A program made the position numbers and the translations under genes. Positions 1 through 64,000 of a stretch of DNA of 64,000 bases are shown in pieces. Origin of the DNA: Terebella lapidaria (lineage: Eukaryota > Annelida > Polychaeta > Terebellida > Terebellidae); assembly GCA_949152475.1 (NCBI GenBank), contig OX424555.1, positions 58,695,977 to 58,759,976 of the forward strand, in the 5' to 3' direction. Positions within the stretch are counted from its first letter, which is position 1, and each line of letters starts with the position of its first letter. The notes under the pieces are model-generated. The model had not been told where the DNA came from, did no database searches, and saw nothing but the letters and a program-made list of their open reading frames with translations.

Positions 1-120
1 CAGAACTAAGTCCACTTGACCGTAATCCCATAGAGTAGAGCAATACTTTCGAAGTGCATTCACTGTCGGAAATAAGTCGGAGAAACTTTAATGCAGAAAA
101 CGTGGCCGATCACAGCACGG

Positions 121-1674
121 CTAGGACGAAAACGTATCTGAGTCTGACGAGATACTGCGGGAGTCGTAGGCACTGCGCCGCTTGGGACGGTGAGCTCCAT
201 GGGACGACGAGGATGAGGACGAAGACGGCCGCATCTTGGGGATGTGGTAGCCACCGTGTCTCGACGTGCTCGGCCGTGATGACGTCGACAGTGACGGTGA
301 ACGTCCGCCCATGGCATGGCGCTGCATATTGTGGCAACAGTATGGCCTCCGCGAGTCGGAAACTGACCGGTTCAACACGGGCACAGCCCGGGAACCACCG
401 CTCTCTGAGGGGGCGTTGTTACCACCACCACTGTTCCCCAAGTTCGTGTATTCACCGGCTGCGCTGGCAGTCGCGCCGTTTACGATCACTGTAGCGGACC
501 TTGCCTGGTTCACGTGGTATGACTGAGCAGGTTCCGACGTGCTATGCTGCAGTACTCGTGCATGTTGGGATGGGGAGGTCTGCATCTGGACGCCACCTAG
601 TTCAGGTTCCACCCCATCTCGGACTTGGACGTGCGGTGGAGGGAGGGTCTCCTTCTGCTCCATGGGTGGGGCGTCGGACGAGTAGCCGGGGTAAGGGGGA
701 GGAGCTTCCGTGGGGTACTGTGGGGCAGACACCAGGAACTCTGGAAGACAAGAAAGAAATTTGCATGTACTCACGGTTGGTTGGTACCAACATTCACAAG
801 GTAGAAACCATTACTGAACTAGAGTAACACCATTTGAACCATATCATAGCTTACATGTGAGTTCAAGTAATCAACATATAATTTCTGTCTCATTTCATAC
901 ATGAATACAAATACGATACACCTTCCGATATACCCAATGTTTCAGTCAACTGGTGTGAACAAAGACATATGACGTACCTGGTAGGACGGTTCCATGCGGA
1001 CACACGGCGTAGTTGACGGGGTCTGTCGAGTCGCGGGAGTAGCCTGGGTAGGCTGGCAGCACCGGAGAACCAGCTACAGAGAATTAAGCGATAAATCCTC
1101 ATTATGGCATAAACAGAGTAATCCCCCCCCCCCTATATATAGAGTCTAGCATTGTAATGTGTTGTTATCGGACCTAAGATGTCACCTATAGGACAACGTT
1201 TAGCACTCACCTTGTGCCCGTTTCCGCCGCTTGTACGCATAGCAACATCGACAGAAGTAGCAGGCTATCACCATGGTTGCCGTCAGCAGAATGAAGCTAC
1301 CCACGGCCAGGCCAATCAGCAATGACAACCTGCGAGAAATACCATAAACTCGCCCTATAGACCACATACGTATCAGATGGGAATCTATGAGAATTATACA
1401 ATTAGATATTGTCAGAAATGTCAGAGTTTACAATTTCCCTGTTTATTAAGCAGGCGTTTCAGAGGTAGGAATTAAGGTCCTGAAGTTTCGACTCACTGCT
1501 GTGTCTGGTCGCCGTGGAGTTTCTCGAGGGTCTCCTCCTTGGGACAGCAGTACTTATGGTCGGCCGGCCCGCAGCAGTACTTGAGGTCCGGCGGCCCCCA
1601 CTTGGGACAGTAGAAGCCGTTGTTCCACTGGCCGTGTTCATCCCGGAACCCCGCACAGTACTCCGTCCCCGAGG
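121..1674 (-). CDS. Shisa-family transmembrane protein, 3' four exons (partial)
   Basis: Spliced minus-strand CDS with coding exons 1674-1497, 1329-1211, 1073-978 and 740-121; the stop is at 123-121. All junctions have AG/GT ends and the phases agree: after a split first codon the four exons give exactly 337 codons including the stop. Numbering from the first whole codon, residues 4-43 are a Shisa cysteine module (EYC, GQW, GFYCP, KYCCG, KYCC; cysteines 6, 22, 33, 34, 42, 43). Residues 60-82 are a membrane helix, followed by a Cys-rich, basic juxtamembrane stretch (CYFCRCCYAYKRRKR). A long Pro/Ser-rich cytoplasmic tail holds PPPY at 144-147, a WW-domain ligand. Shisa proteins are type I membrane adaptors that modulate trafficking of partner receptors. 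The TM-CC-YKRR-PPPY order is closest to shisa-4/5-like members, but the subtype is not settled. The upstream exon with the signal peptide is not found; it must end with one base of a codon. The 3' UTR runs off the window start. Confidence 0.88.
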
Positions 1675-2099
1675 CTGTAACGACAGGCAGAGATGCGACC
1701 GTTGTGAATTAGTGTGTGAACGTGTACAGTCATACGAGTGAACTCACGTAAATGGACAGCAAAAACAGATTGGACAAAAGCAAAAACTCTTTCATGTGTT
1801 CCCACTAATATACGTCATTGTTATATTCATATAAACGTGTATTATATCAGGTTTGAATTTGGAATACGCGATGTTGAACTGTTCCACACCTTCACTAATG
1901 CAACTAAATTTACATCCTGCCCTTTTTCTTGACCATGCAATACAAAAGCATCCGCTATATCAGCAAATAATCAACCGTTACCTAGGTAAAGGCAACAGTG
2001 TGTTTAACAATTTTATCTAGTCGTAATTAGTTTCAGGTGTACCGGGAACTACATTGTACATGTATACTGTAGCTGCCACCATTTCCCCATGGAGATAAT
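1675..2099. other. Intron of the Shisa-like gene, no feature seen
   Basis: This stretch starts immediately upstream of the splice acceptor (ttacag on the minus strand, 1680-1675) of the Shisa-module exon. It is AT-rich and has no coding signal that I can support. It should be the beginning of the intron leading back to the missing signal-peptide exon. Confidence 0.5.
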
Positions 2100-2513
2100 G
2101 TTTGCCCAGCAATTGTAAATCGTCACCTTCGCGGAAAACCTCAATCTTGCGGTGTAATCGGTGTCAGAGACCTCCATGATAACATGTAAAGTTAGCTGAT
2201 GGGTGCCCAGTGTACCAGTTTGTTATTACACCCCATAGGAGGGCAATAACGCGTGATATTGCCTCCCAGCATCAGGGCGTTTTCAACAGCTGTCTTCTTG
2301 TTTGTTCTCGATTAAGAATATAGTGTTTTAATAACCGTTTTCCCGTAGGGGGAGTCCTTATAACGTGCTCGGTAGCAGTTTATCTTCCCCTGATTGCACT
2401 AGCGAAAGATGAGTCCGAGAGCTTCTCTGGAGGGCAATATCAGCGTGTTATTGCCCCCAGTGTGGCGGGATAATGAAACAGGGGTTTGGTCAGCGTTTAT
2501 TTGCTGGGCAAAC
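2100..2513. repeat. Short inverted-repeat (MITE-like) element
   Basis: A perfect 13-base inverted repeat, GTTTGCCCAGCAA at 2100-2112 and TTGCTGGGCAAAC at 2501-2513, bounds about 414 bases. Inside are two further short hairpins built on the same word, GGCAATA..TATTGCC, near 2243-2270 and 2430-2460. There is no coding capacity. The structure fits a small non-autonomous foldback element, but I see no clear target-site duplication, so a chance inverted repeat is not excluded. Confidence 0.4.
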
Positions 2514-5500
2514 ACGGACGACTGGCCAGAGGTCCTTTCAAAGGAAACAGACCACTTGAAAGGAGGGATTTGATGAACCGCAACTGTGCAGCCGTATCAG
2601 ACAATGTAGTAACCAGAGGGTGATAACAGGACGGGTATCAACCGGTCTTTGATGTTCCTTTCAAGGTACTTAACTTGTCAAGTATGAGAGTCAACATCCA
2701 CCACGAGTCATCAACATAAATAATCAATCATTAGATTCTACATCCCAGGTTGAACATTCGTATGTTTTGCATTAGGTGTGGTCTGTGAGATGGTCAAGCC
2801 GCAGTACATGTACAGTTTGAGCAGAAGTCCTGATGTGCTGGGGATATAAGTTCTACATAATTCTAAATTCATCGTAGTACCGTCTCTAGGAGCCCTCACG
2901 TACAAATATGTCTACACCACATTTTACGTACAACTTATCAAAATGAAGTGTTAACGACAAACGCCAGCAAATATGAATACATATTATACACACATATATT
3001 ACACGTACAAGAGATTCAGGCTAGTACCACTTTTTTCGATGAGACTGTCTCGGCTTACCAGTGTGTCCAAATAAACTCTGGAGATTGTTATATCCCATTG
3101 CAGTATGTATACCTAGTCCATAACCCGGCACAAATCACATTTCAACGCACACAAAGGGTCAGTTTCGGCAAACACGTGTCCCTGGCTGCGTCCTCTGGTA
3201 AATGTATTTGCACAGAATCTACAATTGTTTGCTCTCTCCGGCCACGCGGCCCACGTAACTGTAGTATCCGCTAAATCTGAAAGTCAGGCATTGCAAACAA
3301 TCTGGTTCCAGTGGCTTCTTATATCACAATTTACGTCGAGCTACGACTGGCCTGGCAAGGAACATTGGGTCAACTGGTCATCTAATGCCACAGACTGTGA
3401 CAGACACCGCCACTGAAGATCCACGTCTAAACGGCAAAATCAGTCACGGCCGAGTCATTCGATTTCCAGGCGGTTTCGTTGCCTTTTCCTCATACTTTTT
3501 TCTAAGTTCTCAGAATATGAGCTGCCTGGATGGAACACGCATTCCGTTATATGACCAGGGTCGTTGCTTTGCCTCCGTTATCATTTTTCGATTTTTATGC
3601 GGAATCCCCGAGAGCCTAATGAGAAACTGTGTAACTTTATATAACACTGCGCCGGCGAGTTTCTTCTTGAATTGTTTTCCCTTGTTCTCGATATTCCACA
3701 GTCGGGCGACTTTTTCACAATCAAAATAGTGTTCTTGGAAGATGAATCGCCCAGAATTAATTACGACAAGTGGTCCTCGGTACAAAGGAACACTCTATAG
3801 CTAGAGAACAGAAAGATATCGAGAAATTGTGTTACTTCACAGAACGTTCGAGGCTGCCCTTTGGATAACTTGGTCCGGTATATACGTAGTACGCTGGGGT
3901 GTGTACAAAGGAACTGGAGTAGAAAATCCAGACTTTTACTCCGGTGGTGCCACTCACGCAATCACAGCAATTAACTTGGACAATGCACGTGCTCTGGCGT
4001 TTACTTTACACCGAACACGTCCTGGCTGTTGCAAAAAGACATGCCGTCCAGGTCATCACTTGATCCCCAGTGAACCCTGGATTTTGTTCTTATTTCCCAG
4101 CATTGTTACCATGGCAAAATCCAGAGACACCATGCGGAGGTCAAAATATCAGGCTGTCAATTAGTCGTTTCCACTTGGGGGAAGCTCGTCGATCGGGCAC
4201 TCTTGTTTCAAACAATGGGCACCTCAATCGGTTATTAGCCAAATCTTGCAGGATAGAAAGTGTCCAGTTATCCGACCTAGGTCATTTGACGGTCAATGCT
4301 TGGCTTAATTGTATTCCTTTTTCACTTTGCCATACTTCACGGCGGATTCATATGTTCTATTAAAGTGAACGTTTTCGTGGCAAGCCAGAATATATCAGTT
4401 TCCATAAGCAAGAACCGGTAAATAAACAGGTCAAGAACAATCGCCAGGAACAAGAAAATAATCGCTCGCCAAACTCCAGTCCTTGGGAGTAGCGGGTAAT
4501 TTGTTTTCGTGTGGATTTCATCCGACTCGTGCGAGAGATCCACATGTATGGTCAGTTTTATCTTTCCTGACCCGTGTCTTTGCAGAAAGCTACGTCCAAC
4601 CCCAACATAAACAAACACCGATCGAACATTAGTAACTGATAGACCGGACAAGAGTATACCACGTGCAGAATTCAGAATCAAACCACTCAAGAGGTACTAT
4701 TTTTTAGGCGAGGTGGGGGGGGGGGGAGGGGGCGTCTAAGGGACTACTTTTCTTTGCGGAGAGATCACTTGCGTTAACCTCGGGATGCCATCACTGACTT
4801 TCGTGTTAGGTTATCTAGACATATCGATAGTGGATCTCGCCACGGAGCAACAATATCCAGGTGTGGCAGCCGAGGTATGGTCCAAAGCTGGCATGGAAAT
4901 AGCCAATTGATCTCTAGGGATTGATACATGTAGATATTCCGAAGGAACCAAGTACCATCAAAAAGTATTCTACATGTATGTGCATGGGAAGACTGAGTAA
5001 TGGCCAGCTGGATGTATACTCAATTGCAATGCTTTGACTACATGTGTACACCTGGTTACTAACAAATGAACTGGGGGTGTACTTTAGGTCGAACTAAACA
5101 ATTAGATTGCAACAGCTATAGCAGACAACCCATAGGCTCAAACTTCAGTCTACTTCTATGTATGGATCAAGATCAAACACATATTATAGGGTTGAAAAAT
5201 TTACAAGCCCCATGCAGACGAAACTGAAATACAACAGTAACAACAAACAATAAGTTACAACAGTTTGCAAGTGCACCAAGTTGTCTACTTTATACAGCTG
5301 ACGAGAAACGATGAAGATTTTTCCTTCCCCAGATGATCTCAAACGTTGTGACTCACAGGATGTGGACTGTGGACACAATACGGGATCAATTTCTTTGCTG
5401 GCGAGTGACTTCTGATTGCAACAAGCAGACCCCTTCCTGTAGCAAAACAGATTCCTCATGCATGCATTGGAATCAGACCAGGCAGTGGATTTGGTGTCGT

Positions 5501-5817
5501 TTCCGGAGTTGCGTTGAGAGATGTTTAATAGAACCAGCGCTAATCGGAAGTTGGACAAGGCATGGTCCGGAAGTGGTTATAGAATTTCTCTCACGAGCTG
5601 ATGATTTGTCGGTCCACGCGCATTCAATTAGCCATAATGAGAAACATTAGAAATATTGTTTTTCCTTGGTGCATCAAAACAAAAATCGTGCGCATACGTG
5701 TCTAAAGAATGGCCTGTCCATTGTCTTTCCTACTACATGTACATGTAATGTTCTACATGTTTTAATCTGCAAGTGACTCTCTCCGTGCCAAGCGCTTGCA
5801 CATGCACATGTACTTGT
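2514..5817. other. Non-coding, apparently single-copy DNA
   Basis: I see no gene here. Short open frames on both strands (for example around 3385-3785 and 4337-4690) overlap each other and match no family I recognise. A poly-G run lies near 4715-4735. Several TACATG-type palindromes occur at 4925-5050 and 5735-5820. If the Shisa intron is long, all of this is intronic. Confidence 0.4.
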
Positions 5818-8800
5818 AGGATGATAGATTCCAGCTAAGAATTTTTCACGACAACCAGAAACATTTTCAATGAGAAAATTTGTAACTGATTTGCGCTATT
5901 CACGAAATCCAGCCCTCGCTCTACTTGACAATAATCATTCGCCCATAAACTCTGAACGAACAATAGACAGAAATGGCCCCAAAAATGAATCCCGACGATA
6001 AATAACATAGTGACTTCAAAGGAGAAGTCAATCATTATCATTGATGGATAACTTCCTAGAGCCTCTTCCGTCTTCAGGCCCCGTTACAGAACATGACCAA
6101 TGACCGAGGTGTCACCCCTCCCTCCCAATCAGGGACGTGAATGGATGTCCCGAGGGTGCAACCCTCTACCCCACCCATGTCCAATAGCCCCAGGGGTATT
6201 TTTTTTCCCTGGTTAGCCTACCACTCTAGATGTAATCCCCTCTCCCACCCCTAACAGAATTATGTGGCCCCAGAGTTACGCTTGTCTAGTGCGGGCAATG
6301 GGCTAGAGTCAATGGCAACTGAGGGTTGGGGGTACATCAATGGCCCAAGGGGCAAGTCTAGAACTGCTGTGGTCTGGACATTATTCCTCTGCACAGAGGA
6401 ATCAAAATTGCGAGCAGTAAAGAATCATATGCTTGGCCGAAGGCAAGCCTGTCTTTCACTTACATGTACATGTACACGCTGTATGGACATGATTCCCTAT
6501 CCTTGTCACACTAGAATATTGTGAGGTTAGCTTGCTGTTGGTGACGAAAACAAACTGGTGGAAGTAGAATAATAGAATGATTAATCGAACAGAAGTAAAT
6601 GGGTATCATGTACAACTTGGATACTGGTATATATATCATTCACGAACCTGGACAAAATGATAAGCAAAATGTATTTTTGTAACGGATACTGTATCTGCAT
6701 GATTATATTACATGCATATACATGTATATGTATATGCAAAGTATGTGATATCACGTACATTTTCATGTGATTTCCTCTGGGCTGTATCATGTATGTATCA
6801 AAATAATAGTTTCTGTAGAAATACCGTCTCTATATAGTGCTGGTCCACAAGTAGGTCACAATGCACGCTGTGTATTTGCTATAAGCAACCTGGCAACGAT
6901 TCCCATGAAATATTGAGAAGCTCACAAAACGTGTGCAGTTATCTAATACTAGTCATGTATTAATGGCCCAACAAAGGTCAGTGGACGTGTATCCGTGGGT
7001 CGCCAACGGCGAGCATTCGGTTGCCGACAGAAGGTATAGATACATTATTCATAGGCTGGTCGTGTACATGTATAACTCTCACATATATACTTGAAGGGTT
7101 GTATTGAATTGTGTTACACATGAAATTTTATAACAACATCTTATCGATTGAAGTCAGCCATCTTCTGCTCATTCAAATGTCCGAAAATATATAAGTATCT
7201 AGCAAATGACAATACATCTAAACCAATAGTTGACTTCGTACTACAAGTACATAATCATGGACCATACCGAACCATGCAACATTTCCTCGCGAAACTTATT
7301 TATGTCGTCTTGTCTTAGGCTCCCTATTATTCCCAATTGTGCTTTTCAATATATCGGAACCACGTATTATGTACATGATTTCCCGCACTTGGCGCCTTAT
7401 CTTGGGACTTTGACCACCCGAGGGGCGTTTTACGTCAATTCAATCAACTCTGGATCCCAGTTAATGAAACTACGACATATATTGCACATGGTTTGTCTCA
7501 TGTTTGACACCAAGACTTTGAGCAATGTATGAGTTGTATTTCGCATCCTCGCAGATTGATAAGGATTTGTCTTATAAGGAACGACCATAAAATTGCAAAG
7601 TATGTATTATCACCGCATCTAGACTACCATTATATGTCATCTACTACTATATTCATTCGAAATCCAACGATTAACAACAAAGCCATGGAATGTTATCTCA
7701 AGTACACCGTCACGTCTCTCTCTCTGATAACAATTAAACCACGTCAATGTATGTGTTCAATTTATTAACAACAACAAGTCAAATGTAAAATCCTTGCAAT
7801 AGCGACTATCAAAGACAGAAGAGCAATTCCCCGCATTCCACACCATCTCAAATCTCACTGTGGCATTGTTATTATTGAGAGTGTGACATGTTTGCACATT
7901 TCTGTCACATGACTCACGACCCATTCCCATAATCCCATCTCCAGAGGCAGAGTAAATAATCACGAGAGACTACTCATCGCGTTAATGCAATTGGTTTGAC
8001 TGACAATGACACCAACCTTGATGAAGAGGCTTGCATTCTTTTTGCACTATTAGGGTGCAACTATATATGTTGAGACCCATTCACATAAGCTATTGCTTGT
8101 TTGGGAATCATTGAATAAAGTTTATACAAAAAAAAACTATATCTACACGTACAGAGCAAAGTGAATAAATTCACGTGATAAGCACTTCATTCCCAATGAC
8201 AACGGAGGGTATGAATGTACTATTGACAATGTATTTTATATACATGCACAAAATTAGTCGTTTCCTGGTCACAAAGAGGATATTTCTTTTGTGATACATT
8301 TAAACGGGTCGAGAGCGCAAAACTGCACATGTTCAGAATTGGCTTCTTAGCATAGCAAGAAACAATACGCTTTTGTGACCACACCAGTAGATAGTATTGA
8401 TGTGCATGTGCTACAAAATGCTCACATTCAAAGAGAATTTGCAGGTACGACCAAGCCATTGGCAGCATGAAGCACACTGTAGCGTCGTCGATCAGTCGAT
8501 ATACATTACCGAGTACATACTGTTGCTCAGACTTGCTTGGTAGTGCAAACATGGGTCAATAATGTATGTTCGAGGGTGTTGGCGGGTGCTTGGAAAACCT
8601 GTCAGTAATTGATTCGCTAATGTGATAAGGTGTCATTTCTTTTATGCACCCAAGTACACTATGCTAGTGATTGTAGATTGTTTGCTTGAACCCAGCTATT
8701 TGACAGCGACAATATAGTGTAGATTTCAAGCTCTACTACTCACGTAGAAATATAGGCACAAACAAATGTGCGTATATTTCTATGGCTACTCCCATCCCAT

Positions 8801-9890
8801 AATTTGATGATGGGGGAAAATGTTCAGGGAAATGTATATATATCTTACTGGTGCACAGCCATAAAGAATTTTATATTTAGTTAGGTATACGTGGTTTTAT
8901 ATTATTATTACACAATACACATACACTGAGGATCGGCGTCATTCAAATATGAAATGTCGATATTCTGAATTTTTGTTGTATTCAACACACTTCAAAAAGA
9001 CATAAACACATTTTGTGTCAACATATGTACATACAATAACAGTATGTTCACTGTCCTCTGTTGGGTCAAAATGATAGAAATACAACCGCGAAATTACATC
9101 GATCAGGTTCATTCTTCTTTGGGTCCAGAAGGACATTGAACATGGTAAATAATGCAAAACATATCCCGAAGTGCACTGACACCGCACAAAATCTACTCGT
9201 ACGGCAAACCACTCTGATCACATAAATAAATCAAGTGTAGTTCATAACCAGAAAACTTCAAGAGTAGGAACTGTGCAGAGAATGGTATGGATCACGTTTA
9301 TAATCACGTCCAAACATATTTGGCAAAAAGGAAAGCCAAGTGCACTGACACAACTGAGTATCAATATTATTAATAAAAATGTTTGATCATTATCTTCATG
9401 AATATTTTACTCATACTGTAATGAATTTTGCTCAAGCAAAATGAATGGATCTGTCAGTAATCGTTCCATGCATATTAATGAATGCCACTCACTTCTATCG
9501 CACCATACAGTAGTGTATAATCAATACCAGGGGTTCAAATGCTTAACAAGAATCGTGGCACATGTTTCGATCTGGCATCATATGGAAGTCAATTGGCCAC
9601 TCAATCATCAACGTACTACTCGTCAATGCTACAAAGTCATAATTCATGCTTCGTCCAAGAGAAATCACGACCCATTGAAGATGCAATTGAGCAACTAATC
9701 AACCGCTCTCAATGGTCATCCTGAACAACACAACTGTCAAATAAGGGTCTGTTCAGAGGAAGTGGATCAGGCAATAATATTGTCACATGCCTGATTAACA
9801 GCCAATAGGTTTTTGATTGAGTTTGGGGATTTTTCTGCTAAATGTAGTACCTAACCATTAATTACTCCAATATTCAAGTGATTATATATC
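5818..9890. repeat. Tandem array 1, copy 1 (about 4 kb non-coding unit)
   Basis: First of about four diverged tandem copies. Shared blocks include TGACCGAGGTGTCACCCC at 6101; a block around 6904-7022 starting CATGAAATATTGAG and ending GCGAGCATTCGG; GAGAGTGTGACATGTTTGCA at 7877; and ACAAAGAGGATAT near 8270. The same blocks recur in the same order in the next copies. No reading frame is conserved between copies, so the unit looks non-coding. Edges are approximate. Confidence 0.75.
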
Positions 9891-12800
9891 TCAAGGGCGA
9901 TAGCACTATAGTATGAACTTTATGACAACCAAAAGCATATTCATTAAGATCATATGTAACTGATTTGTATTATTTATGGAATCGAGCCTTCAATCTTTTC
10001 ATCAATAATCGTTAGCCCATAAATTCCAGACGAACAATAGGCAGAACCGGATGTAAATGGATTTCCATCAATAAATAAAAATAAAATTATAAAGTGACTT
10101 CTAATGGGAAGTCAATCATTATCATTGATTGACCGAGGTGTCACCCCTGCCTCTCAATCAGGGACGTGAAGGTTGTCCCGAGGGTGCAACCCTCTACTTC
10201 ACCCATGTCCGATTGCCCCAGGGGGTATCTTCTCCCTTGGTTAGCCTACCACTCTAGATGTAATCCCCTCTCCCACCCCAAACAGAATGAGGTGCCCCGG
10301 GGTTACGCTTGTCTGGAGCGGGCAATGGGCAAGAGAAATGGCAACTGAGGGTTGGTGGTACATCAATGGCCCAAGGGGATGAGTCTGGGATTCCTGTGGT
10401 CTGGACATTATTTCGCATCACAGAGGTAACAGAATTGGGAGCTGTGAAGAATCATATGCTTGACCAATGGCAAGTCTGTCTATCCTTTACGTATGCACGC
10501 TGTATGGACATGATTCCCTATCCAGTTCATACTACAATATTGTCAGCTTATAGTTTGCTGTTGGTGACGATAACAAACTGGTGGATGTAAAAGAATAGCA
10601 TGATTTATCGAACAGACGAAATAAATGGGTATCATAAAGAACTAGGATACTGGTATATATCACTCGTGAACCTTGACAAAATGATAAGCAAAATATATTT
10701 TGTCATGGACACTGTATCTGCGTGATTATATTACATGCATACGTGTATGTGAAGTATGTGACATCACGTACATTTTCATGTGATTTCCCCTGGGTTGTTG
10801 TATGCATTGTATCAAAATAATATTTTCTGTAGAAATACTGTCTCCATATAGCACTGGTCCACATGTAGGTCACAACGTACGCTGTGTCTTTGCCATGAGC
10901 AACCTGACAACGATGCCCATGAAATATTGAGGAGTTTACGAAACGTGAACAGTTATCTAATACTGGTCATGTATTAATGGCCCACCAAAGGTCAGTGGAA
11001 GTGTGTCCGTGGATCGCCAACAGCGAGCATTCGGAGGCCGACAGAGAGAATAGGTACATTAATGAGAGACTGGACATGTACGTGTACAACCTCTCACATA
11101 CATTGTGTACTTGAAGCTGTCATGTGTATTGTTGTATCACACGTGAAATTTTATTACAGCAAAACTGGATTATGTAATCTTTTAAAAGACTGTCTATTAT
11201 TCCTAATTGTGCTGTCCAATACACCAGTATCCCATATTTGTACAATACTGCCCTAGTCTGGCGCCATAATTTGTGACTATTTCCACCTAAGAAGCGCTTT
11301 ACTTCAATTTAATCTACTCTAGACCGCAAGTAAGGAGATTGCAACATAGATTGGCTTGTCTCGTGTTTCGTACCAAGATTAAGAGCAAGGTATAAGTTTT
11401 ATTTGGCGTCCTCTGGAAAAATGATAAGACCTTGATAGATAACCACGGAATTGCAGAAGATTCACTGTAGCCGCAACTAGATATTTCCCTACGAAATGCA
11501 ATGATTTATACTAAAGCCATATGCAATGTTATCTCAAGTAGATCATCACGCCTCTCTTTGTTAACAATGAAACCTCTTCAATAAATGTGTTCTATTTATT
11601 AACAACAACAAGTCCAATCTAGAATCCTTGCATTTCAGTGGCTATCCACGACATAAAAGCAATTCCCCGCATTCTACACCATTTCAAATCTCACTGTGAC
11701 TTTGTTATTATTGAGAGTGTGACATGTTTGCACATCTCTGTCACATGACTCACGACCATTACCCATAATCCCATCTCCAGAGGCAGAGTAAATAATCATG
11801 AGAGAGTTCTCATCGCGTTAATGCAATTGGTCTGACTAACATTGACACCAACCTTGATGAAGAGGCTTGCATTCTTTCTGCACTATTATCTTTTTCAATT
11901 ATAAGGTGTAACTTACTGGCGGGAAATTATATTTCCATTATATATCTACACGGAGGGAAGTGGAATAAATTCACGCTATGTGTATTTGATTCACAATGAC
12001 AACGAAGGGTATGAATCTACTATGAACAATGCATTTTATATACATGCAGGAAATGAATCGTTTCCTCGTCACAAAGAGGATATGTCTTTTGTGATACATT
12101 TAAATGGGTCGAGAGCGCAAAACTGCACATGTTGATAATTTACGTTTTATTCAAACATGTAGCAAGAAACGATACGCTTTTGTGACCACACCAGTGGATA
12201 GTATTGATGCACATGTGCTTGGAAAAAATGTTAGCATTCAAAGAGAATTTGCAGGTGGGACCAAGCCATTGGCAGCATGAAGCACAACGAGTACATACAG
12301 TTTCTCAAACTTGCTTGGTAAGTCCACACACGGGTCAATATATATGTTGATAGGCGTTGGCGGGTGTTTGCAAGACCTATCTGGAATTGTTTCGCTAATG
12401 TGCTAAGGTGTCATTTTTGTATGCAGGGTGAACCAAATACACTATGCTAGTGTTTGCAGATTGTTTGCTTGAACCCAGCTATATGACGGCGACAATATAG
12501 TGTAGAGTTCAAGCTGTGCTACTCCCATCCATACCACAATTTGATAATGGGGGAAAGTGTTCAATGAAATGAAATCTTATTGGTACACATCCATAACAAA
12601 TTTTATATTTACTTAGCTATATGTGAATATATATTATTACACTATTACACAACACACATGCACTAATCAGTGGTGTCATTGAAATATCAAATGTAGATAT
12701 TCTGCATTTTTGTTGTATTTGACACATTTCAAAATGACTTCAACATATTCTGTGTCAATATATGTACATGCAATAACGGTTTGTTCAGTATCCTCTGCTG

Positions 12801-13572
12801 GACCACGTTAATACAAATATAACCACTCAGTGACACCGATTAGGTTCCTATTTTATTCATTCGTCTTTGCATCCAGAAATACAATAACCATGTCAAATAA
12901 CACAGAACATATCCCCGAAGTGACTCCGCAGTAAATCTGCCCATGGGGCAATCCTCCCTGATCACACAAGTAAATCAAGTGTAATCTGGAACCAGAAAAC
13001 CACGTAAGAAATGTTAGTAAGTATTGCGCAGAAAGTGGGGAATCGATCACGTCCGAATACATTCAGCAAACCGAGAGTTTTCATGCATACTTAACTTATA
13101 CTGAAAAGATTTTCACACAAGTTAGAGTGAGTGGATCGGTTAGCAATCATTCCATCTCACCACGTTTTATTAGTGTCAAGTCATTGCTGGGAGGTTTAAA
13201 TGGTTGGCGAGAATCGTGGCACATGCTTCGATATCGCTTATGCGGGAGTCAATGGGCAACACTCAATCATGGACGTATAACTCGTCCGCTACAAATCAGT
13301 CATAATTCCCGTTCCATGCAAGAGAAATCACGGGCAATTGAAGTTGCCTTCCAGGAACTAATCAACATCTCTGAATGGTACTCCTCAGCATGTCATCTGT
13401 AAAGTGAGGGTCTGTTTATGTCCAGAGGGTCCGGCATAACGGTTTCAATAATCTGATGGAATGCACATGCCTGATTAATAGGCAGCATCATTTTGATTGA
13501 ACTTTGATCCTTCCCTACTGAGAGTTGTGCCTTGCTATTAGTTACTCTAATATTCAAATGACTATTTGACAA
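9891..13572. repeat. Tandem array 1, copy 2
   Basis: The same blocks recur at 10130, 10918-11037, 11713 and about 12069, which is 3.8-4.0 kb downstream of their copy 1 positions. Copies 1 and 2 are the most alike of the four by eye, with long stretches of high identity. Frames open in one copy are broken by indels in the other. Confidence 0.75.
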
Positions 13573-16500
13573 TGGCAATGGTATGTTTCATGACAGACGA
13601 AAGCATATTGAATGAGCAAATTTGCAACAGATTCACACTATTCACGGAATCCAGCCCTTGCTCTACTGGACAACAATCATTCGCCGATAAGCGCCCAACG
13701 AAAACAACACAGAAATGCCCCTCAAAATGAATCCTGACAATAAATAGAAGTACACTGACGTAGTGACTTCAAAGGGGAAGTCAATCACTATCATTGATGG
13801 GCAACTTCTTTGAGCTTCCGTTACAAAACTTGACCAATGACCGAAGTGTCACTGCATTCTCCTAATTAGGGATTTGAATGGATGTCCTGAGAGAGCAACC
13901 CTGTTCTCAACCTATGTTCCATAGCCCCAGGGCGATCTTTCTCCCCTGGTTAGCCTACCACTCTACATATAGTCCCCTGTCCCACCCCTAACAGAATTAT
14001 GCGCCTCTGGTGTTGCGCTTGTCTGGTGGGGCAAGGATATTGGCAAGGATACGGACAGGAGAGAGTGTACATCAATAGCCAGAGGGGCAGGTCTGGGATC
14101 CCTGTAGTTTGAACATTATTTCGCTTTATAAAAGAACCAAAAACGAGAGAGGTAAAAAAAGTAAAAAAAATAGGTTAAAAAGTCTTTAAATCACTTACAT
14201 GTACACATTGTACGGACATATTTCCATATCATGGCCATATCTGAACCAAAACGCATACTACTCAAAATCGACGTTATTAATTTGCGAGATTACACAAAAG
14301 AACAGTGTCGTATCTGGTGCTCTTTCTTGACCAGCAGCTTCATGGGCACGTCTTTATAGCCTGCGTCTGGATAGAACCGAGGTCCTCAAAATGTGCCTGT
14401 CATCTCGAAAGTTAATAGGGGTGTCGTATGACGATAACTGGCAGATCAGGTTATTATTGGTGACGAAAATGAAAAAAAAAAACATAAACACCATATCAAT
14501 TAAAACACTTCCAGTTCTCTCAATGGTACTAGTATTAGAACATGAAGAGTGGATGTGAAACTGTGCAACTATAATTTAATAAGATACCGGGGTATAGTAA
14601 TACTGATGTGTACATGTAGATCATGTCGATATTTTTGTGCATAGGAGGAATACTTCTTCTTGTTGGAACTAACATGTATTGCCTAAAGAACAAAAATATG
14701 TATTCATCAGTATGTCGTTTAGAACTGGGCGAGTGGTAATCGATAAAGACATAATTCGTGATATAATGAATATAGCGTTCAACCAAAATACACTTTTGCC
14801 ATAGACAGTTTATACTGCAAAATTAGGCCATATATATAATTTTAGCTCCATGCGCTTATGCACATGCACAATATCACAACATTTTAAGTGATTTCCCCTG
14901 GGATGTATCATATGCATGTAATATATATCAAAATAATACGTTGTGTAGAAAATACTGCGTCTATAATAGCATTAGTCTATGCGCACTCATAATAGTATTC
15001 GACATGAGTAACCTGGCAACGATTGCCATGAAATATTGAGGAGCTTACGAAACGTGAGCAGTTATCTAATACTGGCCATGTATTAATGGATCAACAAAGG
15101 TCACTCGACGTGTATTCCTGGATTACCAATGGCGAGCATTCGAAGCCCGACATAGCAACATGATCTAATATGCACAAGCCTGACGTGTACGGGTATAAGC
15201 TTTCACATTTGAATGTGGGTGGAAGTATTGTCACTGTTCACAAATACGTTCTCCATTATACAAGAACCCCGGAAAGGTATAGCTTTGGACTTAAGTCACC
15301 CAAGGGCGTCTTACTTCAATTTGATCCACTCTGGTCTCCAGTTAATGGAATAACGGCTTAGCTAAACCGATTTGCCTCATGTTTAACGCTGATAGTTCAA
15401 ATGAGACATAATTGTTATTCGCAATCTGTGAGACAGAATGATACGACGACTTAAATGAAAAAAATGACAATTGCATATGCTGCATTATTTCCGCATGTAC
15501 GTACATGTAAACCATGAGATGTCATTCGCTACATGTACTAAATATGTGTTCATTCGAACAGCAACGGATTATAGCACATTCAATTAATGATGTTTCAAAA
15601 ACACAGATCTCTCTTCAACAACAATGACACCGCTTTGATCGTTGTGTGTTCTAATAATAACTGCACCAAGTTCAATCTAAAGTCCTCACATTCCATCGAT
15701 CATCAACGACAGAAACCAATTTCCCACATTCCACACCATCTCAAATCTCACTGTGAAATTATTATTATTGAGAGTGTGACATGTTTGCACATCTCTGTCA
15801 CATGACTCACGGCCCATTTCCATAATCCCATCTTCAGAGGTAGAGTAAATACTCGTGGGAGAGTACTCATCGCGTTAATGCAATTGGTCTGGCTGACCAT
15901 GATTGACACCACTTTTGATGAAGATGCATGCATTCTCTTTGCAATACGTTCTTTTACAATTGTACGGCTGCATCTCAATGATGTAAAACCATATTCCAGG
16001 CGTACATGTATGCATCTAAACGTGTCGAGGCGGAATAAATTCAATCAAGGGTGAAAAACTGCGCATGACTGTTATGAATTGGCTTTTATCCATAGCTAGA
16101 GACAACACCACTGGTATATATGTATTGATGTGCACGTTCTTGTACCTTGAAACACAGTGTTTGCATTCAGAATGAACAACTTTGCTCCACATCAAACTTT
16201 CTGGCAGGACAAAAGCTTCCTATAGCATCGTCAACATATACGTGCCGGTGATATACAGTTGCTCAGGCTTGCTTGGTACATGTAAGTGCAAACATGGGTC
16301 AATTTATTTGTGGCGGATGCTTGCAAAGCATGTCAGGAATTGATTCGCTAATGTGATAAGGTGTCGTTTTTTGTATGCATAGTGTACCAAAGCACACCAT
16401 GCTACTGTTTCACAGGTTGTTTGCTTGAACCCGTTTATGTGACATCGACAATAAAATGTAGAGTTCAAGCTTAGCTACCATAGCATAAATTGACGCTAGG

Positions 16501-17870
16501 AATCAGTTGGATGTATTTTAGCTCAGGTCCAGATGACTATAACCAACTCACTAGAAGTTATAATGAATGAACATTTCATCAAATGTACACTTATAGTATA
16601 CCTTGGTCACTGATGTGATTTAAAGATTACTGTTGACGTTCTAAAGTGTGTTAGACATAGTTCGAAAATATATGTAGATATAGTTAGTGAAATAGGCATT
16701 CTGATACATATACATAATGATGCTCGTGCATTCAGCAGAACAGCAGTTCTTGATAAAAGAACCGCAGTTCTTTAATATCACACTATCAAATCGATCTGGT
16801 TCCTAATTCATTCATTTTGCTTTGAGTCCACAAAGACACTAAACCTCTCAAATAATACAGAACATATCCCCAAAGTGACTCCGCAGTAAATCTGCCGAAG
16901 GGACAATCCTCTCTGATCACACGAATAAATCAAATGTGGTGTAGTCGGAAACACGAAGACCTTGGACAATATGGAAATGGGAATTGTATATTGTAGAGAT
17001 GTGATTGCGTCCCGGGTTTTAAATATACATGTATATTTGGCTAATCGGATATTCGAGTGGCCTCGAAGTCACTGAACAATACAATTTCTAGCCACAAAGT
17101 GTAAAGACATTTTTTCGAAAAAGAAATGACAATTTTTACCTTCCAAGATCATAATACAAATCATCAATGATGATGTGCCAACATTTAAGACGATTAACAT
17201 ACACATTGAAGTATTCTAACCGTGTTGATTCATACATGCAACGTCTAAAATGAAGGGAAATGGACTGCAATCTGGAACTTCCAACAACATTTGTTTCATC
17301 AAAGGCGAAAAAATAATATTTTATTCTACATCAATAGTCAGCTATAGCAGCCACGTCTGTACTGCCTGTAATATCATATTATACTCATACCCAATGTTTT
17401 TTCATATAAGTTACAGTGAGAGGTTATGACCAATAATCATTCCATGCATATTAATGGATGCATTCACTTCTATCGCACCACACACAGTAGTGTATGGTCA
17501 TTACTAGGGGTTTAAACGGTTAGCGAGAACCGTGGCACATGCTTCGATCTCGCTCATATGGGAGTCACATTCAATCATAGACGTATAACTCCTCAATGTT
17601 ACAAATTAGAGTCATGATTCACGAGGAAATCACGAGCCATTGAAGATGCAATCCAGGACCAATCAACCTCTCTCAGTAGTCATCCTCAGCATGGCAACTC
17701 TATAGATACAGGGCATGTTGCCCTGGGGTTTAGGCATGAGTATTGTTAATAATTTATCGTGATGTCATGCATACATACAGTAAATGCCAGATTTAGAGGC
17801 AATACATTGGGGGGGGGGGGGGGGGGGTGCTATGTCAGAAGCTCTACAATACATCTACAATCGGTTTAGA
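13573..17870. repeat. Tandem array 1, copy 3
   Basis: The blocks recur at 13838, 15027-15142 and 15770. About 200 bases around 14220-14450 have no counterpart in copies 1 and 2 and may be a small insertion. The segment homologous to 8260-8410 is partly deleted around 16040-16100. A poly-G run of about 18 bases sits at 17811-17827. Confidence 0.7.
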
Positions 17871-20800
17871 TTCAAGCATGTTTCTTTCAACGTTCTTCAA
17901 TTTAAAAAAAAAATAATTGGGGGTATACACATTAGGAGAACTCCTATTTCCAGCGAACAATACCCAGAGACTTACATGCCCGTCCATAAGTGACAGATGT
18001 ATACAACGAGGCAGTTATTCCCAAAGAAGCCCATCATTATCATTGATGGATAACTTCTTCGTGGCCCTGCTGTCTTCATCCGTCATTACTGGACATAGCC
18101 ATTGACCGGAATGTCACCATCTCCTATCAATCAAGTCGTCCTTCTTGGTTACATTTGGGACCATGTCCCTGGATGATGTTATAACTCGGTGAGGGACGAG
18201 TGCCCCTTCTGTAAGATTCCAATGGGAAATATATCAGAAAGTATTTAGTTTGTTATGTGTCTTCTACATGTATGTAGTTATGAAACATAGTGAGGTAGAT
18301 ACACCTAGATCGTGCAAACAATGATATGATGTTCGTGGAGTCAGAGAGGAGTATGTGTGAGATTTCAACCAATGTACTCGATATGTGTTCGAGTTTATGT
18401 TTGGGCATCACCTGAAATGGGTTTGATTGCATGAACGCAAACTAATAACGTATAAGATTGGCAGTTGGCTCATGGATACTATTAACGCTCTGATTGTATG
18501 TTTATATTAGCATCAATCATTGAGCACATATAGGAAGTCATATATGATTCATATCAAGTGACCTTGATATGACATTGATTGCTCAAACATTAGGTTATTG
18601 AGGAACAAAACTGCCTGAAGATAGACTTAGGTTCGTGTCATGAACAAATTCAATACAGCAAGTCCTTTGTATTCTAAATGCTTTGGCAAAATTTAACATG
18701 ACCATAGTAACCATTTGGGTCAGAATCAGTAATTGGTTAATAAATGTCAATGTTATCGTGACGATTATACTATGAAGAAAAGCAAACCCAAACATATCAC
18801 CGGTGAGAAGCTTCACATCGCCCTTGATACTAGGTGTACGTTATATTTTTCAGTTCAACCCATCACTCAAACTGTGGCATGATTTCCCCAGGTGCCTCCA
18901 TGTACGTACAAGTATATGTAGTTTTACCACAAGCAGCAGTGTACAGCGCGGTAAAGCCATTTTGTATGCTTTCGACTTCCATACATGTCGTATTTTTATT
19001 GATAGACAGGACTTCCATGAAATATTGAGCATCCTCGATCAACTAACTTAGCCATGCAGTTCTTCCTACATTCATATGTTTTAGTATGAGACATACGCAT
19101 CGCGTGAGAATATATATATTCAAAACAGAACGTACGAGACATTTTTGCCTTTTCCATCATAAAACTTGAATTTAGCACTGAATAATTCATATGAAACACT
19201 TATAAGTTTCGACTGCTGAATGCTACATACATGCACCACGTAAAAGTTGTGCAAACGTGATACATTATCTGTCATGTTGGTTCAATGTATGGTTTTAACA
19301 CATTTGACAGGAAAGCGCTTCCTGCGTTTCCCAGGAATTGCTTGCGGGTCCGCCCACGAAAACCGAATTTAGATTCATTATGAGACGGTTTCTTGCCAGT
19401 AATAAATCCATAATGTTTCGGGTCACTGATCTGGGAGTTCTGACCTAACCATAACATTCACCCAATTGTACATATCAATGACTAAACACACCCAAGACAT
19501 GGAACGATTGCAAGACTACACACTTCATGTCTTCCTCTTTGTTGGCTAATAACTAGGCTACCAGTCTTGGTTGAGCTTCAGTATCGGATATTCCAAACAG
19601 TCTCTACGCGGTAAAAAAAAACTAAACAAGACAGATATCTATGAAATGAAGCTGGTCCACTTTTATATCAATGGAGTCATGTCATGGAATTTTCAGGAGG
19701 ACCTCGTTCCCAGATGAGTAGTTTTCCTCGTCAAGTCCCTTACCACCTGCCTGGTTCTACATTACCTTTACAGCCCACGTATCCCGTCCTGATGCCCGCC
19801 AATGGACACTTCACATTTACTTCATCAATCTGCACCGTCCCTCAACTAATGAAATTATGTCACACTACGAATGCACAAAGTGGTGCTTTGTTTATTTTAT
19901 ATATGGCAAGATCCAATTGTTTCCCACCATTTTGTAGCCGAGGTTCTTATAATTATAACTGTAATTTTGGAAGTCATGCAAAAATATGTATTGATGTTAG
20001 ACTTTCAACAAAATGGATTAAATCTTGATTGAACATTGCAACATGTAAGAAAGATTAACTAGTATTATTCATCCTCTGGTATCCAAAAAAATCCCGCCTG
20101 AAACGTGATATGTTTTTTTTCATCGAGAGGGTCAGGGTGACATGTTTGAGCATCTCTGCCAAATAACTCATTGCGACAATCCTAACAATCCAAACATCTG
20201 TGCAAGTAGGGTCCCTCGGGTGAAAAAACCGTCCAAATCAATTTGCTTAGATATCCATTGACACTACCAAACAGTGAAGAGGCGGACTTCACAGGTGGTC
20301 ATTTAGTTTAACAATTATGTGCAAAACAATTGATTGTCATGACTTGTCAGTTGGGATTATGGGCGGTATCAGCTCTTCATTTTATTAGTTAAACCTGACA
20401 AACATCTAGACAACGATAGCATGGAGGTTTGGATCGGGTGTTGCCAGAACCGACATGTGAAATGATCGTTAACTTTGATAGTTTCCCAGGAAAAGCTTAC
20501 AACGACAATGCAATGTAAACTGAAGTCCAGTCATCAAATGAAACAACATTCTTGCTTTTGTGGTACCCGTGTCACGTCCTCGTTATAGGCTATCAATGTA
20601 GTGATTGGGGACAGCCAGCAATGCAATTATTAGTGGTCACGGTCGTATCACCAGATAGCAGCAATAAATTGTATCGAATGCCTCGTGTTGGCCATAAGAC
20701 TTCTATATTTGTTTTCCTTTATGGGCAATATTATCCAGGAATATACCACAACTACTGAAGATCTGGTTTCAGAGTAGATTCTGATGCCGACGGTCGGCCA

Positions 20801-21400
20801 AGTTGTATCGTTGAAGCATCGGAAGCTCATATCTAGGTAGACTTGTCAATATATGACTTAAGTTGAAATGCACAAGTTCCTCTTTTTTTTGCTAGAATTT
20901 TGTTCCAACAAGTACAATGCTGGGTCAAGGCGTTTAGAGAGGGGATTAGTGAGTGCTTCCTGTGAGGAGGCGGAAAAAATAACTTGCGGTGCGAGAGTGT
21001 GTCATTATAAAACTAATGAAGGTCCACATTTACACATTGTTATCACGTTCGTACAATTATGGAGTTCGTACAATCATACACGTTCTTTTGAAATATCTGG
21101 TTAGTAACCTTCAGACAAGTACGGTTGCTACACAGCGGATCAATGTGATTAGTTGCAAATATTTATTGATGACTTACAATATATATATGTACATGCATAC
21201 AGTCAGCGAACTGAGGTTCATAAGCTGGGGTTAATAAATACATGACTGCAATTACTTTTCAGTTCTACACGATGGGCGGAAACCACAACGGGTAATAACA
21301 ATTACATGTGTGTAAGTTAGCATCACTTCTAAGTGTAGTGTAAATCACTACAGTAAAAATATTCCATGAATATTAATACACGTTTTGGGAGCTTTAGATG
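17871..21400. repeat. Tandem array 1, copy 4 (most diverged)
   Basis: Only islands of similarity remain: TGACCGGAATGTCACC at 18103, CCATGAAATATTGAG near 19014 and a GTGACATGTTTGAGCATCTC block near 20126. They keep the order and about 4 kb spacing of the other copies. The 3' edge is uncertain; a CCATGAATATTAAT motif near 21365 may be its end. Confidence 0.55.
18549..18572. other. Perfect 10-base inverted repeat with 4-base loop
   Basis: TCATATCAAG and its reverse complement CTTGATATGA flank the loop TGAC. It could extrude as a hairpin or be a dyad protein-binding site. The function is unknown. Confidence 0.5.
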
Positions 21401-24400
21401 TAGATGTATGATGCCAGTGATCAATGGCCCATACGTGTAGCAATTAGTCACGATGGTGACGCTAGAGCCACACATGTAGGTGGGATTCGTAAGCACTCGA
21501 CTTACTCTTGGCAGCTGGTCAATGCAACAAATTAGATACATAATTCACACTCGAGTCCTCCTAGGATCACGAGAAATGATAGATGCAACCGCGCGGATGA
21601 TGGCCCATTTGCAGCACTCGACGTTTCCGAAAGCATGGATGCTCCATTAATAATGGCCGTCTTTAGCTGGTAGCGTTGGACGCGGGGGCCACTAGGGAGC
21701 TTGTGAACGAATTGATGGCATTCACGTAGATCGACTAAGACGCAATCAATGATTTCATTTGTGACGCGCGAATACCCGCACGATCCGAGCGGATTTGTTT
21801 CTAAATTAGGGTGCATGGATTAGCTCGAGTCACCTTTTTGCGTGTCAGCTAGACATTGCATCGCTGAACGAAGCTTAAAATAGCTATGAAAGTACCAGGG
21901 CTGCATTTTATATTGTGTCATGCTGGATGTAAATTTCTGATCATAAACCATGATGATCATGATCAACTGAAAACAGCTATAACTAACATGTGTAATAACA
22001 CCCGAAGTGTGTCGAATTGATCGAAGATTATAATTCAGCCTTGGGTCCTACAGCAGAACAGACCACCCTCAAACTCCTGGGTCAATTAACCTAGGGTCTC
22101 CAGAGTCACAAAACAGGTCCAACTGGCAAGAACGAGAGAAAGAGTTCTTTAGGGTGTACATGTACATGACTGCAGATCTGTTTTTTTATAGGAACAGTTT
22201 ATCCTATACTTTCTTGTTATAACTCCGGTCAATACATGTACATCAATAAAACATTAGTTGTATCTCATCAAAGACAAGCTGTGGTCAAATTCTATCATGG
22301 GTTAGAACAAGTGATTTTTACGTGTCAAATGAGACATCGTACTGTATTTTTCATAATAGTACTTACTATCATATCATATAGAATAATTTCTACGCTAAAA
22401 GTGTATATTATCATATCTTGCTTTATATCCAAGGTATTTGGCATGCTAATAGCATAGCGAGGAGAGCCAACGCGTGATTGTGCCTGCAGTTTGGGACAGA
22501 TGCCATGGTTCCTTGAAACTCCATCTGCCTTCTCAAATATCCAATAGTGCCGAGGCATAGAGAGGGGAATACTTTTTGTAGTTCGTTATATTGCAGAGAT
22601 CAAAAGCGGACTGCTGTCTTTATAGTCCGACACCACTCTGCGTACAGAACAGAAGCTGCTTTGAATCCCTATACGATACAAGTTTATGAAGCCATTGTCA
22701 AAATTGCATGTACTTCGGTGACGATAAAGCATTTTCGGTGGCAAATGTGGAGCAAGAAAGGTACACTCTTCCTGAATCACATGAAATCCTGTTGTACTTG
22801 CTCGCCACACAACAAAGACATCTATTGAAAAAAAAAACCCAGCTACATACGATGCAAAGCAGGGCATTCTCAAAGACATATCACTGTTACGATGGATTAC
22901 GTGTTGATTACATATGCATGTCCGGACAGAAAGGGCATTACGAATTGATTCGCTGATGGGTAATCAAACTCGAAAATATAAATATATCATATACTGTAGA
23001 CTAACTTCTCCTGTGCAGCAATATATGCCACATCCGAATATATTTTCAAATGCAACCCGAGTAACTGAGTTAATTAACAGCACTAGAGTAACCCAAGCGG
23101 TGTGTGTGTACATGTACACACGTATAAAGCTGGGCACCTCCTTGCTAATGGGTAGGAAGGAGTGCCACACACAGTCACACCATCGCTCATTAGTTCGGAT
23201 TTCACCTGTCAATTACAACTCTCCGGTGGTGTTCCACTCTCGACAGGCGATCCTTGAGGGAAAAGATTAATTTGCGGTCAAATTTCCCAACGTTTGGAAC
23301 GATTCCTGCACGAGATGCGTCCATTTCTTGACATTAATTCGTAAAAATATTCATTGTTTGCTTTTCATTGCGTTGTTTTTGATGAGTGAAATTATACACA
23401 TATAGACCCGGCTAGTCACTCCATGTAAGGCGATAATGCCAGACAATCCCCAAGCGTTTAACTTGCTCTCACACGATGGATGAAGCGTTTGCTAGAATTG
23501 ATTTCAAAAGGTTTTGACCCTTTCACTCGCTAATTTTTAGTCGTTTATTTTTTATGGATACGATGTTCCTTATTAAATGTTCCACAGCCGATGAACGTCC
23601 GTACAACGGTAAATCTAAATATATCCACCTGTTTGGCACAATAACGAAAGGACCTATAATTTCCCTACACCCTCGAGACGATTTGACCAGCCGTTTCTAT
23701 GTAATCGGATTCGCGATGACTTTTACCATGAGATCCGACAAATTTGGTCCGTATCTCAGTTTTGCAGGGTGGCTTGCGACCCTTCCCGCCTCTCACAACA
23801 GAGAATAGCAATGAATGTAATACCTCCGCAATGTATTAAAAAGGAAACCTGAATATTTCACAACCGTCGATCTTCAAAAGAATCTATTGGTTCGAACCGA
23901 AATTCATTTGTGGCAAATAATATGTACTTTGACCAAGCAGCGTATAATCCTAATTACTATCGATCTTCGATTGAATGGAAAAGTACAATACTAGCTTCTT
24001 TGACGACGTGTGCTCACAAACATAAGCTGCATCGATTCCCAAATTAACAATTTCCTCTGACATTCTCCCGCTAAAATCGTGGGGTTCCGAATCAAAATGT
24101 TAAGCTCCTATTTAACATTATACAATTTTCGCAGTTACGCGTTTTCAGACACGATATCGCGAAAGCTAATTTTGATGTATCGTATCGTACATTATTCAAT
24201 TTGACGCATATCTGTTTATGTCTCATAATGCTATTTCCACCATGAAAATGAACGCAAGTTTGACTTCGCACTCCATCCTGAATAATTCTTAGCGCTATGC
24301 AATTTTCCATTCAAACGCACGATTAGTCACGTTCAAGCAAATGAGGAATTTCAGAGGGTCCCTCTCTAAATAGGAATACATTTACTGGATAAATTTTTAA

Positions 24401-24960
24401 ATAAAAGAGTAAATATGCCAAGCGCGTGTCTGCGGTTAATGAGAACAGTAAAAAATATCTCGACATTTACATCCAACTCTGGAATACGCCTGAGGTAATT
24501 GGGATAAATTGGCTGCTGGGGGCAAAAACAACATGTATACGTAAGATGTGAACTCCGGAACCAAAGCATGCTTCGACTTTGAAACTCATGTTTTTTTGAC
24601 AATATTATTGTTGTTTCATGTATCTTTATATCCCGGCAGAATACATTTGGACAGTGCTATTGACAAAGGATTTCCCCACAAAAATGAGAGTAGTGCTGCT
24701 ATTTTGAACCAGAAGACACATTCGGGTGCGTTTTAGTCAATTATGCTGCCTCCAAAGCATTGCACGACCCAAAGTCAAAGTTATGTACACAAAGTCTTCT
24801 GCCGCAGAATTTTAATGATGGGGCTACACTATTTGGACATAATAAAAGATCTGACCATCGCTGCGGCTGAACCATTTAGCAGGACATTCATATCAGTGTT
24901 AGGTATATTAATGGCTGACCCATCCAACGACATAGATCTATAAACTTCGTCTGTCCTTCT
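21401..24960. other. Non-coding DNA, no gene recognised
   Basis: No supported gene. The segment 21540-21830 is more GC-rich than its surroundings and open on the minus strand for 94 codons, but it matches no family I know and lacks splice or start context. A frame at 23554-23808 (84 codons) also looks moderately protein-like but is unrecognised. A CTCF-like word, CCACTAGGGAGC, lies at 21689-21700. Confidence 0.35.
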
Positions 24961-24965
24961 TATTA

Positions 24966-27303
24966 GGGATATTTCATATGCACGTTCGTGGTGGCACGAA
25001 CAGCACGTACGTAGGAACCGCACGAACAGGCTGATCTGGAGGGGACCGGTTGTTATTTTGGTATGAGTTTTGACGCATAATAATATATTCACAAAGCGAC
25101 ATAATAATATATTCACAAAACTCACCAGCTACTCACATCGGCACAATATTTTGAGTTGTATGTAGAATAGCCAGCAGAGGAGTGGTAACTTCGGTATTAC
25201 ACGCTCTTGGGGGTAAACCACGGAAATGTGAACAAGGGCGCTTCCAAATAAACTCATCGGATAATGACGGAGCGGGGGTATATGCCCAGATGGTAGCATC
25301 ATCACTCTAGCTATCGATATAATTATATAATATTTCGTGAGAGATTTTATGTTAACACACAGAACACTGACGGCAAAATGTCCACTATATGGCTTGTTAC
25401 ATTTAACTGGCGTGCTGATGCCCATTACCTTGATTCAAATTCAGTTACCTTGCCAAACCCCACGTGTTATAATAGATTTTCACGTGATGTAAAGTTGGAA
25501 TCAATTTTAAAATCAGCCAAATTTAGCATTCTTCTTTGTCACGCAAACTTGAAAGTACATCTCTAGATAGTCGGGAATATATAGGAAATATGCACAGTTC
25601 GACAACAGATACTTAGAAAATTGCCGTTAATCGTGCATGAAAACAGTGGATAGAGAATGATCGGCCTGCCTACATTGCCGGTTGCCACAGTATGTAAACA
25701 AATACCAATGACGTCATGAGACTTTGTGTAGAACTCGTCCTCAAGGCGGGCCGCTTTGAGGAAAATTTGATGCGAGATTGACTGGCCCGAGTATGAATCT
25801 TGATTTGGCAACTCAATTTATGCACGTAATACCCATTTTCAGACCCAAATTTCTACGATTTCTTATTCTATAGACAAAACAAAGCTACTGCAGAATAAAT
25901 ACATTTTGTCAATTCAAAAAGTGATTATAGCTTTAAAGTTACTTTTAAAGTATCATTCTGAAACGATTAAACACTCATTCGCAAGACATTGTGCATTAAG
26001 ACATACTTTGGATTAAGGATTCTCTTCAGTGTGGTATCGGAATTATAGGTAATTTTAACCCAAATTATCTGCGAAATCAGCCAAATTTGATAATTTTCAC
26101 TGAAACCAAGTATTGATGAAATATATGTAAAATTTACCCCTTGGTTTGTTTGTCAATTATGAACCTTTGTGCTTGATTTTGCTATGGATCGCCATGCTCA
26201 TTTTATCGCTACAGGCATCCATTCCAGATTACCGAATTTTGCTTAAATTTAGAAAACAATGACTTACTCTCACAATTATCATGATATAGCCTAACAACGT
26301 ATTGAAGCCGATAATACCGATATACTTTTTGTTCGGTTGTTTGTTATTGAAAATTAGTTGATTGAAAATGGGCAAATTATCCATTACGCAGATATTTTCG
26401 GGTTAAAATTACCATAATTCGAATATGAATTGAAAATTACATCCAAAGTATGTTTTTTAATGGACATTACACGTCATGGGATTTGCGCATTGCCCGTCTC
26501 CTCGCACGTGGTTCCCGTGTATTCAGTCATGACAGGGTGTCCATATGGGTAAATTCTGTCAGCCAAAAGCCATGCTTCGGCTGAAAACGGTAGGTCGCCA
26601 TTCAGACCAATTTGCGGAATGTTCCTATATGACTGCATTGCATTGTTCATATCTCCCAGAATGCACAAAACAAATTCACAGTTTGTTTGACAAAGAAAAT
26701 ATTTGGCAGTGATTCCAAGTGATCATACTCGGAATACCTACTCGGAATGTATACCTGTATTGTCCAATGTTCTATATCCCACTTCAATATTGTACGTTGT
26801 TTTAACATGTATTTCATACACACACTGCTTTGGCCAAAAACTTTAGATCTATGTACAATATTCGTGACACTTTCTTTAGCTTGGAGAATATGCAAAAAAA
26901 ATACATTGCATAAATATCTTCTCAGCTGGTACCAGAATATGTTAATCACATTCATTAATCACTTTTCGACAGTTTGGTGTTAAAAGGTTTATATTATAGC
27001 GATATATAACTAATGTCACGGCAAATGTATTTCCATAAATCCCAGATATTTACTATTATTACTATAATAACATACATTACTAATTATAACACACAGCGGA
27101 CGATAAATTTATGAACACAATGCAAATTACAAGTCGCGGCCCGTATACAGTTGATGCATTGGTCATCTCCGCGTCGCTCAGGTTGTGGTCATCTCTGCAT
27201 AGTCTGTTCTGAAACAACAACCGGTCCCCTTCAAATCAGCCTGTTCGTGCGGTTCGTAGTACGTGCTGTTCGTGCCTCCACGAACGTGCATATGAAACAT
27301 CCC
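24966..27303. mobile_element. Non-autonomous terminal-inverted-repeat DNA transposon
   Basis: Arms of about 92 bases, 24966-25057 and 27212-27303, are reverse complements of each other with a few mismatches. The element starts GGGATATTTCATATGCACG and ends CATATGAAACATCCC. It is flanked on both sides by TATTA (24961-24965 and 27304-27308), a 5-base target-site duplication. Internal sequence has no transposase-like frame, so it would need enzymes supplied in trans. A second inverted-repeat element is nested inside. The superfamily cannot be assigned from termini alone. Confidence 0.75.
25994..26463. repeat. Nested inverted-repeat element inside the 2.3 kb transposon
   Basis: The left arm at 25994-26073 and right arm at 26387-26463 are imperfect reverse complements. 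Shared words include CATACTTTGGAT against ATCCAAAGTATG, and GGTAATTTTAACCC against GGGTTAAAATTACC. It is about 470 bases long, AT-rich and without coding capacity. It may be a MITE that landed in the larger element, or an internal palindrome of that element. Confidence 0.55.
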
Positions 27304-27308
27304 TATTA

Positions 27309-30300
27309 CAACGTGCAAGTAAAGTGTAACAGTTACATGCTCATAATTTTCACACTATGCGGCTATGGAGAAGTGTTCGAAATAAACACGGTCTATTATT
27401 ACAGGTCAAACTCATCTGTCAATGTTTACATTGCAGTATCAAAACAACTTAGAATGCTTTCTACTACGAATCGTTTTGTTTTGTCTACTTTTCACCGCGT
27501 GCATTCCAAATATAGGTATAAATTCACATCAATATAATCAACACATAATATAAATAGAAATCCAACTGTAAAGGCAAACCGGAGCCAAAGTTGCTTGAAA
27601 ATTGCTTGCGACTTGACTCTTTCGATTCGATATCCCCCCCCCCCCCCCTCAGTTGAAGGAAGATTCCTTCACTGTCCTGCCACATCTAGTCCATCTCGTT
27701 ACACTATTGACTGTCCAAACATTTGCCGGGTGCAGACACGCATGTATTCATTCTTGTGTGTGTGACTCATGCATTGATTCCTGTATGGCATGCAACACGC
27801 CGACACCATCCTTGTAATGCAATGGACAGCAGGCCAGGTTTCTCAGCAAATCCAATTTAGCTAAATATCCAAGCGCCGACGAAACAGTGACACATTCGTG
27901 TTGACTCTGCCCACGATAAATGACTGGTAAATCCTTTAGATAATTGAGATAAATCCGCGGAATCGCGACGCGGCCACATGAAAGTTTTCTTTTTATTCAT
28001 TCTTTCAAAATCGCATTCTCCGCTTTGTTTTGTTTTTATTCCCAAGTCGGGGTTTTTGTTTTCCACACACGAACACGCGAAATCTTTATCTTACAAACAG
28101 CGGCAGACGAAACAGATTTGTAAAGAGAAACTAACTATGAAAAATGGTGGGAAAAGATGCCAAGAAAGAAACGCATGCGTGCACGAACCGTACCACGATT
28201 TTATCCACCAAGACCAGTACGGGGTTAATTATTTCAAGGATTACAAAACAAACTCTCAATCCATGTAGCTTCCAGATGCAATCCAGGAAACTCCACCCCG
28301 TCTCCAATACAGTAATCTGATACATAAAGAATATCTTCTGTAAGCTACATCTTCAAGGTATCAACCCTTCTACCAGGCCCTGATAAATGATGATTCTTAC
28401 AAAGTCGTTCGATCAATTCAACCTGTATCGCACCTTATTTTCAGGATTTAGTCCTGATAATTGATGATTCCGGCGAAATAGTTGAACCAATTAAAATTGG
28501 TATCGCACACGAGATCACATTGTGTTATTCTATACCTAGCGATGCGATTCGGCGACGTATATGCCTATAAATTGTTAACCACGAACCATAACAAGAAAAT
28601 TTCATTATATATGTAGCTAATTCAACGCAATTCAAGCATTGGGCGGAGTGATAATTTCCAGATCATCTAACTACATTACAAATATACATGTGTGTATATA
28701 AATGACTGCGGATTCTGTTTGCCATGAATTCCACAGGCAGACAGTATGCTTTTATCTGTCTGCTTGGTTTTCTGCCAGTTGGATTATTGCATTCATCTGA
28801 TTTCTAGCGCGTCGTTATTGACAAAGTATCACGTTTAATCAAGTCCTTACATAACTCAATCATTCTCCTCCCAACGAGATAAAGTTTTCCAAACGTAGCT
28901 GCGCCAAGGAACACCACAGCCACAATCAGCTTACGCCAATGACATGATCAGCCCTTGGCTGCCGAGACCCGACTGTCTTACGGGGCTCCACCACCAACGC
29001 CACCAGCTCGCATGACGAAGTTACATTAGTGGACGGATCGTCTTGTGTTTATCAAACTTCATTTGTCAATTACAATTACGCTGGGTTACCTAGAGTTTTG
29101 CGAGTGGCTAGCATACCCCCACCCAACCCCGCCCGCCCGTGAGGGACCCAAACAAATTTGGGTTGCGACCTGGGAGCCCTCTAGCGGGGAGCGTGTCAAT
29201 GACATATGACATGTAGATGGACGTCCCTGGGGCCACGCTTATAGCTGCTTCTTACCGCTGACAAGTTTGAGGGTTTTTTTTTCTCCCAGCGTCGGGGGAT
29301 TTTTCGATTCCTTTGGGGAGTCATGAATGACAAGCAAATAACTGCCTCTTAAGCTTTTTTTGCCTTTGCGAAAAAGAACTAGCGGATAACAATTACTTCA
29401 GAAATAACCTCCAAAATAGACGATACATATTGGTATAGTCATACATGCATCATACCAGGGAATAAAATAAAGTACCTTAGGCTCCTACACGTACACCAAT
29501 GCGTTTTCTTTGAATTTGTGTCCGGGACAAATACACTATGTATATGTATGAAATCAATAAACCTTGTGTATTCGACCAATGTTCTGCGACAAACATCTAC
29601 AAATTGAGAAAGAATGGACCCTGTCTGACGCTACAAGGGGAAGAATTCATTTCGGGGGGACGGTCATCGCGAATCACCAATTAATTTGTTAATGGCGAGG
29701 AGTACACTCGGTCACTTAATCACATTTCCGACGACATAGAATTCGCTGAGACGGGGAGAGCCACTTCTCCCACTCTTACTGGTCATCGATGGGAAAAGGA
29801 AGGGCTGCGCGGATCGAGCTGGTGGGCGATAATTAATATCGGGCCTGGTGGACCCATCCGGATTCCACACTGGGGTCCGGACGCAAAGGAGTATTCGCTG
29901 TGGGACTGGCATCAGTGGTACCCTGGGAAAGCGACACCTGTCGCGCGTTCTACTGCTGATATAACGTGGCCATTTACTGGAGAGATGGACGGAGTTGTTC
30001 CAAAACGTCAGCCTTCGCAAAGTGCTGGTTAATTGCATCAAACGCAGGATACCATGAAATTTTATGAAGTTTTTTTTGTGCTAATTGTAGTTGTGTAATT
30101 GAGGGCCATGGTTCAGTTCGCAGTTGGAAGTGTTTATGAAACAACAAAGTGTCACCGTTGTCGTAATGGGTATTCACCATACAATTAGAAGTGATTTGCA
30201 TCTGGCACGTGATGTTATGCACTGTTTCCTCACAATAAACAGAGACATGTACATGTAAGTTTCAAAATACATATACATGTATCAATACTATGTTTGGATA

Positions 30301-33300
30301 TTACATGTACTATTGTTGAATAGCAAATAATGACAATGTGAGATCGTCAAGAATGAAAACAACGCGATGGACGAATGACAAGAACACCCTGTTCTCCAAT
30401 GTATATCATGAATATTTGATGGCCTTGGTCCCTATTTGGACATACATGGATTAACATAGTATTGCGACAGTGGTGACGAACCACATGTCCAACGGAATAA
30501 TATGGTTTGACCCAGCATTAAACCCCCGAAAAGAAATGAACTGGGTGATCTAAAACTGTTTTTTACTGATTATAGCCATACATGACATTATATGTTTCCA
30601 CATAACAGAAGAATACATGATAATATAAAAAGATGATGTATTGTCTAAGTGAATAACAATGTAAATATATTCGCGATGCCAGACGACGACCTTACTGATA
30701 CGTGTATGCCTTTCGGGCAAACATGTCTGCGTGGCTCACGGCTCAGCATAATGCCTTACATTCTTACTTCCAGATCCCCAGACTCTCAATTGTACAAACG
30801 TTATCGGACTTTGGCAATAAAACAAGGGTCCAGACTCAGCAAAAGACATAAACCCCCAGGACCCGTCTTCCGCTTTATGCGCAAGCCAAATACAAAAGCT
30901 CCTTTTCGCATTTGTCTATTTCTGTCCCCCACAAAGTGGCTCTTGTTAGTTTTATGCGATTTTCATGTCGCTGATTTCGGACACATTAGCTCCAATTGAC
31001 GTAGCCGATAAAAATCACCCTGTCACCGACTTCCGAACTGAATGTTGACCGTGCAGTGATTGCTACTTATGACCGGAATACTAACCACCGTTGACTTGGT
31101 TCTAAACCGTGATAGATGATGACGCATGACCTTGAACTTGGGGATAATTTCCTTCGGCTGGGTAAACGATTGATGACAATGAAGAAGAAAGATGAAAAAC
31201 TGTGTGTCCCAATTCATTGGAGTGGTGTGAATTTGCATTCTGATCTTGTACTCTGATTTAAGACAAATTGGCTTTGATTACCCTGAAATTGAGTCCCAGA
31301 TAATTTCTCGCCATTCTACGACGCTGCAACGTTTTCACCCAGGTTTGTCACGTGTCAAGTTAATCAATCACTTGGATGTAGAATTTGATTTATTTTTATG
31401 GTTATTATGACCCAAATAAAGTGGTACCGTATTATTACTAAATTCATTTCGTGAACACAACCTGACTATGAAGAATAATAATCAACAGAGAAATCGCAAA
31501 ATTAATGAACCATATATATAGGATCTAATCAAATCGTATTCCGTATCTTTTCAAGGATATATTTCGTTCGGTATAATGGAAACGAGGGAATATGGTTCGG
31601 AAAAGTTTATCCTGATATTTTCCAAACCTATAACTTGCATTCACCATTCATCATGTAATTCTCACATCATGATCCAGCTTTACCATTTTACCATGTCTGA
31701 AATATACATGTACATACTGTGAAAACGCGTTACAGTTGAAGAGACCAATAGTTATCCAGTGGTAACGCTGCCGCATATCACAAAACTGGTAAATACACGG
31801 AACTAAGTAACGAAAAATCTGGCTATTTGTATTTCCGAAGGAGCAACCACCTTTATTGAAAATAAGAAAATGGATAAACAGGACAAATGCGTCAGGAGCA
31901 CTCCAGTGGAAAATCGCTCAACCATGCGTGTCATTCCGGAAATATAAATATTATGGCGGGATAACAACCCCAGATTCGAGCTGCTCCGTTGAAGGGCCAT
32001 CATGTGATACACTTGCCCCATTCCTCCCCTGTTTTTTTTCTTTATTCTAGGGAAGGTAACTGTTTATTCGCACAAGAGAAACCACCTCCAACCATGATCT
32101 AAGTATACGGACTTTCTCCCTCCGCAATTAGTTTGTTTGCTGATCGACGGTTACCTTTTTGCCCAGCAGACGGTGTATCAATACCATCGGGAAAGTACAT
32201 CGCTGCATCGGTAGGTGGGAAAATTTCCTACTTTGAGGGTCGATGTGTTGCTTTTTCGTTCATTTTCCACTCAAAAACTTGCCATATCGATCAATCTTTT
32301 AAGCGTCGGTGTTGATAAAGAGCGACGATTTGCTCTGGTATTTTGATTAGTAGTTTTACGAGGTAGAACGGCAATGGGAAAGTAAACTGGGAGATGAAAA
32401 ACACTATAGTATTTATTGTTCTAAAACATGCGATGTGTCAACGGGAAGTATGTGTTTTGGAACAAACGGTCGATATGTGACGTAACTCACACACTGATCA
32501 ATTAATTAAGGACAAAAATGGGACGCTGCATTTATACGAAACACGGACATAATGGAATTTGCAGTCCAGTGCCTTGGACAAGTTGAAGTTGTAAAACGTT
32601 TTTAGTCTTATCAATCACATAGCTATGAGCGATGAGAGTTGACCACTCTTTGTGAAAAAAAGAGCTTGACACGAGGGAATGTTGACCTTCTCACGGATGA
32701 TTTATACCCATCAACAACACCGTCCACCAAACTAATCCAGTTCTACCTGACGGAAGACAACGCGTAACTGTCTCTTTTGATTCCGTGTTCGCCACGATGA
32801 AAGCAACACCACTGAAGCCACAAACAGCGCCTTGAAGCACGAAAAAAGAGCGCAAAAGACCTAAAATTGGAGAAGATGCATGAGCCCTATAGTCGAAGAT
32901 GACGCGACGGGAAGGGCATGAAGAAGAGTAATGTCACATGACAGCTTTCCCAGAGCGAGGAACAAGGCATCTCCGAGGTGGGGTCGAAGTGTGTTAAGAA
33001 TGCTATGTAAGTGCCTTAAACCGCACCAGAGGACATAAATTATAACGCCACGCTGCCAACTCATCACAAGCCGTAGGTCCACTTCGTATCGGTAACACAT
33101 CTGTCTTCCTGGTATGCGGAAAGTTCCTACGCAGTTTATAGGCAATCACTTAGGCATTCTGGACAAGTGCATTTCTGGTGCAACTGGAACTGTTTCACGA
33201 GCGCACGAGCTGTTTCTGCACGTGCGTGCAAAAAAGTTTTTGTATAATGTTCTGCACCATACGTGCTAAACCCAAGCGCTTATTCGACTGATATGTTTTA

Positions 33301-33940
33301 GTATCGATAATTAAACGAATTATTTCTGAGAGATCTACGATTAGGCACCCAGGTACCGTGCTTAGCTGGTTTATAACAGATGCTTATTGAATGCATGTCT
33401 GGTAAATTCCAACCAAACCGCTACGCCTCCAGCTTATATACAATCATGATGAATGTTTACCTAAAACTAAGATTAATGAAATACTTGGTATAACAAAATA
33501 TCAATATGCTTATTCTAAGTAGTGAATTTGCACATGTACTTACCTGACGAAGTTTCTTTCGGCATCTTCAAGATTGTAAATAGTTAGGTTCTGTCGAAAT
33601 TGAACCACGTATAAGTTGATTGGAAATCATCATAATCCGCCAACTTTGATTACATCACTCTGGGAAAGTTTTTTTCCTAGTTTTCTCGACAAATATCCGT
33701 TGTCAATTCATCCCAGATTGCAGCTCGTTAAAGCAACCCGCTTCTGAAACTCTTGACTTGCATTTGCTCAGGCTGACGTCGATATTGAAAGTCTGCAACA
33801 CGATATACAAAGAAGCAATCAACCATAACTCTCTCCGGCCGAAGCAATAACGACTACACAAGATGAAAGTCTCTGGCTTTGTGAAAAATATCCACGTACA
33901 TCTCCTAGAAGAAGGAAGGCTGTATCCCGCAGATTTTCCC
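27309..33940. other. Non-coding DNA with a few GC-richer blocks
   Basis: No supported gene. A poly-C run lies around 27632-27648. A short frame at 27978-28268 starts with a hydrophobic stretch but is unrecognised. GC-richer, non-repeat blocks lie at 29100-29300 (with the CTCF-like word GCCCTCTAGCGG at 29176-29187), 29640-30010 and 32640-33150. They could be regulatory elements; nothing in the sequence proves it. The remainder is ordinary AT-rich DNA. Confidence 0.35.
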
Positions 33941-33959
33941 TCATTATTGGAATGACATC

Positions 33960-34460
33960 TTCATAATATCCCGACCTCGATCCCTATCAAACACCGCATG
34001 TGGTCGAGGAAGTTGCAAGGCTCGAAAAGAAACAAATCTTGCCGCTGTCCGGACTGGGCTGCACCAGCAATGCAATTGCCAGTACCGGCATCTTTTCGGC
34101 GTAAGCACCGCGTAGTCTCCGTAATCCCCCAAGTGTGATCGCTAGGCTTTCCGGTGCACACTCGCACAATACCCCTACACATGCGCCGCCACCGCTACCA
34201 GCCTTGTATTCCCGCTGTCCATGCCACGGCAGAAGATCCCTCGCCGCTGATCTCCGCGCACCATTTCCCATGGCATCTGACCGTCCAACGAAGTTCTCGG
34301 ACCCTGAAGTAGCCCCTCCCGACGTGAGCCCATCGATGCTCCTATCTCGCGCACGGTCGCTATCCCTTTCCCCGGTCTTCACTTCTCATCCCCAGAGTCC
34401 CCGGCCCGTTCACCAACTAAAAACCGATACCACCGTCCCACGCGGTAATCTCCTGTAAGC
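33960..34460. promoter_or_regulatory. GC-rich island, possible promoter region
   Basis: This block is clearly richer in G, C and CpG than the surrounding DNA and is open on both strands (minus 34382-33987, plus 34135-34458) because AT-rich stop codons are rare in it. Neither open frame resembles a known protein. It could be the promoter or first exon of a gene. The minus-strand Shisa-like gene lacks its first exon, but 32 kb separates the two and I found no convincing signal peptide with the required splice phase here. Confidence 0.35.
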
Positions 34461-34629
34461 GAACATGGCAGAATCGATCTGTATTCAATCCGCGGCCAAC
34501 TCTTCCCGCTGTCTTTATTCTCTTGTAATTGCACTGACCCCCGAGGCTTGGACCTGATTTGCCGACATTTAGGGACCCTTCTTCCTCGGACCGGCGGTCG
34601 CAGTTGAGTCTCGCAGATCAGAGGTGTCC

Positions 34630-34810
34630 GCCGACCGTCGATTGGGGTTCAATGGGGTTATGCAATGTCCCAATGTAATACTCGAGAGGTGTACGTTGGA
34701 GCTATAAGAGTCTGGGTGCCAAAACTGGGAGCGATTGGCACCCGTTGCCCTCTCGTCCGTTTACAGTAGCGGGACCCGGGATATATATTTAAGGGTGGCA
34801 GCTCATCCGC
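34630..34810 (+). promoter_or_regulatory. Candidate TATA/CCAAT-type promoter
   Basis: A TATA-box-like word, TATATATTTAA, lies at 34782-34792 in otherwise GC-rich sequence, with inverted CCAAT boxes (CGATTGG) near 34638 and 34731. The arrangement predicts plus-strand initiation near 34815, heading into tandem array 2. No sizeable frame follows; the longest one downstream is about 60 codons at 34830-35012. If real, it may drive a non-coding RNA or a 5' exon. Confidence 0.3.
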
Positions 34811-35089
34811 TAATTATGTCGTTGACGAGTTGTTAAATATACTTGTAGCTGGAAAAGCAAAAGTTGGACGCGAGGACGGGATTGAGAAAAGGGAGAGATC
34901 CATTTGTCAAAGCTCTGATGATCCCCGTGGTTTATTTCCATTCCATCGGAACAGGATGGAATTCTCCCGTTCTCGCCCTCGCTCTATGATGGATGGCCGT
35001 AGCGATGGTTAACGGAACGGGGGCATAACAAGAGCTCCTTGGGTGGCACGAGCGAAATAATATCCGTCCTACACCGTCAGTGGACGGTC

Positions 35090-38000
35090 GGACCATCCAG
35101 CTCGAGTTGTGCACAAGTAGTAGAAACAGCACGGGGGCAGTGTGCAATGAAGATTGCGTGGTCATGCGTGAGTGGTCTTTATAAGCGTTGCTGTCTCGGG
35201 AGCCAGTGTGCACAGTGTGAAATCTATTGTGCAACACTCATTGGTGGTCCAAAGTGTTCCGCTGTCTCAAGTAGCCACGTGATCATTTGTGGAAACGATA
35301 TTCTTGTTTCAACACCTTTTACGATCCACAAGTACTTCGATGATTTTTTGACATTAGAGCGTTGGGGGCGAAGCCCCCAACTCTCTACATGTCTATGTGC
35401 TGACTTTTTCATGGAGGTTTCATGCCAACCTATCGACGCCCGTTTTGGCATGTAAACCTTTGTACACCTACTTCAAATGAAGATTTTCTTCGTCCTTGAC
35501 ATAAAATCTCTCGATTTGATGGCAAGCTTTGAATATTCCACAGATATATAATGCATAAATCGATGTGTTAGGTTTGAGAAAATTACGCAAAATGGTCAGC
35601 TCGTCTGAAAAACGTCAAAATGGCGGAGCCGATGGAAATTCACGTTCCCAGAATGCAAAGCGAATTTTACCGCAATGACACGTACTTTGGAACGCACAAT
35701 TTTCTGTGCAGCATTTTGTGCATGCATGTAAATGTAACCTTGCGTGTGGCCTTCTTTGGCGTTATGAAGTAAACACAACGATTCGTCTGCGATACCACGA
35801 TTACATTTACCGTAATTTGACATATTTTATCACATGAGAATGTGTTCCATGCTGGGTTGCGAAACCTTTTTATTTTAAACTGTTCTTTTAATTTGCTCAG
35901 TATGCATGTGTTTTACCTATATCATGATATCAGATGCAGATACTCCTCATAGTATACACTATTTAAGGATAGTTTATTGAGGTTCAATATCATTTTATCA
36001 GGCGTATCTGTTTCATTGAGTTCAAAATAAATGTTTACTTATAAAGAATATGATTGAAGTACGCGTATATGTTTCATCATAATATAGGGAATGAATTGGA
36101 ATCATGTGGGGCATGATATGGTTCAATTTTCTTTTCTTTTTTTGCAGAGGGGGGGGGGGTTAACATTATATAAGATACATTCAGCTGTCGTGGTGCTGAT
36201 GATGTGCTCGAGCTCTAATGTCGTCTCCCGCAGTTAGCTGCATTTTCTTGTTTGCAACAAGATTTTTGTAACAAGTTTTTTGTAACAGTTTTGTACTGCA
36301 TGTAGCTATTTGTGCGTACATAATACGAAGTACGCGCTATGAGACATGTAGCATATCTACCGGGGTATATCCAGGCATTTGCATTTGTTATAGCACAAAA
36401 ACAAATTCAGTTTAATTTGATCAATATATCTAATCATCTCTCCAGGATGATCAACAAGAAATTCCACACACAGCAAAAGCACGGCTATGTTCTTTGCATG
36501 TATCATTCCCCTTTCAACTAGTAGTCGATAGACAGTTAGTGAGCCATGGTGGCCTCCAAAGCGATTTTCTCACTTGCTACTTGAAAAGTTAGGCATGAAC
36601 CATCAACTGGCACACGTTGAGTAATAACAACTAACTTATGAGACTATGACTAATTATTCACCTGATTGTACACAAACATACACACATATACATCACTATA
36701 TGTTTGTTGTAATGTCAGCGGCTAGCTCTGCCTCAGTCTCTGCTTCCAATATGTGTCTAACTCTGAGCAGATATATATATCAGTAAAATTACAGATGTGG
36801 GGCTTGTAAATTGTAGAACTGTTCGTAAGAACCTTACATTGTAGATTCACTTAAGAACTACAGCAATCACTCGCCAGAGTATCATGTCACACATGGAATT
36901 GGTCCAGCGAGTTGCGTGACTCTTGAACTTTCTTTCATACTCTCCAGGAATTGGAAGAACTTCTACAACTGGAGAGAATCAACAATCACTCGGGAAGGGG
37001 ACCGATAAAACCTCCAGGTATGGAATCCAGGGAGACTTCGTTATGTAAACTCCGAGATAGCAGTGTCTTCTTCACATAAATAAAGACCCGGGGAAGATGT
37101 GATAACGAAATAATTGTATCCGTGGAAGTGGTCAGGAATTGGTGAGTGCTCTACATACTTATTAGTAACATCATCACACTGCTCATGATACTAAAATACA
37201 ATGGGCAACATTGTCGATATATCCATATAACACAGCCATCTGATCGTATATAGTCTGACCGTTCCTGCAGTCAGGTATCAAATATGCTGATGAAACGGAG
37301 GTCAGTCAAATAGAACACATCTGTTTTATTGTGGTACATTAAAACCATACACATTGCACTGAATAAAACAGGCATAAATCCGCTTGAAATTGCTACAATT
37401 TAGAGCTAACTACATAATAACAAATATCTCAAGTCTACACGATTTTGAATCATAGAAGGAATCACGTTACACTGATCTGTGCTGAGTAACGCTAGCACAT
37501 GGGGGGAAGAGTATGGACCGTAAGCGTGATGCCGACCACAGGTTCACCCTTGAGACAAAAGTTCCAGACCTCACTTGACTCATCGCACTTCCCTTATCGT
37601 GTGACACCACGTGATGCTAATCCCAGGGAGATATCCACCCGCCCTCTCACCCCGTCCTTGTGTCCCTACAGTGACTTCAAGATTACATTACGCCCCCTCC
37701 CCCCTCTGTCTTAAACCAAGTCCAGTGGGACGACAAACACACATCTAGAGAAGATCCCAACTGAACAGTATTCATTTTCTGCAAATGAAAATCAGATCCA
37801 TTCGTTGTTGGATGGTATGGTTAAATACTTCTCTTTTCAGTTTTCATAGGGGTTTACAACATTTCAGTCATTCTTTCAAAATAATTCTTGGCAATGTGAA
37901 CGTGCATCCCATACATTCCAAATGTACCTTGTTTTATGTAATGTATATTTTTCAGTAAAATGAAGCAAAATAAAAATGACATTTTCAGATTGAGGTACCA

Positions 38001-38840
38001 CCACAAATGCTTTCACGCATAGAAGAAAAGCAAACAATTGCAGTGAGCTACCCATTCAGTTGTTATCCAGAAACGGTTTCACATACACGGTTGTGTGTAT
38101 TGGTTTATTCTGTGACATTGCTTGGACGGACATGCTCATGTAGTATATTACACTAAAGACAGTAAACAGAACAGAAGGTGAAAGAAACTCCCTGAAGACG
38201 AATACGATATTATTCATAGGTAAAATATTCACCGAAGATATTCCAAGATATTCCATTGCTTCATAACGTGCTAAAATATCGATGACTTCAGACAGTCCCA
38301 CTGACGTACAAGGCCACGATGGCCATAGAAGGTGCCCACAGACACACTCACTATCGGCTCTCATCCATAGTATTCCATGTTCACTGAGCTCCCTATTGAA
38401 TTACTTGGTATCCTTGACCATATCATATACAGCCATAGAAGTGAATCGAGTAAAATCTATCCTTCCATTCAAACTTCAGGATATCGACTGTAGTCCTTGC
38501 TTTTGTGTTTTGGTTGTTCGTCTTTGAGAGTTGATCATATCAGTCTGTAAGCTGTATACAGCATTCGATATTGACAGGCGACCCCTACACAAAGAACAGT
38601 CAGAGATTGGGGTACAATATTCCGTGTTGTTACGTAACAGAGGGGGCGAGAATCTAATGCTAACTGTCTAGAAATGGTATTCATGGCTATTGCTAAATGA
38701 ACATGACAATAGACATTCTACAGACATTCACATATTTTGTTTTGGATAGATGCCAAATCCTTCATAATTTGAACCATACTGTTTCATGTTATCTCTGACA
38801 TTGAATTTCTAGTGTTACCCGAAGTGCCTACAAACGACAA
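35090..38840. repeat. Tandem array 2, unit U1
   Basis: Defined by ordered blocks that recur downstream: GTGGTCATGCGTGAGTGGTC at 35158; GTGTGCACAGTGTGAAATC at 35209; GAGAGAATCAACAATCACTC at 36972; a CCACGTGATG-containing block near 37560-37730; TTTCACGCATAGAAGAAAAG near 38011; GGCCATAGAAGGTGCCCACA near 38321; and CCTTGACCATATCATATACA near 38411. No frame is preserved across units, so I treat the unit as non-coding. Confidence 0.7.
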
Positions 38841-41760
38841 AATATTTTGCATATGACACAGAATCTCAGAATTAGCTTCTTTATTCACTCAACTATTGTG
38901 ATTTCATTATGTAACGTATATGGGAGGTATGGTGAAATAAACCAGCATTTAGTGTTATATTTCGCCTCGAATTGTCCACTCTCTACTAATTGTGTGCAAG
39001 TGGCAGAAATAGCATGGGGGCAGTGTGCAATGAAGATTGCGTGGTCATGCGTGAGTGGTCTTTAAACGTTGCTGTGCACAGTGTGAAATCTATTGTGCAA
39101 CACTCATTTGTGGTCCAAATTGTTCCGCTGTCTGAAGTAGCCACGTGATCATTTGTGGAAACGATATTCTTGTTTCGACACCTTTTACGATCCACAAGTA
39201 CCTTGATGATTCTTTTGCAATCGATTTAACAGTTTTTGTAACAGTGTTGTACTGCATGTAGCTATTCGTGCATACACAATACGAAATAGGCTCTATTGTT
39301 CAATACATGTAGTAGTGTGTAGTCGCCCATAATGTATATTATCAATACGCAGGCATTTGTCCAAGAACAAACTCAGTTTAATTTTGATCAATATATCTAA
39401 TCATCTCTTGAGGTGATCAAGAAGAAGAAGATTCCACACACAGCAAAACACGGCTATGTTCTTGGCATGTATCTCGCCACTTTGAGCTGGTAGTCGACAG
39501 ACAATCAGTGAGCCATGATGGTCTCCAAAGCGATTTTCTCACTTTCAACTTGAAAGGTTTAGCACGAACCATAAAGTGACATATGTTGAGTAATAACAAC
39601 TAACTTATGAGACTGTGATTAATTCTTCACCTTTACACAAATACTCACTCCTATACATCACTGTATGTTTGTTGTAATGGCAGCGGCAAGCTCTGCCTCA
39701 GTTTCTGCTTCCAATATGTACCTAATTCCGAGGAGATATATATCAGCAAAATTGCAGATGTAGAGTTTGTAAATTGTAGATTTACGTAAGAACTGCAGTT
39801 ACAGTAATCGCTCGCCAGATCATGTCACACAAATTTTACGTTTGTTATTGGCATCATCAAAATCTACTGTATTTGTGGTAATAGATTGATACCTACATTC
39901 ATACCACTGAGTCGGTGTCACTGCTGGCGGACGTTAAATCTGTCCCCGAGGATACCATCAACTCAGTAGCCTTCTGGCTATTGATTAGGTACTTATGTAC
40001 TTGTCATATATCTGTTCCATGGGGTTTGTTTCGGATTTCTAAAATATTTCATAGGTTGTTGGGCAGTTGTGTACTAAGTCCAGCAGGTGTACAGTAGAAA
40101 CAACTACATTCAACACACTGTCTGCCCCTGATGACGCCAGTGTGTCTTTGGATAAACTATTTGGTCGGGCTTTGTTTCTATTGCAAAATGTTGTATTTTA
40201 CGTTTGTTATTGGCATCATCAAAATCTACTGTATTTGTGGTAATAGATTGATACCTACATGGAATTGATAAGCAAATTGCGTGACTCTTGAACTTTCTTT
40301 CATTATCCCCAGGAATTGGTAGAGTATGGTTAAATATTTCCCCTTGCAAAAGTGTCACCTCGAATGTTACCTGATAACGATTAGATACTTGCACTAATTC
40401 AAGCATAACTTACGGTCGGTAAACAAAACATAATTTCAATGACTTATTCAAAGATCTGCACATGTCTTACAGAGTGACCATGTCATGAAATATCAATTGA
40501 ACAATATCAATGGGAACATATTCTTTATGACCAGACTGTCCGACCATTTCACTCGGGGTGTTGACAGGGATAACAAATGTGCAATTTAGATCAATGCCAG
40601 AGCACGTAATATTAACAGGAGGTAAACTTCTGAGCGAGTGAACCGGATTCCATCAGTGGAACCTACGAGAGGATTTGGCAAGCATCGGCGGATGTATGAT
40701 GTGCATGCTCGATGAGAATGCTTATCACGTTTATTTGGAGGGCAATGTAGTGTATGTTCAGTTGATATGAATGGTGAAACCGTAACCTTTCAACCATTCA
40801 TTCAAAATCATTCTTGGCAATGTGAACGTGCATCTCATACAGCCTAAATGTACCTCGTTTTATGTAATGTTTATCTTCCAGTAAAAAAATTAAAGCGAAC
40901 TGACGACATCTGCAGATTATGGCACCATCACAGTTGCTTTCACGCATCGAAGAAAAGAACAAATCCCAGTGAGCCACTCATCCAACTGTTATCCAGAAGC
41001 AGTTGAGTGTAGTGGCTTCGTCTGTGACATCGCTGTGATGGACATGCACATATAGTATATAGTACACCAAACAAAACAGGTCGTGAAGCAAAAGGTACCT
41101 CATGGCGAATATATTTTTCGTATGTAAAATATTCACCAAAGAAAAAGCAATGAATATGTCCCCAACATATCAGTACACCTTCCAAACCAGGTGCTAAACT
41201 ATCGCACGATGGCCTATGGCACGATGGCCATAGGAGGTGCCCACAGACACACTCACTATCGGCTCTCACCCATAGCATTCCATGTTCACTCAGCCCCCTA
41301 CTGAATTACTCGGTACCCTTGACCATATCATATACATCCATGGAAGTGAATCGAGTGAAATTGATCCCTCCAATCAACCATTGGGATGATTTCGACTGCA
41401 GTCCTTGCTTCTGTGTTTTGGCTATTCGGTTCTGGAAGTTGACAATAACACTATGAGCTGCATACAAAATATTCGATATTTCTGTTTATCAGTTGTGTTG
41501 GGGACTGGCGACCCAATACACCGAACAGAGTCATAGCTTAGAGGCCAAAATTTGGTGATATTACGCAGCAGTAGCCGAGAAAGTAAATCACTACCTAATC
41601 GAGAATACTTTATGCATGGCTGTGTTAAGTGAACGTACAGAAATATATGACCATTGAAACTCTCCGCCAGGGATGGGGGTAATTTAATTCATTATTTAAA
41701 CCATATATATCTATGATACATTCGACATCGAATATCTTGTGTTACTAATGAAATACCATA
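38841..41760. repeat. Tandem array 2, unit U2 (internally deleted)
   Basis: Repeats the U1 blocks at 39041, about 39076, 40927, 41218 and 41317, with very high identity around 39010-39200. The stretch equivalent to U1 36960-37800 is mostly missing, making this the shortest unit. It carries a 427-base insertion at about 39833-40260. Confidence 0.7.
39833..40260. mobile_element. Insertion bounded by identical 66-base direct repeats
   Basis: Bases 39833-39898 and 40195-40260 are identical over 66 bases and enclose 296 bases. In U1 the flanking sequence (CATGTCACACA then TGGAATTGGTC, near 36890) is continuous, so the whole block is an insertion in U2. Within the repeat, a segment beginning TGTTATTG and ending CCTACA has the TG...CA ends of LTRs. 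This could be a miniature LTR-type element; a simple segmental duplication is the alternative. Confidence 0.45.
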
Positions 41761-44700
41761 TATGATGATCTTCTGCATATGACACCCGAAATTCTGGATG
41801 AGCTTATTTAGTTCGAACGGTGAAAGTGTGCAATCATAATAGTACAGTCAGGTGTGAATGGTTTTAATACGTTGCTGCCTCAGGCAGTGTGCACAATGTG
41901 AAGTCCATTGGGTATGAGTTTCATTGGTGGTCCCGAGTGTTCTGCTGTCTGAAGTGGCCACCTGTTCATTTGTGAATACATCATTATTGTGTCAACACCC
42001 TTTATGTTCCACGAATATTCCGATGATTGTTTTCAATCGATTCAGCACTTTTTGTTGCAGTGTTTTGTACTGATGTGCAAACACAACACTTAGTATTGTG
42101 AGCAGTAATGTATATTGCAAGTTCATTAGATATTACAGGCAATCGTGCAAAAACAATAATAACATGCTAACAATTTATTAGACAATAATAACATGCTAAC
42201 AAGTAATTAGATTTTGACTAATTTTTCACCTGGAGCAATACATATAAGTATATATCACTACTTGTATGTTTGGTGGTGAATGCGGAAAATTCTGCTCTAA
42301 TCTGCACCTAGTTCTTACCACATCTATCAGCAAAAGTGTAGAATATAAATCGTAGATTCACGTAACAAGTGCATTGAGAAACGCTTGCCAAACTACCATG
42401 TCACACTCAGACTCTGTATACTGAATTGCATGATTCTCCAACGGAAGACGGTACTATAACCTTGCCCACGAATTGGAAGAGCGAAATCAACAAGCACTTC
42501 GGAATGGGAGTGATAAAACTGCCAGGTATGGAATCCATGGAGAGTTGCGTTATGTAAACGCAAAGATAGAACTGTCTATTCCACATAAACAAAGACCCCG
42601 GGAAGATGCGATCTGTGGAAGTGGTCGGGCACTGTAGGCTTCTAAATGGATTAGTAACACCATCCCTCAGATTTTCTTTCTGCTTGCAACACAACACATA
42701 AAACTGTCATCTTGATCTCCAGCACCAATACCCAGTCATCAAGCATATTATCAGGCATTCTCTTGAAGTGGTTAAACATTGGGACCATGAACGTTACATT
42801 GAACATCGAACCTGATTTGTTGGGATAATTGCATTATTTTCAGCTCTAACTTCCGTCAAACATCTTAAAGATTGGGAATAACATAGCCCCTGGGAAACAG
42901 TAAGCGCAATGCCTCACGAAGATTTGAAGACTCACTGGACCCTTCACGCTCCCCTTATCACGCGGGACCACGTGGTGGCAATCCCAGTGGAATGCATGAC
43001 CGTCTTCTCACCCCGTCTGTAGTGCCCCCAAAGACTATCAAGATTTATGATTTTACCCCTCCTGTCTTGAGTTGAGACCCTTGGGAGTAATTCCGTAAAT
43101 CTTTCAATTTGAAGTAAGTGATTCTGATTTTGGTGGCAAAATCCGACGTCACAAATGGAGACTCCAGAGAGGGTGTGAAAGTTTGTGACATCGTCACCTA
43201 GCGTCAAACCCAAGGTGAACATTCGTCATCTCAGATAAGACATTATTGGTTAGTCAATGCTGTAGATGCCTTCTGTAGATGCAATTGTGGAGTTCTTTTC
43301 TCGTGTATCGCTCCCCCAAAATCAATGAAATCAAGCATAGAAGAAGGTAGTTCTGGGATATTGCACTGGGAAGGTGTTACTCGTGGGAAGAAATAACGAG
43401 CATGAAATCTTTGTTGAGAGCAGCAGGTTCACACAGATGTTTGGCTCGCAACAAAACTTCCACTCTTGTAATTATCCCAGTTATTTTGATTGGGTTGTCT
43501 TTGATTGACTTTTTATTTGCTGGAAGCAATCGGTAAGTTATGAAAGATATATGTAGTAATAATTATGAGCACAAAATCTACTGTTGTGCAGAGCTTCAGA
43601 TTCACACATATATGTCTGGCTCGCAACAAAACAACCACCAGAAAAATTTCAGGCCTTCCTTTTGTGTTATCTCAATGACTTTGTTACTTGTATTGTTGGT
43701 TGAGAGTTGTGCTGTCAGTGGTTTACTGCTGACGAATAATTGTGTTGTTATTGAAGAAATCATTCGTAGTATTACATGTTTTAGTAATATACCATGCGTC
43801 CAAATGTATACCTATGTAAAAATCATTATTATTAGTTCACGGTTTAGGACGTAAAGCGGTCATCATTTCTAAAAAGTTGGTAAATACGGTTGAGAAACTT
43901 ATCATTTAAGCGGTCACCTGTTAGTATACGCCGTAAACCAATACAAATGAGTATCTTAGGAACAAATCAGATATGGATTTTGTATCTGTATGTAGTTAGA
44001 GTATAGTCAATAGGTTATCTCACATTTTTTCATTCCGTCTTTGCAGATCAAGCAAAGCATTTATAGGTATCATCTCGACATATCAAGCAATATCACCATG
44101 TTATTGGGTGAATAATTACGACTCTTTTGACATGAAAAGATTCAAATCAATCCAGATGCTTGAGTCCACTTTAAAATTGCAATACATCAAACAGATTATA
44201 AAGTTCTTCATTACGGCCTCTGTCGTACCATCATGTCATGCTGCTGCTCAATTTCAGAATTTATATCGGGAAAATGAAGTGCAAACGATTATTTCACAAT
44301 TCTGTAGCATTAATGTTTTCATGCTAAACTTCGAGCGATTTGCAAATTTGGAATCTTACATGTGTACAATTTAAAAAAACAAAACATTATCAAATTACTC
44401 CAGAACATGACAATAGTAATTTTGCACCTAACATTAAATGAATTATGGTCAGAAAACAAAGCCAAATGTCAGTGGGCTCTTGAAAGAGACACATGTCTTC
44501 CCAGAGTGATCAGGTCATGAAATATCAAGTGAATAAATATATCAGAACAGATGCCTTACGACTGAAGTACCAGGCCATTTCACCTGGGGAGCTGACAGAG
44601 GTAACACACGTGTGTACGAGATCAATAGGATACCATTAAATATTGAGAGGAGGTACACGGCGGAGCAAGAGAACTAGATTCCACAATCGAGAAGGTGCAT

Positions 44701-45282
44701 TTGGCAAGCGATTACAACCACAATAGGCGAGGTATGTCTATCTGTAGTTACTTCGAATGTGATGGAAGGACAAGGCAAAGTATTCACCTAATTCCACAAT
44801 TGACGACATGCACAATAGTATATAGGCATCGTTTGCATCTGGGTTCCTGCAATGCATATCTTATAGTTGAACAATAATGCAATATGTCAGAACAAAAACT
44901 ACATGAAATGCATATTCTAAGTATGCACCACCACGATTTCGTGTTTTCGTGCCAGTCAACTGCCTTTATGCCCAGAAATGTGTGTGGGTTTTCTCGCGTA
45001 AAATTTATAATTTTATATGTACGTCTAACGTGCACCCGCTTGTACATGTAGTATCTCGCATCGAAAAATTGTGATCGTGATAGGAAATCCCTTGATCGGC
45101 TATACAGCATTCAATATACAGAATATACCATATAACATGTCTGACACTTTAATATTATGGAATTACGATACAGACAACATCAACATCCGTCGAACCAAGT
45201 GCTGGAATATCGATGGCCCTAGACCACCCTCTGCTGGACAAGGTCACGTCTGCTGGACAAGGTGGACAAGGTCACAAGGTCA

Positions 45283-45402
45283 CGCATCGCTCTCTCGTTC
45301 TCTCGTTCTCTCGCTCCCTCGTTCTCTCGCTCTCTCGTTCTCTCGCTCTCTCGTTCTCTCACTCTCTCGCTCTTCCGCTCCCTCGTTCTCTCGCTGTCTC
45401 GT
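45283..45402. repeat. Pyrimidine-rich octamer array (CTCTCGYT)n
   Basis: About 15 units of CTCTCGTT or CTCTCGCT, a homopyrimidine-leaning tract that could pair with the purine-rich array at 46908-47239 when single-stranded. Confidence 0.85.
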
Positions 45403-46907
45403 ATGCAGAAACTAATTTTCATGTACCAGGTATGCAGTATCAGAAACTAACTGAAGATTTCAGCATACAGATAAAACGCACTTTTGAGAACTCGCACGAT
45501 GATTTTTTTTGGTTCTAATATAATCATACATACGACCATGTATGTACATGTACATTCATCTACGGAGCTAAGTTTTATATGTATATTTTAATGATATTGA
45601 TAAAGGTTTCGACATGGTCAGTGCTATTACAATGCTCATGGGCAAGTACAGAAATAATGGAAGGGAAGGAGCACGTACGGACTGTACCCGCCCTTCCCTG
45701 GACACGCCCCTGTCATACCAGTTTCCTTGTAGGACATATGAAAATAGGACATATAAAATAGATGATATTGATCTGAAATTTACATCATAGTTTCTACTTA
45801 ACAGTGTATTCTTTGAAAACCACTGTATGCATAGGCGATTAAGTTGTAAAATTATGCAATATGAGTCCCATATTGTTTCGAAAATTACAATTCCATATCG
45901 TGCTCTATTATGATTGAATATCACAATAAACGGTGATGATTATCGTGTTATTTGAAGTACGTGTATTGCATTCTCATCCGTGAACCACCACCTCCCACCA
46001 AGCCGCCTTACCCTCACCCCCCTCCACCCAGTCTACACCTTCATCCGCTGCAAGTCACCTCATTGGTTATATCACTGTCACGTGGTAGCGAGCCTTATCC
46101 ACTCACCAGGCTCTCTTACGCAATCTTCTGGGCTGTAGGATCGGAGCCTGTGCAAATTATATGTATGTGTTGTAGATGCCGTTAGCGAAATCTAAATGCT
46201 TGAACCATGTACAAATATGATATATAGGGCCTGTAAAATGTATGTAATCCGACGAAATTATAATATTAATACATAAGAATAAACCATAAAATCTTCACAT
46301 ATTTAATTCATATTGAGAATATTCATTAAATATCAGTAGCTCCAGAAATATCATGTAAGATCCGATATCAGAATCTTATTTGAACGGAGTCTAGATATAT
46401 TCTTTCACTTCAATTACAACTTTGTTTTTGTCAACATTTGACACAAAATTGTTGTAAGATTAACGTTCAATAAATAATTTTAATCATAATTTGTTGACAT
46501 CGGTTATTGTGTGCGTTGTGCGAAGGGAAGGGGCGGGGTATATAGGTAAATAGATGGTGAAAAACAACAACATCTATTCATGTTGATTTATATAAATTTA
46601 TATAAATCGTTATTTCGGTATTGAACGTCATATGTTTTGCGCTTGAATATGTACAGGGAGATTAGTTTTGATGTAAAGAATTAACTGATCATATTTGACC
46701 ATATGCAATAAAAAATATTTGAACATATTCACTGGTAGGTATACATGTATAAATATTAATGCAGCAGAGTGGACGTGATTATTTTTCGTGTGCGCGAAAA
46801 ATATCGTGGTAACGAATAAAAAATTAGCATCTGAACAAAAGAAAGAAAAACCCGTGATAACGAGAAATTTATCGTTAGAACGGATTAATTTCTTGTGACC
46901 TGTCATA

Positions 46908-47239
46908 TGAGCGAGAGAACGAGGAAACGGAGGAACGAGTGAGCGAGAGAGCGATGCGAGGTAGCGAGAGAACGAGATTGCAAGAGAACGAGAGAACGAG
47001 GGAGCGAGAAAGCGAGAGAGCGATGTGAGGTAGCGAGAGAGCGAGAGAACGAGGTAGCGAGAGAACGAGATTGCGAGAGAACGAGTGAGCGAGAGAGCGA
47101 GGGAACGAGAGAGCGAGAAAGCGAGAGAGCGATGCGAGGTAGCGAGAGAACGATGCGAGATAGCGATGCGATAGAGCGAGAGATCGATGCGAGATAGCGA
47201 GAGTGCGAGGGAGCGAGAGAACGACGCGAGGAAGCGAGG
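46908..47239. repeat. Purine-rich octamer array (AGCGAGAG/AACGAGAG)n
   Basis: About 330 bases of GAGCGAGA and GAACGAGA units with occasional GATGCGAGGTA variants. It is the reverse complement of the left array and of the following array at 47258-47395. Confidence 0.85.
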
Positions 47240-47257
47240 TTGATTTATGTCACTATC

Positions 47258-47395
47258 TTATCGCTCACTCGCTCCCTCGCATCGCTCCCTCGCATCCTCG
47301 CATCGCTCTCTCGCTCCCTCGCATCGCTGTCTCGTGCGCTCGTATCGCTCTTTCGCTACCTAGCTTCGCTCTCTCGCCGCGAGGGAGCGAGATTG
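47258..47395. repeat. Second pyrimidine-rich octamer array
   Basis: Units such as CTCGCTCC and CTCGCATC, inverted relative to the preceding purine-rich block. Together the two could form a long imperfect hairpin around the short spacer at 47240-47257. Confidence 0.75.
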
Positions 47396-48744
47396 TCAGA
47401 TGGACGCTATCAGCCACCATAATAGACCCATGTTGACCGAGCTCTCTACCCATTCTCTTTGTTACCCTTGACCATATCATACATGTACATCCATGGAAGT
47501 GAATTGACAAAAATCGATTCTTGGTCGTTGCTTTTCTTTTGGATGTTCTTTTATGAAAAATTGTTCTGATCCTCGACAATGGAAGTTGAACCCAGAAGTC
47601 CTTAAGCTGTATATATAGATATTGCCACGTTCCGTTACGAGTTCTGGTGAGTCCCTTTTGGCACTTGAGAGAGACTTGGGTCAGATATGGGTACTCAGCA
47701 GTGGAAAGGATAGCATCACATGGATTTGCTTTATAGATTAGTATATATAGTCATGCCACTTTGTCTTGGAAACGACTGTGGAGGTTTCCGTGACGATTGA
47801 TGTGACAAAAGTCATGGCTTTTGCAAAAACAGCCGTGAATATTTCTTCGATATGTTTAATCGTAAAAACATAGCACCAAGGGTGCTGTAGCTTACCGGCA
47901 ATCATGAGAAATGCAGAGTATTGATTTTCCAACATATAAATTATTACACTGATCTTAAACTCTATTGTCAAAACATGTTCGTAAATGTTGCTGGAAACAC
48001 ATTTTCTGTATGGACTATAATACGAAATCAAATTACACATCACAAAGGTACATGAAGAGAATCTTATACATGATTTTGAGAAAAACTGCCTGAATAGATT
48101 TAGACAAAATGGCCACCAAAGACAAAATTCATCATTTTTGACTTTCCAAGGTCATTGAAGGTCAAATTCAAGGTCATCACTCACACCGCAATATATGATT
48201 TCCCATTTGAATGTGCCAATACTTAGGCTCTATTTTGAAGTATTCTATAAATTTACTCTGCACATCTCCCATTATGAAGTAAAAATTGGGTGAAATCCAA
48301 AAAAAAAATTTTCAATGAGCAAAAAAAATTTTTTATTTTTTTGCTGAAAATGGCTCAAAACGAATAGTGACTTGATTTGAGACGAAAAAAATTTTTTTCG
48401 TCGACCCATCAAAAAATTAGGCCAAGGGACGAAGATAGGTTACCGGACAATGTTTAATATCTTAGATGTTAGCCAGGTCACTGGTTGAATTCAAGGTCAA
48501 GAGAATATTCAGCATATACATTAACATTAAGCATATATCATGTCCACAGTTGATTGCTAAGCTGTGAATTCAATAATCAGAGAGATATTAGTAATTTTGT
48601 GCTGTGGCCTTGAAAATGAAGGGGCGAAGGTCAAATTCAAGGTCATCAAAATATTCAATGTATATCATTTTCTATATCATGTTCACAATTGATTCCCAAG
48701 CCATACAGTCAATAGAGGAGCAAGATATGAGCCAGTTTGTCCTG

Positions 48745-49548
48745 TGACCTTGAAAATAAGGTCAGAGGTCAAATTCAAGGTCCCGAGAATATTCAGCATA
48801 TATCATTTCCTATATGTCCACAATTGATTCCTAAGCTGTAAAATCGATAATAAGTGAGATATTAGCCATTTTGTCCTGTGACCTTGAAAATGAGTTCAAA
48901 GGTCAAATTCAAGGTCATGACAATAATCTGCATATATCATTTCCTATATGTTCATAATTGATTGCTAAGCTGTGAAGTTGATAACAAGCGAGATATTAGC
49001 CATTTTGTCCTGTGACCTTGAAAATGAGGTCGAAGGTCAAATTCAAGGTCATCAGAATATTCAGCATATATCATTTCCTATATGTCCACAATTGATTCCT
49101 AAGCTGTAGAGTCGATAATAAGCGAGATATAAGCCATTTTGTGCTCTGACCTTGAAACTGAGGTCAGAGGTCAAATTCAAGGTCACGAGAATATTCAGCA
49201 TATATCATTTCCTATATGTCCACAATTGCTTCCTAAGCTGTAGAGTCGATAATACGCGAGATATAAGCCATTTTGTGCTCTGACCTTGAAACTGAGGTCA
49301 GAAGTCAAATTCAAGGTCACGACAATATTCAGCATATATCATTTCCTATATGTCCACAATTGCTTCCTAAGCTGTAGAGTCGATAATAAGCGAGATATAA
49401 GCCATTTTGTGCTCTGACCTTGAAACTGAGGTCAGAGGTCAAATTCAAGGTCACGAGAACATTCAGCATATATCATTTCCTATATGTCCACAATTGATCC
49501 CTAGTGTCTAATCTCAATATCAATTGAGATATTAGGCATAACGCATAA
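48745..49548. repeat. 134-base tandem repeat rich in AGGTCA half-sites
   Basis: TGACCTTGA starts at 48745, 48879, 49013, 49147, 49281 and 49415, exactly 134 bases apart each time. Each unit continues with a GGTCA pair, then ATTCAAGGTC, then CAGCATATATCATTTCC. More diverged units precede it near 48470 and 48605. TCAAGGTCA is the consensus extended half-site for ERR/SF-1-type nuclear receptors, and AGGTCAGAGGTCA is a DR1 arrangement. Confidence 0.85.
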
Positions 49549-49900
49549 TGTGTCCCATTATAAAGCATAGGAGAATTTAACATGGGAAAGTCCCATTTGA
49601 GCCGAGTTTGGGCCAAAATGGCCCACTTCGAGCGATTCAAGCGCAACGAAATTTATAGACATCATAGGAGTACATATGAGGAGTGTTATGTATCAAAAAG
49701 AAAAAAAGTTACTGAACAGATTTTGAGAAAATGGCCGCCAAAGTCCAAAATCAGGCATTTTTCGTCGAAAACGGCCGCCATTTTGAAAAAAAAATGCGAA
49801 AATCAAAAAACTAAAAAATACCTCCTTCTTGAATTATTTTTAAGTATTTTTGTGCAAAATTTCAGAAAAATTCGCCTGTAAACAAAAAAGATAAAAATGT

Positions 49901-49941
49901 GGACGACGACGACGACGACGACGACGACGGACGACGGACGC
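49901..49941. repeat. GAC trinucleotide microsatellite
   Basis: About nine uninterrupted GAC units, followed by GGACGACGGACG variants, immediately before the terminal hairpin at 49955-49985. Confidence 0.9.
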
Positions 49942-49954
49942 AACGCCATGCCAA

Positions 49955-49985
49955 TAGGTTATCGGACCATAGGTCCGGTAACCTA
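49955..49985. repeat. 31-base terminal hairpin of the satellite-like element
   Basis: TAGGTTATCGGACC and GGTCCGGTAACCTA flank a three-base loop, with one wobble or mismatch in the stem. It lies at the end of a repeat module and has a sister hairpin at 50772-50802. Confidence 0.8.
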
Positions 49986-50771
49986 AAAATCAAAATGGCC
50001 GCCACACGCAGACCGGCAATTCAAGGGCAACGAAACTGATACACATCATAGAGGTACACGAGGGGAATGTTGTGAAACAAAAATCTCAAAATTGATCGGA
50101 CAGTTTTTGAGAAAATGGCCATCAAAGTCCAAAGTTGGCCATTTTTCGACAAAAAAAGGTCGTTTTGACCTTCCAAGGTCATTGAAGGTCAATTTCAAGG
50201 TCATCACTCAAACCGCAATATATGATTTCCCATTTGAATTTGCCAATACTTAGGCTCTATCTTCAAGTGTTCTATGAGTTTACTCCGCAGAGCTCCCATT
50301 ATGAAGGAAAATTGGGTGAAAATTTCTAAGTCCCAAACATTTTTCAATGGGCAAAAAAAATTTTTTTTTTTTTGCTGGAAATGGCTCAAAACGAATAGTG
50401 ACTTGATTCGGGACAAAAATTATTTTTTTCGCCGACCCGTCAAAAAATCAAAATGGCCGCCACTCGCAGACACGCGATTCAAGGGCAACGAAACTTATAC
50501 ACGTCATAAAGGTACATGAGCGAATGTTTTGAAACAAAAATCTCAAAACTGATCAGACAGTTTTTGAGAAAATGGCCACCAAAGTCCAAAATTGGCAAAT
50601 GTTCGTCAAAAATGGCCGCCAAATAGGCAAAAACGATTCAATAAAAAAAAAAAATTAAAAAACGTCTTTAGATACTGGCCCAAGGTATGTTCTGACAAAT
50701 TTATGGGGAAATTCATCATGTCAAAAAAAAGTTACAGACTCGGACGGACGACGGACGAAAATTCACGACAA

Positions 50772-50802
50772 TAGCTTATCGGCCCAAAGGGCCGGTAAGC
50801 TA
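50772..50802. repeat. Second 31-base terminal hairpin
   Basis: TAGCTTATCGGCC and GGCCGGTAAGCTA flank a short loop. It has the same architecture as the 49955-49985 hairpin with compensating differences in the stem, followed by an A-run. Confidence 0.8.
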
Positions 50803-53800
50803 AAAAAAAGCTCAGTATGCTGCCTCATACTGGTGTTGATGTTGCATAATGTGCAAGTCCTATTCTACGAAATCAACTCAAACACCTGTAGGAGTCGCTT
50901 CGTCTATTGTTAATATACAATGCAAGAATATGTTTCCTGGTTTTATGATGACTTTTACCCACCAAACAGATGGAGAACATTCGTGCAATGACAAATCATT
51001 ATTAAATTAAAAAATAGACACCCTCCCCCATATATTACTACAACTATTATTCGCATATGAATTATCGATACAGTCCCTTTTCAATATGCCATTATCTCAT
51101 GTCTGTTGGCAATGGCCAAACACAGACGTTCTATTGATTCATGCACTGACCAGAGAGGACGAAGATATGTGCATATTCATTTTTCTGGATGGATATAATA
51201 AGCCCAACTCTCGAGCAAGCAACAGCATGAGGTACTTTCTGTTAAATAATCAATGTCCCTTCCAGCAAGGAAAACAATAAAGCACACAATGTCCAGTAGA
51301 TAAATGTGGATGTAAAGTAATCTATACATGTATCTGGAATCTATTCTTCAATTTTTTTTTGTCAATTCGTTTACACATTTTCTGTGAAACTTCAGACTTT
51401 ATCTCGCGAAAATTGAAAAACGTGTCAATCTACCCCATGTATATTTAGCCCAAAAGGGCATCTCAGGAATCTGGGCATATTCCGGTAATTCGTTGTTTTT
51501 ACAACCACCTACAATGGAAGTATTTTTTCAATGTTGCACCATAAAACACATTCGGGTATTTTCTACACAAGCGTGCTGATTTCAGATGATTGCACCGCCA
51601 CAAATGTAGGAAAAGGCACAAAATCGTAAGTGGACCCAGAAATTCGGTGATTGGTCTAAATTTGACATTGGGGTGTTATAATACGATAACATTCAGCATC
51701 GCAAAAAAACCAACAAAAATTTCGGTGTTTTCTAATTTTAGGAATCGGAGTATTTATAAAGCACAAGGTGCTTATATGGCATCACTGTCTTAGTGGAAAA
51801 ATCAGACGATATAAATGGTGTGTCATAGCTGTCATCACGAACGTTTTTGTTTTTGTGCTTGTAGGGACTTCCCATTCAGATCATCACATCATGATATACT
51901 GATCCCTGTCGGGACGAAGTAATGTGAATCCCCACTTGGGTGTCTCTGACCAGCAGGAAATGTCGGGAAGAACCCAGATACTGCCCACAGAAGGACAAGA
52001 ATCTCTCCTCATTTGTCTGGAACCAGGGCAGTTCTGTTATCGATATCTTTTCCAACTGTCTCTCGTCAACGGAAAACAAACGAAGGAGCTGGAGGCAATA
52101 TGTGTATGAGTCGCGTTGCATAGAGAATGCGAACTTGACAGGTGCCATCTAAATCGCCTCTTCATTGTTGTATATATGTAATTATTCCTGTTATACCAGG
52201 TATGCAAGATAGGGGACAGTTAAACAGAGTTTCTCACGAAAGAATTGGCTTCGACACCACTCTCAATCATCCACTAAATTGATCAATGTATCCTTTTGAT
52301 GAGAAATTGACCGTTTCTCATTCATGTGAACCATATGAATACTGTAAGTGAGAGGCAAACATGGGGCATGAAAATTGTGTAGTCATGTGTGAGCGTTCAT
52401 TGTGCACTGGGTCATAGAGAAAAACATGCAGAGTGTGGAATTCATTGTACCGAACATTGAAAGTGTTCAACTGTACCAATTAACAATGTGTGACAGTGCA
52501 TCTCTTGGAATGGGAGTCTTCCTCAACACTTTTCACTTTCCACGTCTTTAGTTCGATTGGTGTAGTATGTGTATACTGTCTACAGCTAGGATTTTCATGC
52601 ACAATTGCACATATTGTGTACGTCACCTGAAATATATGTATCAACCTATTACCTTTTCAGAACAAGGTTTTGACGATACCGATAGAAAATCAGTTTTGTA
52701 ATAGTAACGAACCCCGACGATTACAATATTATTCTCAACGCCACACTGGGGTCATCATGGGCAGACAGTGTATGGAAATAGTTGTTTTTACTGTACACCA
52801 GATGGGATTAGTGTGATAAGGTGACTTCAGTTGAATGCAAAGTTACTTTAACTGGTGGTGTCACACCAGCAGTACAATGCGCCCTTTCCACCTGGCACTC
52901 AGAGCACAAACTGACAAAGTGTCCTCTAGCACAAGCTTTATCCAATCTCGACTGACAGGTGATCCCACAGCAAGAATTTTGGATAACACGTTTCTTTAGA
53001 ACGGCGACCACTTTTGTCACTCTCGATTCCAACTGCCCAACAACTTCATATATCTTTACCCAAGTTCACGTACATGTGCATTACATGTATCGTTTCGTCT
53101 GTCACCTGACTGTGGATAGACGTTCAGGCAGCAAGAATGGTCTTCTAAAGTATATCTCATGATGGCAACTTGAAGTGGTTATCGTGAACCATCATAACCA
53201 TCTGATTTGGAAGACATATGATTCTTGCAAGTTCAATAATAATGGGCTAGAGTTAGTGCAGACTAAAACTATTAGTCTGTCACTAGCTATTCACCTTGAA
53301 CAAAATTATGCATTTTTATAAGTATGTATCACTATCTGTTTGTTGTGATGCAGAATAACCTGTATCCAATTTTGAGCAGACACATATATCAGCAGAACTG
53401 CAGATATGAAGTTTGTAAATTATGAATGTACACAACAAATGACTCTCAGCAACCGCTCACCAAACTATCACGTCACATATGGACTTGGTACAGCGGATTG
53501 CGCGACTCTTCACCTTCCTGTGTTCACCACATATTCTTCTACAATGGAGAGAATCAACAAGCACTCGGAAATGGGAATGATAAAACTCCCACGGATTGCC
53601 TTTTGGGAGAAATGGTTATGTAAACGGCTTGATAAAATTATCTTCTCCACACAAACAAAGGCTCCAGGGAGATGTGATAAAGAAATAATTATATGTCCTG
53701 GGAGTTATTTGGTTTCGGTGAAAGTTCCATAGTGATAGAAAGGTAGAAAGGTTACATTCAAAGTGGAAGCAGGTATTCTCTACAGCTTTTCCAATGCGAT

Positions 53801-54899
53801 AATAATTGACCACCCCCCCCCCCCCCGAATGTGTGAATATTTGTGTGAATATTTTTTGTGTGAATATTTGAGTTCCCAGCGCAATAATGTATATCCACAG
53901 GGCAGATATTTTCATTAAAAAGTCAGATATTGCTGGCCTTTAGGTGGCCATGGTTTTGCCAATAGAGGGAAAACAAATCGAAGTGTGTTGAATATTGAAT
54001 ATGAATTATCTACTTGTACACAAACCTCATTCAGGATTGAGGAATTACTGACATGACAACATTTAAAAATTGTGGTAAAAATGGTAGGTATATTCCGGAA
54101 TAACCCTGTGCTGTTACAACTTATCACATGAGTGACGCCCACCACATCAGATTTCAAACCTCCTGATCTCACTTGACCCTTTAAAATGCTCTTATCACGA
54201 GACACCATGTGATTGCCATCCCATGGGGAAGATTTCTCGCCCTCTCGCCCAGTCTGTAATGTCCCTGATGACTTCAAGATCTAAGCCATTACTTCTTCTG
54301 TCTTCAATCGAACCAAGTGGGAGTCCATGCATAAATTTTGCCATCGAGGTAAACACTGGTGGGCGAATTGGACGACTGGTTCAAGTGTGCAAAATTTTTG
54401 CAGATGATTGTTTCTCACTTGTGATATGGGACTGTGGGTGCTTCGGCCTATAAATTACAGTGCAACATTGAGACCTTTCAGGAACATTACTCCTATGTCA
54501 GAATAGCAGGTGATGATAAATGGTGAAAGAAGGAAGCCCAGCGTCGCAGCAATAGTTGAAGCAAACATATGGGTAGTCTGTTCAGAGAAATTTGCAATGG
54601 CAAGTTGCCACTTGTGGGAAGAAAAACGAGTACAATATATAAATGTATCGTTGTAGTGAGCAACAGGTTCACACAGCTGTCTGTCTCCCAACAAAACAAC
54701 CACCAGCAGAAGCTCATGTGTTCCTCTTGAATGATCCCAATTACTTTGTTAATTGCACTGTCGATTAAGCTTTCAGAGGTTTAATGCTGACAAACAGTCG
54801 GGTTGTTATGCAAGAAATCTGCAGCACTCTATGTAATACCTGTTTTAGTACAATGCGTACAAATGTATATTTATAAATGTAAGAAACAACATTATATTC

Positions 54900-55077
54900 C
54901 TAGTTGGTAGGATAGGATGACATAGTATTATTCGACAAGCTTAGGCAAGCTGGAAGACAGTAAACTTTACTAAGCTTGTCCATCATTATTCATGTTATAG
55001 AAAACTTTGCTGAATTATGCTCAAATGTATCATACAATTGTAAATTGGAAATGAAAATAAAGATTCATTCATTCATG
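54900..55077 (+). mobile_element. Probable 3' end of a LINE-type retroposon
   Basis: About 180 bases replace the equivalent U3 sequence and end in AATAAAGATTCATTCATTCA. A short (ATTC)n tail after an AATAAA-like signal is typical of CR1/L2-type LINE 3' ends. It is too short to carry any reverse transcriptase. Confidence 0.4.
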
Positions 55078-55425
55078 CATATGGACAAACGGTCAGTTGA
55101 TAGTAGTATACCATAAACCAAAAACAAATAAATTATGTTATGAACAAACTAGATATGGAAATTTGTACTTGTATACCTGTATATGTTCCATATAGCTTAT
55201 CTCACCTTCCTCTTTTGCAAATCAAGCAGAACATTATATCATCTCAACACATCAAGTAATATCACCATGTTATTGGGTGAATTGTCATCATCACTCTAGC
55301 AACATACAAGATATACAAATAATATTCAGACGATTCATTCGCAATTAAGTGGCATCAATGCTTTTCATGGTAATCTTTTTCAGTGTCATCAATTTTTTAT
55401 GGTATTGTTTTTCAGTCGCATTAAA

Positions 55426-55594
55426 GTTTTTTTTAAATAAAATATGTTTGTGGGGTTTTTTTCCGTTTCGAAGCTAGCCAATGTGAGAGAACTGGATTCT
55501 GCTAAGCGAGAGAACTGGATTCTACTCTCTAGAAGTTTTTTAAAATAAAATATGTTTGTGGGTTTTTTTTCCGTTTCGAAGCTAGCCAATGTGA
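55426..55594. repeat. Local 109-base tandem duplication
   Basis: The segment at 55426-55488 (AAATAAAATATGTTTGTGG through CGAAGCTAGCCAATGTGA) is repeated at 55535-55594. The spacer at 55500-55534 (AAGCGAGAGAACTGGATTCT) is itself a copy of 55873-55905. On the minus strand the duplication makes a repeated LASFETEK frame, which I regard as incidental. Confidence 0.7.
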
Positions 55595-56919
55595 AAGTTC
55601 CTTTACCCGTCATAATACTTTCGCACCCGATTTTTTGCGTTCCTTGCACGACGTATGGCCGGAAACCAAAGCAAAATATCAATGGCAAAATATCAGTGGC
55701 CTCTTCAAAGAGACTGATCATGTCATGAAATATCAAGTGAAACAAATAGATCAGAACAGATGTGTTACGGCTGAAGTGGCAGACCATTTCACCTGGGGTG
55801 TTGACAGAGGTAACAAATGTGTCTTCCAGATCAATCGAATAACATTAAATATTGAAAGGAGGCAAACGGCGAAGCGAGAGAACTGGATTCTACTATCTAG
55901 AAAGTGCATTTGGCAAGCGATTACAATCACAATATGTGAGGTATGTCTAATGAAGATCATACCTGTATTTACTTTGAATATAATGGTAGGACATGGCAAA
56001 GTGTTCAGCCAATACCAGTAAATGAAACTAGTGTGCCTTATAGCACACTTGATACTGTGTACAAAAGTCTGTAAGTATCACTTGCATCGGGTTGCATGTT
56101 ATGCATATTTCATAGTCCAACAACAACGCAACATGCAGAACAAAAACTGCATCGATGGCATTTTCAATACAATCATGGCACCTCCATAAATGGTGAATCC
56201 AACTAACCCAGTCAACTGCTTTCATGCCCAGAAAGTGTTTCATATTAGACACTGTTAGACATAATGATATGTGTATTTCATATTACTATTATATGGAACA
56301 ACGATACACACGACATCAACATCCGTCAAACCACGTACTGACATATCGATGTCCCTAGACCGTCCGCTGCTCTACAAGGTCACGACCGGCCGTGAGAGGT
56401 GTTGGCTTCCCATAGACAGGAACAAAGGAATCCCTCCCGTGGTATTTAGACCCATGTTGACCGAGCTCTCTACCCATTCTCTTTGTTACCCTTGACCATA
56501 TCATACATGTACATCCATGGAAGGGAACTGACAGAAATCGATTCTTGGTCCTTGCTTTTCTTTTGGATGTTCTCTTATGAGAGCTTGTTTGATTTCCGAA
56601 AATAGGAGTTGAACTCAGACGTCTCTAAGCTGTATATAGATATTGCCACGTTCAGTTACGAGTTCTGTTGAGTCCCTTTTGGCACTTTAGAGAGAGTTGG
56701 GTCAGATATGGGTCTTCAGCAGTGGAAGGAACAACAGGATATCGTTTGAGTTTATAGACTTTCTTCATAATAGCCATGCCACCATCGCCCCTATAGCTTA
56801 GCGTAGCTAGAGGGTCGTTGATGCCACGTTGTCTTGGAAATAATTGCGGATGTTTTGGTAGGGTTTTTTCTTGATGTGGCAATATTCATGTTTTTAGTTT
56901 CAGTGTAACAACACTTAAT

Positions 56920-57946
56920 ATGTCTTATACGGGTGATGACGTATAGTCCAAGAGCCCAGAGGGTTTTATTTGAGTCAGAAGTGCCAAAAGGTCTGAGAGT
57001 TGATTCTAGATTGAAATTTACTCAGGAATCCGAAAATGGACGTCTGACAAAGATCTGCCTAGATAAACTATCCAAAATTTCACTTTGAAGTGAGGTACCC
57101 TAGGTCACGATATCAATTTTTCGTCATATTTCCATCTTCCAGTGTTTTGGTCTAACGATGATATATTTGTGTAAAATATGCTATTTGTTTTGTTTTATCC
57201 ATGCTAGTGACCTTACTATATATATCTTCTGACATAAAAACATAATCTGATTTGTCAAAATTCCAATATGGCTGCCATTCTTCATATATAAATCGAACAA
57301 TTAGTTTGTAAAAAATAACACCCGTCAACGAAATAGTCAATTCTTCCTGAAATGTCATTGTATGCTATTGTTATAATAGTAGTTCATGTATATTGAATAG
57401 TCTATATCCGATTAATTCATTTAGTTCTCTTTCATAGGATAGTACCAGTGGTGGCTACCAGAATGTTGATTGGTCAAGTAAATAGTTTACGTGATTGAAT
57501 TAGTTGTGTATGATATTCACGTATTTACATGTAAGTCTATTCTGTATAACTTCCTCCCCTATCCTAGCACATGCCATGTGTATACATGTACCTATTCCTC
57601 TGTTCAATTTCGTCATTCTTTTTGTCTGTCGTTTTATCTGTATCACCATGACATATGACGCAAACAACCAAAAGTGTATGGGGTATTTGATGACACACAG
57701 TGTATAGTGGATACAGTTTTGTATACAGAATACTGTATGAAACACTTTCAAATCATCATATTGTAGGTAGCTCCTTCCAGTTTACAGTTATTGCTGATAA
57801 ACTCAAAATTGTTTGTCGTTTTTTATTTCACAGCGATTCCTAGGCTGGTGCTGGCGGCGATACAAATGTATATATAGTTAAGTGCATTCAGAATACGTTA
57901 ATGCTCATAACATTGTTGTTATCCATTAAACAAACTTATCTTTACA
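56920..57946 (+). promoter_or_regulatory. Upstream region of the large gene, possible promoter and intron
   Basis: Unique relative to the surrounding array. A YY1-like word, AATATGGCTGCC, is at 57265-57276 and a TATA-like word, TATATAAAT, at 57285-57293. An inverted CCAAT box, GATTGGT, lies near 57470. Immediately upstream of the coding frame is a good splice acceptor, a pyrimidine-rich tract ending TCTTTACAG at 57939-57947. A 5' non-coding exon upstream is therefore possible. None of these sites is proven. Confidence 0.3.
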
Positions 57947-57988
57947 GGAAATGAAAGTGGCAGAAACAGAACTCTGAATTTTTTCATT

Positions 57989-60900
57989 ATGGAGACGCAG
58001 CCCTGCAAGCGAATATGTATACTGCATATAGATCCAAGCTTGACTTCTTCTCAGCCCCCTAAAGCGTTTGATGACACAACTTGGCATAAAGTACTATCTG
58101 CTCACAAATACCGCCTTGATCATTCTGTACACTCCAAGTATCTTGCAGTGAAACTTCCAGGCACATATGATGACACAGTAGGGTATCACAGCATATGTTA
58201 CAAGAATTTTACAGCTGTCCGTGCGTCAGACACATCACAGACAATCCCAATGAAAGATCGTGTCCTGAGATCTGACACTGGACAAAAAACAAGTGCATCT
58301 GGCATATTTCTTCCAGCCTGTTTATTTTGCGAAAAAGTTACAAAATCACAAGGACAGCTTAAAAAGGAATATTTGGGAAACTATGAAGACCCTACAGCAG
58401 GACAAAACATATATGAAGCAGCAGTCGCACTCTCTGATGACGTTATGCTGGCTAAAATATCAGGCATTGACTTGATTGCCAAAGAAATAAAGTATCATCA
58501 CACGTGCAGGAGAGCATATTTGGACAAGGCAGCGAATATACAGCAATCAAAAGTATCAGACACCTCCTGTCACCAGAGAGCATTTGAAGAGTTGAAAAGC
58601 TATATCAAAGAAAACCTGATTGACGTAGAAGGGGCCGAGTTTCTAACTTCGATACATGCAAGATATCTGAAAAGTCTACAGGATGAAGATTCAACATACC
58701 CTGCTGCTTCTCTGCGTGACAAACTGCTGAAAACTTTCCCTGATCAACTGAAACAATGCAAGTCAAGCAACAAGCAGGGAAATATTATATACAACAGCAA
58801 CATGAGTGTTGAAGCTGCTTTTCGACAGGCGTCAGTCGATGATACTGCCTTAGTTGGAGCAGCACTATTTCTTAGACGTATCATCAAAGATGTTGTGAAG
58901 CAGAGTGATCCATTGCCCGAAAACTTAACGGCCAAAATGATGTCTACAGGTCAGGGTGATCCCCCAGATTCTTTGCTAACCTTTTTTCGAGTTCTATATA
59001 CAGGTTCGGCAAAAGAATGCCAAAGTGACCAGGTGTCCAGACTCATTCAGTCTGTGTCAGCAGATGTCATGTTTGCTTCCAGTAGGGGACATTTCAAACC
59101 AGGCAAACATATCAACATGGGCTTAGGCATGAAGAGCCTGACAGGATCCAGGAAGGTTCTTGACATTCTCAATCGAATGGGCCACTGTATTAGTTATCAC
59201 GGGGCAGAAGAACTCGAAACTAGTCTTGCTACTGGCGTCGTCACCAGGGAAAATGCCACACCTGATGGAATTCTTCAGCAGCCCGGCCTAGCAACAGCAC
59301 TGGCATGGGACAATTATGATGTGAATACTGAGACGATCTCTGGTGCTGGTACTGTACACGACACTGTTGGCATCTGCTATCAGAACGTCTATCCAACCAC
59401 AGAACCAGCAGAAGAAGAAACCAGCATTTCGACCCAAAACAACTCATCACATCCCAAAAAGAATCGTCGATCAAGACTTTTCACCAGAGAACAAAAATCA
59501 TTGGAGCCATACAGAAAAAAACCAAAGATCACTACATTTGAGTACCCAAAGAGATCAAGTGAAATACCATCGCACCTGAGCACTATGGAGTGGAGAGATA
59601 CTCTGTGGATGATATGCATGAAGCTGGAATCAACACCGATGTGGACAGGCTGGAATGCACTGTCAACTGATGATCAACTCCCAATACAACGTATCGGGTA
59701 TATGGAAAACATCAGTTTGCCTCCAACACGACTAGATGTCGTAGCAGAGACACTAAAAATATCCCAGAAGGTGGCGGAAGAATGTCATGAGGACTATGCA
59801 ATAGTCACATATGATCTAGCTGTGGCAAAGCCAGCTATGCAAATACAAGTTGCAGAAGCTCCTCTGTATGACAACGTATTTGTTTGTTTTGGAGCCTTCC
59901 ACATCACACTGGCTTATTTTGGCTGTCTGGGCCACTACATTGATGGATCTGGTGGTCCCCACATTCTGACAGAAACTGATGTCTTAGCTCCAGGTTCACT
60001 TCGAGGCTTCCTCCTGGGAAAACACTACAATCGTTGCAAACGACTTCATCCTCTTCTTGCAGCAGCCATGCAATCACTTCACTTTGATGCCTTTGTTCAG
60101 AGTAGAGAAACACAAGTAGACCTATTTGAGAAGTGCACTGACCAGAATGTCCCATCAATGCTCGAGGCATTGGAGAAATCCTCTGAGTACAACACTCTGA
60201 TGCAAGAATATGACGAGTACACAAGGAAGACCCTTGCGGGTGAACACGGAAGCACAGCACATTACTGGATGCAGTATGTTGATCTTGTGCAAAGATTCCT
60301 GCTTCTGAGCCGAGCGTGCAGAACAAAATATCTTCCCTTGTTCATATATGCTCTCGAAAGGATGATCCCGATCTTCTTCGCTGGCAATCGACCAAACTAT
60401 GCCAGGTACATGGTTCGCTATCACTTGAATCTTCTTAATGCCGAAAACACACATCAAGGAGTATCACAAGTTTTGGAAGCTGGAGCGCTGTCTGTTAGGC
60501 GCACTGCCAAGCCGTTCTCGATAACAGCAGTGGACATGACCCTGGAGCAGACTGTCAATGCCGACGCTGCATCCAGGCAGACTGGTATTGCAGCATTTGT
60601 CCATTCTGCCACAGCCCGAAGGAGGTGGATGGTCACACAGTCCATGCGTAGTGCAATCGCGGGAAACCTTCTTGATGAGGCTGGCTTGACGACTTCAGAA
60701 GACATCACTAAAGAACTCAGGAAACACCGGATCAAAAAAGACCATGAAGATTTCGTTAAAATAGTCCATGGCATCAACTCAACGATGAATCCTTTCAGTA
60801 TTCAAGAACAGGAACCTGATACTAACCTGTATTGCCTCACATCAGGAAAGAAGACCATGGACACAGTCAGAGACGATCTCTTGCAGTTTGTCAAGAAAGG

Positions 60901-61936
60901 AGAATCATCCTCTGCTGAGTTCAGAGAAGCCTGCTTTGATGATCCACTGCGCTTCGAGAAGCCAATCAAACGACAAAAAGCTCAGAACTTCACCTCTAGC
61001 TCTGTCAAATTGCAGCTACAAACCAAAAACAGGGTGCATGAGATCCAGGGAACAAGGGACCTGTTTGGTAGGCTACTGCTCATCAGTGCACAACAGAAAA
61101 TCGACCTGACCAAGGTTCTTGAGTTCCCATTAACACCAGTACCTCTCGCCTTAGGTCACAGTGATGGCAGCATTAACAAAACGGACAAATCTAAACTGAT
61201 GCAGAGACTGGAGTCAATGATGCCTGATAAAACAGAGCCTGATGCAGTCGATACGGTGATTGTTGATGCAACATTCTTCTTGCATGCACAGCAAAATCTG
61301 CCACTCAGCTTTGGTCAAGTATCGAAAGTGCTCCTCCAACAACTCTGCATGATGGGCAGGGAGATCCATTTCGTCTGTGATACATACGGTTCTCCGTCAA
61401 TCAAGGATATGGAACGTGAGCATCGTGGAGCATCTGACATGGTGATAAATATCACAGGACCAGAACAGATTCGTCCCAAGGATTGGCAGTTGTCACTACG
61501 ATCACCATCATTCAAGTCTGGCTTCTGTCGGTTTTTGGCTACAGACTGGGCAAGGAACACACATGCCGGGTTGCTCAGGAACCACGATGTGTTTTTGGCT
61601 ATTGACAACAAATGCTATTGTTTCACAGCAATCGGCAACACAGTGTCTTGCATTACAGTGGGAGAACTCCAATCATCCCACGAAGAGGCTGATACCAGAA
61701 TGGTGTTCCATTTGCAACACATCTCGTCACGTCAGATCAGTGGGAATGTCTGTATCAGGAGCAACGATACAGATGTCTTGATCATCCTCATCTACTACAT
61801 GTCACACATCACAACAGCGACTAAAGTATGGCTTGATGCTGGTCTAAATCACAACAACACGCGTAGGTACATCAGCATTGATGCACTTGTGCGTACTAGA
61901 AGTTGTGTGTATGTTTCGGAACGCGTGTGCATGTAA
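57989..61936 (+). CDS. Large zinc-module protein with C-terminal FEN1/XPG-like PIN nuclease core
   Basis: One uninterrupted 1315-codon frame; start taken as the first ATG after a splice acceptor at 57947. Residues 10-70 and 111-173 form two paired modules (C10-x2-H13...H67-x2-C70; C111-x2-C114...H170-x2-C173), probably zinc-binding. PKKNRRSR (489-496) and RKKPK (509-513) suggest nuclear import. The middle (about 390-890) matches a recurrent invertebrate family I know only as uncharacterised proteins, with DNYDVNTE at 441-448, FGAFH at 634-638 and DMTLEQ at 849-854. Residues 1088-1271 carry a FEN/PIN pattern: D1093, D1131, K1139/R1143, E1233-A-D1235, D1260-T-D1262. This pattern binds metal and cuts flap or branched DNA in FEN1, EXO1 and XPG. 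After about residue 1298 (ISIDAL) the frame looks non-homologous and stops, so the end is spliced onward or lost. It interrupts unit U4. It is probably transposon-derived; activity is inferred, not shown. Confidence 0.85.
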   Translation: METQPCKRICILHIDPSLTSSQPPKAFDDTTWHKVLSAHKYRLDHSVHSKYLAVKLPGTYDDTVGYHSICYKNFTAVRASDTSQTIPMKDRVLRSDTGQKTSASGIFLPACLFCEKVTKSQGQLKKEYLGNYEDPTAGQNIYEAAVALSDDVMLAKISGIDLIAKEIKYHHTCRRAYLDKAANIQQSKVSDTSCHQRAFEELKSYIKENLIDVEGAEFLTSIHARYLKSLQDEDSTYPAASLRDKLLKTFPDQLKQCKSSNKQGNIIYNSNMSVEAAFRQASVDDTALVGAALFLRRIIKDVVKQSDPLPENLTAKMMSTGQGDPPDSLLTFFRVLYTGSAKECQSDQVSRLIQSVSADVMFASSRGHFKPGKHINMGLGMKSLTGSRKVLDILNRMGHCISYHGAEELETSLATGVVTRENATPDGILQQPGLATALAWDNYDVNTETISGAGTVHDTVGICYQNVYPTTEPAEEETSISTQNNSSHPKKNRRSRLFTREQKSLEPYRKKPKITTFEYPKRSSEIPSHLSTMEWRDTLWMICMKLESTPMWTGWNALSTDDQLPIQRIGYMENISLPPTRLDVVAETLKISQKVAEECHEDYAIVTYDLAVAKPAMQIQVAEAPLYDNVFVCFGAFHITLAYFGCLGHYIDGSGGPHILTETDVLAPGSLRGFLLGKHYNRCKRLHPLLAAAMQSLHFDAFVQSRETQVDLFEKCTDQNVPSMLEALEKSSEYNTLMQEYDEYTRKTLAGEHGSTAHYWMQYVDLVQRFLLLSRACRTKYLPLFIYALERMIPIFFAGNRPNYARYMVRYHLNLLNAENTHQGVSQVLEAGALSVRRTAKPFSITAVDMTLEQTVNADAASRQTGIAAFVHSATARRRWMVTQSMRSAIAGNLLDEAGLTTSEDITKELRKHRIKKDHEDFVKIVHGINSTMNPFSIQEQEPDTNLYCLTSGKKTMDTVRDDLLQFVKKGESSSAEFREACFDDPLRFEKPIKRQKAQNFTSSSVKLQLQTKNRVHEIQGTRDLFGRLLLISAQQKIDLTKVLEFPLTPVPLALGHSDGSINKTDKSKLMQRLESMMPDKTEPDAVDTVIVDATFFLHAQQNLPLSFGQVSKVLLQQLCMMGREIHFVCDTYGSPSIKDMEREHRGASDMVINITGPEQIRPKDWQLSLRSPSFKSGFCRFLATDWARNTHAGLLRNHDVFLAIDNKCYCFTAIGNTVSCITVGELQSSHEEADTRMVFHLQHISSRQISGNVCIRSNDTDVLIILIYYMSHITTATKVWLDAGLNHNNTRRYISIDALVRTRSCVYVSERVCM

Positions 61937-63290
61937 TTGGTGTGCAAACTATACTCCAACTATACTTCATTATTAATATTGTTAATGCACGGTGCAAGCA
62001 TATGATCATGGGTGTTATCCATCGGCCAGATGGGTGGAATATGGGCAATAACAATTTGTTGTTATGTAGCTGAATGAGAACATACAGAGAACCCTATACA
62101 TGTACACCGCATATGAATAATATAAACTGTCCGTTTGTAATATATATGCATAATCTCATTGTCTAAAGGCAATGGTAAAAACATGCAAGCCCCACAGATT
62201 TACACTGACCAGAGGACGAGGTCATGTGCATAATTATTTTTCTACATGGGTATAATAACTCTCGGGCGAGAACAAGCATGAGGTGATTTCTGTTAAATAA
62301 TCGATTTATTCCCTCCAGCAAGGATAACGATAAACTAGAGGATAAACCACAGGATGTCTTGAAGACAAACGTGGATATAATGGTATATCTACAATCTATA
62401 TCTGGTATCTATGAACACAAAGTGGTTATACAATATCATTGTTTTAGTGAAACAATCAAACGAACACAGAGAAAACGGTTTTAGTGAAACAATTCAACGA
62501 ACACAAGGGAAAATGGTTTGGTATCCACCGTGAACACAGATATGACTGTCGTTACAGTTTTCCGGATAGATTTTCATGACACTGGATATGTCAAACGATT
62601 AGGCAACGGGAAGGCCATGATGGTATTTCATTGTGAGTCAAACAATGTCCTCCAAACATTAACTGAGCGACACCGTTGGTGTCTGAGCTATGGCATTCAG
62701 TGTCTAGTACCATCTACACATGTAGTTAGTCATCAATGCCACAGCAATGGCATGCCTTATCTCTCAAATCATCACATCTTATGTATCGATCCCTGGCGGA
62801 ATGAATCCCCACTTTGGTGTTCTGCACAGCCGGAGATGTCGTGATGACCCAGACACTGTCCAGAGAGACAAGATTCACTTGTCATTTGTCTGGAACCAGG
62901 GCAGTTCTCTTATCGATACCGTTTGTAGCTGTCTCATGGCAGTCTGAAAGGAAGACGCTGAGGGCAATATGTCCGATTCCAATATACCGATAAAGAACGT
63001 TGTGAGTGTTTCAGTTTCATTTCGTAGATTTCGGAATATGAGTTTATACATGTAATCATTCTTGTTCATCTGATAGGGTATACATTAGATGATACCCTGG
63101 TTACAAAAACTAGGGCGTTGAGTTCGGTTGCCCAAAGAAAGAATCGGTTGCGTCACCACTACCAATCTTCCATTGAGTTAGTAATAATTTATTTTACATC
63201 GCTTAAACTCGCATGATACATGGTACTTGTATACAATTAAGCTTAATTAGCTTCTGCAGTTGATCAATGCATCCTTCTGACAATGAACCG
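61937..63290. repeat. Array 2 block resuming after the large gene
   Basis: Homologous by eye to 50830-52300: TATTGTTAATGCACGGTGCAAG against TATTGTTAATATACAATGCAAG, CACTGACCAGAGGACGAGGT against the segment near 51146, and a long match at 62750-62950 against 51866-52080. I see no continuation of the nuclease frame here, such as a plausible final exon. Confidence 0.6.
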
Positions 63291-64000
63291 TTTCTCATTC
63301 TTGTAAAACAGATAAACAATGATAGGTGAGAATAAAAAAAAAATGGGGCGTGGGAATTGTGCTTAATCATGCTTGAGCGTTCATTGTGCACTGGACCAAG
63401 GGGGTTAACATGCACAGTATGAAATCCTTTGTGTCTTCCTCGACACTTTTCATTATCGAAGTATTTTGATGATTATTCAATCCATGTATTATGCTGCATA
63501 AAATTACTTAAATCCTGGACACAAATTGCAAGCAACCTGAAATGTATGTATCAATTTGTCGATCGAACAAGATTTTGATGATGACAATGGAACACCTAAC
63601 ACCAAACATTTCTGGAACAGAAACGAGGCCACACTGTTGTCATCATAGGCAAACAGTGTGAGAAAATAGTTGTTACTACTGTAAACTTGATGAAGTTAGT
63701 GCACAATTGCCCAACAACTTGTAAAACTAAATTAGATGTCCGAAACAAACCCGATACATAGGTGTCTGACGAGCACATAAGTGGCCTCTTACAGGCCACA
63801 AGATAGGTACGACATTAAAAGTCGCATCCAAATATATTTCTGTTTCAACTAAAGTAAACCTGATGCATGTTGATTTCAGATGAGTGTGACGGGACCATAA
63901 TAATCCCTCGCATGTGACAACATCACGCTTCTGCAGGTCATCAAGTATTAAGTGAATAAATAATCGCTGAAAGCTGCAGCAGCATGTCAGCTCTTTGTAT
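63291..64000. repeat. Tandem array 2, unit U5 (start only)
   Basis: GGGGCGTGGGAATTGTGCTTAATCATG at 63345-63371 matches U4 52360-52385. CATGCACAGTATGAAATCC near 63409 and CTTCCTCGACACTTTTCA near 63436 match U4 52424 and 52527. The unit runs off the window end. Confidence 0.6.

What the first reader, a model, noticed from the sequence alone, without database searches (positions are those of the whole stretch)
61250..61805. FEN1/XPG-like PIN nuclease core fused to a very large zinc-module protein
Sequence: D1093 in a hydrophobic strand (VIVDATFFLHA); D1131 after a second strand (IHFVCD) followed by SIKDMEREHR; then HEEADTR (E1233, D1235) and RSNDTDVLIIL (D1260, D1262). Established: FEN1, EXO1 and XPG use the order Asp, Asp (with Lys/Arg after it), E-A-E/D, D-x-D to bind two metals. 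Inference: the protein is a structure-specific nuclease tethered to DNA through its N-terminal Cys/His modules. A FEN-type enzyme on a 1300-residue transposon-like protein is not a combination I can name from known systems.
Basis: partly seen in the sequence, partly recalled or inferred. Interest (0 to 1): 0.87.

Follow-up and report, generated by a model that had tools for sequence, protein, structure and literature searches.

The report
Truncated AcademX-type DNA transposon copy
The protein is the broken copy of a jumping gene's transposase that carries a built-in FEN/XPG-type DNA-cutting domain; this pairing is already known from the AcademX group of transposons, so the find is a new member of a known kind.

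The parts
56944..61897 (+). truncated copy of an AcademX-type DNA transposon (left part only)
   Evidence: 98.9-99.6% identical in DNA to sister copies L002-L006 where they align (L006 held only in part); match stops at 61897; right part not found in the window or in L018, to C1:58766000
56944..57293 (+). left terminal inverted repeat (~350 bp), begins TAGTCCAAGAGC; left flank GTA
   Evidence: 96-97% identical to the reverse complement of the right ends of L002, L003, L004
57989..61936 (+). transposase ORF, 1315 aa; uninterrupted in sisters L002 and L003 at 1516 aa; the last ~12 residues are not family sequence
58016..58198 (+). N-terminal Cys/His module 1 (C10, H67, C70), probable zinc site
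   Evidence: C10 32/32, H67 38/40, C70 38/40
58319..58507 (+). Cys/His module 2 (C111-x2-C114 ... H170-x2-C173), probable zinc site
   Evidence: 47/47, 47/48, 52/53, 53/53
58976..60691 (+). DDE transposase domain of RNase H fold with a helical insertion; proposed acids D441 (59309), D609 (59813), E853 (60545), plus invariant H638
61166..61897 (+). FEN/XPG-like PIN nuclease domain, cut off before its seventh acid and the helices after it
   Evidence: D1093 61265, D1131 61379, K1139 61403, R1146 61424, E1233 61685, D1235 61691, D1260 61766, D1262 61772; fold of relative P0061

Best explanation
This is a 3'-truncated copy of an AcademX-type cut-and-paste DNA transposon of an animal genome. Full sister copies are about 6.7 kb, with ~350-bp inverted repeats, and two of them keep an open frame for one 1516-aa protein: N-terminal Cys/His modules, a DDE transposase of RNase H fold, and a C-terminal FEN/XPG-type PIN nuclease. 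Shown: the element ends, the 3-bp duplications, the order of domains, the invariant acids and the predicted folds. Inferred: the Cys/His modules bind zinc and the inverted repeats; the DDE centre frees and joins the 3' ends of the element to target sites 3 bp apart; the PIN nuclease cuts the other strand, i.e. the 5' flank that stays attached as a flap at each end. The window copy lacks the seventh acid, the helices behind it and the right repeat, so it can probably neither cut as a nuclease nor move by itself.
Against: No Pfam XPG or PIN profile hits the window protein or the 17 relatives scanned, and PDB sequence searches find no FEN1, so the nuclease label rests on fold and motif. Foldseek finds no significant match for the DDE model (best E 1.0, Transib); only the second aligner, looking again at Foldseek's rows, does. 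The window's own copy has no right end, so its duplication cannot be checked. One copy, C13:40.37M, has no 3-bp duplication, only TA on both sides, and three related loci, L011, L012, L014, showed no inverted-repeat pair. Repbase Academ sequences were not at hand. The animal is unnamed.
Confidence: 0.92

Rival explanations
1. A host gene, such as a domesticated nuclease or transposase with a cellular role.
For: A long open frame; conserved domains.
Against: 39 match rows in the genome (one copy can give several rows; 35 of 706 candidates scored), several 96-99% identical, bounded by inverted repeats and mostly by 3-bp duplications. The window copy is cut, and 13 of the 17 codons that differ from sister L002 change the residue (small numbers, and two of the 13 lie at the break).
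Confidence: 0.03
2. A DNA transposon outside Academ (P-like, hAT-like, or an unnamed superfamily) that took up a FEN/XPG nuclease by itself.
Against: 3-bp duplications with a fused nuclease match what is printed for AcademX. P elements make 8-bp duplications (recalled).
Confidence: 0.05
3. The C-terminal domain is a ribonuclease-like XRN relative rather than a FEN-type DNA nuclease.
Against: EXO1 and FEN1 score higher (14.0 and 13.1). The domain sits in a DNA transposase. FEN and XRN share most of these acids (recalled), so these tests separate them only weakly.
Confidence: 0.12

Closest known systems
AcademX lineage of the Academ superfamily of DNA transposons
   Same: Transposase plus nuclease in one element; 3-bp duplications, within the printed 3 or 4 bp; terminal inverted repeats. 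Academ as a whole is expanded in bivalves, curated mean length 5565 bp (PMC10294476, passages)
   Different: A family of an unnamed animal genome; full copies 6.7 kb, two related families 7.0 and 8.0 kb
FEN1/EXO1/XPG/GEN1 structure-specific nucleases
   Different: 11-17% identity in these rows; fused behind a transposase; no Pfam XPG hit
AcademH lineage
   Same: Same superfamily by name
   Different: Encodes a helicase and makes 9 or 10 bp duplications
P element, Transib/RAG1 and Hermes transposases
   Different: No PIN nuclease domain and other duplication lengths (recalled)
Kolobok lineages with accessory nucleases (KolobokE, D, P)
   Same: DNA transposons that carry an extra nuclease (PMC9587614, passages)
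   Different: Nucleases of other folds (PD-D/ExK, DEDDh, His-Me finger)

Membership tests
AcademX (Academ superfamily) | DDE transposase of RNase H fold | tested here: met
AcademX (Academ superfamily) | nuclease encoded together with the transposase | tested here: met
   PIN fold of relative P0061, same ORF in the window; same history as the DDE domain
AcademX (Academ superfamily) | 3 or 4 bp target-site duplications | tested here: met
   3 bp in 8 of 9 copies with both ends read; the window copy has no right end
AcademX (Academ superfamily) | terminal inverted repeats | tested here: met
   338-414 bp, 90-98% identical; not seen in L011, L012, L014
AcademX (Academ superfamily) | sequence relation to Repbase Academ transposases | not testable with these tools
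   Repbase not held
AcademX (Academ superfamily) | Cys8 zinc finger (recalled from Repbase reports) | tested here: inconclusive
   Conserved Cys/His modules found, but C-x2-C...H-x2-C rather than eight Cys; some divergent members show a sub-threshold CXC domain
FEN/XPG nuclease family | PIN fold of the FEN type | tested here: met
FEN/XPG nuclease family | seven acids plus Lys/Arg (FEN1 D34, D86, K93, R100, E158, E160, D179, D181, D233; numbers recalled) | tested here: met
   in the family, at most one exception per site; the window copy itself lacks the seventh
FEN/XPG nuclease family | XPG_N/XPG_I sequence profiles | tested here: inconclusive
   no Pfam hit in 18 proteins scanned; no profile-profile comparison made
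FEN/XPG nuclease family | flap-specific DNA cutting | not testable with these tools
   bench only
DUF6589 (PF20231) | score above Pfam gathering cut-off | tested here: inconclusive
   window 12.1 bits against 27; relatives P0014 39.4 and P0015 33.8 pass; precomputed for 10 of 89 relatives
AcademH | 9 or 10 bp duplications and a helicase | tested here: not met
   3 bp; no helicase Pfam hit in the window protein

The most novel reading that the evidence does not exclude
The AcademX nuclease is a built-in flap resolvase. The DDE centre joins the 3' ends of the element to the target, and the FEN-type domain in the same protein cuts the old 5' flanks off the branched intermediate, a step for which other elements use TnsA, hairpin formation or host enzymes (recalled). 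I know of no demonstration of such a route (recall; not searched for in print), and it could tie duplication length to the partner enzyme.
Probability: 0.35. Interest if true: 0.55.

Novelty: new member of a known kind. Interest (0 to 1): 0.22.

Why it matters
It shows that the 'FEN nuclease on a giant zinc protein' is a mobile-element enzyme of a named lineage, and gives nearly identical sister copies with clean ends, two with open frames, on which the role of the AcademX nuclease could be studied. Transposase and nuclease have been kept together, with all seven nuclease acids present in relatives as low as 26-28% identical, so the nuclease is probably needed and not a passenger.

Tried and rejected
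Domesticated host gene: rejected for this copy (truncation, mobile sisters, small-number pattern of changes). Prokaryotic or viral home: scans for close relatives found none in viral contigs (window protein) or genome contigs (P0061); six short peptide patterns each, 4 and 22 stretches matched a pattern but none was confirmed, so distant relatives are not excluded. Pfam for PIN/XPG: no hit in 18 proteins. PDB by sequence: nothing relevant. Profile comparison with FEN1 was not made, because no FEN1 sequences were obtained. Missing right part: not in the window nor in L018 to C1:58766000. Genome-wide count of element ends, including short non-autonomous copies: not obtained. Stand-alone nucleases: 164 relatives of the nuclease piece, best 120 listed, not examined further. 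Papers: no held paper has Academ, transposon and XPG together; no row listed has an XPG count above zero; DUF6589 is in no held paper. Kojima 2020 (PMC7165386) and Yuan & Wessler 2011 (PMC3093488) are not held; what I say of Kojima 2020 beyond its title is recall.

Full report
Observation. A protein search gave 89 relatives (only the 7993 candidates sharing most words were scored). In an alignment of all 89, counting only rows that cover each site, D1093 is 82/82, D1131 79/79, E1233 73/74, D1235 73/74, D1260 72/72, D1262 72/72; K1139 and R1146 are 80/80 each. The exception at E1233/D1235 is one row, P0075. A seventh Asp, in a G-C/T-D-Y/F motif at 1322 of sister copy L003, is 68/68 but absent from the window copy. 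The least similar rows that reach it, 26-28% identical, keep all seven acids.

Element. The genome (unnamed, 761.6 Mb) gave 39 match rows, a lower bound on matches but with several rows for some copies. Three near-identical full-length copies (L002, L003, L004) share inverted repeats of about 350 bp with ends TAGTCCAAGAGC. L002 and L003 have an uninterrupted 1516-residue frame; L004 has a stop after 1033 residues. Nine copies with both ends could be read, in three families: 8 carry exact 3-bp duplications, one (C13:40.37M) does not. Three fetched related loci (L011, L012, L014) showed no inverted-repeat pair and are not among the nine. The window copy starts at 56944 and stops matching at 61897; the rest is absent from the window and the next 6 kb. 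Of the 17 codons that differ from L002 within the first 1304, 13 change the residue, compatible with a copy that decays freely, though the numbers are small and two of the 13 lie at the break.

Domains travel together. Among the 46 of 90 rows covering both, trees of the DDE and nuclease parts share 28 of 43 splits; 2 of 29 strongly supported DDE splits and 2 of 28 nuclease splits are contradicted; distances correlate at 0.92, against at most 0.32 in 500 permutations. In the window's own genome, 8 of 9 fetched copies or relatives tested keep a stop-free nuclease stretch covering at least 421 query residues (all but L014; two of these, L002 and L003, are sister copies). A search with the nuclease piece alone gave 164 relatives, 120 listed; many are ORFs on short contigs, and whether any is a true stand-alone nuclease was not examined.

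Comparison with the known. PMC10045372 (passages) states that AcademH makes 9 or 10 bp and AcademX 3 or 4 bp duplications, and links the difference to the helicase and nuclease they encode. PMC10294476 (passages) reports a bivalve expansion of Academ, without regard to the two lineages in what I saw. With the features found here this is an AcademX-type element. That the nuclease is named XPG in Kapitonov & Jurka 2010 and Kojima 2020 is recalled; a comparison with Repbase was not possible.

Mechanism. Shown: ends, duplications, domains, conserved acids, predicted folds. Inferred: zinc and end binding by the Cys/His modules; 3' end joining by the DDE centre; 5' flank removal by the nuclease. The window copy is most likely inactive.

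Noticed in passing
P0005, P0052, P0123: Relatives of this transposon protein are filed under bacterial MAGs (Candidatus Thiodiazotropha, Desulfocapsa, Sedimenticola), most likely host animal DNA in the bins (inference).
   Followed up: no
P0042: A Nymphon striatum gene model named complement component receptor 1-like carries a sushi domain (PF00084) together with this transposase; gene-model error or capture.
   Followed up: no
P0079, P0082, P0171, P0184 C-termini: Divergent members end in a Cys-rich tail resembling a Tesmin/TSO1 CXC domain (below Pfam cut-off), not seen in the tail of sister copy L003.
   Followed up: partly
L013 8001-8013, L015 1226-1238: One of the two ends of this family reads TAGAGCAGGAGCC instead of TAGTCCAAGAGCC, yet the 3-bp duplications are exact.
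   Followed up: partly
ends of L002, L013, L016, L017: The terminal 12 bases TAGTCCAAGAGC are shared by families whose proteins are about 46-60% identical to the window's.
   Followed up: partly
L002 641-898 and the same place in L003, L004; window near 57387-57399: Three sister copies carry about 258 bp more, upstream of the ORF, than the window copy, L005 and L010; the joint overlaps by 13 bases, so a gain or loss between short direct repeats.
   Followed up: partly
window 48540-49503: Tandem array, 134-bp unit, 7.1 copies, 88% matches.
   Followed up: no
window 45287-47377: Several GAGA/TCTC-rich tandem arrays with units of 8 to 109 bp.
   Followed up: no
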